Positions 1 to 64,000 of a stretch of DNA of 64,000 bases are shown piece after piece. Made by a program: the position numbers and the translations under genes. Origin of the DNA: Pseudocercospora fijiensis CIRAD86 (Eukaryota > Ascomycota > Dothideomycetes > Mycosphaerellales > Mycosphaerellaceae); contig NW_006921542.1 in the NCBI RefSeq assembly GCF_000340215.1, positions 1,640,267-1,704,266 on the forward strand, in the 5' to 3' direction. The notes below the pieces were generated by a model. That model searched no databases. It was not told where the DNA came from and saw only the letters and a list, made by a program, of their open reading frames with translations. Numbering within the stretch: the stretch's first letter is position 1; the number at the start of each line of letters is the position of its first letter.

Positions 1-899
1 TAATCGATACCCTATCTAAGCTAACTAATAGTAGGGATAGGTTAATTACTATCTCTACCTATATCTTAGCTAATTTTTAGGCGGACCGAATAACTATTAT
101 TAATACTACTAGACTTATACTAGTAGAGCTTATAATTAGAAGAGACGCTATTCTTCTAATTAAGTTATCCTATCGTACGTATAGTATTTACGACTAGGGA
201 TCTATTTGTACTAGAGCGGATCTTCTTACCCTATAAGCTAAGGCTCTTAAGGAGATAACTATAACTTCTTAAGAGGGACTTACTCGATAACGTCGCCTTC
301 GTAAAGAGGCTAAGTAGTATTTCGATAACTATAATACTATTAATTAGGAGCCTCTAAGGGTTAGCGATATAGTTCTCCTCTACTAGTCTAAGCTAGGATA
401 TAGTTACTCCTATAAGCTAGCCTTTAAATACAAAGGCCCTTATAGAGTAAAGGAGGTCCTTTACGACGGTTCTATATACTTCCTTTAGGAGCTTAATAGT
501 GCTACCTTAAAGTAAATATACCCTCGGGCTAATCTAAAGAAGATCGTTAAACTACGAGAGCCTACCTACCCTCCTCTAACCGAGGAGGAGGTTAGTATAT
601 CTATAGACCCTCTACCGACCTTAGATGCCTACTATAAAGAGGATCCTACCGCTACTATAGATCCTATTCGACCTAAGAACTATACGTATCCGTAGATATG
701 TCTTAGTAAGCTATTAGGAATAACTTATAAACAAAGGGAGGGTTATATACGGGTTAATTACGTATAGAGCATTTCCGATATTAATTCCGATAGTAAACTA
801 GACTTCTAGCTATCTAACTCTAACTCTAAGGAGCCTAACTAGTCTAGCGACGAAGACTACCTAGAATTATAGATATTAGACGAACCTAAGACTAAATAA
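1..899 (+). pseudogene. Ty3/Gypsy polyprotein remnant: integrase C-terminal part with GPY/F-like module
   Basis: One forward frame runs from the window edge to a TAA at 897-899, broken only by TAG/TAA codons as expected from RIP. The most recognisable part is FKYKGPYRVKEVL (about 421-460), the GPY/F-like module that follows the catalytic core of many Ty3/Gypsy integrases. It is preceded by an 'SDIVLLY.SKLGYSYSYKLA' stretch typical of the same region. An acidic, Ser/Asp-rich tail follows. The catalytic core, RT and gag lie outside the window to the left. The integrase inserts retroelement cDNA, but this copy is dead. No chromodomain was seen in the tail. Confidence 0.8.
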
Positions 900-2130
900 T
901 TACTTATTCTTCCCTATCTCTCTACTACGTTATCTTTCTATACTACTATTAACTATTCTCCGCGCTATTAATCTAGTACGCCGCCCTATAGCTTTAGTCC
1001 GTACCTATTGTCTATTCCTACTAATATTAATACTCTCGGTTATTATTTATTGTTTTTACCTTACCTTATTATTGCCTTTTGCTTTTGCTTATTACCTACG
1101 ATTAATATTGCTATAACTTTATTCCTTTTACCTTTCCTTAGAAAGAACTATCCGAGATATAACTTCCTAATAATACCCTAGGGATAGTATTAGGAAGCTA
1201 GCCTAACCTAACCCCCTACCCTTCTAGGACTATTTCCCTCTAGTTTCCTAGAATCTAGCAACTACCCTTAGATAGCAACGATAACAAGATACTCCGCTAG
1301 AGAAGACTATTACTACCCTAGTAAGTATTAGTTACGTAGGACACTAAGAAAGGGAGGTTTCCTCTCCCTTCCTAGCGCTTAGATAGATAAAGCAACCTAG
1401 GCCTATAGCCTCTAAGAATAGGGACCTCGGGCTGTTAGGCTTAGTATTTAGAAGAAGGAAGAAGGTAAACGTACGGACTAGATTTACGTACTTACTAATA
1501 TAAAAGGTAATACTACGTCTATAACGGTAATGCTATAGGCTAATATACTAATAAATTAGCTACGCTAGGCCTAGGCGACTTACTCCTTATTACCGAGTAT
1601 CTCTAGAGAAAAGCTAATACTACCCCGGGGGTATTATTAGTCCCGCTAGCCTTACTACTATAGATTTCTACTAGGGACTCGAACTAACTAGTTACATTTC
1701 GAGTACGCGAGAATCTACGAAGACTAAAGGTTAATAAAGGCGCGTAGTCGCTACTAGCAATTACCTAGATCGATTATTAAACTTTAGCCTACCCTAATAA
1801 TAAAGAAGTCTCGTATATAGCTTTACTTTTTACTTTTATATATAGCCGTTATCCGTTTGCTTTACTAGAATATATAGACTACGTTACCTTTATACCCTAT
1901 TTAAGGCGAGCTTTCTAAGCTAGTTCTTCTACTCGAATACTAACTAACTCGCTACCGCTTAACTACCCTACCCCCCTTCTGTCTAAGCCTATTAATTATT
2001 ATTATTAAGTAACGAATACGTTTTATAACTCGTTTCTAACCTATTTCCGCCTCGGTTAACTAGATATCTTCTAGCGCCCTAAACCCGCTAGGCGCTAGTA
2101 ATAGCGGCGACCTACCGGCTCCCTTTAACC
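900..2130. other. AT-rich RIP-decayed sequence, no gene recognised
   Basis: This stretch follows the Gypsy integrase stop and may include that element's 3' LTR, but no second LTR is visible to pair with it. A purine-rich run (AAGAAAGGGAGG, about 1345-1357) resembles a polypurine tract. I saw no convincing coding frame, RNA gene or satellite. Confidence 0.4.
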
Positions 2131-2139
2131 TAAACCTAG

Positions 2140-2830
2140 CCGCTCTAGTCCCGATTAAAGCCCCTTCCGATAGCGCCTTAGCTACTATAACTAGCCTCGA
2201 GCACTATTTTTAGATCGTTATCTCTATTAAAGACCCCTAAGAGAAGATTAAGAACGCTTATAACCTACTACGCGTTATTAATAGAAATATTAAGAAGGCT
2301 ACTATTTTAGTAGCGTACGGTCTAAACGACTTGCGTTAGTCTATTAGTAAGCGTACCTTTAAGCGTAACTTTCTTTAGGATATAGATCTTTATTAAGCCT
2401 TTTCTATCGTCTATAGATTCGAGACTACTAGAACCTAGATTCCCTTACGCTTTAATACTCTTAACTAGGCCTTCGAGTAATAGGGAGGCCTAAGTAGTCT
2501 TCTAAAGAGCCTTATTAGCTTCGCCTACGATAGACAAGAGCGTACTAAGTAGGTCGCTTCGTTCGTTAATAAGTATCTAGTCTATCGCGATAGAGCCGAG
2601 TACCTTTCCTATACTATAATCTATCGGGTATCTACCGCTAGTAAGAAGTAGAGTAAGCAGTTACTTAGCTTGTCCTTTATATTTAACAACTTTATAATAG
2701 CCTACTAGAAGCGGTATAAGAATATTATTGCCGAGGTAGATCTTAACGCCTAGTCTACTAAAGATCCACTAAAAGAGAACGGCTATTATATTAATAGTAT
2801 AGCCTAAAGGTTAAGAGGCTCCTATTATAG
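2140..2830 (+). pseudogene. RIP-decayed unknown reading frame, gag-like
   Basis: A forward frame with many charged residues is interrupted only by TAG/TAA. It includes stretches such as 'KNAYNLLRVINRNIKKATIL' and 'DRQERTK'. Length, charge and position upstream of a putative LTR resemble a retrotransposon gag, but no zinc knuckle or family signature was found. The regular use of TAG where Gln is plausible suggests it was once coding. Function is not assigned. Confidence 0.35.
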
Positions 2831-3839
2831 ATATTCTTAAACGTAAGGTTCTTCGCCTAGAAATAGAGGCTAATACGGCTACTAGTCTTATACTCGCTAT
2901 AGAGATATAGGTATAAGATCTTCGCTCGACTTATAGCTATAAGGTTCCTTAAGAAGTTTAAGACGAGCGCGCTAAGGCCGAAGTAGCGCGTTAGAAGGTA
3001 CTATATACTCGCTAAGCCCTTTATAAGGCTACTAAGAAGTCTACTATACCTACTAGTACTAACTAGGGTAATTCGGATATTAATATACTAGATACGCTAC
3101 TAGAAGATTCTATCTCCTCCGAAGGCTCTTTTAGTAAGCGTAGGTATAGAGGCCTCTTACTAATACTATTAACTAAGAACATTTATAGTTCTTATAAGAG
3201 CGACTCTATTACGCACCTTATTACTAAGATCGATATAGCTCCTAAGGCCGATATAGCTAAGGCTCCTACTGCCCTATCTATCTATTAGTAGCTTAATAAC
3301 CTTAGTAAGCTAGGCGAAGAGCCGTTTACTATATATACTAACTATATTAAGAAGGCCGCTAAGGTCTATAGTCTCTATACTAGTACTAAGACGAGTATTC
3401 TTATTAGCCGCCTATTAAAGATTAGACGTAAGGTTACTAATTAGGATACCTTTACTAGCCTTAAGGCTAATTATACTAACTAGTTTCCTAGACGTCCTAC
3501 TACTGCCCCGACCTCCCTAAGACTCTATATATTTAACCCTACTAGTACTATTACTCGCGATCTTACGCTAACTAATCGTTAGAGTAAGTTAGTCGCTAGT
3601 ATTCTCGTCTAAGGTACCTCCTTCGATCGCTTTCGTTAGACTAGTAATACTATCTACCCTCGAGTCTTCGGTTAGATATAATCGCCTCGTAGAGTATACC
3701 TTCCTTTTGTTATCGACCTAGTATAAGAGGAGTTTCGAATATACTTTTAGTATATATATAAGCTACCTAAGTCTAAGTAGGAAGGCCGTAATACCCTTTA
3801 AACTTATAGTATAAGTAACTAAATCGTTCGCTAGTATCC

Positions 3840-4800
3840 TGCCTTATAGCTCTTAGCCGATACCCCTCGACCTAATTATATATACGAGCTTATCTCTATC
3901 CCTAAGCCTACTAAGTTCTTTAAGGTAGGCGAAGGTAGTTATAAGAACTACCCTACTAAGAAGACTTCTCGTCTTAGATAAGATATAGTTAAGCTCGTAG
4001 CTAGCGAGGGTACTAGCTACCTATATATTAAGGTTTGTCTTATATCTAAAGATAAGACTAGCTACTTAAGTATTATCGAGGGTATATATACAATCTAGAG
4101 GTCTTTACAAACTAGGTTAAGAATCTTAAGGGCCGTAGCCTAATTCTACTAAATAAGATTAGTAAGCTTCCTAATAAGTACCTTACCGTCGACGACCTCG
4201 ATTATATATTCGATAGTTAGCCTAATAATAGTAAGGAAGCTAAGCAGATCCTTAACCCTCTAAAGGAATACGAAGTCTCTATTTAGATACTATACCTTCC
4301 GTATAGTAATCTAAAGGCTAAGAGCGACTATATATTAATCGACCTAGGCTACTCTCGCGTTATTAATAGTACTAAGGTTAAGGGCTACGAGAACTTAATA
4401 GTCTCTCAGGTCACTAAGGCGTACTATAATCTAACCGCTATTCTAGGCTTAAACTCCTTCGTACTATTCGCTTTACCTACGGCTATTTTAGTCGAAGGTC
4501 TTAGTTGTATTTCCGATACCCTAGTTAGTAGAATTGCTTAGTTAAGTTACGTTATTTAGAATAAAGTTGAACAAATCCTCTAGTTTAATAAGGTAGAGCT
4601 TAAGGAATATCTATACGATTAGGAAAAAGCTATATAGGATAAGGCTACTAACCTCCTCGTTAATTAAGCTTACTACGAGGACTAGTACTTCGGTACTAAT
4701 AACTTTAACGCCTACGTAGGAGATCTAGAGAACTAACTAGCTAATAAGGTTTTTACTAGTAAGGATTACGGTATATTAAAGTAATAGTAAGTTAGCGTAG
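3840..4800 (+). pseudogene. RIP-decayed unknown reading frame
   Basis: Two overlapping forward frames look like former coding sequence. One includes 'NKYLTVDDLDYIFDS' followed by 'DYILIDLGYSRVINSTKVKG' and 'AILGLNSFVLFALPTAI'. Stops are almost all TAG. No catalytic motif of protease, reverse transcriptase, integrase or transposase could be recognised. Together with the frame at 2.1-2.8 kb it may be the body of a nonautonomous or unknown retroelement that ends at the putative LTR near 4.99 kb. Confidence 0.35.
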
Positions 4801-4973
4801 TAGATTAGTTACTTAGGGAATTGTTTTTATATATTAATAGAATCTAGGAATAATACTACCCTAGGAATATTAGTATAGAGTCTCTAAAAACAGCCTTAGC
4901 TAAGAACACTAAGGTAACTATATAACTGTTTATTTGTTTTAAGCGCGTAATATAAAACGTATCTAGTTAGATA

Positions 4974-5340
4974 CGAAGAAAGGGAGGGATATTAGCTAGT
5001 AACCGGCCCTATATCTATAGGCTAGGGTTTAAGCCTATAAAAGAGGCCTCCTTCTATATAGTAGAAAGATTATTAACCTCGTATAGTATACTATTTATAT
5101 TACACTTCTATAGTACCTATATTATAGGGCTCTAGTTACTAGCCTAAGCGACGTGTTTATTATCCTATCCTACTAAATCTAGCTACCTATATCGTTATAG
5201 GTTATATTACCCTCGGTTGCCTATACTATTACTAGTAGTAGTAGTAGTAGTAGTATTAGTTTTAGTCCTTTACTACTATAATATTTTATTTCTTTATTAA
5301 GTAGATTAGGCCTACGACTTTTAATAGATAGTATTAATAA
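4974..5340 (+). repeat. Putative LTR with TATA box, preceded by a polypurine tract
   Basis: A purine run (GAAGAAAGGGAGGGA, about 4975-4989) is followed by sequence beginning TATTAGCTAGTAACCGG, which could be a RIP-altered TGTTAG LTR start. A strong TATA box, CCTATAAAAGAGG, lies near 5034-5046. A (TAG)n run lies near 5230-5255. The arrangement PPT, LTR start, TATA fits a 3' LTR. The right boundary and a matching second LTR were not found, so this is an inference. Confidence 0.4.
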
Positions 5341-5516
5341 CCGACGTTTGTCGCCTAAGCTTAGTTAGCTAGATAATCGTTATAAAGATTAATTATAAAA
5401 TTATTTAATTAGAATATAGTATTAAGTTATTTCTAGTAATCTTAAGTAAATAGGGTTTAATACTAATATAAAGAGGCGAAAGTAGTAGATTCTAAGCTAT
5501 AATACTAAGGTTCTTT

Positions 5517-5700
5517 TTCTTAACCTTTTTCTTAACCTTATCCTAAACCTTATCCTAAACCTTATCCTAAACCTTATCCTAAACCTTATCCTCAACCTTA
5601 TCCTAAACCTTATCCTCAACCTTATCCTAAACCTTATTCTTAACCTTATCCTCAACCTTATCCTTAACCTTATTCTTAACCTTATTCTTACTTTTATCTT
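5517..5700. repeat. Minisatellite, 12-bp unit AACCTTATCCTA with variants
   Basis: The unit AACCTTATCCTA repeats in tandem, with variants CCTCAACCTTAT and ATTCTTAACCTT. It is built of two related hexamers (AACCTT, ATCCTA). The hexamer period and CCTAAA core recall fungal telomere repeats (CCCTAA/TTAGGG), but no perfect CCCTAA tract is present. Confidence 0.85.
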
Positions 5701-5739
5701 TATTTCTTATTTATATCTTTATTCTTAACCTTATCCTAG

Positions 5740-5950
5740 CTCTTATCCTTATCCTAGCTCTTATCCTTATCCTTATCCTTATTCTTATTCTTATTCTTAT
5801 TCTTATTCTTATTCTTATTCTTATTCTTATTCTTATTCTTATTCTTATTCTTATTCTTATTCTTATTCTTATTCTTATTCTTATTCTTATTCTTATTCTT
5901 ATTCTTATTCTTATTCTTATTCTTATTCTTATTCTTATTCTTATTCTTAA
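5740..5950. repeat. Hexanucleotide microsatellite (TTATTC)n
   Basis: A short (CCTTAT)n run grades at about 5779 into nearly perfect (TTATTC)n, about 28 units to 5948. It then decays through TTAATC units. It is continuous in phase style with the adjacent 12-bp minisatellite, suggesting progressive hexamer drift such as TCC to TTC. Confidence 0.95.
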
Positions 5951-6536
5951 TCTTAATCTTAATTTTAATTCTAATCTTATTAGTATTTAAAACTAGAGAG
6001 GTATATATATATATTAAAGTCTATATTACTAGTCTAGTCCTAACTAGAATAAGTAGCCTTACTCTATATATCTAAGGCAAAAAGGTAGTAGTATAATACC
6101 TCCTCTTTTCCTAAGTTCTATCTTCTATAGGCTCTAGTTCCTACTTATATTACCCTATATAATATAAGTTACTATAGCCTACTCCTCTTACTAGATAGGC
6201 TTTAGCCTTCTCTCTCCTTATTCTAATACTATATTAGTATCTCCTCCTTTGCTAGTAAGAACTAGTCGAGTATCTCTTCCTATATTAGCTAACCTACTAT
6301 TACTAAGAGTCCTATCTTTATAGTAGTAAGAGTATTCTAGTTACTTATTCCTACCTTTCTATATATCTTATCTCCTATCTATTCTTTATTAAGGGATAGA
6401 AGATAGTAATATATTCTAGTAACTAGGTTCTCTAGCCGTACTAGTACTCTAGGGTAATTCCTAGGACTCTCTTCTTTATAAGATATTATCTTAGGCTAAT
6501 ATACTCTATCCTAATTTATATAACTCCTAGTATAAC
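5950..6536. other. RIP-decayed sequence, no gene assigned
   Basis: It contains weak minus-strand coding-like stretches, including an 'ESPRNYPRVL' string at about 6450-6475 that faintly recalls a retroelement integrase. I could not confirm any domain. It ends at the hAT-family terminal repeat at 6537. Confidence 0.3.
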
Positions 6537-7240
6537 TAGACCCTATAGTAGTTCGAGTTAGTTTAGTTTAGTTTGCTAGGCCGAAGATCTAGTTTAGTTT
6601 AGGTTAGTTTACTAAGTAACTATAGGGATAGTAGGTTCGAACTATAGAATTTATTAGTTTCTAAGAAATATAAGAATATATACGTAACTCGAAGCAAGCC
6701 TATTATAAGATACGGGAGTATAGCTAGTAGCGTAGCCGGTATTTCTTAGTTATAGGAAGGTACTTATATAACCCTAAATCTATAGACAATTAGCTAGGGA
6801 TAGTAACTAATAAAAAGTATATATATATAAGCTATTAAAGTATAGTTAAGAAACTATACTTATTAGATATAAATTTTACCCTTCCGCTCCCTATCTAATT
6901 CCCTAACTACTTAGTAGAATGTCTTTATCTAGATCTAGGTAGAACTTATCGATTTCCCTCGAAGCCCTCTTTAAAAAGAAGTCCTCTTTAAGAAGTTCTA
7001 ATACTTTCCTACTAAACTTTCTCTAATATTAAGTACTAGGATAGCTCCTCCCTCGGTATCGATATAGTATAAAAAGAGCTATAAAGTAGCTCTATACTAT
7101 GTTCTACTAGTTACTCGCTATACTAAGGCTAAATATTAGTTTGTTTCTTAGAACTCTATAATATTTAGTAGATCTAAAGGGAAGGGTAGGAAGCAAATCT
7201 ATAAGGCTCTAAAATCCCTCCTAGATCTAATATACTCGAT
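6537..7240. mobile_element. Fragment of the hAT element's right end, inverted and RIP-mutated
   Basis: It begins TAGACCCTATAGTAGTTCGA, a C-to-T/G-to-A version of the terminus TAGACCCCGCAGTGGTTCGG of the large hAT element at 40,403-50,292. It then follows the reverse complement of that element's right end for about 700 bp: the GTTTGGTTTGG-type repeats, the GTATACGTA segment and the start of the opposite-strand gene. Similarity fades near 7,240, where sequence joined to a Gypsy integrase begins. So this is a truncated copy or deletion derivative. Nearly every difference is of RIP type, meaning it is more heavily mutated than the large copy. Confidence 0.8.
6919..7235 (+). pseudogene. Broken copy of the hAT accessory gene (the 179-codon gene at 49.3-49.9 kb)
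   Basis: From an intact ATG the translation matches the start of the minus-strand gene in the large hAT element: MSLSRSR.NLSISLEALF against MSSSRSR.NLSISLEVLL, and later 'YY.LLAILRLNISLFLRTL'-like sequence. It carries many TAG/TAA stops and loses similarity after about 105 codons. Its presence in a second, separate fragment shows that this gene belongs to the transposon family. Function unknown. Confidence 0.75.
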
Positions 7241-7329
7241 ATAACTAAGAGACCCCTTTAAATAAGACGTTAAGGTAGCGAAAGAGCGCTAGGGCGATAA
7301 CTACTCGATACTAGAAGAAGTAAGTAGGA

Positions 7330-8890
7330 CCGACTCGGTCGAGATTACTAACCTTAATAAGTATACTTTCGATAGCGAAGGACTCTTCTACGCCTTTAAG
7401 GCAAGGCCTATATACTACTAAGCGTAGCTTAATAGTAAGAGATCCTATACTAAAACTACGATAACCCTAGACCCTATAGTAGTTTAGTTTATAAACGATA
7501 AAACGTATATAGTTTAGTTTCTTAGTAGTACCCCTCCGGTTTAGTTCTAGCTTAGTTTGCTATCCCGCTAGTCTAAACTAGTTTCCGAGAAAATCTAACT
7601 TAATTCCGATAATATACGACGATATACGACGACCTTAGATCGAGTCCGAAATACGATAGGGGGAGTACATTATATATACTATACGATTATATCTATATTT
7701 TAGGATGTTTTAGGTTAGGTTTTAATCCGTAGCCGGTACGTAGCCGGTTAACCGGTCCGTATACCGGTTTCTTAGCAAACTAAACTAAACTAAACTAGAA
7801 TTTCGGCTTAGTAAACTAAACTAAACTAACCCGAACTACTATAGGGTCTAGATAATCCGATAGCGGGATATTATAGTAAGTCGCGTATCTAAGAATTTAT
7901 TAACGCTAAATACGTCTAGGAGGGTATTATAAAAGACGTCGAGAAATATATTATAGAATACGATATATACTAGACGACTAAGGTTATATAGTACAAACTT
8001 TATAAGATATTAGAGCCCTTAGAAACATCTTTAGAATCCTAGAGATATATTTCTAAAGACTTTATTATAGGCCTCCTATCCTTAAAATGTTTTAACGGCC
8101 GCGTTTACGACTCGATTATAGTTAATATCGATAGGTTTTTAGAGATAGTTTAGTACTTCCCTAGTATCTTAAAAATCGATATAGTATAGCTAGTAGAACT
8201 TATATTCCGCGAAGGCGTCTATAATAGCGGCGTATCCGATAGTCTTATATTAGATCGTATCTCGGTCTTTATAAGTATATACTAGAGCGCGTTCTCTTAC
8301 TGCTTAGTTTGTAAAAGAAGACTTAGTACTACCTTCTATTCCTAAACGGATAGATAAACTAAGGGTTCGTACTAGAATCTCTAAACTTATTTCTATATAT
8401 ACCTTAGTTAGGACTAAGACAACTAGGTACGCCTTCTTTATAAAGCCGCGCTAGTATATAATAGGAAAGTCTACGCCGGCCTAGAGAAATTGCCTCTATA
8501 TCTACCGTCCTTATAAAAAGCTTAATAATAGGTACCTTAGACTATTTACTACGAAAAGCTACATCGGCAGCTATACGCACGAAGCAAATCTACCGCTAGC
8601 GATAAAGCGTTCTACTCTCTATTCTACGTCTCTATTTTTAAACTATACCGCTCTTAAGGGGGCTATAAACTGCTACTAGTAGAATCCTTCGTCGACGAGG
8701 AGGAAAACAATAAACGTTATAAAATAGAGGAAATCCTATCGTATTATAATAAGAGCGGCGTATTATAGTCTAAGCTACGATAGGCTAGCTACTCGCTAGA
8801 ATAGGGTAAATAGATAGCTAAAGAGAACCTTACGGCTAATAAACTCCTTAGTTCCTATAAGGCGAATTACGGCCTAACTAAGGACTATCT
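7330..8890 (+). pseudogene. Ty3/Gypsy chromovirus integrase and chromodomain, interrupted by a MITE
   Basis: Forward-frame translation shows the end of the zinc-binding region (VEKYIIEYDIY, a decayed C-x2-C), then the catalytic core: KDFIIGLLSLKCFNGRVYDS (first Asp), GVSDSLILDRISVFIS (second Asp), and RRLSTTFYS.TDR.TKG before the Glu helix. The tail includes YKIEEILSYYNKSGVLQ followed by ENLTANKLL, a chromodomain-like module (about 8715-8850), so this was a chromovirus, whose chromodomain usually targets marked nucleosomes. His and Gln codons have become Tyr and TAG by RIP. A 383-bp hAT-family MITE (7468-7850) interrupts the frame near its start. RT and gag of this copy were not found upstream. 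Confidence 0.85.
7468..7850. mobile_element. hAT-family MITE, 383 bp, with target duplication
   Basis: The left end TAGACCCTATAGTAG and the right end CTACTATAGGGTCTA are RIP-altered versions of the termini of the 9.9-kb hAT element. The left subterminal part matches that element's left end (the GTATATAGTTTGGTTTCTTGG region) and the right part its right end. The flanking 8-mers GATAACCC (7460-7467) and GATAATCC (7851-7858) form an 8-bp target duplication with one C-to-T change. It has no coding capacity and contains GTAGCCGG repeats (about 7730-7760) like the large element. It lies inside a Gypsy integrase frame. Confidence 0.88.
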
Positions 8891-11800
8891 AAGAGAGGCT
8901 TAAAATACTAATAACGCGAAGCTATCTAGGAAACGAGGAAGGACTATAAAGGTAAAGGCCTATTAGTATATAACTAAATCTATCGCTTTTAAGCCTAACC
9001 GAAGTAGTAACTTAGAAAAATATATACTTAGTTAGTCTTATAAACTAGGTTATTAGGAAACCTAGAAGTCTTTACTAAAAGTCTTAACCGAATCTCTATA
9101 GAATCCCTACCGAAATTATACCGTATACTATTTAAAGTAGATTAGACGCTTCTCCCTCTACGTTACGCCTCTAATAATATCCTATTCGATTTCCGGATCT
9201 ACCGCTACGTTCCTCGCTATATATCCGCTATTACCTCGCCCTATCTTTAGCTCCTTTTAAGTATATTTAAAGCTAGCCCTACGGGTCTTATAGTAATACT
9301 TATACGCCTTAGACGAAGTATAACCCTTACTTAGTATTTTTATACTAGGGCTAGCTCGAGCGCGTACTTTATTATCTAAATAATAGGCTACTAATATAAG
9401 CTTATTAGAATTCTCCTCGAGGCGAGAAATGTAGCGCTATTACGTAGCTAGATCTATCGCGCGAATAGTATTATAACGTAGGAAGTACTAAATTTTAGTA
9501 GTAGGGTTTATCTCTTTAGGAATCTATCTATACTAGTAACGAAGTAATACCGGAAAGGGCTAGGAACGTACTAGTATAAGAGGGATTCCTAGGGCTATCC
9601 CTATAGTACTAGTAGGATCTAGAAAGTAGCTTCTTATATACTTCTAAAATTTCTAGCTTTGTCTTCGAGTCGATTACTCTACTTCTATTATCCTCTATCT
9701 TAACCGTCTAGCGCCGCTAAGTATACCTAAAGTAACCTAGCTTACGGAGTGTAGGTATATTCTATAAGATAGGAGGGTTAGTATTAGTCTTCTTAATTAG
9801 CTAGAAAGATATCGCTACCCTACCAATATAGTAGGCCTATATAAGGCGCTACTACTATAGATCTAGTATTAGTATAGTACTGTACCGAGCGAAGAACCCT
9901 AGCGTACTAGGCGAGCTCTTAGGACTCGAGGGAGAAAGTAGAGGTATCGAACTATTATCTAATACAGTTACTAACCTAATAGGAGAATACCGGCCTATAA
10001 CGATTAGCTACTAAAACTACCGTAAAACGCCGCTAATACTTATTCCGTAAAGGTCTATTTAAGTTTAGCTATTCGAAATTACGATAGCTAAAGATACTAT
10101 CCCTAGCTAGGATTAGTAATAACGTAGGACATTATAGGGTATTAAACCCTCGAATTAAAAAGATAGTTTAATAATTAACAATTAATTTCTTATTCCGAAG
10201 GCTCGTTATAGTTAATAAGAATAAGGAGGGTTAAAGGAAAAGGTACCGCCTTTAGTATAGGGCCTACGAGGGCGAATTACTACCCCTTTACTACTACCCT
10301 ATAGCCGTAACGACTACGTACCGCGTAACTAAAGCAAATCGGATAGAAGAGTAAGTAATAGGCAGTAGAGTAACTAATCTAAGGCTCGTAGTACGAGGCT
10401 AGTAATAATAGCTAATAGGCGCGAGGTTGCCTCTTAACTATAATCTAGAAGTAACGATAAAAGTAGATCGTAGTATATCCGTTACTATATCGAGGCTACC
10501 CTATATCGACTAAGGTTGCGATTCTACTACCTTACTACTGTATATCTATACCTATAACGCTCCTCTAAGTATATCCGTCTCCTTTATAACTACTCTATTC
10601 CCTAGTAACTACTACCTAAGTAGCCTAGTATAGATTGCTAGAGGAGGGGAGGACACTATTAGGGAACCCTAAGTTGTAACTAATTCGTAAGCTCCTCGGT
10701 AGCGCTACGTATCTAATTCGTAAGGCTTAGCGTCCTATAGAAACTCCTTATTTACTCTCTCTCCTTTTAAGTCCTTTAGGTATTATTATATAGAGAAATC
10801 TAACGACTACGTCCTACCTATATACCTATTTATATACTCCTCTTATAATAGCCTTATAAATATCTTTATATTAAGCTCCTTAGACTCTACCTTTAGTACT
10901 AGCTTCTAAAGAGGATATAAACGCTACTATAGATACTTTTGTAAAGATATTACTTCTTCTAGTTCTAGAATTCTCGGTCCTAAATATAATAGCATACTAC
11001 TAGGTTTTTCTAAAGGTTCTATCTATAGGCTAACTAAAACTCTAAGCAACTATAGGTCCCCTTCTATACTATACCTTACTTAGAATATATTAGCTCTCTA
11101 GGCTCTAAGTTATTCTCTAAGCGGGTAATAGCATTAATATATTTGTTAATACTTTAAATAGATTTTAACGTAGTTAAATAGCTATTTTCAAAAGAAATGT
11201 TTAGAATTAACTTCTTTAGAAGAATATATCTATAAAAGTATATTTAAGTATTCTTAGAGTCGGTCTTATTCTATACTTAAAATATTAGCCTATTCTCTAC
11301 TAGAAGTTCGAAAATATCTAAGGCTTTAGTTAAATATCGCCGTCTATAGTATTATAAATTATAGGTTTAAAATAGGCCTTTTATACTAACAGAGACTCTA
11401 TCTATAAGTACTACATCATTTACTTTTATTATTATTAAGAAAACTAGAACTATAAATTTCCTTATAAAAATATATATTAATTACTTTATTTATAAGATCC
11501 TTTAGCTTCTTAAGAGATCTTGTAAATTTAGCGCTTAGTTTAAGGAAAAGGGCGTTCTTATCTACCTATAGTTATTAGATATAAGCTACTAATCGCTAGT
11601 AGATAAGACCTTAGTTGTATTTACGTATTGTCTATATTATATATAGATAAACAAATAGAGTAAGGAGGGCGGGTTAGCGAATAATCGCCTATATAGTATA
11701 AGGAGTAGTCTAAGGCGCGGAGGTACTACGCCTACTTTAGATAACTACCCTCGCCTATATATATCCCTCTTACTCTATTAATTGCTCGGTTTAGGGGAGA

Positions 11801-12380
11801 GGGCGTTCTTATTTACCTATAGATACGAGATATTAGCTCCTAACTACTAGTCGATAAGGCCTAGTAGTAGTATTAATAGAGAAACTTAAAGCCTAAACTT
11901 ATAAAGCGATAATAAATTCCGGAATGTAAGCCCTTAGATAATCTTATAGGAACGCACTATAGTTATTATATAAACTACTTTTACGAGCGCCGTTTAGTAA
12001 AGAGTAGCTTAATTAACTCTAGTTACTAAGTATTAGATAGATAAACTAGTATTAGGCGTTGGTTTTATTAAACCTTCGGCTCTATCCTATCTTAACCGAA
12101 GGTAACTCTAGGGCCCTTTATCGATATCGGTCCTCTAGGTCGGCCCCGGCTACTTAGTATAGAAAGCTACTCTTCGTTATAAAGCATATAATACCGCTTA
12201 GAGATAGTACTTATCTAGCGACCGGGGACTATAATTAAATTATATATTATTCTATTATCGTATATACACAATATAGCGCTATACCGAAGCGAATGTCTAG
12301 TATAACGTAAGTAGTCTACACTTACTAGTATAGGATACTCTCCTAGGTACTCCTATACTACTACTTTTAAGAAGCCTTCC
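8890..12380. other. RIP-decayed sequence without assignable genes
   Basis: The first part (to about 9150) may be the end of the Gypsy element described above. The rest shows no domain I can name in any frame. A pair of imperfect direct repeats containing AGGGCGTTCTTAT and ACCTATAG lies near 11,545-11,610 and 11,790-11,860, about 250 bp apart, and could be the ends of a small terminal-repeat element. A GGAGGGCGGGTT motif near 11,665 recurs near 25,695. Confidence 0.4.
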
Positions 12381-12399
12381 TCGCTTAGTTAGAATAGAG

Positions 12400-13300
12400 G
12401 CGCTAGTATAACGTAGGAGCTACCTATATCGTACTACTAGAATTATCGTATTATATTTAGTACGGCGTAGGTATATCTAGATATAGTAGCGACTACAACT
12501 AGAGTACCTTTATACCCAAAGTCTATCCTAGACCTCTTTAACCTTAAAGAGAGGTAGTCTTACTTTATAATACTATAAACGTTACTAGTTATAGTATTAT
12601 ATATTAGCTAGTATAGTCTCTATAGGACTAAACCCTTCTCTTTATAGATAACTTTACCTAAGCGTAAGAAGCTACTCTAGACGAGTAAGAAGGCGATTTT
12701 AAGGACGTAATTATCGTAGAGGGTAGCGGCACTACTAAGGCGGTTTATATCGTTAGTAGAGAGGGCTTTCTAGCCTATAGAGGTACGAGTTGCTAGCGGA
12801 CTAGAAGACTTAGCCCTACGTAATAATCGTCTAAGTACCGGAGATACAAATAGAGTAGTATCTAAACCGATACTAATACTATATAATCGTAGTACTATAG
12901 TATAAGACTCTATACTATTACTATATAGCTAAAGACTAAAGTAACCGAGTACCTAAGCCGTAATAAATTTGTAAAGACCTTTAGCTCTTATAGGCTACGC
13001 CTCGAAGTCCTTTATTAAGTACTATAGCTTATAGTTTGTAATAATTAAGGCGTACGCCTTTCGTATATTAGGCGCTAGTCTATACTATAGTAGAGTATAG
13101 AACGAGGAGCTATAGGACCGGCTATTTATTACCTTATCGAGCTGCTTTCTATCGACGGCTATAATAGATATAGATAGATTAACTATAGATATAGGCTAGC
13201 TATTAATCTCTAGTCTAGGCGCAATAGATTATTAGCAAGCCTATTATTAGTAGAAGATAGCTATATAGTTATACCGGTAAATTACGCCCTAATTGTCCTA
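12400..13300 (-). pseudogene. Unknown RIP-decayed frame on the minus strand
   Basis: A minus-strand frame stays open over about 300 codons except for TAG codons at plausible Gln/Trp sites. It includes 'VINSRSYSSSFYTLL' and 'RKAYALIITNYKL'. This pattern is what a former transposon protein looks like after RIP. I could not recognise a catalytic triad, zinc finger or polymerase motif, so no function is assigned. Confidence 0.35.
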
Positions 13301-13799
13301 AGTAAAATATTCCGTAGTAGTACGTTAGCGGCGTATAAAATACGGTAAGAAATAAGGCTAGTAAAGACGACTCTACTATTAGTATAGGCTATTGCTTTAT
13401 TAGCGTTCTATTACGTATACTACTTATAGAACGCTTCTATAATTACCCTTACTCCCTTAATATTAATATAGATCTTAGAAGGATACTCGTTCGATAAGTA
13501 AGTATCGCTCCTTCTTATAGTAAAGACTTTATATATTCGTAGCGTTAATAGCTATACTATTTAGTCTAGATTGTCTACCTTATACTAGAAGGCGCCTCTA
13601 CCGCTAGATAAGGCGTCTATAAGAAGGCATACTCTTAGAAGATAAGGAAGAGTATAGCGTACTCCTATAATATTATATAGCTTATATTCCTACTATAGTA
13701 GTTCCTTACTCAAAGTCGTAGTATAGCCTTCTCTTTTTACTAGAAGAGATAATAAAGACGTATAGGGCTATATAAAACGCTCTTCTTATATCTACTACT

Positions 13800-14290
13800 C
13801 GAGCGGTCTATATAAGATTACTAGTAAAACTCCTTATCCGACCCTTATTATAAATTTAGAAAAAGAGAGACCCGAAAGAAGCTTAAAATACTCTTAAAAT
13901 GCTACAATCCCCTAAGTAGTTTAATTCTCGATACCTTTACTAAAATATCTATCTATATCCCTAAGAAGTCCGAATAATAGACGATCTTCCTATTAGATAA
14001 TTCCGATAGTAGGTACTCCTATCGACCTATATAAATAAGAAGAACGATAGAAAAGATTATTTAGAAGCTTCGGAGTTTTTTGAGTAAATAGTTTAACCTT
14101 CGAACCGAACCGAACCGATAAAGAGTCGATAAACGTATATAAGTTATAGATACGACTATCTCGATATAATACCTAGACAATAGTACCTATAGAAATAACT
14201 ATAGTATCGTACCTATCCTCTTTACTAGATAGTAGAGAAACAGAGTCTTAAGTTCTAACTATATATATATCCTAATATATTTTATAGAGT
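13800..14290 (+). repeat. Copia-like fragment: gag piece joined to LTR-like sequence
   Basis: About 13,850-13,930 matches the gag sequence at 18,280-18,370 (GAAGAAGCTT, ATACTCTTA). About 14,035-14,240 matches the LTR-like blocks at 22,430-22,560 and 35,680-35,830 (AAGAACGATAGAAAA, CTTCGGA, CCGAACCGAACCG). It looks like a deletion derivative of the same Copia-related family. RIP-type differences dominate. Confidence 0.55.
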
Positions 14291-14324
14291 AGCTAAATAA
14301 GATCCGTTCGTCTATCTATCTATA

Positions 14325-14650
14325 TATATATTAAGGCCTCGTACTAAGCAAGTAAACTAATAAAAAGGGGCATAGGCGCTCGTTAGCGCTAGTATATAGC
14401 AAGGCTAGTACCGTAAGGCCTAAAGTAGCGAAGATACGCGTACTATCTATACTATTAGAATAGGATAAAGTAGGGCGAGTTACTAGTAAAGCGGGCCCTT
14501 ATCTAGTTAATAGTAACGTATAGGAGTAATAGTTTTCTACGAAAGAGGGAAAGCGTTATATCCGCCTCGTATATAGATATTATTATCTATATACTAAGGC
14601 CCTATAATAAGTAAGTAAACTAATAAATAGGGGTATAGGCGCTCGATAGT
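14325..14650. repeat. Pair of direct repeats about 263 bp apart
   Basis: The segment around 14,329 (AAGTAAACTAATAAAAAGGG, followed by CATAGGCGCTCG) recurs around 14,592 with small changes. Both are followed by TAGTATATAGCAAGGCTAG-type sequence and CCGTAAGGCCTAA. This is a tandem duplication or the ends of a short terminal-repeat element. Confidence 0.6.
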
Positions 14651-14999
14651 ATATAGTAAGGCTAGCGCCGTAAGGCCTAAGCGAAGCCTAGCTAGAGCCC
14701 TAGAAACAGCGCTAGCGTAGCGATAGTTAACTCGATTAAGCTACTTTCTTATAAAGGACGCTAACAAAAGTAGCTAATACGATAAAGGCGAGGTAACGAG
14801 GTAGTAAGCTATCCGTTTTAAGGCTTATTAGAGACCCTTACTAGTTTATAACCCGTTAAGCCCTTACGCTTAGTTTTAGTATAGCCTTATAATTATTAGT
14901 AAGGTATAGACTATCTCTTAAAGGCCTTAGACTTCTATTTATAGAGATATTAGAGGAGACGCTATATTAGCGAGCTATTATAATACTACTCTATTTTAG

Positions 15000-17279
15000 T
15001 AAGTGCCCTATATATCCTACTATATCTGTCTAATCTAAACTCTTTTAACTTTAATTATAGCCTTACTTTAGCTAGCGCTCTTAGAAACCCGGCTACTAAT
15101 AGTAGGAAAAGCGGCTTAGTCTATATACGTCTATAGAAGGTAAAGAGTTATCGTATATAGTAGACTATCTAGGTCGGATAGCCTATAGCGGCGATACAAA
15201 TAGCGAAGCCCTACCTATAGGTATCGGTTCTAGATCGTTTAAGGCGGACGGTTATCTAGCTATAAGGTTAGCCTAAAAAGGTATTATCTAACCTAGTATT
15301 ATTTTCCCTATTAGCTAACCCTTAAAGCCGACCTTACGGCTATTATCGTATATTAGCTCCTTTAGTAGAAAGGGGCCTTTCTAAGCTAAAGTCTAGTAGG
15401 TATTAAAATTAGCCTTATCGAGATTACGAAGCGGCCTAAATAATAGTACTTCTAATATATTGTTATAAATTAGTTAGCGGTTCTACTTTAAACTATAAGT
15501 AGGGTAAGTATAAATAGCGCCTTAGGCTATATACTTAGCTAGTAGCAAGTTATAAAGAATAAGTAGAAGATTAATATTAATATAAAGAGCGGATTACGTC
15601 GATATAGATATATAGAGAGCGGCTAAGAATCGGCTTCAAACCCGGATATACTATAGGGTAGTATATATAATCTCTTAGGTAAGGCTATAATTTAAGTATA
15701 GTTAAGGCGTACTAGATACTATATTAGTAGATTATATAATTATAGGTTATTCTTATAGTATTATAGGTAAGTCTATAGTATAGAAGAAAAGTATATATAT
15801 ACAATCTCGATTTAACCTCCTAGAACTACTATTTTAATATAGATAGGATTAGTATATTCAAATTATTCTAAACTATAATAAGTTAATAGAATAAGTATAA
15901 GCGGTCTAAAGGCTAGGGCGTAAGAGGGCGTTAGTAGAACTATTATAAGTAGAATAAAGCTATTAAACTATTATAATAATATTATAAATAAGGGCTAGGA
16001 AAAGCGCTTAGTATAGGAGGTTAACGCCTACTTTAGTATTAACGGAATATCTAAAGAAGACGTAGAAGCTAGAACGATTATCTATATAGATAGTAACTCG
16101 GATATTAGACTATTTCTAAGACAGCCTATTAAAGGCTAAAGCTACTACGTTTATCTCTATAACTTATATATCGCTTTTTATATAGCGGACTATAAAAGTA
16201 TTATAGGTATAGAAACCCTAGGGAGGGGATTAGTCTAGTCGCCGTTAGGTCCGCGGTACTAAAAGCCTCCTATTCTATAATTATAGACGTCTATAAAGAG
16301 GGACATTTAGGGCAAAGATAGGCCGTTAAAAATATATAAGCTACGGCTCGCTTATAGAACTAAAGTCTATTTATTTAGGTCGCTTCTTGCCTATATTAGA
16401 AGCCTCCGTTTAATCTAGAGTCGCAATTTATACTAGGTAAAGAATAGCTATATTTTAGCGTTAAAAAAGCGGCTAGGTAAAAAAATACGGATATACTATA
16501 CTAAGTAGGCTATAAGGGTTAGAGTTTAGTAAAGGCCTAGCGAGTTAGGGGCTATCGTAGCTATAGTTATAGTAGTAATATAAGGTTTCCTATCGTCCGA
16601 AAGTAAAGCGTCTATTATTATTAAGTTTATAGTAATACTAAGGGTCCTATTAGCGGAGCCTTCTATATTCCTCCTATCGTTACGAGATATCCTAAGGTCG
16701 TCTATTAAGGTAATCTATAAATACCGGACTTTAGTAGTATACGGTTATTATTATAAACCTAGCTTTAGTAGGAAAACAGAGTCGTCCGAGTAATAGATTA
16801 TATATACTATAGTACTATCGAAAGTAGAGGTAGTATGGTATATTTCGAGTAGCTAGTAAAGTCCCTAAATAAATAGGTTAAATATCTATAGTACCTATAC
16901 GTAGGCTAAATAGGAGCCTAAGCTCCTTATAGAAGCGAGCCTACTCGTTAAAGGCTAATAGTTACTATTAATATAGGAATGCTAGTATATTATATAAGGC
17001 CGCCTTAGCGTCTTCTTTAGTAGTAGTCGTACTCTAACCGAAGCTATTAACCTTATTAAAGATATCGTCGAATAGGATATAGCGGATAGTTCTGTATTCC
17101 CTCGGGATATTACCGTTTCTAGAATAACTATAAAGCTATAATAGGTCGTAAATATAGCGGAAGCCTCTATAGTGCTTTAGTACTAAACCTTAGGATAGGA
17201 TAATAAAGTTATACTTATTAAAATCTAGTAATTTAGTAACGCGGTAATACCGTGTCTCGTCGATAAGCGGGGAGGTCAT
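15000..17279 (-). pseudogene. Unknown RIP-decayed gene, start at 17,279 on the minus strand
   Basis: An intact ATG (complement of 17,277-17,279) opens a minus-strand frame beginning MTSPLIDETRYYRVTKLLDF. It continues for roughly 190 codons with stops only at plausible Gln/Trp positions (for example 'IPREYRTIRYILFDDIFNKV'). Further frames with the same character follow to about 15 kb but are not demonstrably the same gene. The aromatic-rich, moderately charged composition does not match gag, polymerase or a transposase family that I know. Left unassigned. Confidence 0.35.
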
Positions 17280-17639
17280 TTCGGTAGTATCTAGGTCTAT
17301 ATAGCTATAGTTAACTTAGCGATTTTAGAGTACTTACGATATCTATATATACTAGAGCCTTCTTACGGAGTATTAGTACTAAACTTTAGTATATAGTATA
17401 AGATATATAGACGGGAAGGGTCTAGATATTACTAAAGTAGTAAGCGCTATTGCCCTACTTTTAATAGACCTCTGTAATAGATTGTTATTTGTATAGAATA
17501 AACGCTATGATTAGGGAGTATATTAGAAGGTTTAGAAGGTTAGTAGGGTTCAAGTAAGAGGTATTTATAGCTAAATCTAGCCGCTAGGTTATATTTACAA
17601 CTAGATCTAGCCGGTTGGTTAAAGAGTTAGGTCTTCTTC

Positions 17640-17990
17640 TTAGAAGGGTACTTAAAGATCTTAGTGTGTATATAAAGGTATATACATTATAGATACGATT
17701 ATCGAGATATACTAACTAGGTATTACTACCTATAGAAAACCTGTCTATATAAAGCTTTATCTAACGTAGGATAATATCTATAGATACAAGAAATCTTAGT
17801 TGTCTGTATATTATCTAGGATAATGCTAGTATAGGAAAGCTATCTATACTAGTATATATCTAGATTAATATCTATTATCTAAAGACATAGTTCTACTATT
17901 AAACACAAAGAGTATCTATAATTTCTCTATAGTAAGATATCTATATAGATAATATTATCTAAATAGTATCTATACTAGACTATATAAGAT
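17640..17990 (+). repeat. LTR-like AT-rich block upstream of a Copia gag
   Basis: The sequence is rich in TATCTATAG and GATAATA(C/T)TATC words, like the blocks at 23,850-24,120, 35,830-36,190 and 37,150-37,470. It directly precedes the gag frame at about 18,000, as a 5' LTR would. No exact ends were determined. Confidence 0.45.
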
Positions 17991-17999
17991 CTCTAGAAC

Positions 18000-19432
18000 T
18001 TATAGATAGAGGGACTTCCTACTAAAGATAAAGACAAACCGCTAAGCTACGTAAAGAAATATCTAAATTTATATATATATCTCTTAGCGATAAGTCCTTT
18101 ACGTTTCGCCGCTTTAAAGGATAATAAAACTATACGTTTTAGTCCTTAAGGATCGAGTCTTACCTAGTAGAGAAGGGCTTTTTAAGACTATAGTCGACGA
18201 TTATATAGACTAAGAAACAAAGGCTTAAGCCTTGGCGATTCTTCGACTATAGAGGATAGTCCCTTCTTATAAATTTAAAAAAGACGGACCCGGAAGAAGC
18301 TTAGAATACTCTTAGGGAGTTATACTCTCCTAAGGGACTTAATTTTATCTACCTCTTACTAAAGGACTTACTTTAAACAAATTGAGAGTTATCTAAAAGC
18401 GTCTAATAATATAATAATATTGTTCGCCGCTTAAACAACGAATTAGAGTCCGAGGAAGTTAAGCTTCCTAAACAAGTTATAGTAGCTTAGACGCTAAATA
18501 ATTATAGCGATAAATACGAGTTTTTCGTAACAAATTTAGTATAGATATTGCTAAAAGGCGCAGATAGCCTTAAATTAGAAGATTTATTCTCTAATCTATA
18601 GGACAAATCGAGACGATATAGTACTATTAAGAACAAACTAGTACTGTTTCTTAAGTCTAATTCGCCTAAGAATAAACTGTCTAAAAAGCCGCTTAAGCGT
18701 CTATAGGACAAGGGACCTAAGAGCGTATCTAGGAAGTATATATACTTTAAAAAGAACGGATACTTAGAAGATACTTACTACTACAAATCGGCTATTTAAC
18801 TAGAACTAAAGAACTAGACTATAGAAAGTATTTAGACGAAGAAGAGTATCTTTATTTGTCTATAGATAGTCCATATCGCGTATTCTTCTTTAGAATCGTC
18901 TAGTAATGCCGCTTTTGTCTAAGATAGCGGCGCTTCTATATAAGTTATTAGCTATAAGTCGTACCTTACGACTTATACTAATAAATCTAATACGATAAAC
19001 TAGGGCAATACCGGATCTATAATCGCTCGCGGTATAGCTAATATAAAAGTACGACTTCAAGATATCTCTAATACTATAACTTTCTACGCCCGAGTTTAAT
19101 ATAAATATAACAAGTTTATTATTATTATTAGAGAACCGCGAGGTTACGGCCTCGTAAAGAAACGGTATAATAGAACTTATAGTAAGGATAGAGCTCGAAT
19201 AACTAACGCATACCGAGTTAGCTTTATAATAAACCCTTAAAAGCCAAAGAAGCTCTAGCTATAGACTCTAAAGACAAGTCTCTAATCTAGTATAAACGGC
19301 TTAGATATATAAGCCTCTATACTCTAGAAAAAGCAGGCATAAAAGGAGCTAAAAACTATTATTCTACTAAGGAATACGAGGTATATATTAAATCTAAATA
19401 TACCCTAGGTATAGGCTAGGTCGTACTTTTTC
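18000..19432 (+). pseudogene. Copia-type gag and protease, truncated by joined Harbinger DNA
   Basis: Forward frames give a gag-like region (about 18,000-18,720) with 'RLNNELESEEVKLPKQVIVA' and 'SLKLEDLFSNL'. A decayed zinc knuckle follows (about 18,730-18,795, KYIYFKKNGYLEDTYYYK, Cys and His replaced by Tyr). The protease active-site motif DSGAS lies at 18,923-18,937, with a long pre-integrase region after it. Family order gag, CCHC, protease is that of Ty1/Copia elements. The frame ends abruptly near 19,432, where truncated Harbinger sequence of opposite orientation begins. Integrase and RT are absent. RIP stops are dense. Confidence 0.75.
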
Positions 19433-20520
19433 TATAGCGGCGGCGGCATTATTGAATAGCCTATCGTTAGGCTTATTAGGCTCTAATTCTACCGTATCGA
19501 CCCTCGCGCCTATTTCTTAGAGAATATTAGAAAGGGCGGTAGCAATATATACTATCGCTATTTAAGTACGAATATTATACTACGTCGTATTCTCGAAGGT
19601 ATAGAAGCGTCGCTTTATTACTCTAAATGTCCGTTCGACGACGTTACGGAGGGAAGTATACCTTAGATTAAACAACTACTTATAGTTAGCTAGCTTTATT
19701 ATAGCTACGTATTGCTCTCGCAAATAGTGCCTTATACTACGGTATAGAACAAGATATAGGGCATTATTTAGATAGCTAGTATCTACGAGATAATATCGAC
19801 CTTCCGGCGCCGTAAATCTATAGTACGAACGAGCGTTATTAAGTACGCGCCCGTCGTAAGTAGAGCCCTCCTATCTAGCGAGAATAAACCTAAACCTTAT
19901 ACTATAGTCTATAACTGCTAATACATTCTACGATAGCGTTCCTATACGGTTATAGAAGGCCGCCTATTAATCTACTAGTACGTATACTAATATATAAGAG
20001 CTATCTAGCGCTCTAACGGTATCTTTAAAGAAAGGCTAGTGTTTACGGCCCTTCGACTTAACTACTAGATTGTCGTCTTTATCGGCTAGAATAACGACCT
20101 CTATATATACCTCTAGTATAGTAGCTATAACTTTGTAGTTAATCCGACCGCCCTTATCTAGCGTATAAGAGAAGTCTTCCGCTAGGTCTCGAGTATAACT
20201 ATTAGTTACAAACGCTTATAAGAATATTACTACTTTCTATTCTTTGCTAATATATCGGCCGCGCCGTAGGTACGGCGATATTAGCTAAAATAGGTACGTA
20301 AACGTATCTAGTTAAAAGCGAGGATAGCGGTATAATATTCTCGTAGCATCTTTACCTAATAGTAATCTAGTAAAGGCCTCGCCTTTATCGTTTTATAGGT
20401 ATAAAGTACGTACTCTAGAAGGCTAAGAAAGCGCTAATCTTTGTAGTAGTAATACTAGTATTATAAACGAGAAGATAACTTTACGCTTAACGATCTACTA
20501 GCGATAGAGGTTGTCTATTA
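19433..20520 (-). pseudogene. PIF-Harbinger transposase (DDE_Tnp_4 type), copy A, 3' truncated
   Basis: Minus-strand translation follows HARBI1/PIF transposases in order. An N-terminal helical region (FTYLFQLISPYLRRGRYISK) comes first. The first Asp is in 'FFKDTVRALDSSYI', the second in 'ILAR.EGSTYDGRVLNNARS'. 'APEGRYYLVDTSYLNNALYL' and the Glu motif 'LRNVVERTFRVIKRRF' follow. These enzymes cut and paste with 3-bp target duplications. His-to-Tyr and Gln-to-stop changes are RIP-type. The C-terminus stops after NNAAAAIE at the joint with Copia sequence, whereas copy B at 32-33 kb continues, so this copy is truncated. Confidence 0.88.
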
Positions 20521-21960
20521 TTACTAACAAATATAGTAATAACCGCGATTATAGTATACTACGAACGAACCTACGACGTACGTAGCCCTCCTACGCTCGA
20601 AGAACGCGCCTACGTATTAACTAGCGTTACGTTCGTTCTATAAGTAGCCCTCGATCTTAATCGTAACGTACGGCCGTTAATCCTATCGAAGAGCCTTCGA
20701 GCCGTCTTACTATACTAGATTTAGCGTAGAAAGCGGTACTCCGGAAGCCGCGGAGGTCTATATTCGATTAAAGAGATTACACTTAGAAAGGGTATTATTA
20801 AGCACTAGAGACAAGACTTACCTCGTAATCCTATCGAGAATATTTAATAATATTATATATTGTTTAGTATCGCTTAGATTACGTATAGATTAGATTATAG
20901 ATACGATAGGCTCTTAGATACTAGATCTTAAGAGTCCTATAGAAAGGGTATTATCCAAATATAATCTATCTATAGATAATAGTAGCCCTTCTATCGATAA
21001 TAATACTCTAGATCTAGAGAAAGAATCTTCGTAGCTAGTAGTACTAAGGCTATTATACTTACTAGAAACCTAAAGCGTAGCCTAAGGACTTAATCGGTCT
21101 ATTCTAGTCTTCTATAACTTAAGTAATTAGCGACTATAACCTTCTCAAAGTATAGGTTCTATACTCGTATACTAACTGGCTTTTAGAGGCTATAGTTAAT
21201 GCTAGTAGTAGCTAGATTAAGTACTTAGCTTACTCGTATGCTTATCTATAGTCGCTATAACGATACTACCTATCTAAGGCCTATAGCTGTCTGTACCTTT
21301 ACGTTACTGTAAAGCTTTTGGGGATGGAGAGTGACCGTATACTACTACTAGCACCTTCCTACTTCTATATTTACTACCTTATCGACTTCTAGAAGATGTA
21401 TCTCTCCGACTTATACTATATTTAAAAGCTAGAGATAATCTATAGTAACTATAAGCATTTTGCTAGCGGTGCGACGTTATATATAATAGGGCGTATAGTA
21501 ATAGCCTAAGAACTAGACGACTTAAATAAGACTATAGTAGCTAAGAAGTAGAAGATAGCGATAATAAGGGCCGTAGACTTTACTATAGAGCTAGGCGTAT
21601 ATCTTATATAGCTTCGGCCGATAATTATTTAAGTACTATAAGTACGTAAAGAGCTAGTACTATACTTAATAGTACCTTTACTAGAAGGCTAATCGTACTT
21701 ATAGCTTTACTTGCTATCTAAGCGGCTTCGAGTGCTATAGTCTACGTTAAGAAGCACTTCCGGTTAGGCTATAACCTTTTAGTAAGCTAGACCTTCTATA
21801 GTAAGATCTTAATAACTTCGAGCTCGTAAAGAGTAGCGGACTTAGTAATAGACTAAGTATAGCTAATAGGAGGCGACGTTATCTAAATAGCAATAGCGAC
21901 AAGCTGCTTAGTAATACTTGCTAGTACTAGTACTAGTAATAGTAGTAATAGTCGAAGCAA
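20520..21960. other. Rest of Harbinger copy A; accessory gene position
   Basis: This stretch is collinear with 33,275-34,700 of copy B at high similarity, so both derive from one element. PIF-Harbinger elements normally carry a second, Myb/SANT-like gene here. A minus-strand frame around 21,000-21,250 is open except for RIP stops, but I could not identify a Trp-spaced Myb motif. The unusually RIP-free words AAGCTTTTGGGGATGGAGAG lie at about 21,313-21,332. Confidence 0.5.
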
Positions 21961-22722
21961 TTTCCTACGAATAGAAAGATATAATAATCCATTAAAAATT
22001 CGTACTTCGAGAGAGAACTCTTATAGGTTCGATCGCTCCTAGAAGAACTAGTTCTAGAGATCTAATTATAAGATAAACACTAGAGGTACCTAGTAGTACG
22101 CGTAACTTATTACGCGTCTCGAGAAAACTCTAGGATCTTAGTAGCTACTAGTATATAGCTACGGATATCGCTACTTAGCTAGATAAGTAACTTAATAATT
22201 ACCTACTCGATAACTACTACTATAACTTCCGACACTCCCTACGACTTCCGCTCGACTATATACTCTACCTTCGGATAGATTCCCGAAACGTCTCGTAGAA
22301 TAAGATACTATAAACCTTTAAATATCTATAGATAGCTATCTATACTCTCGATACTTATAATAAAAATCGATCGTTCTTTCGGATTATATCTATCTACATT
22401 ACGTAATCCTATTAACCTATACGGATAAGAAGAACGATAGAAAACGTCGTTTACGAGCTTCGGAAATTGTTTAGGAAATAGATTAACCTTCGAACTAACG
22501 AACCGCCCGAGCCGAACCGGACCGTTAAAGAGTCTAAAGATCTTAATCTATATATAAACGTATATAGACTAACGTATCTATAATAAAGACTATAGACTAA
22601 AGATATAATTATTTAGACAACTAGCTATCTATAGCTATAGATATTATATATATCTAGAGGTAAAACAATTAGATAATACTACATTTAGAAAGCATATCTC
22701 TAGGTAGCTTTATCTTATCTAA
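21960..22722 (+). repeat. LTR-like block, copy A, cut by an assembly gap
   Basis: It matches 35,215-35,985 at high similarity and 23,850-24,700 in inverted orientation. In copy B the block runs on into LTR-like DNA and then a Copia gag, so this is probably the beginning of a Copia-family LTR region. Its right end is lost in the run of N. Confidence 0.6.
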
Positions 22723-22822
22723 NNNNNNNNNNNNNNNNNNNNNNNNNNNNNNNNNNNNNNNNNNNNNNNNNNNNNNNNNNNNNNNNNNNNNNNNNNNNNN
22801 NNNNNNNNNNNNNNNNNNNNNN
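22723..22822. other. Assembly gap (100 N)
   Basis: Exactly 100 N, the usual placeholder for a gap of unknown size. It lies between two inverted copies of an LTR-like repeat, a likely cause of assembly failure. Confidence 0.99.
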
Positions 22823-22990
22823 GCTAGGGTCCTTACCCCGTGAAATCCTATTGACCCTTCTACGACGCTTCAGTAGCAGTAGGAGCGGCGCCTTATACTG
22901 CCTTACTGATTAGGCTACAGGTTGCTTATAGGGTACAAGGGGCATATCGGCGGATTAGTCGCGGCTTATCGCCCGCGCCACCACACAAAA
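22823..22990. other. Non-RIPed short segment next to the gap
   Basis: This segment contains many CA and TG dinucleotides (CAGTAGCAGTAGGAG, CCACCACACAAAATTGTGG), unlike its surroundings. It shows no clear frame. It may be a unique or differently treated sequence, or the end of a misplaced contig. Confidence 0.5.
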
Positions 22991-23845
22991 TTGTGGATCA
23001 TGCTTAGAGCTCTTAAATATTACAATCGCTTCTTATAGCTCCTTATTACTAATAACGTCTAACTTCCTTATATACTCTAGTAGCTATTTAGAGCTATTAG
23101 TATTATTCTTTACCCTATAGGTTAGTTTTAATAACCTAAATAGACTACTAAAGGCGAGTGTATTAGCGATATTAAAACCGAGCTAGTATTAAGTAACTAG
23201 TAGATTATAAAGTATCGCTTTATTAATATAAAGTACTACTAGTTACTTATCCTTCCTTATTATTAGATTCGAATTCACTATCTCTAATAGATATCTTTTT
23301 CCTAATAGCTAGTTAAATGCTTTAAGCAGAAGGTAACAATTAATAAAGCAAGATCTATAAGCGGCAATATAGATAAGGAAGGATTTGTTAGTTAGTACGC
23401 TAACGCGTTTTGCTACCCTCTCTACCCTCTATATCTCGGTTAACCGCTCGGTACGTATCCTCTTTACCCTTATACCCTTTTTCGCCCTCTACCGATCTAC
23501 CGAGTTTTATATATAATACGTATATTAGAATATAGAAAATAGGGGGAACACGACGAATATACGCGTTAGAATAAGGCAGGTACGCCTATTAGGGATTATA
23601 TAAGAAATAGCGATAGTAAGGTTATACGGCTACTATATACCTAGATAAAGTAGTTAATGTGGTATTTAGACTCGTAGTTTAGTATTGCACCTAGCTATAT
23701 ATCTATATAGGACTAGAATATACCGCTTATCGAGTTTTGCGTATAGCCTACTAGGGAAAAGCTATTTTACGTATAGCTAAGAACCCCGCAAATAGCGGCG
23801 AGGAGTGTTTAACGGAGCCCCGGATACTATATCTACAACGTTTTC
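22990..23845. repeat. Repeat shared with the region next to the Fot1/Pogo transposase
   Basis: About 23,410-23,845 matches 30,855-31,275 in the same orientation, from CTACCCTCTCTACC to GATACTATA. It includes the words AAGAAATAGCGATAGTA and TACGGCTACTATATA. In the second location it lies directly upstream of the minus-strand Fot1/Pogo transposase, so it is probably the 5' non-coding part and terminus of that element family. No complete transposase was found here. Confidence 0.55.
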
Positions 23846-23849
23846 TTCT

Positions 23850-24700
23850 ATTTAGAAGTTTCATCTATAGATACCTTACTATAGATAATTTATAGATAGT
23901 TTTTGTCTTCTAGTAGGATAACTATATATCTAGATACTATATATCGAGATAGATATATACTAGTATAGTTAGTTTTTTAACACTAGTATTATCTTCGATA
24001 ATCTATAGATAACTAAGAGTTCTCGTATCTATAGATATTATCCTAGGTTAGATAAAGCTTCCTCTAGATAGGTTTTCTATAGGTAGTATTATCTAGTTCG
24101 AAAATCGTATCCGTAGTATATCTACGTTTATATACTAAGTAAGATCTTTAGAGTCTTTATCGGTCAGGCTCGGTTTAGTCGTTTCGTTCGGTATAAAGGT
24201 TAATCTATTTACGTAATAAGTTACGAAGCTCCTAAATAACCGTTTATATCGTCCCTCGGTCGATAGGATTTCTTATTATCGAGAATTATCGCAGGTTAGA
24301 TACCTATAGATAACTATAGATATCTATTATCCTATTCTTCGAGTCCTTTCTAATGTATTATAAGCGGGCTAGGCTTGTAAGCTCTTCGAGTATATAATAT
24401 TTAGTCGAGCGGAAGTCGTAGGAAGTATCGGAGATTATAGTAGTAGTAATCGAGTAAATAATAGTTAAGTTCCTTATCTAGATAAGTCGCTATATTTGCC
24501 GCCTTTCTATATTAGCTATAAAGGTTATAGAAAATTCTTAAGACGCGTAATAGCTTATACGTACTACTAGGTCTCTAGTTTTAACCTCGTAATTAGATCT
24601 AGAGAACTAGTCGCTCTAGAGGCGATTGAACCTATAGGAGTTCTTCTTTAAGTTCGAATTTTCTACCGATATCTAGGCCCTCCTATTAATTAGAAATTAC
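23850..24700 (-). repeat. LTR-like block, inverted copy
   Basis: The reverse complement matches 22,000-22,722 and 35,245-36,000, including GTCGAGCGGAAGTCGTAGG and TTCTAGGAGTTC-like words. With the block at 22.0-22.7 kb it forms a large inverted repeat around the gap. About 23,850-24,120 adds the AT-rich TATCTATAG part that copy A has lost in the gap. Confidence 0.7.
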
Positions 24701-26780
24701 TTATAGCTTCTTTATCGATAACTTAAATATTAACTAATAGATCTTAGAAGGTTCTAGAGGTTAGTAGAACTCTTTAAGGGGCTCCCTTATTAGGACACCG
24801 GAATTAACGGCTACTACCGATACTGTACCTTATTAGCAAAAAAGTTATATACTACTTCGCTCCTTTTAGAGTATATCCTAAATCCCTTAAGGAGTGTTTT
24901 ATAATACCTAGTTATTACTAACTAAGCTAAGCTCGTACCGGCGAATATCCGTTATATTCGGTTCCGGATACGTTAGACTCGTATTAGATTCGCGGTAGAT
25001 TCCCGGTTAGTAAGGCGCTAGGCCTTATTAGGCAATAGCGCTAGGACCTAGGTTTTCTAGCTCTATTCGTTCTCTTTTAGTATTTCTTACTATAAGGGAC
25101 TTATAGTATCTATATATATCGATAGTAGTAGTAGTAGCTATATGCGATAAATATAGACTATCTAAGAATTCTTTAATAAAATACTAGTCTAGATAATCTA
25201 TCTATACTAGTGTATATTAAGACTAAAACCTACTATCTAAATAAGTATTTTTTTATACGAATATATTAAGTATCTATTCGCTATCTCTAGATATCTCTAG
25301 AATAAGGATTTAATATCTATTTTTGAAATTCTATAAGATTCTATTTAAACTCTAGTAGAGTTTGAAGTCGCTATTTATTAGCTAACGTCTATATAGGATA
25401 GAATAGTAGTAAGTCCTATACGTTTTATAAGTCTATAGTACTCCTCTACCGAGTTATCTAGATTATATATACTTAAGAGCCGCTAGTCTTCTTTTACAAT
25501 TCTAGTAGTAACTATAGCTATAGCTAAGCTTACGTAGGGCGTACGAATACTCGTATACTATTAGTTTTTCTCTATACTTAAGACCTTATTACTACCAATT
25601 ATAGGGAAATAGAGCGATTAGGATATAACGTAAGAGTAGTAACGCCTAGAAAGCGTAAATGTCCGTACTATCTGTACTGCGAGAAATAGAGGATAGGGAG
25701 GGCGGGTTCGTTAGCAAAAAAGGCTACTAGATAGCTAAGAGGTTAGTAAAGGAGTAATAGGTTACTAGGAAGGAAGGGGTCCGCTATATCTACCTTATAT
25801 ATAGACGTTATTATCTACTTAGCGATATAAATAGTATTACCTCTTAATCTGCTTCTGTTAACTACTATAGTAGAGCGAGGTCTCGATCTTCCACCCAACT
25901 AGTTAGACAGCAACAACAAGTCTACACACACCAAGCGGTATAAGTTTATTATTAAAAGTCTAGCTAGTGTTGGGAGACCCGCGCTTACTATAGAGACCCA
26001 ACAATAACCTACTAGATACGAGGCTCCGTCGCTATTAAACTAGTAGGTAAATTATTAAATAGTTACTAAGTAATTGTATATATCTCCGCTAGTATCTATA
26101 GTAGTAAGACCTATAGCTTAACTTACGATAGAATTACTTTATAAGGTAGGGAAACTACTATTAGAATTAAATCTACGGTGTTATTAGGCTTAAGAATATC
26201 CTCCTTCCTAACTCTAACTATTACTATAGGTATATATCTAAGTAAAGTGCCTCGTAAAGTATCTTACTAAGTCTAGAAAAGAAATTTTTATAGCGAGAGG
26301 TCTATCTATACTTCTATTCGGGATAAGAAGTACTAGGGATAGTAGTAGATACCTAGCCGACTAGTAAAGGCTACCTAGTATTTCCTAGCGAGATTAAGCG
26401 ATTTATATTTCAAAGGAAAGCTAGTTCTTAATCCTCAATTTGAAGTATCTTAGATAATAAAAATATAGCAAGCTTTATCTATTTAAGGACATAAATCCTA
26501 CTAGATATAGCATCTTTATAATATACTTAGTAGGAAGTCCCCCTCTTTTATTAAGGGGTTCTATCTACAGAACTACAGATAATTTATAGATACTCTTTAT
26601 CTCCTATTAGAATAACTTTATCCTAAGATAGTAGCAATAGAATTAGATATATATAACTATAGATTAATAATCTATACTAGTATTAACTTAGATAATCTAT
26701 TGATGTTAGAGGCTTTACGTATATATAGATATTATTAGATAAGTTGAAGGTACCTATAGATAGACTTTCCCTAAGTCCTA
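24700..26780. other. RIP-decayed sequence; one RIP-poor island at 25,856-26,030
   Basis: No gene was recognised. The island holds CAGCAACAACAAG and ACACACACC and two oppositely oriented words, GTTGGGAGACCC and GAGACCCAAC (about 25,975-26,010), that could be short inverted ends of a small element. About 26,560-26,780 resembles the LTR-like block at 37,150-37,470. Confidence 0.4.
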
Positions 26781-26785
26781 GAGCT

Positions 26786-28395
26786 AAACAATCTAGCATT
26801 TTAATATTCGAGTATATAGCGTAGTCGCGGCTGTGCGTTCTTTAAACACTATATAGGGATACTAGATTGTTTATACTAAAACGTTTGCTTTCTATTAGTA
26901 GACCTCGCCTACGGCCGCTAATCTTACCCGCGGCCGTTTCTTCTCGTTGCCTCTTACTATCGGTTATATACCTACGTATTGTTTATATACGATACTCTTT
27001 AGGTCGCTACTATATAAAGTTTAGATAATATGCCTAAATCCCGCTAATCTGTCTTCGCGTCCTAAATCTCGCTAATCTATCTTAGCGTAAACATAGTTAC
27101 TAGAGAATCTATTTTCTTAATTATTGTATATTATTACCTTACTATTAAAGCAGATTACTAGCCCCTTTATTATACCTAAGTATAGGTTTCTTCTATATAG
27201 ATATAGCGCGCGTCTAATAGAAATATCTCGATACGACCTAATCTTATTACCCTAGCGTAGTATAGAGAATTGCTCGTAGTATAGAAAATAATAGACGAGA
27301 ACGTAATAGCCCTTAAAGTACTACGTAGACCTAACGAACCTAGAACTATAAAGGTTAATATACTTAGGCGTATATTCGAATTTATCGGCAATTCTATCGA
27401 GAGTAACTCGGTTAGAGCAACTATACTCTAGCGGTACGCTCTATAGTATAAGCTCTAGGAGACTAGTACTAATCCTTCTCTCTATATATCCTAAGCCTTC
27501 GTTCGAAGCCTCGACTAGTACGGCCTAATCTATTACGCCGTCGTCCTTGGAATATCTGTAGACGCCTCCTACCGAGTAAGTAACTATATTATCGAAGCCG
27601 CGTAGGGCGAAGATTAGTTTACTTAAGCCTCGGAGCTTATCTAGCTCCTATTTAGCGCTCTACTTATAGTATCTAAACGTATTCTCGCCGATATTATAGC
27701 TACCTTTCGAATTAGACTTAGTCTTAAAGACGCGTATCGCTTCTAAATAGAAGTTAAACGGTAAAGGCTTATAAAAGCCTAGAATAGTCGCGTTAATAAG
27801 AGGAAGAGCGCTCTTTATAATTTTATTACTAGTAGTAATATTACCGCTATAAGAGACGCTTATAAACCGAAACCTAGTAAGGAACGTACAATATAGGCCT
27901 ACCTACCTAATATTCCTAAAGACTATATCGTTCTTTAAGGCTTTAAGATAGGGCGTACTCTACTAGCGCCGAAAAAATACCTATTACGCCTATTACGTAA
28001 AAACCGTCTAAGGAAGCTTAAGGTTAAAGTAGGTAGTAATATACTAGTAGAAGATTTATAGCTAGAAGACGATAGCGTAGAACCCGATCTACCGCTATTA
28101 GACGGCGAAGGAGGTAAAGGTACCTAGGATAATCCTCTTACTATAGATAGGAATACGGCTCCTAATTTTCTTTAAATATACGATAGATTAGATCTCCGAT
28201 TATAATATCGCCGGCTTAGCCGTAGATACGGTATAGAAGACTACTATACCTACTACCGGAAATAGTAGATAGACTTTACTACTACTCTACTACTAAATAT
28301 AAGAGAGCGTCTCGCTACGTTAGGCCGGCTACTATATATATAAACTTTTATTATTCTGTTCCTATTACCTACCGTCCCTATATATAATATTATAG
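26786..28395 (+). repeat. Unknown repeat family, copy 1, with a decayed gene
   Basis: It matches 37,590-40,205 over its full length, apart from a 994-bp insertion in the other copy. The inner forward frame (about 27,300-28,170) contains 'QYGLIYYAVVLGISVDASYR'-type sequence (Gln encoded by a RIP stop) and 'RDAYKPKPSKERT'. It also has 'APKKYLLRLLRKNRLRKLKV' and an acidic tail (EDDSVEPDLPLLDGEGG). Only TAG/TAA interrupt it. No transposase or polymerase motif was identified and no terminal repeats are evident, so class is unknown. Confidence 0.65.
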
Positions 28396-29200
28396 GAAAG
28401 CCTTTTGCGATTTCCTACGTTAAATTAACTCTTCTAAATAACTCGTTATCGAATCTTTAATATAGGCTACTATAATCTTCTTCGAGTTGTCCTTATTACG
28501 TATATAGAGAATATTTTCTTTATTACGATAGAATACTCTAGTATCCTTTAGTTATTCTAATAAGAGAAGGTTTACTACTAGATTAGGTACAAAGATATAT
28601 CGTATAAGCCGTACGAGGTATATTAGTCCGTTAGAACTAAGAAAGCGTAGCCTTACTAATCCGGTTGCGTAGCCTATAATATAGCCTTTACCTATACTAA
28701 TAGGTAGACGTATAGGTTAGAAGTCGATAAAGAAGTTAACACAATCAAAATAGTGCTTTATTACGCCAGAGTCGAGTACTAGATTAGGTCCGATATATAA
28801 CAAAGTTAGAGCCTATTACTATATGCTTCCGCTTATGAAATTAATAGGAGCGGAGTTATTAATTATTAAAGGTACGGTAGAGAGTATAGCGGCTATAATA
28901 TTATAGGACTCGTATCTATTAGTTATAGTCTTATAATGCTTAATTATTCGGACAATGTTAGCTACTACGTTAGTAATAAGGAAAGACCTTACTACTATAT
29001 CGTTCTTCTTCTAGACTACTAGTATATCGGTCTTAGATAAAGACGGCTTCTTAGTGCCTCTAATATAGTAATTAAAGAGGCCTTTAGACTCGAGTATAGT
29101 TTCGGCTTAAATAGTCTATATCTCGATATTGTCGGCACTAGCTAGCTTAGCAATCTTGTTGCTATTACTCGTATCTTCCGATATAATTAATTTACCGTAC
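28395..29200 (-). pseudogene. Copia-type gag/protease fragment, minus strand
   Basis: Minus-strand translation begins near 29,200 with an 'EI.TI.AETILESKGLFNYY' gag start typical of Ty1/Copia capsids. It reaches the protease motif 'LVLDSGVIKHYF' (about 28,750-28,785), then the flap and strand region 'FIDF.PIRLPISIGKGYIIG', and 'SNGLIYLVRLIRYIFVPNLV' before the second hydrophobic motif. It stops at 28,395 against the unknown repeat family, so integrase and RT are missing. It is distinct in sequence from the plus-strand Copia copies at 18 and 36 kb. Confidence 0.75.
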
Positions 29201-29249
29201 GAATATACTAAGACTAGCTCTTTCTAGTATACCGGATATAGGTAGGAAA

Positions 29250-30740
29250 CGAATAGGGATAGTATTAAAAGAAAGATTAATATAAAGGTAAAGATTAGGA
29301 GTTAGCTAGAGAAGGAGGTATACTTATTCTTCTTTAATATTGCCTAATACTTAGCCCTTTATAAAGCCTCTGCCTCGGGTCTTAGTAGTGTTTGCTCTAG
29401 TAGGATAACGGTATCCAAGACAATATTGTTGTCGCTAGCTTTTAAGCTAGTTTGCTACATTTGCTATATGTTTATAATAGTGTCTTTAACTTATTATCGC
29501 AATTGTAGTATATAGGTAGGCTCTAGGAAACGATGTTACTTAACTAACGTAATATACTCCTATTAGGTAACCTGCGCCATTGCTAACGACTCCTCGTACT
29601 AGGCTTCTTCCTATACTATTTCGCCCTTAACTATTTACTAGTTCTAGTTTTAGTTCGTAGCTCTAGTTAGGAATATATCTATCTTCTAGAATACCGACCT
29701 TCTATTATATAAAGTAAATATATTAGCCTAAATAGCTAAGAGCGCCTCGATAAACTTAGGTATCCTAAATTCGCTAATACTATAATATATAGCTTCTAAT
29801 ACCGTTTGTCTATACCTTAGCTTTTATACCTAGAATAGGATTATATCTAAAGTCTTTACAAAGCATATAGCACACAGCTACAGACCCTATACTCAAATCT
29901 TATACTACTTTTAAAAGGCTATAAACTCCTTAAAGTAGTAGGAGCTGCAATTATTATACAGAAGTACCCTCTTTTATTCCAGATCTTAAGGTCTTATCTT
30001 CTACTAAAACTAGCGGATATAGCACATTATAGTATCGTCGGTTATATATATAGACTTATTAATAGTAATTAGGAAGTTGTCCCGACCTAGGAACGAGGGC
30101 TTATTAGTTAGTAGATAACGTCGTCTATACCTTAGATAGCATTAGTAGACTTACCTTCCTTCGGTACCTACCGTTCTTAGACTACTACATATTTAATAAT
30201 TAACTAATAGTCTACTACTTTGCCGAAGGCTCTAATAGTCTCTACGATAGTTATATACGTACGTTTACTACTATATTTAGTCTAGGAGCGCCGCTTTGTA
30301 TCCATAATAACGATATACTTATTACTACCTATTCTTACTCGGAAGCTAGTCTTATTAAAATTCTCTATATTCCGCGGCCTTATACCTAGTTGCTAGATTA
30401 TAGCTATAAAGCGGTAAAACTAACTCTCTATCGTAGAAGGGTCGTAAGCCTCCATCTACTATACCTTAATCGGCGTAGACTTATTTTTACTACGCGTATA
30501 GCGCTTTAGAAAGCAGTCGACCTAGTCTAAACCAAGTAGCGGCATTATATCCTTCCACGTCCCCTCTAGTAATAGGCTTACTAGCATCTCTATCGCTACG
30601 ATAACGACTAACGCTACTAGTAAGAATATATCTATCACGTCCCTCTCTCGATAGTAGTCTACTAGCGCTATCTCTTAAGCCTCGTCTAGTTTAGTACTAA
30701 TTAATAGATAGTTAAATAGCGATCTACGGCCTCTTAACCG
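29250..30740 (-). pseudogene. Fot1/Pogo (Tc1-mariner superfamily) transposase
   Basis: Minus-strand translation shows, in order: an N-terminal 'STKLDEA.EIALVDYYRERD', and a CENP-B-type DNA-binding end 'VDCFLKRYTRSKNKSTPIKV'. Next come 'IAII.QLGIRPRNIENFNKTSFRVRIGS' (the NFDETGF motif with first Asp now Asn) and 'RTYITIVETIRAFGKVV'. After the DDE domain follow 'NCSSYYFKEFIAF' and a C-terminal 'LEAIYYSISEFRIPKFIEAL'. This is the order of fungal Fot1-like transposases, which insert at TA. Many TAG stops make it inactive. The upstream region to 31,275 is repeated at 23.4-23.8 kb. Confidence 0.85.
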
Positions 30741-30854
30741 CTAATAAATCCGATAATGTGGGCTAGTTACCTCCTTACTCTTCTAAAGCGCTCGAATAAT
30801 AACTTTATTATCCGATTTAGCCTCTCGTTCGTAATACTTTAAAACGACGCGTTC

Positions 30855-31275
30855 TACTACCCTCTCTACCTTCTTTGTCTTAGTTAACCGCTCGGCCTAT
30901 ATATATACTATTTTCGTTTTTACCCTTTTTACGCCCTATATCGAGTTTTATACACGATCCGTGTATTAGAATATAGAGAATACGAGGAATACGAGGATTA
31001 TACGCTCTAGAATAAGATAGATATACCTTCTAAGGATTATACAAGAAATAGCGATAGTATAGTCCTACGGCTACTATATACTCGTATAAACTACTCTATA
31101 TAATATCTGGACGCGCGGTTTAATATTATACCTCTCTAGACATCTATCTAGGACTAGAATATACTACCTATAGAGTTTTATATATAGCCTAATAGGAAAA
31201 GACTATTTTATATATAGCTAGAAACCTCGTAAATAGCGGAGAGGAGGGTCTAACTAAACCCGGGATACTATAAAT
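30855..31275. repeat. Repeat upstream of the Fot1/Pogo transposase
   Basis: Second copy of the sequence at 23,410-23,845. It lies 5' of the transposase and ends in CCCGGGATACTATA. Likely the element's promoter side and terminus; the matching opposite terminus was not located. Confidence 0.5.
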
Positions 31276-31279
31276 AGTA

Positions 31280-31990
31280 TATAGACAATATTGTCTTATA
31301 GTTAGGAATTCTATCTAAAGATATCTAGAAGCCTCTTCCTTGTCCTTAAGAACTAGACTAACTCTTCGGAGATATAATAGCGACTAGAGAGTATATTTAT
31401 TCTATTAATACGATGCTTAATAGTCCTATTCTAGCGTAGCAAACGCTAGTTATAGCAACTAAAAGTAATAACTTAGATACGCCGAAGCCGAGAGACGATA
31501 TTTAGGCTAGAAAGCGAGTAATCTATAAAGCTAACTTAGAGGCTAAACGATAGCGTTTAGAGAGCTAGAATAAGATTAATATATTAGTCGACGGTTAAAT
31601 AAGTACGATATATTATACTACGGAAATAATAGCGATACCGCTACCGCTAGGTCGTACGTTATCGCGACTAATATTCTCGGCGGACTTCGTCGCTAGATAT
31701 AAGAAGCTTTAGGACCTAACTTTAAGGCAAAAGAGGTTGCTTTATCGTAAGATAATAACGGCGGACGATAGCGATACAGTTAATATCTTTCTCGGCGCGC
31801 CTCTAGATACGTAATAGCCTATAGTAATAGCGTTATTTAATACGTACTTAGAAGAGTTTAAACTATTGTCCTTAGTTAGTATACTAACTTTTAGATTAGT
31901 ATTAGATTTATTAGCTATTCTCGAATATAGTAGCAAGTTTCTTGGTTAGAAGTTATAATATATAAATTTTCCGAGAATAGTAGGAGGTCG
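31280..31990. other. Unassigned sequence with possible decayed forward frame
   Basis: A forward frame (about 31,420-31,950) contains 'NNLDTPKPRDDI.ARKRVIY' and 'LLYRKIITADDSDTVNIFLG' with few stops. An antisense frame is also open by chance. No family match recognised. Confidence 0.3.
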
Positions 31991-32049
31991 AGCGTTTAAC
32001 TAGAAATACGAAAAACCTTACTAAATAGAGGGGTCTCTAGTTAGAGGAA

Positions 32050-33275
32050 AGATTCTTAATATTTCTATCGAATATAGTATCTAGTACTTTTGTAAGCCCG
32101 TAATTAACCCCCTTAATTTCTTTATTATCTAAATATATTAGACATTGTCGCTATATTTCTAACGCTATATTATCTCTTAACTTATCTATTAGACCTTTAA
32201 CTTCTTTATCTTCTTCCGTAGCGGCGGCGGCATTATCTAATAGCATATTATTAGTCTTATTAGGCTCTAATTCTACTATATCGACCCTCGCGCCTATTTC
32301 TTAGAGAATATTATAAAGCGCCGTAGCAATATATACTATCGCTATTTAAGTACGAATATTATACTACGGCGCACTCTTAAAGATCCGGAAGCGTTACTTT
32401 ATTACTCTAAACGTCCGTTTAACGACGTTACGAAGGGAACTATACCTTAGATTAAACAACTCCTTATAGTTAGCTAGCTTTATTATAGCTAGGTATTACT
32501 CTTACAAATAGTACCTTATACTACGGTATAGAACAAGATACGGCGTATTGTTTAGATAGCTAGTATCTACGAGATAATATCGACCTTCCGGCGCCGCAAA
32601 TCTATAGTATAAACGAGCTTTATTAAGTACGCGGCCGTCGTAAGTAGAGCCCTCCTATCTAGCGAGAATAAACGTAAACCTTATATTATACTCTCTAGCT
32701 GCTAATACATTCTACGATAGCGTTCCTTTACGGTTACGGAAGGCCGCCTATTAATCTACTAGTATATATACTAATATATAAGAGCTATCTAGCGCTATTT
32801 GCGGCCCTTTGCCTTAACTACTAGATTGTCGTCTTTATCGGCTAGAATAACGACCTCTAGATATACCTATAGTATAGTAGCTATAACTTTATAGATAATC
32901 CGTTTATACTTGTCTAGAAAGTAAGAGAAGTCTTCCGCTAGGTCTCGAGTATAACTATTAGTTGCAAACGCGTATAAGAATATTACTACTTTCTATTCTT
33001 TGCTAATATATCGGCCGCGCCGTAGATATAGTAATATTAGCTAAAATAGGTATATAAACGTATCTAGTTAAAAGCGAGTATAGCGGTACAATCTTCTCGT
33101 AGTATCTTTAGCTAATAGTAATCTAGTAAAGGCCTCGCCTTTATCGTTTTCTAGGTATAAAGTACGTACTCTAGGAGGGTAAGAAAGCGCTAATCTTTAT
33201 AGTAGTAATACTAGTATTATAAACGAGAAGAAAATGTTACGCTTAACGATCTACTAGCGATAGAGGTCGTCTATT
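32050..33275 (-). pseudogene. PIF-Harbinger transposase, copy B, with full C-terminus
   Basis: Nearly identical to copy A at 19.4-20.5 kb, offset about 12.75 kb. The same DDE landmarks are present: the ALDSS Asp motif, EGSTYDGRVL, RYYLVDTSYL, and ERTFR.IKRRF. Unlike copy A it continues past NNAAAATE into a charged C-terminus (EDKEVKGLIDKLRDNIAL) and on to about 32,050, close to the usual end of the family. RIP stops and His-to-Tyr changes inactivate it. The two copies share RIP mutations and also have private ones, consistent with duplication before the last rounds of RIP. Confidence 0.88.
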
Positions 33276-35215
33276 GTTACTAATAAATATAGTAACAACC
33301 GCGATCTCGGTATACTACGAACGAACCTACGACGTACGTAGCCCTCCTACGCTCGAAGAACGCGCTTACGTATTAACTAGCGTTACCTTCGTTTTATAAG
33401 TAGCCCTCGATCTTAATCGTAACGTACGGTCGTTAATCCTATCGAAGAGCCTTCGAGCCGTCTTACTATACTAGATTTAGCGTAGAAAGCGGTACTCCGG
33501 AAGCCGCGGAGGTCTATATTCGATTAAAGAGATTACACTTAGAAAGGGTATTATTAAGCACTAGATGTAAGACTTACCTCGTAATCCTATTAAGAATATT
33601 TAATAATATTATATATTGTTTAGTATCGCTTATATTACGTATAGATTGGATTACAGATACGATAGGCTCTCAGATACTATATCTTTCGAGTCCTATAGAA
33701 ATAGTGTTATCTAAAAATAAACTATCTATAGATAATAGTAGCCCTTCTATCGATAATAATACTCTAGATTAAGAAAAAGAACCTTCTTAGCTAGTAGTAC
33801 TAAGGCTATTATACTTGCTAGAAACCTAAAGCGTAGCCTAAGGACTTAATCCGTCTATTCTAGTCTTCTATAACTTAAGTAATTAGCGACTATTACCTTC
33901 TCGAAGTATAGGCTCTATACTCGCGTCCTTCCTAGCTTTTAAAGGCTATAGTTAATACTAGTAGTAGCTAGATTAAGTACTCGGCTTAATCGTATTCTTA
34001 TCTATAGTCGCTATAACGACACTATCTATCTAAGGCTTATAGCTGTCTATACCTCTACGATACTATAAAGCTTTTAGAGATAGAGAGTAAACGTATACTA
34101 CTACTAGTACCTTCCTACGTCTATACTTACTAGCTTATCGACTTCTAGAAGGAATAGCTATTCGAGTTTTACTATATTTAAAAGCTATATATAATCTATA
34201 GTAACCGTAAACATTTTGCTAGCGGAGCGACGTTATATATACTAGGGCGTATAGTAACGGCCTATAAACTAGACGACTTAACTAAGACTATAGTAGCTAA
34301 GAAGTAGAAGATAGTAATAGTAAGGGCCGTAGACTTTACTAAAGAGCTAGGCGTATCTCTTATATAGCTTCGGACGATAGTTACTAAGTACTATAAGTAC
34401 GTACAAAGCTAGTACTATACTTAATAGTACCTTTACTAGAAGGCTAATCGTACTAATAGCTTTACTTGCTATCTAAGCGGCTTCGAGTGCTATAGTCTAC
34501 GTTAAGAAGCACTTCCGGTTAGGCTATAACCTTTTAGTAAGCTAGACCTTCTATAGTAAGATCTTAATAACTTCGAGCTCGTAAAAAGTAGCGTACTTAG
34601 TAATAGACTAAGTATAGCTAATAGGAGGCGACGTTGTCTTAATAGTAAAAGCGACAAGCTGCTTAGTAATACTTACTAGTGCTAGTGCTAGTACTAGTAA
34701 TAGTAGTAAATATCGCGTATATAGCAAATAGAACGGCTACTCTACTACTATATACTATAGTAATAGTACTATTAGTTTACCTAGTAGTAGTACTAAATAT
34801 AGTAGTATAGTTAGTAGTATAGAGACTAGTATAAGCTAGTATATATCGCCTCGCGTAGTTATAAGGCCGGAGGTCGTAACCTGCTAAACCCTAAGTAGAT
34901 AGCAACTAGTAATACCTTATAGTTTACTATACTACTTGTTTGCTAGTAAGCTTTAGCTTTGTAGCTAGCAGTAGTAGTATAGAGGTAGTTATCCGGCTAG
35001 TAGTAGTTATAGGGATCTAGAAATTCCGTTCCTACGCGATTTTGACTTCTAAGCAATTTTATTAGGAAAAGCGGATTCTATAATCTACTATATTCCTAGG
35101 GCTTAGGCGGATAGCTAGAGCTCGGGAAAGTAGCGTATAGAGTCCTACTAACCTTTTAAACCTTCTATAATCTATTAGTTAATATTAACCTTACCGATTA
35201 AGAAGCCCTAAGCAC
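33275..35215. other. Rest of Harbinger copy B, with about 500 bp absent from copy A
   Basis: 33,275-34,700 is collinear with 20,520-21,945. About 34,712-35,214 (TAGTAGTA-rich, ending AAGCACTTTCTTACG) has no counterpart in copy A, where the flanks are joined directly at about 21,950. It is either an insertion here or a deletion in A. No clear coding frame in the extra part. Confidence 0.55.
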
Positions 35216-36190
35216 TTTCTTACGAATAGAAAGATATAGAAATCGATTAAAAATTCGTACTTCGAGAGAGAACTTTTATAGGTTCGATGGCTCCTAGAAG
35301 AACTAGTTCTAGAGATATAATTATAAGATAAATACTAGAGGTACCTAGTAGTACGCGTAACCTATTACGCGTCCCGAGAAAACTCTAGGATCTTAGAAGC
35401 TACTACTATATAGCTACGGATGTCGCTACTTAGCTAGATAAGTAACTTAACTATTATCTATACGATAACTACTACTATAGCTTCCGAAACTCCCTACGAC
35501 TTCCGCTCGACTATATACTATACCCTTAAATATATTCCCGAATCGTCTCGTAGAATAAGGTACTATATACCTATAGATATCTATAGATAGCTATCTATAC
35601 TCTCGATACTTGCTAATAATAATCGATCGTTCTATCGGATTATCTCTATCTATATTACGTAATCCTATTAACCTATACGGATAAGAAGAACGATAGAAAA
35701 CGTCGTTTACGAGCTTCGGAAATAGTTTAGGAAATAGATTAAACTTCGAACTAAACGAAACGACCGAGCCGAACCGGACCGTTAAAGAGTGTAAAGATCT
35801 TAATCGATATATAAACGTATATATATATTAACGTATCTATAATAAGGACTATCGACTAAAGATATAATTATTTAGAGAACTAGCTATCTATAGCTATAGA
35901 TATTATCTGTATCTAGTGGTAAAACAATTAGATAATACTACCTTTAGAAAATATATCTCTAGGTAGCTTTATCTTATCTAAGACGATACTAGTATAGACG
36001 AACTATCTATAACTATATATATATAGTTCGATAACTATTGTCTAACTAGATAGTTATCCTAATCGGCGACTAAGAGTATCTATACTATATCTATAGCAAA
36101 ACATCTGAAGGTAAACCCTCTAACTATAAGATAATACTATCTATATAGTACCATTAGTAAATAATATGCTATACTTACAATTTTGAAAAT
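35215..36190 (+). repeat. LTR-like block, copy B
   Basis: Collinear with 21,960-22,722 and, inverted, with 23,850-24,700. It ends immediately before a Copia gag frame. The 3' half consists of GATAATACTATC and TATCTATAG words. If it is an LTR it would be just under 1 kb. Ends not proven. Confidence 0.55.
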
Positions 36191-36194
36191 ACGG

Positions 36195-36890
36195 ACTTCC
36201 TTCTAAAGACTAAGACAAACTACTAAACTACGCGAAGAAACATCTAGGTTTATAGATATATCTTCTAGCTATAAGTCTTTTACGTTACGCCGCCCTAAAG
36301 GAGAAAACCTATAGATTTTAGTCTCTAAGGATCTTAGCTAATCTAGTAGAAAGGGGCTATTTTTAAAGTATAATCGATAAGAAATAGACGAAGAAACTTA
36401 ATCTTAAGCTTAAGCTATTCTTCGACTATCTATAGAGGACGGTTCTTTATTATAAACTTAGAATAAGACGGATCCGAAAGAAGCTTAGAATACTCTAAGA
36501 GAATTATACTCCTCGAAGGGATCTAATTCTTAATATATCTTACTAAAATACTTATACTAAACTAATTTAGAATCCGCTAAGAGCGTTGAAAAATACATTA
36601 GTACTATTCGCCGCTTAAAGAAAGAATTTTAGACTAAGGAACTTAGGCTTCCTAACTAAGTTATAATAGCTTAGACCTTTAATAACTTAGGCGATAAATA
36701 TAAGTCTTTCGTAACTAGTTAGACTTAGGTCTTACGTAGCCTTAAATTAGAAGATTGATTCTCTTATTTACGAGGTAAATCGAGACGATATAGTACTAAA
36801 GAAAAAGAAATAGTAGTGGATTCTTTCAAATTATCTTAAAAGCCGCTTAAACGTCTATTTGTAAACAAAAGTCGGAGCGGTTATAGACGA
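36195..36890 (+). pseudogene. Copia-type gag fragment
   Basis: Forward frames align with the gag at 18,000-18,720: AAGACTAAGACAAAC start, the FKV/DGSERSLEYSK region, 'SPLKERILD' and the KLEDLFSN-equivalent region. Degraded by RIP more than the 18-kb copy. It ends near 36,890, before the zinc knuckle, where the sequence changes to unrelated DNA. No protease follows. Confidence 0.6.
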
Positions 36891-37590
36891 GGTAAGGCGA
36901 TTAAGCGACGTTCTAGTATAATACCGCTAGTAAAAGCAATTAGTGTAATAACGAAGAGGCTCTTAAGTATTCGTAGCTCGGGTTTAGGGTATACACTAGA
37001 TATTAGGCTACTGGTTTAGGCCCTAGCCTATAACACTATTATATAGTAGGTAGCCTAAAGCCTAGTTGTTTACTCTATTACCTTTACGTATAATTACGGA
37101 CTATATAGATCTATACTACTGCCCCTATCCTCCTTATAAGTAAATTCGAGAATATAGATCCCAAAGATCTTATAATATGTAAGAACGTAAACAAATATTC
37201 TAGAGTATCTATTATATAGATAATTACCTAGGAGTTGCTAGATAGAGAGGTCTCTATCTATAGTTTAAAGAACTAGATAATACTACTAGTAGATAGATTG
37301 TATATAGGGAGTTTTATCCTATCTAGGATATTATCTACAGATATAACGGATCTCGGTTACCTATAGATTCCCTAAGATAATAGTAGTATATATAATCTGT
37401 CTATACTTGTATATGTCTTATTTAATAGCTATTATCTAAAGATCTCGCCTATGCTATCTATGTTTATAGGTTAAAGAGGGAGCAAATACACAACTTTCTA
37501 GGCTAGTTACAGATATTATAAGAGCTACCTATTAGGGCCTAGGCCTAGCAGCTAGAAGCCTCCCTAAACCGGCTACGAGAGTAAGCTAGA
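36890..37590. other. Unassigned sequence and a second LTR-like block
   Basis: 36,890-37,150 has a few RIP-poor words but no gene. 37,150-37,470 is rich in GATAATAGTAG and TATCTATAG words like the LTR-like blocks, so it may be the 3' LTR of the gag-containing fragment, leaving a short deletion derivative. Confidence 0.4.
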
Positions 37591-40205
37591 TCCTAGAGCT
37601 AAACATTCTAGTATTACAATGTTCGAGTATATAGCGTAGGCGCGGCCGTGCGTCCTCTAAACACTAAATAGGGATATTAGAATATTTGCACTAAAACGTT
37701 TGCTTTCTATTAGTAGACCTCGCCTACGGCCGTAGAATTCGCCTATAGCCGTTTCTTCTCGTTGCCCCTAAGAGTCGGTTATATGCCTACGTATTGTTTA
37801 TATACGACTCCCTTTACGTCGCTCCTACGTAAAGTTTAGACAATCTACCTTCGCGTCCTAAGTCTTACTAATCTATCCTAGCGTAAATATAGCTACTAGA
37901 CAATCTACTCTCTTTATTAGTAGCTTGTTACTTTATACTATTACCTTACTATTATAGTAGATTACTAGCCCCTTTATTATATATAAGTATAGGTTTCTTC
38001 TTTATAAGTATAACGCGCGTCTAATAGAGATATCTCGACCCGACTTAATCTTATTACCCCTACGTAGTATAAAGATTTCCTCGTAGTATAGAAACTAACC
38101 GACGAGAACGTAATAGCTCTTAAAATCCTACGCGGACCTAACGAACCTAGAACTACGAAGATAGATACACTTAGGCGTATATTCGAATAGATCGGTAATT
38201 CTATTAAGAGTAACTCGGTTAGGGCGACTATACTCTAGCGGTACGCTCTATAGTATAAGCTCTAGGAGACTGGTACTAATCCTTTACTCCGTATATCCTA
38301 AGCCTTCGTTCGAAGCCTCGACTAGTACAGCCTAATCTATTACGCCGTCGTCCTCGGAATATCTATAGACGCCTCCCGCCGAGTAAGTAACTATATTATC
38401 GAAGCCGCCTAGGGCGAAGATTAGTTTACTTAAGCCTCGGAGCTTGTCCGGCTTCCGTTTAGCGCTCTACTTTTAGTACCTAAACGTATTCTCGCCGACA
38501 TTATAGCTACTACTCGGATTAGACTTAGTCTCGAAGAAGCCTATCGCTTCTAGATATAAGGTAAACGGAAGAGGCTCGTAGAAGCCTAGAATAGTCGCGT
38601 TAATAAGAGGAAGAGCGCTCTTTACAATTTTATTACTAGTAGTAATATTACCGCCGTCACGAAAACTTTTTTACCGATCGCGACGATCCTGTCGATAGGA
38701 TCCTTAGGATCGCTTAGGATCCTTAGGATCCTTAGGATCGCACGTCAAAGATCTTATCTAACAGGATCGCCGCGATCTAGAAATTCCGACTAGTCGCGAT
38801 CCTGTCCGATAGGATCCTCGCGATCGCGAATTTCGGGACGGCCCGTCCCGAAATTCGAGGGCAAGGAACGCAAAAGACGCGGGGCAAGTAGCCGCAAGTT
38901 AGAGCCCGACTGCTACTACTCCGTATATAACAACTACTACGAGGTATTCGGGGTATTACGCATTATTATAGGTTAAATTTAGCGGTTTCGTAGGTTTTTT
39001 TTATAAATAAATTTTTTTCGTTGAGGTTTCGTTAAATGCAGCCGATATTTCGTTAAGGTTTCTTTCAAAAGCCGACGCTTAATAAGCAGAACTTTGAAAA
39101 AAAGTACACTCGAAACACTCGAGATTCTTTTCTAGATTCTAAGATAACTACTAGGTATTATAACTTAAAAATTTATAATACTCTTATTAGTATATAGAAC
39201 TTTAAGTTCTATTTTTTAGATTTCTAAAAATAGTAAAGTATAACTTAGAAAAGCTAAAATACTATATTACTTATTTCTGTTCCCTAGCTTTAGTTTCGTA
39301 GAAAATCTATAAATTTTATATTTTTTTATAATAATATACTAAAAATAGAGTACCTTTCTACTATATTACTAAGCTATAACCCTACTAGAAAAAAAGATAA
39401 ATTAGAAGCAAAATGCCTAAAAAAGCGATTTTCTTTCCTTTATATCTTTTTATCTAGAAGGTTTACGGCTTAGTAATATATGACAAAAATGTTTTATTTT
39501 TAGTATAGTATTAGGTAAAAGTCTAACTTTTATAAGTTACCTATTTATCGTTCTAGGATCGCTCGGGATCGCTCGGGATCGCTCGGGATCGCTCGCGATC
39601 GCTAGGATCGATAGGATCGATAGGATCGGAAAAGAAGTTTTCGTGACGGCTATAAGAGACGCTTACAAACCGAAACCTAGTAAGGAACGTACGATATAGG
39701 CCTACCTACCTAATATTCCTAAAGACTATATCGTTTTCTAAGGCTTTAAGACGGGGCGCAATTTACTAGCGCCGAAAAAATACCTATTACGCGCGTTACG
39801 TAAAAAACGTTTAAGGAAACCTAGGGTTAAAGCGGGTAGTAATATACTAGTACTAGATTTATAGCTAGAAGACGATAGCGTAGAACCCGATCTACTAGTA
39901 TTAGACGACGAAGGAGGGAAAGGTACCTAGGACAATCCTCTTAACGTAGATAGAGATTCGGCTCCTAATTTTCTTAATATATACGATAGATTAGAGCTCT
40001 ATTTACAATATCGCCGGCTTAGCCGTAGAGAAGGGATAGAAGCCTACTATACCTACTACCGCAAATAGTAGATAGACTTTACCTATACTCTACTACCGAA
40101 TATTAGAGAGCGTCTCGCTACGTTAGGCTAGCTACTATATATTTAAACTTTAATTATTCCGTCCCTACTATATACCGTCTCTATACCTAATATATATAAA
40201 TACTA
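37590..40205 (+). repeat. Unknown repeat family, copy 2, with a 994-bp insertion
   Basis: Matches 26,786-28,395 outside the insertion at 38,655-39,648. The coding-like frame is the same, broken by RIP-type stops and by the insertion. The uninterrupted copy supplies the empty site for the insertion (ATATTACCGCTATAAGAG). Class and function unknown. Confidence 0.7.
38655..39648. mobile_element. 994-bp nonautonomous element with GGATCG-rich ends
   Basis: Present in copy 2 and absent from copy 1 of the unknown repeat family. The ends are inverted: CGTCACGAAAACTT at the left and AAGTTTTCGTGACG at the right, each followed inward by CCGATC and by arrays of GGATCC/GGATCG words (38,690-38,830 and 39,552-39,630). 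The site gives either a 2-bp GC duplication or no duplication with an 8-bp CCGTCACG end. The interior (about 38,990-39,540) is very AT-rich with A/T homopolymers and lacks a long frame. Its base composition differs from all neighbours. Superfamily not identified. Confidence 0.85.
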
Positions 40206-40394
40206 ACTATTTTGCTATATAGCGAAAGATTAACCTGTTTTCTAGCTAGCAAAGTAGTCTATATCTTATATCTTTTACTTAATCTTACGACCGCCTCGCT
40301 TAGAAGCCCGTAATATATACGTATATAGCTCCCTACTATTCCGAGGCCGATTAGCTCGTAGCTATATACTATCTATACTAACCGCCTACCCGGA

Positions 40395-40402
40395 TTTCTA
40401 AC
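40395..40402 (+). repeat. Left 8-bp target-site duplication TTTCTAAC
   Basis: Identical to 50,293-50,300. Eight bp is the hallmark length for hAT elements. Confidence 0.92.
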
Positions 40403-40544
40403 TAGACCCCGCAGTAGTTCGGTTTCCGAACCACTAAACGTATATAGTTTGGTTTCTTGGCGGCGAACTAGCTCCCTAGTTCCGGTTTGGTTTTTTCGAA
40501 CTATATAGATTCCTAGTTTGAACTAGAGACTGTATTGGTTTTAC

Positions 40545-40835
40545 TATAAGGACACTCTTATTCGACTGCCGGCCACGATTGCCGGCTATAATAGTAACTC
40601 TGTTACATTTACTACGCTCTTTTGCCGTTGCTAGGGCGTAGTTGCCGTTGCTAGGGCGTGGTTTTGCTATAAGGACACTCTTATTCGACTGCCGGCTACG
40701 ATTGCCGGCTATAATAGTTACTAGGTTGTATTTACTACGCTTTATTACCGTTGCTAGGGCGTGGTTGCCGTTGCTAGGGCGTAGTTGCCGTTGCTAGGGC
40801 GTAGTTGCTGTTGCCGGGGCGTAGTTACCGTAGTT
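40545..40835. repeat. Subterminal repeats of the hAT element
   Basis: Two copies of a unit of about 55 bp with CTATAAGGACACTCTTATTC followed by two GCCGGC words start near 40,546 and 40,667. Between and after them lie about seven tandem units of GTTGCCGTTGCTAGGGCGTG. hAT transposases commonly bind short subterminal repeats, so these may be binding sites (inference). Confidence 0.85.
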
Positions 40836-41298
40836 GCGAAAGCTTACCTATATAACGTTACGTAGGCGGCAACAATTAGGGCTTCGCGACATTCTTACAC
40901 TTTCAACTTCTTCCTCTATACCTATACCGATAACAACTACTATACGCTGCGCCCCCGCCCCTTTCCCTTATAATAGCAAGAGAGAAGCGCGCCGCGCGCT
41001 AAACAGAAGATAGAACTAAAGACCGCGAGTTTGTTTTGCCTAAGCGTCTAACTAAAAAGCGCAAGACTAAAGAGGAGTACTCTACGAAGAAGAATTCCGT
41101 ACGAGACCGCGAGAGAAAGGACAAGATAGATAAGGATAAAAGAGCTAAGGATAAGAGAAGAAAGGCGCGGAATAAGGCATTCTATCGATAGCTAGCGCCT
41201 ATAGAAAAAAGTAAAGGTTAGAATAAGAAGACAATCTAAGAGAAGGCTAAGAGGAGGAAAGAATTGCGGCTAGTTTTCGAGCGTAAAGTTCTAGCAGC

Positions 41299-41405
41299 GT
41301 AAGTCAATCTAGCTAGCGGCCGTAGCTAGCAGCTATAGCCGGCAGCCGTAGCCGGCAGCTATAGCCGGCATATTTTTCTTTAACACGTTAACTAATAGCA
41401 TTTAG
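41299..41405 (+). repeat. Transposase intron 1 filled with GCCGGC repeats
   Basis: Donor GTAAGT, branch-like TTAACTAA, acceptor TTTAG. The interior carries four perfect GCCGGC motifs as TAGCCGGCA units at 41,336-41,372, after a variant GCGGCCGTAGC near 41,315. Reading frame is restored exactly (GC|A). Confidence 0.85.
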
Positions 41406-41886
41406 ACCTATAGTCGCTACCTCTATCGATACGACCGATAGTAACGGAGATGTTTAGATAGCCGAGAACAACAATGCTAGAGTTTAGGATGCCGCGACAG
41501 AGCTTAATGCTGCGAATAAAGGAACTAAAAAAAGCGAGGAGATACTATACGTCGATCTAGTAACAGGTGCAGTCTTAGGGCCTAACGCTATAGACGATAA
41601 GCGCTAGGAGTAGATCGAGCACAGTTAAAGAGACGAGATACTAGTAAAGGGCTAAGGTATAAGTCCTATCAATCTAGAAAATCATAGTTAAAGCTACTAC
41701 GAAAAGCTAGCAAGGATTGGAATCGAGACTAGTCGTCTTTATATCCTCGATATAGAGTAGAAGTTTCTTTATTAGTATTAGAGCGAAGCCTTTGCGTCTA
41801 TAAAGGCAAAGTGGCTTGCGATTAATACGATCGGGGCTAGGTATCTAGGGACGGCAGAAGTGTTACTATAGGAGGAAGGGGTATAG

Positions 41887-41952
41887 GTAATTATTCTATA
41901 CTCGGCATATATAGCCGGCGTTCGTAGCCGGCAGATACTAATAGTTAAACAG
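41887..41952 (+). repeat. Transposase intron 2 with two GCCGGC repeats
   Basis: Donor GTAATT after TAG (formerly CAG), branch TACTAAT, acceptor AACAG, phase 0. Contains TAGCCGGCG and TAGCCGGCA. Confidence 0.85.
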
Positions 41953-42386
41953 AAAGCGTTTCTCGAAGGCAGAGTGCTACTACTATATAAAATCTTTACT
42001 AAGGCAGAGAGGGCTTGTATCCGGAATCTAAGCTACTAGTAGGATAGGTTAGCGTTGGAATTCTCTAAATCTCTATATAAGCCTCCGAAGGATTACCTAT
42101 TTCAGCGATACGGCTTTATCTCGACTACTCCGTAGGCACCCGAAGAAGCTCGAGCGCTCTTTAAGGTCTTTACTAAGAAGCGGAAGGAGTTCGAGGATTA
42201 GGATTAGTTAATAGAGCTATTAGTTAGTCTTAGGTTTCGTAGTCAGACTCGGCCTAAGCATTTGCTTGTCGAGTGTCTTATACCGAAAGAGGATAGATTG
42301 AGACTAAAAACGAGCTTAGATTCGTTAGGTATAGTAGCTCGGTTCCGTTAGTAGGAGAGAGCCGCCGTATAGAAGGCAAAATTCAG

Positions 42387-42520
42387 GTAGTTAGGGTAGC
42401 TAGGAAAGAAATTCTAGTAGTTAGGCTAGCTAGGGTAGCTAGGAAAAAAAATCTAGTAGTTAGGTAGCTAGGAAACAAAAAAAAAAGGTAGCTAGCTATT
42501 TACTGCCTAGCTGTTCCTAA
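42387..42520 (+). repeat. Transposase intron 3 region with GTAGCTAGGAAA tandem units
   Basis: The donor is at CAG|GTAGTT. The interior is built of repeated TAGTTAGGGTAGCTAGGAAA-type units and A-runs. The acceptor could not be fixed. This is the only clear transposase intron without GCCGGC; it has its own tandem repeat instead. Confidence 0.55.
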
Positions 42521-43282
42521 CGATACGATGCTATAAAAGAAAGGGTGTTTCTCTATAGCTACTAGTACACATCTACTACTCCTAAGTCCTTACCTTACCG
42601 TACGAAACCTTAAAACATACCGACCGACATTGTATATATACTAGGCGCTACACTAGGAAGGGTAACAACGAGACGATAGTCGAAACAGTCTAGTATACGA
42701 GCGAGATTGCGACAACGTCGAGAGGAGGTCGTATACTCACCTTCGAGCCTATCGAGTCCTAGACTACGATTAGGGCTAGATTTATCCTCTCCGAATCCTA
42801 GTAGTAGGAATTTATTATAGGGTACTACTACCTAGTCCTTACCTTTACGGAGTCTAAGCAGAAGGTTATTCGGAGATATAAGAACATCGAGTATCAACCC
42901 GGAAATCTTCGAAAAGGCTAGCTAGGCGTATCTTTAGAAACCCGAGTATATAGAGCAGTTCAATTAATAGGTCTATAAGATATAGTTCCCTTTATACTTA
43001 CGTTCGAAGGAGTGTAAACTCCGGAAGTACTCGATGCGATAGGGGAGTAAGGAGCGAACGGACACATTCTAGAAGTTCTTTATAGAGGGGGCATTGCACC
43101 GTTATACGACTTCTCGACTTAAAGGTCAACTAGTAATTGTCTATAACTTCTACGGTTTAATCTTGAAATACCCGAAACTAGGGGATAGGAACTTATCGCC
43201 TACGAACCATCTCTATTCTAAACGGTATCGGGAATCTTAAGGAGAGAGGAGAGTTAATATAGATATAGCGTTCTAGAAAGAG

Positions 43283-43382
43283 GTATATCTTCTAAAATGC
43301 CGGCTACAGCTACCGGCTACAGCTACCGGCTATAGATTCCGGCTACCTAAATCAACCGTAGAGATCTAGCTAATTATTATAG
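43283..43382 (+). repeat. Transposase intron with a GCCGGC and three CCGGCTA variants
   Basis: Donor GTATAT after AAAGAG, branch-like GCTAAT, acceptor TATAG, phase 0, followed by the exon that leads into the catalytic domain. The repeats read GCCGGCTACAGCTACCGGC and onward, the orientation opposite to introns 1 and 2. Confidence 0.8.
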
Positions 43383-44316
43383 GCTACGCTTAAGGAAGCT
43401 CTAGGATTAAAGGCTACCGATTTCTCCCCCGAAGACTTTAAGCAACTAGCAAACGAAATGCTAGCTACAAACGGTCTTCCGGAAGACTTCTACGAAAGGG
43501 AGTCTATATAGAAGACATACCTATGTCTTACAAACTACCCTCCCCTATTTCTCGGCGCGACAACCTAGCGTATTATGTTCGAAAAGAACAAAGAGGCTAC
43601 GTTAGACGACATTCGGGAGATCCTCCGTAATACTCGCCGAGTAGCTATTACTATCGATAGCTAGTTAAGCCGGACTATAAGAGCCTCCTTCCTCTCGATT
43701 ATACTATACTTTATCAATTCGGATTAGAAACTCTAGGAACTTATAATCGGATTCCCTGAAATTCTAGGTTCCTATACTAGTAAGGATATAGCGAAGCTTG
43801 TCTATACGGCAATAGATAGGGTTAGCGTAACAACGAAACTAATCTCGATTACTGCGGACAACGCTAGTAATAATCGAACATTGTATAAGGCGTTGTATAT
43901 ACAATTCACTCGCATATGTCTTTAAAATTACTAATTGTATCGATAGGGTCGAGTACGTAGAGGAGATTACAAGGTCTATAATCTAGCTTAATCTTCCGAA
44001 TATTAAGCTCGCTACGATTCCGGATACGCACGACAATACGCACGATAATAACGATAAAGAGGAGCCTATTAATAGCCCTAGCCCTATTAAATCGGAGCCG
44101 ACGTCGTTGCTAGTTACATCCCTATAGAAGTTTCCCTACCTCGCTTATATAGTTCAAATCGCGATCCGAGCCCTCTTTAAGACGCTTAAAATTACACTAT
44201 TAAACGACGACTAATAGAAGATCCTAGATAAGGATAAAGCAAAGTCGAAAGTCGAGAAACTTATTATAGCAATAAGACGGGATAAGGCAGAGAGCCTCGC
44301 TCTCGTTTTGTATAAG

Positions 44317-44385
44317 GTATAACTTTTATCCGTAGCCGGCACCTATAGCCGGCAACCTAGTATAGTTCTAACTCTTTTTCTCTAG
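44317..44385 (+). repeat. Transposase intron with two GCCGGC repeats
   Basis: Donor GTATAA, branch TTCTAAC, acceptor CTCTAG, 69 bp, phase 0. Contains two TAGCCGGCA units. Confidence 0.87.
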
Positions 44386-45901
44386 CTTCGTCGTCTAGCA
44401 ATATATACGAACTCGAGCTTATAGAGATATAACCGATTCGAGGCTATTTAAAAGAACCTAATCGAGCGCCCTAAAACCGATGCCTAGAATATCGCATAGA
44501 ATAAGCGATAGCAAAAGCGGCCTCCTTAGCGCCTACTCCGTTTTACCTAAGACGTTAAGACCCGGTTCGATTCGACTTTCTATATAGTTACGAGGGGATG
44601 TACTTTACGTACCGCTCTCGAGATCTATTAGAGTTCCGAGGGTATTAAGTAGCTCGGCCTTACCGCCGCCGAATAGCGCTAAGCAGAGTATCTCGTCGAT
44701 ATTAGTAAGCATTACGCGAAGGTTACTGCTACGATTAGAAGAACCCGAGGACCGACGATCCACCTTGTCTTTGCGTACTATAACTAGCTCTTTAACGAGC
44801 TCGAGGAAACCGTAGCTAAGCTAGCTAGGAAGAGCGTTCCCTAGAAAGTAGCTATAACGAAAGCTATAGATACCTCCTATACTAAGTTGTATAAATATTA
44901 TAGTACTACCTTTGACTTATTCGGGGATATCTATAGCGTTGCGTGCTTGCTTAACCCGGTAGAAAAGGATATATACTAGTAGAGGCCGGAATAGAAGGCG
45001 GACGAGATATAGCCGAAGCATTACTAGACTATTCTAGAAAAGATGTTCTACGAGCGTCGGAAAGAAACTAGTCCAAATGCAGCTCCTATAAAGAAAAAGA
45101 AGGTTTAGAAGGCTCCGACATTATACCTGTTTCGTAGGTAGGAAGTAGAGGCAGAAGAGGAAGCAACTACTAAAGTGAATAAAGAAGAGTTCGATCTCTA
45201 TCGGCGCGCGAGTAAGTACAAACCCGTAGGCTCGGAAAGAGGGCTAATAATCTCTAGATCTTACCGGTCTTCTAGACGAATTCGGAGACGATATTCTCGC
45301 TATATAGCAGCGGTTAGAGCCTAAGTTTCCAACGATAGCGTCGGTCGCTCGGGACGTCCTCGCTATCCCGAGCGTAGGTATAGGCTATAAGAGGTCTTTT
45401 AGTATCGCTCGTTACTAGGGCCGCTTTAATCGAACATACTCGCCTACTACCTTCGAATCTATTATAGTATTCCGATACTATCTCCTCTACTAGAATCGCT
45501 AAGGCAGGTTACTAAAGATTATACTAAAGGAGTTAATCGAGGAATTAGAAAACCTTAAGATCGAAGAAACCTAGGAGCGCGAAGAGAATACGAAATTTAG
45601 TCTAAGCGAAACCCTAATTAGCGATAACGAAGAGGAGGAGGGCGGAGGCAGAAGGCGATACCGGGTCGAGAAGCGGAAACGTATACAGGCTTAGAGCAGC
45701 TTTAAGGAGACGAAGCGTTTACGTATAAGGTAATATAGCCGGCGTATATAGCCGGCATATATCCGAAATGTGTTTCGAATTCCTAGGACCCAAACAGACT
45801 AGTTGCTATAGCAACCGACCCCGCTTACCTATAGACTATTTCTAATTCTCTATTCGCTCTTCCTCTCCTTCTTCCCTTTCCCTATATTCTTAAAGACAAA
45901 C

Positions 45902-47436
45902 ATGCCTTAAGGATTCGGCTCTTCGGGCCTTCCTAAGCCGGCTGCCTCCCCTTCCTTAAGCTACTATCCTTTATTCGAATCTAACGATAACCTAATAAGG
46001 CGGTTTAATAGAAGACTATTTGTTCTAGAAGGCAAGAAGCATTAATGTCTCCTTACGATTATATGCTTATTAATTTCTAGGTCCTACCGATATACCCTCG
46101 TCGCCTAAACGCGTAGATAAATATCTTTAGAGGCTAAAGGGCAAGGGTAAAGCAAGCCAAGTATAGGGAGACCGTAGCGAGAACGAGATATCGGAAGAGT
46201 AAGGCTCTCCGTAGTATATACGAAGGAAGGGGGTTCCTCGGAAAACAGTACCGAAAAACAAGAAGGCTATAGGTAGACAGGAGAAGGCTAAAAAGAGTAG
46301 GCGGACAAAGACTATCGCGAAGAAAAGTTATCTTTCTATTAAAAGAAAGGGAACAAGGCAGGACTCGACGATAAAGAAGCGGCGCTTTAAACTAGGTACT
46401 ATTACCCTTCGCTAGATCCGGCTTTTCTAAAACAAAAGAGGGACCGAGCTTTTAATCCCTAAGACTCCCTTCTAGCGACTCGTCCGAGAAATTACATTAG
46501 ATTTTCGGTCTAGTATGCGATTTACGGCTAAGGCGATTAGTGCTCTTTAGGAAGCTACGGAGGCATTTCTCGTAACCGAGCTTGAGCTTTTAAACCTCCT
46601 TACTATCTATACGAAGCGGGTTACTCTTCAAAATAAAGATATGCAGCTTCTAGCTAAAATTCGGCGTCGGTTTACAGCGGATTAGTTAGAAATTGTATTT
46701 AGTCGTTAGATTAACCTAGGAGGAGGCCTATTTTCGCATCGTTTTGCCGGCTATAGGTGCCGGCTACATTTCTAATTTTATCTCCGCGCCGTCCCTAAAT
46801 CTAAGGTACGAAGTAGAAACCTAGCGCTCTATATTCACCCGGCTATTACAGAGACGAGCTACATTTAGATTAGTTTCTTCGCATATCGCAACCTAGCGGG
46901 TAGTAAGCGAAAGGGCGATAGAACGTTTATAATACGTCTCTATTTAGACCTAAAACACAAAGGTCTTAAGGAGCCCTAGCATCCTAACTATAAGGAGATT
47001 CTTTAGCATTAGCACTTTGATCCTCTATACTACGAGGCAGATAGCAAGCCTACGAGAGAGAAACTTCAACGAGAAATTCTCTATAATGCGTAGCGCTATT
47101 GCATAGCTACAGATGCGTACTAAGTCCGGCAACTCGAAGAAGAATTAAGACAGCGTATTAGCGACCGAGGAGGAGATCGATAGTATACTAGTAGAGTCGA
47201 GGTCTTATAAGCGAAGCACAAGATAATATAGGCTCTTAGTCGTATAGAGTAACGTACTATATAAATAACTAGGCGTGCTACTCTTATTTACTTACGACCT
47301 ATATCCTAGGATGCTCTTCTCGTACTTTTTATACTCTTTTCTAATACCTTACCTATAAGCGCTCCGCGATAACCGAGTAAATATAAGCTGTCGGGTTTCC
47401 GCTCGGTACCTTAGCCTTCGAGATACGGCGGAGTTG
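45902..47436 (+). pseudogene. Histone H3-like gene 1 (H3 core, possible CenH3-like traits) with long C-terminal extension
   Basis: An intact ATG (45,902) opens a Lys/Arg-rich tail region whose exon structure is unclear; an 'ARTRYRKSKALR' string (about 46,174-46,209) resembles the H3 tail start. The H3 core runs 46,373-46,671 in one frame: FKLGTITLR.IRLF (alpha N), ELLIPKTPF.RLVREITLDF (alpha 1), SALQEATEAFLVTELELLNL (alpha 2), YTKRVTLQNKDMQLLAKIRR (L2/alpha 3), with Gln codons turned to TAG. AFLV and RVTL recall CenH3, but loop 1 has ordinary H3 length. The same frame then stays open (TAG only) for over 200 more codons, 'SYIQISFFAYRNLAGSKRKG'-type and 'REKLQREILYNA' (Q partly inferred), unlike any known H3. 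Two GCCGGC words (46,745-46,764) may mark an undetected intron there. Confidence 0.82.
46373..46671 (+). other. Histone H3 core domain of gene 1
   Basis: Covers alpha N to alpha 3 without indels relative to H3. Expected contacts are visible: the PF.RLVREI helix and the KRVTL loop 2. The Ala-Tyr-Leu-Val of H3 alpha 2 is AFLV here. The L1 segment 'DFRSSMRF' matches H3 spacing. Stops in the domain are three TAG codons at H3-equivalent or plausible Gln sites. Confidence 0.88.
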
Positions 47437-47797
47437 ATTCTCTATAATACGTAGCGCTATTGCATAGCTATAGATACGTACTAAGTCCGGCAACTCGAAG
47501 AAGAATTGAGACAGCGTATTAGCGACCGAGGAGGAGATCGATAGTATACTAGTAGAGTCGAGGTCTTATAAGCGAAGTTCAAGATAATATAGGCTCTTAG
47601 TCGTATAGAGTAACGTACTATATAAATAACTAGGCGTGCTACTCTTATTTACTTACGACCTATATCCTAGGATACTCTTCTCGTACTTTTTATACTCTTT
47701 TCTAATACCTTACCTGTAAGCGCTCCGCGACAACCGAGTGAATATAAGCTGTAGGGTTTCCGCTCGGTACCTTAGCCTCCGAGATAGGGCGGAGTTG
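47076..47797. repeat. 361-bp direct tandem duplication
   Basis: 47,076-47,436 and 47,437-47,797 are near-identical head-to-tail copies beginning ATTCTCTATAAT(G/A)CG. They lie in the C-terminal extension of H3-like gene 1. Differences are few (for example GATGCG/GATACG, AAGCAC/AAGTTC), so the duplication is recent relative to most RIP. The period is not a multiple of three (361 = 3x120+1), so copy 2 is out of frame with copy 1. Confidence 0.93.
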
Positions 47798-47799
47798 AA

Positions 47800-48325
47800 T
47801 TTAGAGCGATAGTCGGCACCCGTAGCCGGCATATAGAGACGGTAGTAGGCCTTTTTCTACTAAATAAATAGCTTGTTTAGTATAGCCTACCTAATATTTC
47901 TTATATTTACTAGCAATAGGCCTAGGTTACTTATAAGATTACTATAGCTAGTAAAGGCATTACTAAAGAATATCTATACTATAGTAGGATACTATTATTA
48001 CGCCGGCTATTTATTAAAAGGAGGCTTTCGCCTATTACTATGCCGGCTACATATACCGGCTATATTTCAAAGTCTGCCGTACCTGCCTTTTTCAGCCGTA
48101 CCTGCCTTCTTTCCTTGCTCTAACGTTACTATAATATAGGCTTGCGCGAAGCTTACTCTATTGCCTAGCGATACCGCGACACTACCTCTCTCGCTATATT
48201 TAACCTTCGCATCGATACCTATACCTCTACGCTCTATATCTACTACCTCCGCAATACCCTCGCTCCGCGCGCGCCTTCGTATACCTTCGTAACGCACTTT
48301 TTTCCTCAATTCGACGACTTTTATA
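47800..48325. promoter_or_regulatory. Intergenic region upstream of H3-like gene 2
   Basis: Holds GCCGGC words at about 47,815-47,832, 48,003 and 48,042-48,060, then a repeated CTGCCGTACCTGCCTT / CAGCCGTACCTGCCTT unit (48,073-48,112) and a pyrimidine-rich tract before the start codon, a common feature of fungal promoters. No clear TATA box. Open minus-strand frames across it look fortuitous. Confidence 0.45.
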
Positions 48326-48590
48326 ATAGCGAATCCACTTAACTAAGTTACGACGCCTCGTAAGAAGGGACCTACTGCTTCTACGGGTCGCAACAAGATC
48401 GGAAATAAAGGAACGAGTATAGTACATTAACGCAAGATAGCTGCTACTGCTGCCGCTAGCTCCGGTGCTAGAAAGGGCGTCGCGAGCAAGGCTCCGCGCA
48501 AGACAACGGCGGGCAAGGCTCTACGTAAGACGACAACTAGCGCTTCTACTACTAGTAGCAATCGTACGAAGCGTCGATAGCGCCTAGGAA

Positions 48591-48681
48591 GTAAGTCCTA
48601 TTTATAGCCGGCAGCGTGGCCGGTAGCGTAGCCGGCAGCGTAGCCGGCATTCTTACTATCTTTTTACTAATCCTTCTTTAG
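48591..48681 (+). repeat. H3-like gene 2 intron 1 with GCCGGC repeats
   Basis: Donor GTAAGT, branch TTACTAAT, acceptor TTTAG, phase 1. Contains four units of GTAGCCGGCA type (48,606-48,650; one GGCCGGTA variant). Confidence 0.88.
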
Positions 48682-48864
48682 CCGTAGCCCTCCGTAAGAT
48701 TCGGCAGTATTAGAAGAGTTCTAAGCTCCTAATCCGCAAAACTCCTTTCTAACGACTTGTTCGCGAAATTGCCTAGGATTACAGAATAGACCTTCGCTTC
48801 TAAGCCTCCGCGATAGGCGCCCTTTAAGAGGCTATAGAAGCCTACCTAGTTCGTATCTTCGAAT

Positions 48865-48912
48865 GTATGTTTCTCTTCTACCTCTTTTCGGACTATACTA
48901 ATACTATTTTAG
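48865..48912 (+). other. H3-like gene 2 intron 2 (48 bp)
   Basis: Donor GTATGT, branch TACTAAT, acceptor TTTTAG, phase 1. It splits the alpha 2/loop 2 junction (FE|S VNLIAIYAKR). No GCCGGC repeat. Confidence 0.88.
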
Positions 48913-49139
48913 CGGTCAACCTTATAGCTATCTACGCGAAGCGTATAACGATTATAGACAAGGATTTCAAAGCACTCGATCAGATCCTAAAAGGCTAGAA
49001 TGTCTACATTCGAGATAGTAGTAGATAGGATAGATGTACTAGTAGGAAGGATGTTCGTAGTGTCGTCTATAAGCTTTTCTATATGCGAAATGAGCCGCTA
49101 TTATACGGCGCTATATACCGCGCTCTAAATACTCTCTAA

Positions 49140-49322
49140 GTATATATATATAGTATAGTATGCTTTATTGGCCGTACGGAATGGAAGTCTCCTAAAATCC
49201 CGTTAGTACTAAGGAGTAAAAAGGCCGGCTACGCTGCCGGCTACGCTGCCGGCTACGCTGCTAGCTACGCTACTAGGTTTTTCAAAGAACTAAAAGAAGA
49301 TAGACATTCCGGTTGATTTGTA
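49140..49322. other. Intergenic region between convergent genes, with GCCGGC repeats
   Basis: Three GCCGGCTACGCT units at about 49,223-49,255, followed by two decayed units (GCTAGCTACGCT). This is the shared 3' side of H3-like gene 2 and the minus-strand accessory gene. No terminator-like hairpin beyond the palindromes themselves. Confidence 0.7.
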
Positions 49323-49862
49323 TTAGTTTAGATTTTTATAAAAAGAAAACAGGGAAAAATAAGGAAGGTTAAAGAGCCTAATAGTTATAGTTATAGGCAC
49401 TATCCCTGTTTTCTAGAGCATATTATACACCTGCCTTCGCAACTCTACCTAATACTCCCTCTAAATATCCTTATACTCTACCTACTAGAAATTCAACTAG
49501 GTACCTAGACCTGTAGCTGCCTCTATATCTTTTACTATCTTCTACAGGTTGAAGGCCTCTTCTATAGCAGCCTCTACCTCCTTATACAACACGAAGTTAC
49601 TACCTGCCCTACCCTTTATATCTCCTAAATAACTAAGAGTTCTAAGGAACGAACTAGCATTCGGCCTTAGTATAGCGAGTGACTAGTAGAACGTTCTGTA
49701 GAGCTGCCTTATAGCTCTTTTATATACTGTGCCGATACCGAGGGAGGAGCCATCCTAGTACTTAATGTTGTCGAATAGTTCGGTAGGAAAGTGTATAAAC
49801 TTCTTAAGGAGGAGGACTTCTAGGGAAATCGATAAGTTCTACCTAGATCTAGATGAAGACAT
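49323..49862 (-). pseudogene. Accessory gene of the hAT element, unknown function (179 codons)
   Basis: A minus-strand frame from ATG (49,862) to TAA (49,323-49,325) is exactly 180 codons, interrupted only by TAG codons at plausible Gln/Trp sites. It begins MSSSRSR and continues with NLSISLEVLLLKKFIHFPTE, then 'LGIGTVYKRAIRQLYRTFY' and a Glu/Lys-rich helical C-terminal half ('VEAAIEEAFNL.KIVKDIEA') that may form a coiled coil. It converges on H3-like gene 2. A RIP-mutated homologue occurs at 6,919-7,235 next to a transposon terminus, so it is a family component rather than a chance frame. No domain recognised. Confidence 0.7.
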
Positions 49863-50079
49863 TCTGCTAAGCAGTTAGGGAATTGAACCGTAAACGAAAG
49901 GATGAAATTTATACCTAAGGAGTGCAGTTTCCGAACTGAACTATAATGCCTTATATATGTGTGTGTGCTTTTGATTAGTTAGTGCCCTTAGCTAATTGTC
50001 TATAGATTTGAGGTTATATAAGTACCTTTATACAACTACGTAGCCTAAGTAGGATTCGAAAATTCTATAAGTACTAAGG

Positions 50080-50292
50080 ACTAAAAATGCCGGCCACGCT
50101 GCCGGCCACACTGCTAAGTCTTACAAAGGGCTTGCTTGAAGCTACGTATACATTCGTACACTTCTTAAAAACCGATAAATTATATGGTTCGAACTAGCTA
50201 CTTATATAGTTGCTTAGCAAACCAACCTAAACTAAACCAGAGTTTCGGCTTAGCAAACCAAACCAAACCAACCCGAACCACTGCGGGGTCTA
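50080..50292. repeat. Right end of the hAT element
   Basis: Two GCCGGCCAC units (50,088-50,108), then AACCAAACC-type short repeats (50,218-50,272) and the terminal GAACCACTGCGGGGTCTA. The reverse complement matches the fragment end at 6,537. Confidence 0.9.
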
Positions 50293-50300
50293 TTTCTAAC
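50293..50300 (+). repeat. Right 8-bp target-site duplication TTTCTAAC
   Basis: Perfect match to 40,395-40,402, directly after the terminal TCTA. Confidence 0.92.
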
Positions 50301-50419
50301 TAGTTTATATCTACGCTATACTAAGTTATATTCTACGCGACCTTCGCCTTATTATCTTCCTATATACTATTTATAGTAGATACGGCCTCTATAGAGATAC
50401 TATTAAGGTTTAGGTTAGA

Positions 50420-53400
50420 TAATCCGCGCCTTAACTACTTTAGTCTATTAAGGAGGCGATAGATATACGTCCGTTAATGCGCTCTTACGATTAATATATT
50501 ATTACGATCGAGATTATTAGGGTTATAAGAACTACTCCTAATACCTAGGGACCTATATACCGGAAAGATACCGTTTCGAGGATTACTTCTATTATCTTCC
50601 TTAATATCGTATTATTAAGTACGTAACTTGCCGATACGCCGTATCCTCTCGCTATTTTTATACTTACCTTAGCCGCTAATACCGATATACTATTCCTAAG
50701 GCTATCCGTCGCCTTCTTATCGAAGAATTCGAGTCGCTCCCCGATATTACTATAATACCCGACTAGGTAATTTAGCCCTAGCTAACCGACGATTAAGCCT
50801 CGGAGTTCCCGCTCTACTTCGATTATTTCCGATATACTACTATCGACGAATAGGGCGAATAATATATAGCTATCTTTTATAAGCGTACCTCGATATAAGA
50901 GTATTATAAAACGCGATATAAGTAGACTAATACCTAGACTCGGGGCGGTAGTAGAAAAGCCCGCCTATAAGAGATACCTAATCGCCTATAGGAGAGTAAT
51001 ATCTACGTATAGCAATTCTTCTACTCTAAAGCTAGATACGAACCTAGATAGAATCGCGTATTCTAGGTCTATTATCGCGCTCGTATAGTACCTATTCCCT
51101 CCTTATCGTATAACGACTAATTTACGTCTACTCTAATTAAAGCCTAGGCCGATATCCGGGAGAAACTAAACGAGGATCGAAATGTCGTTTACGATAGCTT
51201 AGCCTACGTATCTACCCTCCCTCCCTAGATTTAGTAACTCTTTATCGACCTTTACGTCGTCTTACTCTATAAAGACGAAATATAGGCCGCTATTTACCTC
51301 TCTAAAGAAGATAATAAGCCCTATACCGTAGAAGTTATCGCTATCGCTCGCTAAGCGTTCTCTTATATAATAAAGCATTATAGCGAAAGTAGCCTCTATT
51401 TTAACCTTACTAATTCCCGTAAGTAAGCCCTCGCTAACTTTTATAATATAATATAGAAGTCCGACTATTATAAATATTTTCGCTTTCGGCGCTATAAAAT
51501 CCGCTCGAGCGAACTTAAATATACCGACGCTATACTATATACGCTAGTATATTTTATTCGTTATATCTCCCCTAAAGTTCTATTTTTCCCTTCTATAATA
51601 TCGCCTACTAATAAAATTAACGACGACGTCGATAGCGAAGTCGCTAGTTAAGTAAGCGATAAAGTCGACGAAAAAGTCGACTATAGCCTTATTTAAGTAA
51701 CGCCGACCGACGAATAGCGCGAACTCTAGAATAAACTTAGCGACTACGTCCGAAGTAGTATTACTAAGATAGAAGAACTAGAATTATATCCTCTTATTTC
51801 CTAGTTATTACTCTCCCTATTCTAGTATCTAATTAGTAGTTATTAGTTCTACTTTCCGCTCCTTAGCTACCTCGCTCTTTATATAGTATAACTATATTTA
51901 GGCGTATAGCGGGAGCCGAACGACTTTAATTACTATCTCTCCGCTATTATTTAGATAGGGCAACTCCTTATATTTAACTACTCCTAGCGTTATAACTAGG
52001 GCTTCGACCGCGACGACGAAGTTTTAGAGACTATTTAGTACGAGATAGAGTTACTCTTTACGCGAGAGACCGCTATCCGAGAAATTGTCCGCTAGCGTAG
52101 TACTCTCTTCGCCTTTACTAGTAACTATATATCGACTAATTAGGCTATCTAGGCCGCCGATAGTAAATCCGTTTAATTTAGGGATATTATACTACGAGTT
52201 ATAGACCTAACTACCCTACTCGAGTATTACTATCGATAGGCGTATAAGATTCTACGGCGCGACCTCCTTTTCGGACTCTCGTATAACTCTATCCCCCTTA
52301 CCGACTTTTATAACTGCCTCGAAGAAACTACTATCTACTTTAGCTTTCTCTAGGATAAGCGTAATGCTACTATCGTTAACCTAGCTCGGACGTTCGTTAT
52401 TAACGCTATCGCTAGTAATCCGGCTCTATTATATTTATACTTAGAGGCTAGTTTATATATACTCCGCCTTAGCTCGGTAGTCGGCGTATATAAGTATTGC
52501 GTCTAAGAGTTCCTTTAGCTACTTAGCGTCCTTATATTTATTAGTAGTAGTTAGCCTATCCGCGAACCCGAATTCTTCTTAGCGATATAGCGTAATACTT
52601 AGTCGGTCCGCTCTATTACTATCCGAGATAGGTACATTATAATTTACCTAACCTATACTAAGCTCCGCTAGAAGCTAAATAATAAATAAAACGTCCGCTT
52701 CCTATTTAAGCTCGGCTACCTACTTATCGATTACCTTATATATATTTAACTATTTCGCGAGCTCTACTAGTATTAATCTAACCCCGAGTAGGTACTTAGT
52801 CCTTTCCTCTAGTCTAAGGACAACCTTATTTAGTCGGATAATACTATAATCCGATACCTTCGTTAATAGACCGTAGCCGCTAGCCTACCTACCTTCGGTA
52901 TTAGCGAGTAGCGTTACTTCTCCGTCGCTATTATTAAGAAATTCTTTAGTAAGTTCGTAGGCTTCGATTAATTAGATATAGACGACGAAGACGACGAGGT
53001 CGACGATATAGAGATAGCTATAGCTAGGTAGCGTAACTATAGTCTCTATACTACTAATATTTTATATACTAACGCTAATCTATTCGCCGCGTTATCTAAC
53101 TTATAGGATAGCTTAATTTAAGGCGGGTACCGCGCGTCTTATATCTAGTCGAACTTCCTCTAGCTTCCTACCGCTATTACTCGCTACTAGAGGACCTAGC
53201 CGTCGCTAGGTAGCTCTATTAGCAACCTCTTAGCACTCGAGAATAGTAGTCTCGCCCCTGTCTTTACCCTCGATAAAGCCCTATAGTACGTATACGAAAT
53301 TATATAGGACTTGTAGCTATAGTAGAAGAGCGAGGGTTAAGCGACCGCTATACGATAGATCCTCTTCCTTAAGGCCCGACTACTCGTCGTCCTCGGTACT

Positions 53401-55120
53401 AGCGCCGGTAAGAGTCTCCTCTTTATAGTTCCTTACTATATAAAAGGTATACGGACTACTATACTTATCCTTCCTCTAGTTACTTTACGAGTTAATATAC
53501 TCGCCCGACTTAAAGCCGCTAAAGTGTCTTACGTAGTATAGTAACTAGGAATAGAGCGCCCCGCTTCTCTTATCCTAGTTAGCGCTAAGGCTACCTACTC
53601 TACCTAATTTATTATATATATATAGCGTCTCGGCGTCTAGAACTAGCTCGATCGTATCTTTATCGACGAGTACTATTTAACTATAACCGCGTTACCGTAC
53701 CGCTCTATCTTTTGCTAATTTAGCTATCTTAGGTCGATTAGTACCTAGGTCGTCTACCTAACTACTACTCTACTACTATCGATAGAACCTAAATTCCTAT
53801 AGCGTAACGTTATCGCCTAGCCTATAATAGTATAGCGGAGTACTAATCGCGCTAATATTATATATTATATTTCCTTATACTAGTAGGTATAGTTACTCTT
53901 TATAGCTATATAACTTATTAAGAAGTAACCTAGGGCGAGTATATTTGTATCTAGCGATCGCGTCCTAGTATTCGTATATAGTCTCGACTACGCCGAGTAG
54001 CTAGCGAGGGAAATTAATTGCCCGTACTTTACCGCCGCTAGTAGAACTACTAGCGAGAAAGAATAGCTACTCGACGCCTAGCTTAATAGTACTAATAATC
54101 TATTTCTTATCGCTACTTCTACGCTCGGCGAAGAATTCGACGTACTACGTATTCGGGTTATTATCTACGTCGGCCTCCTACCCTTACTAATATTATTCGT
54201 ATAATAGTCTAGTCGCGCTAGGCAAGACAGAAAGCTAGTACTATCTTACCTCCTACTACTAACCGAACTAACTATACTAGTAATAGTCGACTAGAGTAAG
54301 CTTAGCTTCGATTAATACTCTTACGTAGATAACGTTAGTTATATATAGTAGCGCGAGAGGCAAGTTATATAGCAATATACTCGCGTAGGTAAATGTTTAC
54401 GTCTAATTGTGTCTAATTACCTCGATAGTCCCTAATTCCGCCTAACGTATATATCTAACCTAGACGATAGTAACGAGCTTTACTAACGATATATATACCG
54501 ACTAGTACTGCCTCTAACCTAGCCCGAAACGCCGTAGGCTTAGGCGATCCGTTAGTAGACCGCCTATTTCTAGCGTATCTAGTAAAATAAAGCTAGTAGT
54601 ATAATATAGTTCGACCGTAACCTCGCTATTATCTAATAACTATATACTATCTGCCGCTTCGTTAATCCCTACCTCCCTATATACTAATTCTCTTAATGCC
54701 TACGCGCTAACTTTATAGTTACGAAGAAGAGGCAAGCGCTCTAGGCTAGGCCGATCGAGAGGTACTATACCTACTTCTGCTACTATTTCCCTTTTACTAT
54801 ATACTAGGAATATAGCAAGCAAATACGGAGTTATTAATAGCTAGACGTTGTGTAGCTAGTCGCTATCGGCGTGTTCTAGTCGCTATAGATAGGTCCTACT
54901 TAGATCTAGGATAAATTCTAGTACTAATTTAAAACGCTAGAGAAATACCTTAGGTAGATAACTTAGAGTACTATATAGGATAGAGAAAAGGATATCTAAG
55001 GTGTTCGTCTCTATACTATCGCTATCGAGCACGTTCTAGCTAGGAACGTTAAACTAGATCCGGTACCCGCTAATAACTATATAGAGTAGGAATTCTAGAC
55101 GCTAACTATTTCGCTAGCCG
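50420..55120 (+). pseudogene. RecQ-type helicase resembling telomere-linked helicases (TLH)
   Basis: One forward coding direction spans about 4.7 kb. The N-terminal and middle parts are long and unassigned (an acidic 'DIDDEDDEVDDIEIAIA' near 52,980). The helicase core shows LLVVLGTSAGKSLLFIVPYY (Walker A, about 53,382-53,441), RIFIDEYYLTIT (DExH box with Cys and His now Tyr, about 53,655), STLGEEFDV-like sequence, and SSRAR.D (motif VI of RecQ enzymes, about 54,213-54,227). These helicases unwind DNA; long relatives with this GxxAGKS form are frequent near fungal chromosome ends. Stops are RIP-type throughout. The hAT element inserted about 120 bp upstream of the first recognisable coding. 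Confidence 0.8.
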
Positions 55121-58050
55121 GAAAAAAAAATAATAATATACCGGTCGTACTATTTACTTTTCTATCTAGTAAAATAGTCGGTACGTAGCTATATTATCGC
55201 TATATTAACTTAGTAGTTAGGTAGGAGTAATAGTCTCTAATCTACTAACGACATTATTATACTAGTATCCTTATTAAATTAATAACGCTATAGCGTCGCT
55301 ATACTTATACGCTATAGTATAAGATATCTACCGACGTTAGAAGTAGAGTATAATAGTTATAGCTAGTATTTACCTATATCGGTAGACCGTTTAAGTTAAA
55401 TACGGATAGAGCGTAGTTAGTCGAGATCTAAAATATAAACTATCTATATACCGAACTACTATTACTCGATATATTCTACTCTCTCTATCCTTACCCTAAC
55501 CGCCTCCTCGTCGCCTTTTGTCTACGTTATATATTAACCTACCGACGATAAGGTACTAATAGTATCGTCGCCCTTCGTCGGAGTATTTCCGCCTATAGAC
55601 TTATTATCTCTACTACTATCTCTACGATCTATTCCTCTAGTACCTCTATACTTAGCTACTCCTTATTTACTATTTGCCCTTATACTATCTAGCTAGCTAA
55701 TAAATCTTCCTCTACGCTCCTCCTTTCGCTTACCCTCTATTTATCGTAGCCTTCGCCTAGTCTACCTATTCCTCCCTTATTAACCTCTATTATGCCTTTA
55801 CTTAATCTACCTATTACTCTCTCGTTAACTTCTATTATGCCTTTACCTACTATTATATTACTACCTACCGGTATACTATCTACCTAATCGCTAGGCCTAT
55901 TAACCCGCGCCTACGTCGCTAACTTATCTAGTCGCTATTCCCCTATTTCTATCCTATAATAGTATATTTCCTATATAAATAAAAACGCTATATATTCTAC
56001 GTAATATAACTGTTTCTCCTCCGCCGAGAAGCTCGCCTAGTTATACTATAGAAGTAGTAGCGGTCGCTCGTATAACTATCGTTATATTAATATTCTATCG
56101 CAATACTCGGCTATATTACTAGTCGCTAGCGCTAGCTCGGTATAACTCGCTAATATTTAGTAGTCGGCTATCTCTATAGTCTTACTCGTATTTACGCGAC
56201 GGCTAGCCGTAGAGAGAAGTTTCGGAATAGCGACGTGCTCGAGTAGTTTAGTAGGCGAAATCGGATAAATATAGGATACGGACAACCTCTAGAACCGACG
56301 TTCTCTTATATCTTTCCTCGCTATATATATTAGACTACCTACCGTATCGCTACTTTGTCTATTACTATAGCCGATCCTACCTTACGTCCTCCTAGAACTA
56401 TATGTAAACTCGATTAAATTTTACTATATAGCTCGTACCTACGCGTCTGCCTCTACTTATTATATACTATTTCTTTTACTATATACTACTCGCCTACGTA
56501 CTCTCTCTAGTATACTCGAATAGCGCGGTTATACTATACCGCATTTCGATCTAGGCGTCGTATTTAAAATCCGCGTATATAAGTTAGGTTTAATATAATC
56601 TCTCCTCGTACGTCGTCGTATATTATCTATCGTAATCTCTTATATTCCCTCTAGCCTCTACTATTACTTAGGGGTCGAGCGCTAATACTATAGCTCTCTC
56701 GCCTCGTATTTATATATACTATCGACGGCGGCTAATAAAGTACTACTTACCCGGGTTATTTCTCACTACCGGTATCTACTTTATACCTATTATCCTAGCG
56801 AGTACGCTAATACCCCGACCGATCGACGTACTAGCTTAGTTTCTACACTATCGTGCCAACTACAGGCCTCCTCTAGTAGTTAGGTCAGATCTCGCTAGTA
56901 GAGGATATACTCGGTTAAGTCGGATTATATCCTATATAACTTAAAGTAGATATACTTACTAGATAATCTACCGGTTTTTCCCTATTTCGCGATACCTATA
57001 TTAAAATACTAGAACCTATTAGTAAAAGAGTCGGCTAGATCGAGTATTATTAGATATAAGCTATTTATAGAGATCTTATACATTAACCTACTTATATATA
57101 TAGTATAGTTAATACTACGCCGTAGTGCCGCTAAACATCGCTAGCTACGCATAGGAGGTAATACCGGAATATCTATATCTAGCACTTCTATTATACGAGA
57201 CTCTAGCGTTATATAACCTAGGGCTAATCTACTAAACGACGATTAGATACTAACCGGTTTGCTAGGCGGTAAACTATATTGTCTATATTACTTTTACTAG
57301 CTAGCAAAATAGTTAGTACTCTCGTATTATAATTACGGTTATAGTAGATACGTCTACTAGCTATAGGTCGTAGTATAGTAACGCTACTAAGGCTCGAACC
57401 CTAATTACGCTATCTATCCCTAGATATAGCTCGACTATTATATCTCGCTAACTAGATTTTATCGTATATCGTCTATTAGGACGTCCGGTATACTATCTAT
57501 ACCGTTATCGTAGCCTTAGCTATCTTAGTCTAGTATATTCTTACTTACCTAGTAGTCTACTATTATCTAATCCGGCTATTATCGAGGCAATCCGATATAT
57601 CCTTACGTTATAATACTAACTAACTCGTATACGGACTTATTAGGCTATATACTAGTTTATATATAGTTATTATATATATAATAAAATACTACGATTAACT
57701 CGGTTAGTATTCGGTTCTTAAAACTATTAACTCGTAATATCGTAGAATAGATAGCAGTTAGTTCGTCTACCCGGGATATACGTTCGAAATTATAGTATAT
57801 TTTCGAACGACTCTAATTCTCGAAAACTAATTTCTCCTCCGATCGATTAGATAATAACGCCCTAATCTAACTATATCTTTTATTATTTATCTACCCGAAT
57901 ATAAACCTACTATAACCGAGATAGTCCGAGCAAATTAGTAACCTTACTACCGCTAAGATTTACCCTAATCGTTACTAACCCTCGGGTCTAGCTTACTTAC
58001 GTATTACGCTCTATATACTAACGGCGTTTTCTATAAGAAGGGTTATATTA
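55120..58050. other. RIP-decayed coding-like sequence, unassigned
   Basis: Probably continues the helicase repeat unit or a neighbour. It includes an imperfect tandem repeat of TCTATTATGCCTTTAC (about 55,785-55,860). A RIP-poor word CTACACTATCGTGCCAACTAC occurs near 56,840-56,860. No domain recognised in either direction. Confidence 0.35.
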
Positions 58051-58690
58051 GTAGGTAGATAGGGTAGTAGTGAATTAGTATAGTATTCGATAGAGATCTA
58101 AAAGGAGAGGGAGGAAGGTAGGCTAGTTAGCCTAACGCTAAGCGCTAAGCCCTGCCTAAGGCATTAAGACCCTAGCTTTACTCGAGCCTAGTTATATACT
58201 AATTACGTGTAACCTCTTTAGTCCTAACACACGCTTCCCTTCTAAAGGCCGCGCCCCCGTAGCCGGTCTATATCCTATTCTTAACCTCTGTCGCTACTAA
58301 CTTAGCAGGTCTAGTAAGCTTCTTAGTCCGCGCTAAATTGAACACGCAATTACCGATTATGTAACTATGTCAAACCTTACCTCTAATATAATATAATGTC
58401 TAACTCTAACTGCGCTATCCCTATATATAATAAAGTAATATATAACTATAAGAATTAAGGACTATCGACTAATTATAATACGAGCGCGTCTTCCCTACTA
58501 TAATAGGTAGACGTACGAGGTATTGTAGCACTGCCTCTGTTCTAAGTAATGTCGTATCGAGTTCTTTACGTCTACTCTTAAAAGACCTAGCAATGTCCGC
58601 TTCCGAGGGTTTGTCCGTTCCGAGGGTTATTATTCTTATTGTTCGTAGTTTCGCTAGCCCTAATTAGCTAGGTTTAGTAGCCTTTAAGTG
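58050..58690. other. Non-coding stretch with lower RIP signal
   Basis: Contains more CA/TG and GC-rich words (CTAAGCCCTGCCTAAGGC, GGCCGCGCCCCCGTAGCCGG). Two TCCGAGGGTT words occur about 20 bp apart near 58,600-58,630. No gene seen. Confidence 0.4.
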
Positions 58691-59407
58691 TTAACTAATT
58701 ATATCTTTTTAAAAAACTCAGTTCTTCTAGTTTCTATAGGTAAAGGCTATTATAAGTATAGTAGTAGAGGTTCGCCTCGCTTAAAGGGTTAGATAGATCG
58801 AGGAGTAACCTATTATCCGCAAGATCGACCCTAGCTAGCTTAGCTCTATAGTTTTGCCCTTAGTTAGTTAGTCTATTAGTCTACTTAATCTTTTAAGCGG
58901 CTTAAAGTTTTGACTTAGCCTTAAAGTTTAATTAAAGTTTTGATTAAAGGTGCCTTAGAGTTTTAGTATAGGTAAGGTCGATAATAGTAAGTAATATTAA
59001 CAATAGCGACGCTAGTCGTCTTAGCGCTAACTTTACCTTCTTCTAATTTCCTTCTTTAACTAATAACAACTCGGTAAGACCGTTACTAATATAGCGGTGT
59101 CCTTCCTTTCCTAAACATTAATACACTCCGTAACACTGTTACTAATATAGCCGCGCCGGCCGCGCCGTCCTTGCCGATTGCCTAGGCCTCGAGGCCTCGA
59201 TAGAATAAAGGAATAAAAGGGGGACCTAAGTGCTAGGAGAAGGCCTTATAGGGCGCATTAGTAAAGAGGTAGAGCCCTTAAAAGAGCGTACGATTAGTTA
59301 ACGCGTCGTAGCGCGCTTGTTAACACTCGGTGCGCGTTTACTATAGTAGTGTAGTCTTATTGTCTCTTATTGCTAACAATTGCTTGCAGCTAATTAGTTA
59401 GCTAACA
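58689..59407 (-). repeat. Probable 3' LTR of the minus-strand Gypsy element
   Basis: On the minus strand the chromodomain is followed by a stop, the purine/GC segment CTACCCCGGGGTGC and then TGTTAGCTAACTAATTAG (from 59,407 downward), a good LTR start. The outer end is uncertain: 58,689 (TGTTAACTAA on the plus strand) is a candidate, but TGTTAACACTCGG near 59,319 would give a much shorter LTR. The 5' LTR lies outside the window. Confidence 0.45.
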
Positions 59408-59469
59408 GCACCCCGGGGTAGCATTAATCCTAGGCCTTAATAGTAACATTATAAGCTTTTAGTCTTCTT

Positions 59470-61350
59470 CTTGTTCTTTACACTAGTCTAATACTTATCT
59501 AACAACTTAGTTATATCTTTAAAAGAGTCTTTAGCTTCCTACGAGTCCTATTCAGGTAAATAGCCTTGCTATCTTAGCAGGTACTCCTTCTTACCTTGTC
59601 TAGTATAATGCTATAGGATACGTTCTATAGACCACAGCTCTTTACTATTAGCTAAGACTTCTTCTAACTTAGTAGGCGCTTTATCGCCTTCGCGCTAGTA
59701 GTATAGTTTAAGGAGGGAGATACAGAAGGTATTACAGATAGTGTAATAGGGTAGAAGCTATAACTAGTAGGCCTAGCTATTACCCTTCGGTTCTCGGATG
59801 CGAAATAGGCCAATGTATCTTAGTGCAAGTTTAGGCCTTGTTTTACTATTAGGCGATAGGTGTTTGCGGATACGGAGGTTCCTAGTACTAAGCATAACTA
59901 TATCGCCTTGTTTAAAGGTTATTAGTGTGTAACGCTTATCGTAGTAGGCCTTTTAGTATTCTTAAGCCTTTGTTAACTTCTTAGCTATCTTAGTATAGAT
60001 TTCTCGCATCTTCTAGACACGTTCTATTGCCGCTAGTGTCTCTAGTACTTAACGCGCTTCCCTTTCCTTACGCTCGGCCTCGAGCGAGGTAAATGGATCT
60101 TATAGCAACGCGGCGTTTTAACCTATTATAGCTATATATAGTAAAACCTTAGTTAATAAGTATACACTATTGTTATATACGAATTCTATAGGCTATAGGA
60201 GATTAACCTAATCCTTAGGATTCTCGTTAATATAGCTACGTAGGTACTACTATAGGGTAGCATTCTACCTCTCTATTTAACCGTTAGTCTATAGATAGAA
60301 GGCTATTAATAGCCGATACTTTAGTCTTAGCTATAGGTATATTTCGCTCTAATAGTGCGATGTGAATGTTGTACCCCTATCGGAGACTATCCTCTTAGGG
60401 GTTCCCTAATAGGTATAGAAGATGTTAGTCTATAGCGCCTCTACTATATTAATAGCAGTCTAATCCTTACGCGCCGGGATATATCGAGCGCCTTTAGTAA
60501 ATCGATCTACTACAATAAGGATAGCATTATATACGTCCTTGCTGCCCCTACGCCTAGTAGGTAGAAGGCCTATAATAAAGTCTATTGTTAGCTTAGCAAA
60601 TAGCTTCTTTAGAACAGGGAGCGAGGACAACTCGCCGAACGGCAAGTGCTTCGGTGCTTTAACTCGCTAGTATACTATATAGGTCTATATATACTCCTTT
60701 ATATACCGCTTACTATTTGGCTAGTAGTATATGCGCAATAGTAACTCGTGCGACCTCTCTATACTATAGTAACTAGCGAGCTTACTATTATAGTGCCTCT
60801 TTAAAAGCTCTTGTCTAATCGATTGTTTAGCGGGGATATAGTATCTGCCCTTAAACTTTAAGTAACCTTTGTCGTCGATCGACTAATTATTATTACTCTT
60901 GCTAGATCGAGTCGCCCGCCTACTTACAAGCTTATTAATGCGCTTAATAGCAAAGGCGTCCCTCTACTAAGTATGTAATAGCTTATCTATAAACGATTAA
61001 CTATCCCTATTTGTAAGGTTATTTAATAGTACCCGTACTATCGAACGAGGTACGTATTATATATATCTAATAGTACTAGTAGCCGGAACTATTATAACCT
61101 CTTCTATAGTGCTATCGCTATATAGGCTATTACTATAGATAGCAATGTCTTTAATCGAGTTATTATAGCTCGAGCGATCTACGTCCTTTCTAACGCGTAC
61201 TAGAAGAACGACAACTCCGCTATAGTATTTGTTGCCGCTACGGGGTCCGGAAGTCCGCTTATCCTACGCTTACTTATTAACAATACAGGCTATAGCAATC
61301 TTATACTATAGGGTTAGAAACAAAGAATTAATGTGTTAGGTCTCGCTATC
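59470..61350 (-). pseudogene. Ty3/Gypsy chromovirus integrase with C-terminal chromodomain
   Basis: Minus-strand translation shows a decayed HHCC zinc module (about 60,690-60,850), then IDFIIGLLPTRRRG with NAILIVVDRFTKGARYI (first Asp region, open frame 60,460-60,645), and RIVSDRGTTFTSHY (second Asp, about 60,380). 'FYL.TNG.IER.NATL' follows (Glu helix; His and Asp mutated). Near 59,500-59,640 lies ELWSIERIL.HYTRQGKKEY with LLDK further on, a clear chromodomain of the type that directs chromoviruses to methylated H3. RIP is lighter than in the Gypsy copies at 0-9 kb. Confidence 0.9.
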
Positions 61351-62700
61351 GTAATTAGGTCGCCTCGATAGGCTATTAGTAGGGTTACTTACGCCTAGCC
61401 GATATAATATATTAAAATTAAACCCGGCGAGGTAGACGGCCTATCTAGCCTATCGACCTATAACCCTAGTAACCTTAGTAATGCTACGGAGGTTATTATA
61501 GTCTGTATAGACCTAAATTGTATACTAAGCACTATCGAGATAGTAGCGCTAATGCTTAAAGGCTTCTACGATTGCTAAGAGCTCTTACTCGTAGGTCTTA
61601 TATCGACGTTCTATATCGATTATCTTTCGTAAAAAGAAGGCAATCGGGTGCTAGTAATAGTTATTATCTGATTGCTGTAATATAATAGCCGATATAGCGA
61701 ACTGTAAAGCGTTAGTCTCAATTCGGATCTACTTACTTAGTACGAAATAGTATAATAGGGGCACTTTAGTAAAGCGTTGCTTTAGACCGTTAAAAGCGGC
61801 TTGTATTTTGTTAGTCTATTTGAACTCTCTAGACGGGTTAGCCTTAGTTTTAGTAAGCTCAGTTAGGGGTATTATATGCCGTAAATAGCCCTTAATAAAG
61901 CGGCGGTAGAAATTAGCGAAGCCGAGGAACGATTAAAGTTCCTTAATAGACGTAGGAATAGGCTATTTAGTAATAGTTTTAATCCGATTAGGATTAGCCT
62001 TAATACCCTTAGTTAATACGAGGAAGCTAAGGAATAATACCTCTTTAGTAGCAAAGGTGCATTTAGAAGGTTTGCAATATAGGCTATAGGCTCGTAGGCG
62101 GTCGAGGACCTTACGTACTACGGCCTAGTATTCTACAATATTAGGTAAATGTGTATAAACTAGGATGTTATCTAGGTAAACTATACAGAGATAGTCTAAT
62201 AGGCCTAAAAGGGCTCGATTGATATAGGACTAGAATGTTGTAGGGGTATTAGCTAGCCCGAATAGTATAACTAAGTACTCGAAATAGCTATAGCGAGTGC
62301 GGAAGGCTATCTTCTATTTATCGCCCTTACGAATACAGATACGGTAATAGGCGTCCTTAATGTCTAATATAGTATAGTAGTAGGCACTAGAAAGGCGATC
62401 GAGGGTCTTATTAATAAGCGGAAGTAGACAGCGGTCTTTAATAGTAACAGTATTAAGTCTATAGTAATTAACGTATAACCGTAGGCTACTATCCTTCTTT
62501 AGAACAAACAGGATTAGTATACTAGCAGGGCTGTTACTATACCGAATGCGACTATTAGCTAGGTTTTCCTCTAGGTACTTACGTAGTATAGCAAGCTCTC
62601 GCTTACTAAGGTTGTAGAGGGGGCTAAAAGGAACCTCCTTGCCCTCTATAATATTAATCTTATAATCCGTCTCTTTAAATATAGGCAATGTCGATACTAA
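61350..62700 (-). pseudogene. Ty3/Gypsy reverse transcriptase and RNase H
   Basis: An open minus-strand stretch (62,314-62,688) carries ILFVLKKDSSLRLYVNYYRL and LDRLSSAYYYTILDIKDAYY, the first RT motifs with the catalytic Asp in LDIKDAY. The second catalytic motif is IVYLDNILVY (62,167-62,178 for YLDN), a YxDD box with its last Asp changed to Asn. RNase H follows: RIETNALQFAISAII (about 61,690-61,735), RRYKTYEQELLAIVEAFKH and VYTDYNNLRSI. Copies RNA into cDNA in active relatives. The YLDN box and several stops mean this copy is dead. Confidence 0.92.
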
Positions 62701-63300
62701 GTAATGTTTAAATACATTAATATAGGTCTCTTAAATAGGTTCTAGTATACGCCTAAGTTGTTTAGGATCTATACTATTAGGGGGCACTAGTTTATCGTTA
62801 TTACTACCGAGTAGGTCGGTAGTCGGATTAGCTAAGGCAGGTATTAGGTTGCTAATAAACAGGACCCTAATATTATTAGGACACTCGCTAATATTAATGT
62901 GTTTAATATCCTCTTTCCTAGCGATTCTAAATCGCTACTTCTAGAGGCCTAGGTCTATAGCTATAGCGTAGTACTTAAGAACAGGGTTGCTAATAACAAT
63001 AGTAGCTCCCCTATATAGGTTGTCTATATCTACTACGTAGGCAGTGAAGTCTAGTAGGCGTTTATTTCCGAGGTCGTCCTTTAGAGCTATAGGAATATAG
63101 TAGGCCCTATAGGTTAAGTGCCGAGCGTTATTAAACTAAGCAAGGGTTAGTAGGTTAGTCTTCGGCAGTTGTCGAAGGTCTAATTACTTAGCTAGGCGAT
63201 AGCTAATAAGGGCACTAACTGAATTTCCTAGATCTAGTATAACCTTAGTTTAATAGGTAGTGCCCTTCGTGTCCTATATAAGGTAGGAGCGTATTATAGC
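62700..63300 (-). pseudogene. Ty3/Gypsy retropepsin region
   Basis: Minus-strand VILDLGNSVSALISYRLAK (about 63,190-63,245) corresponds to the retropepsin active site, with D-S/T-G changed to D-L-G. Downstream, 'TAYVVDIDNLYRGATIVISN' and 'NIRVLFISNLIPALA' match the flap and final strand, leading into RT. Processing protease of the polyprotein; inactive here. Confidence 0.75.
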
Positions 63301-63379
63301 TAGTATAATGTCGATAGTCTTACGCCGTACGAGGCTAACAGTTAGTGCGGCGCTTACTCTTTTTTCGAAGGTTAGCCTA

Positions 63380-64000
63380 TAGGGGTAGCGTTAGCCGCTA
63401 AGAGGTGCTTTCGGTGTTTAGCGGAAGTACGGTTAATTCGGGCCTAGTCCTTAGGTTTGTCGCATTAGCCTAGTAGATAGCTAGTGCTGTTACAATTAAA
63501 GCACTTCAACCCGGTTAGTAGACTGCCGTAGCTGTTATTGCTATTGTTAGCCGAGCGGTTAGTATTATAGGGATACGAGCCCCTTCCGCGGCCCCTATTA
63601 CAGCCTCCTCTATATAGCCGCCGGCTACGGCCTCTTCTACGATCGTTACTGTTCCTATTATTAGCATTATTGTCCTAATAGGAACCTTAGTTTCCTCCGC
63701 GGCTACTACGGTTGCTACGGTTAGTACTAGCTAGTCGGATCCTTAATTCTAGTCGTTACTAAAGCTAGATAGCTCGTTTAGCTGTTTCTACCTTAACTAT
63801 AAATTGAATACGTATTAGGTTAGCCTATTCGAATACACGACGGCAGTCCAATTCGAGAATAAGCTCCTACCTAAGCTTAGGGCGTATTTCCGAGATCTAT
63901 ATAGAATTAGTCTTAGGCGGAAGGTCGTCTTTAAGGGTTTTTAAATAGGCTTTAAATAAGCGAGCCGATTAATTAGTCTTCTATTTAGCTCGAAGATATA
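63380..64000 (-). pseudogene. Ty3/Gypsy gag end: Arg/Gly-rich region and zinc knuckle
   Basis: Minus-strand translation gives an Arg/Gly/Asn-rich stretch (about 63,520-63,660) and then CFNCNSTSYLLG.CDK (about 63,455-63,505), a CCHC zinc knuckle whose His has become Tyr. This binds the element's RNA in active relatives. The capsid part continues beyond the right edge of the window. Confidence 0.8.

Follow-up and report, generated by a model that had tools for sequence, protein, structure and literature searches.

Two histone H3 genes in a RIP-broken hAT transposon were probably working genes of the element

Introduction

A family of hAT transposons carrying histone H3 has been described in Pseudocercospora fijiensis (Dhillon 2019, PMC6710886), and the H3 sequence was read there, in the part of the paper available to us, as a captured host H3 transcript that is truncated and bears a 16-residue insertion. 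A hAT element with an expressed H3-like gene (H3L) is reported in the accessible text on Pyrenophora tritici-repentis (Manning 2013, PMC3538342), and Dhillon et al. (PMC6710886), in the available text, report that the P. fijiensis and Pyrenophora elements lack nucleotide similarity. These two papers, as far as their available text goes, contradict an earlier note on the present DNA, which knew of no described case. More recent descriptions of H3 carried by hAT elements were not found in the literature covered, which is thin on subscription papers and does not include bioRxiv, and the available parts of PMC9594970, PMC7348808 and PMC8616336 contain nothing further on element H3 genes.

Results

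A hAT element with two H3 genes

The window (the whole stretch of 64,000 nucleotides that was analysed) contains a hAT element of 9,890 bp at 40403-50292, with the following features:

40395..40402, no strand: left target-site duplication (TSD), TTTCTAAC, letters read in the flank
40403..40422, + strand: left terminal inverted repeat (TIR), 20 bp, TAGACCCCGCAGTAGTTCGG, 19/20 pairing with the right end
41003..42381 (borders approximate), + strand: ORF1, broken 5' frames, basic then neutral, no Pfam match
43404..45730 (upstream end approximate), + strand: broken hAT transposase, four pieces or more
45290..45454, + strand: hAT C-terminal dimerisation domain, PF05699, from Pfam
46104..46706, + strand: H3-A, histone fold (46395-46682) preceded by an N-terminal extension and a tail, from PF00125 and alignments
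46743..47261, + strand: ORF-X, broken frame 3' of H3-A, no Pfam match
47076..47736, + strand: tandem duplication of 300 nt, 97% (47076-47375 and 47437-47736)
48347..48590 (5' limit approximate), + strand: H3-B tail exon with repeat-length polymorphism
48591..48681, + strand: putative H3-B intron 1, 91 nt, from splice signals GTAAGT...ACTAAT...TAG
48682..48864, + strand: H3-B fold, first part
48865..48912, + strand: putative H3-B intron 2, 48 nt, from splice signals GTATGT...ACTAAT...TTTTAG
48913..48998, + strand: H3-B fold, second part
50273..50292, - strand: right TIR, 20 bp, TAGACCCCGCAGTGGTTCGG, 19/20 pairing with the left end
50293..50300, no strand: right TSD, TTTCTAAC, 8/8 match to the left copy

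The 8-bp TSD, the short TIRs and the C-terminal dimerisation domain are those of the hAT superfamily. The last transposase piece matched Dimer_Tnp_hAT with an E of 1.5e-4 and 22.0 bits, where the cut-off is 21.4. The four RIP-damaged pieces gave no Pfam match above the cut-off to an RNase-H-like catalytic domain, and a search with one frame-2 piece returned no homologues at E 1e-5 among 4543 candidates. No tRNA genes were found in 40300-50400.

Allowing up to two mismatches, the TIR pattern occurred 421 + 414 times in the genome, compared with 2 + 1 for a reversed control, which is more than chance; the termini with a perfect duplication and the hAT transposase that the earlier note had described are borne out. 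The first 100 TIR places listed included 20 convergent pairs 8-11.2 kb apart, and among the H3 matches listed, at least one H3 was enclosed by 19 of these pairs and both by 13. On contigs C1-C5, a same-strand H3-B lay 1.5-3.2 kb downstream of 46 of the 61 H3-A matches, with no pair there in reverse order or strand. A copy of subfamily F2 on contig C12 is flanked by the TSD GAAGTAAA, matching on both sides, and all three subfamilies (F1, F2 and F3) carry the same two H3 genes in the same order. Scores in the genome searches cover the best 150 candidates, and 148 of these H3 matches contain stops, the remaining two being the host H3 and the host CenH3. The element at 40403-50292 has been broken by RIP and belongs to a hAT family already described, likely the H3-hAT family of P. 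fijiensis.

Class of the two histones

The PF00125 profile matched the element in two stretches (E 4.5e-37), both H3. H3-A could be aligned with solved H3 chains from the tail through alpha 3 (best E 5.7e-26), and H3-B over the H3 fold, confirming both folds read in the earlier note; the element genes span the H3 fold, alpha N through alpha 3, and both are interrupted by stops in the 40403-50292 copy. Over the fold, identity to host H3 is just 54% for one gene and 63% for the other, so they are no recent copies of it. Loop 1 is of the short H3 type in both, and the lengthened loop of the host CenH3 is absent. In a tree built without A_C11b, B_L034 and B_C20a, whose start was missed by the pattern, and without P0042, grouping H3-A with CenH3 was 12.2 lnL worse without being rejected (p-AU 0.216), and an origin of H3-A from CenH3 is not favoured; the test likewise did not reject a single clade of H3-A and H3-B, which bears on one capture versus two (p-AU 0.523).

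In the tail of canonical histone H3, the motif ARKS forms the contexts of K9 and K27. It is present in the host exon and occurs in 0/12 H3-A and 0/12 H3-B stretches.

Against a protein collection, H3-A gave 58 matches among 337 candidates, mostly ordinary or unplaced H3. One 220-aa protein from a 56-kb environmental contig (P0024) shares with H3-A an unusual E-ELS stretch closing alpha 2, and the two were paired in the tree at 84/88 on a long branch, P0024 standing there without genomic context; it was looked for in viral contigs and none was found. A profile search (A1) with 7969 matches, of which the 120 listed were mostly long animal or plant H3 gene models, was set aside.

Putative introns of H3-B

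The H3-A fold is intronless, so a processed origin could still apply to that gene. H3-B departs from a processed (retro-) copy, which has no introns, in containing two blocks with splice signals, the first of them one codon off the position of host H3 intron 2. The second block, of 48 nt, has the length of the published 16-residue insertion together with all three intron signals, and the results point to this insertion being a putative intron.

Frame-keeping and substitution rates

Copies of the three subfamilies (four F1, five F2 and three F3, the last from seven F3 places) were compared, out of several hundred. Subfamily-fixed indels were multiples of three in 10/10 rows in the H3 exons, three of the ten lying within a single H3-B tail repeat. 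The corresponding figures were 2/14 rows (1/9 hand-merged events) in the spacer at 47860-48330 and 2/10 rows in the H3-B introns (exon 10/10 vs spacer 1/9, Fisher 1.2e-4). Among 16 distinct copies the H3-B tail exon came in five lengths, each of them 2 mod 3, in a count that needed two anchors and missed L047. A 1-nt indel falls inside the supposed first H3-A exon, 45902-46050.

Purine/pyrimidine changes were taken as RIP-proof differences. These numbered 12/288 in the H3-A fold against 87/469 in the spacer (P 1.7e-9), a 4.4-fold slower rate in the fold; the comparison of H3-B with the same spacer gave 35/263 (P 0.08), and selection on H3-B is weak. With both H3s pooled, 27/229 differences fell at codon position 3 vs 29/454 at positions 1+2 (one-sided P 0.013); taken by itself, H3-A did not reach significance (P 0.12, or 0.17 for its fold only), and no such signal was found in the tails and the H3-A extension. 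In a two-subfamily simulation, 10/15 changes in H3-A were nonsynonymous (expected 12.2, P 0.12), as were 17/26 in the H3-B core (expected 21.1, P 0.036).

Discussion

Both H3s stayed in frame as the family diverged into three subfamilies, and the two were therefore likely working element genes rather than stray host copies. Our main reading, with a probability of roughly 0.55, is that RIP has broken this copy of a hAT element known before, whose two H3 genes were likely working parts, with a predicted entry of altered H3 into nucleosomes that weakens silencing. The messages would have been spliced and translated, and the proteins would have formed pairs with H4 and been built into nucleosomes. 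There the usual methylation of K9 and K27 would not have been possible, and this may have kept the element expressed and mobile, until RIP would eventually have filled its genes with stops. Counting against this reading are the weak selection on H3-B, the codon-position results for H3-A alone, for the tails and for the H3-A extension, the simulation, the 1-nt indel in the supposed first H3-A exon and the three exon indels that share one H3-B tail repeat.

According to the explanation already published for H3-hAT elements (PMC6710886, in its available text), a hAT captured a host H3 transcript and multiplied it as a functionless passenger, and RIP killed the copies. We consider this transduplication possible, if doubtful: the H3-A fold without introns, the stops in all of the best-scored matches except the two host genes and the near-spacer rate of change in H3-B agree with it, but it fits poorly with two intron-like blocks in H3-B, one adjoining a host intron position, with frames of both genes kept through three subfamilies, with a strongly conserved H3-A fold and with the low fold identity to host H3. 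The same frame conservation would also be expected of working H3s that act away from the chromatin of the element, as decoys for host histones or changers of their dosage, or by steering integration through nucleosome contacts; altered host chromatin was raised by Manning 2013 (PMC3538342, as far as its text is available), yet we regard this as improbable. That host H3 genes happen to lie between unrelated termini is next to inconceivable, and is refuted by the linkage of TIRs and H3 in other copies, where 19/20 TIR pairs enclose a listed H3 match and 46/46 linked pairs keep order and strand, and by the matching TSDs around this copy and the F2 copy.

The earlier note's view of a hAT with two element-borne H3 genes is upheld, since other copies between the same termini hold them in fixed order; the functions that it proposed for them (escape from silencing, H3K9, a decoy subunit) are candidates, and its interpretation is partly supported overall. 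A broader proposal, put forward tentatively and rather unlikely to hold, is that some fungal hAT transposons have their own ARKS-less H3 variants as standing equipment, which would wrap the element in nucleosomes that the host could not mark as heterochromatin; this counter to silencing and RIP, encoded by the element, would have been acquired more than once by separate hAT lineages.

The element itself was known, and had been taken for a captured host gene that is dead; if the histones were maintained genes, nucleosomes themselves become a level at which transposons can oppose silencing. The locus also illustrates how annotation can miss introns and frames because of RIP, and how signs of selection can be recovered by purine/pyrimidine coding with no sequence having to be rebuilt.

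Comparison with known systems

The family of Dhillon (PMC6710886), in the available text, resembles this element in its length of 9.5-9.9 kb, 20-bp TIR and 8-bp TSD, in one or two H3-like copies, the second 16 codons longer, in CpA to TpA RIP and in an intact three-exon host H3 on scaffold 6 (contig C6 here). The published lengths, TIR/TSD, 48-nt H3 difference, RIP and host H3 on the sixth scaffold were all found here. That account, in the same portion, gives a truncated capture with no introns, no dimerisation domain and no other features, whereas we find putative introns in H3-B, a dimerisation domain above the cut-off, readable tails, three subfamilies and conserved frames. The Pyrenophora H3L element (PMC3538342, accessible text) is similar in having a hAT transposase, one more ORF and an H3-like gene, distinct from both H3 and CenH3, with insertions in the tail, and differs in its size of 5.6 kb, its single H3, its 26 near-identical, mostly intact copies and its ESTs. 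Plant capture of the Pack-MULE type, as treated in the available parts of PMC3538342 and PMC6710886, likewise involves DNA transposons with genes of host descent; unlike in Pack-MULEs, the same gene pair here has remained linked to the transposase in all three subfamilies, and the frames of the pair are kept.

A hAT element with two H3-type genes

A RIP-mutated block surrounds the window, in a genome of 73.9 Mb on 30 contigs. The earlier note had reported a hAT element with two histone H3 genes here, and this observation held, as a target-site duplication (TSD), terminal inverted repeats (TIRs), a dimerisation domain and two H3 folds were found. The inverted ends are 20 bp long, with 19/20 bases identical. 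The transposase is fragmented, and its last piece carries the hAT dimerisation domain slightly over the Pfam cut-off.

40403-50292, hAT element, 9,890 bp, with TTTCTAAC flanking each side
46395-46682, fold of the first H3-type gene (H3-A)
48682-48864 and 48913-48998, fold of the second (H3-B)

Introns and spacers across 41318-50112 contain short GCCGGC-based repeats (12-13-bp units) in either orientation, and a 300-nt tandem duplication, its copies 361 nt apart, occupies 47076-47736. As the distance from H3-A to H3-B falls into two classes of 23 copies each (about 1.95-2.1 and 2.3-2.45 kb), this duplication is probably missing in about half of the element copies. Upstream of the element lie remains of a DDE_Tnp_4 transposase (32310-32747, minus strand; E 9.3e-16) and of a copia-type gag (36402-36788, plus strand; E 1.2e-6).

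Both H3 genes are shared by three subfamilies

A histone search of the genome gave 772 candidates, the best 150 of which were scored. In this genome the element family comprises a main subfamily, F1, and two others, F2 and F3. A copy on contig C12 exemplifies F2 (8.6 kb, TSD GAAGTAAA, 76-86% nucleotide identity by segment); F3 was present at at least seven places among the candidates scored, six of them on contig C13, and three were fetched. The order of H3-A and H3-B is identical in F2 and F3. A broken minus-strand reading frame at 49400-49884 had no Pfam match; the stretch holding it is missing in the C12 copy and present in F3 copies. Short elements of about 0.37 kb, with the same ends as the element, lie inside or beside F2 copies and look like non-autonomous derivatives:

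6736-7107 of the C11 copy (joined pieces L030/L029, reverse strand), short element, TSD GTGCTACC on both sides
9302-9684 of the C17 copy, short element

In a phylogenetic tree, 11 H3-A rows formed one group (98/97) and 10 H3-B rows another (100/100). Each group contains all three subfamilies, which places both genes aboard before the subfamily split, as judged from the tree. One capture and two were both compatible with the data (p-AU 0.523).

Fold identity to host H3 is 54% (48/89) for H3-A and 63% (53/84) for H3-B, and between the two genes it is 52% (44/85); the corresponding values for the F2 copy are 54%, 53% and 46%. Loop 1 is short in both, as in H3; that of host CenH3 is long. Host H3 has ARKS around K27 and, across its first intron, around K9. 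This motif was found in 0/12 H3-A and 0/12 H3-B stretches, the H3-B of the window having ARKG at one place. Judging from the codons, loss of ARKS by RIP alone would be rare. H3-A shares two stretches, TELLIP ahead of alpha 1 and E-ELS where alpha 2 ends, with a 220-aa H3-like protein from a 56-kb environmental contig (P0024), which is possibly an intact relative.

The H3 reading frames are conserved

The clearest evidence that the H3 genes were kept comes from indels. In the H3 exons, all 10 subfamily-fixed indel rows (unmerged, three within one repeat) were multiples of three, compared with 2/14 rows, or 1/9 events once merged by hand, in the non-coding spacer at 47860-48330, and 2/10 rows in the H3-B introns. 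Fisher's test of the unmerged exon rows (10/10) against the merged spacer events (1/9) gave 1.2e-4. Between F1 and F2, multiples of three made up 0/10 indels in other non-coding stretches, 2/3 in transposase pieces and 2/3 in ORF1 pieces. A putative first exon of H3-A had 0/1, which counts against its being an exon. The H3-B tail exon had five lengths among 16 distinct exons, all 2 mod 3; within it (48460-48560), a KAPRKTTAG-like unit repeat varies in number by copy with the frame kept.

Because RIP yields transitions only, each base was reduced to its class, purine or pyrimidine, and subfamily-fixed sites were counted on this coding in four F1, five F2 and three F3 copies. Differences at such RIP-proof sites affected 12/288 in the H3-A fold against 87/469 in the spacer (P 1.7e-9), and 35/263 in the H3-B fold (P 0.08 against the same spacer). 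With H3-A (46287-46706) and the H3-B fold pooled, 27/229 third positions differed compared with 29/454 first and second positions (one-sided P 0.013; singly, P 0.12 for H3-A and 0.039 for the H3-B fold). In a two-subfamily simulation, nonsynonymous differences made up 10/15 in H3-A, where 12.2 were expected (P 0.12), and 17/26 in the H3-B fold, where 21.1 were expected (P 0.036); the tails had no nonsynonymous deficit.

H3-B contains intron-like blocks

The H3-B fold is interrupted by 48 nt (48865-48912) that are most likely an intron. The block starts with GTATGT, has ACTAAT at branch-site distance and ends in TTTTAG, a combination found only here on both strands of the window (mean 0.05 per shuffled strand), and its borders are those of the extra residues in the H3 alignment. 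The best 150 of 794 H3-B candidates, ranked by score with a query holding the block, all match the same 336 nt, block included. As the block is open and does not interrupt the frame, a coding insert is a less likely alternative. Another block, 91 nt long (48591-48681, GTAAGT...TAG), separates tail and fold, one codon downstream of the position of host H3 intron 2 and in identical phase. The H3-A fold contains no intron. At RIP-proof sites, the subfamilies differ at 1/90 positions of the longer block and 0/48 of the shorter, less than in the adjoining exons and the spacer.

Maintained genes or passengers

The main rival is the published model, in which a captured host H3 transcript was multiplied as a functionless passenger. 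Given the two intron-like blocks, capture of a spliced transcript does not fit H3-B. On the strength of the kept frames and the introns, we favour H3 genes that were maintained; the case is clear for H3-A and weaker for H3-B. An active element would likely have produced a transposase and, after splicing and translation, two altered H3 proteins, which may pair with host H4 and enter nucleosomes; the resulting chromatin, perhaps the element's own, might take silencing marks less readily. An intact relative showing such a chromatin effect would give the finding far greater significance.

Comparison with published elements

The earlier note knew of no described case, yet elements of this kind are already known: Dhillon et al. 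2019 (PMC6710886) and Manning et al. 2013 (PMC3538342) describe H3-carrying hATs. The latter report a Pyrenophora tritici-repentis hAT with an expressed H3-like gene, for which altered chromatin was suggested as a possibility. The former describe a P. fijiensis hAT of 9.5-9.9 kb with a 20-bp TIR and 8-bp TSD, carrying one or two H3-like copies, together with 784 H3-like sequences, every one RIP-broken. Their figures of 3 Mb and 4.1% correspond to a genome of about 73 Mb, in keeping with the size found here. What is added here is evidence that the H3 genes kept their frames, occur in three subfamilies and, in the case of H3-B, contain introns. The sole intact host H3 of that account has three exons on scaffold 6, and the intact host H3 found here likewise has two introns, on contig C6. 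The second H3-like copy of the published element has 16 additional residues, and H3-B here has, in agreement, exactly 48 additional nucleotides.
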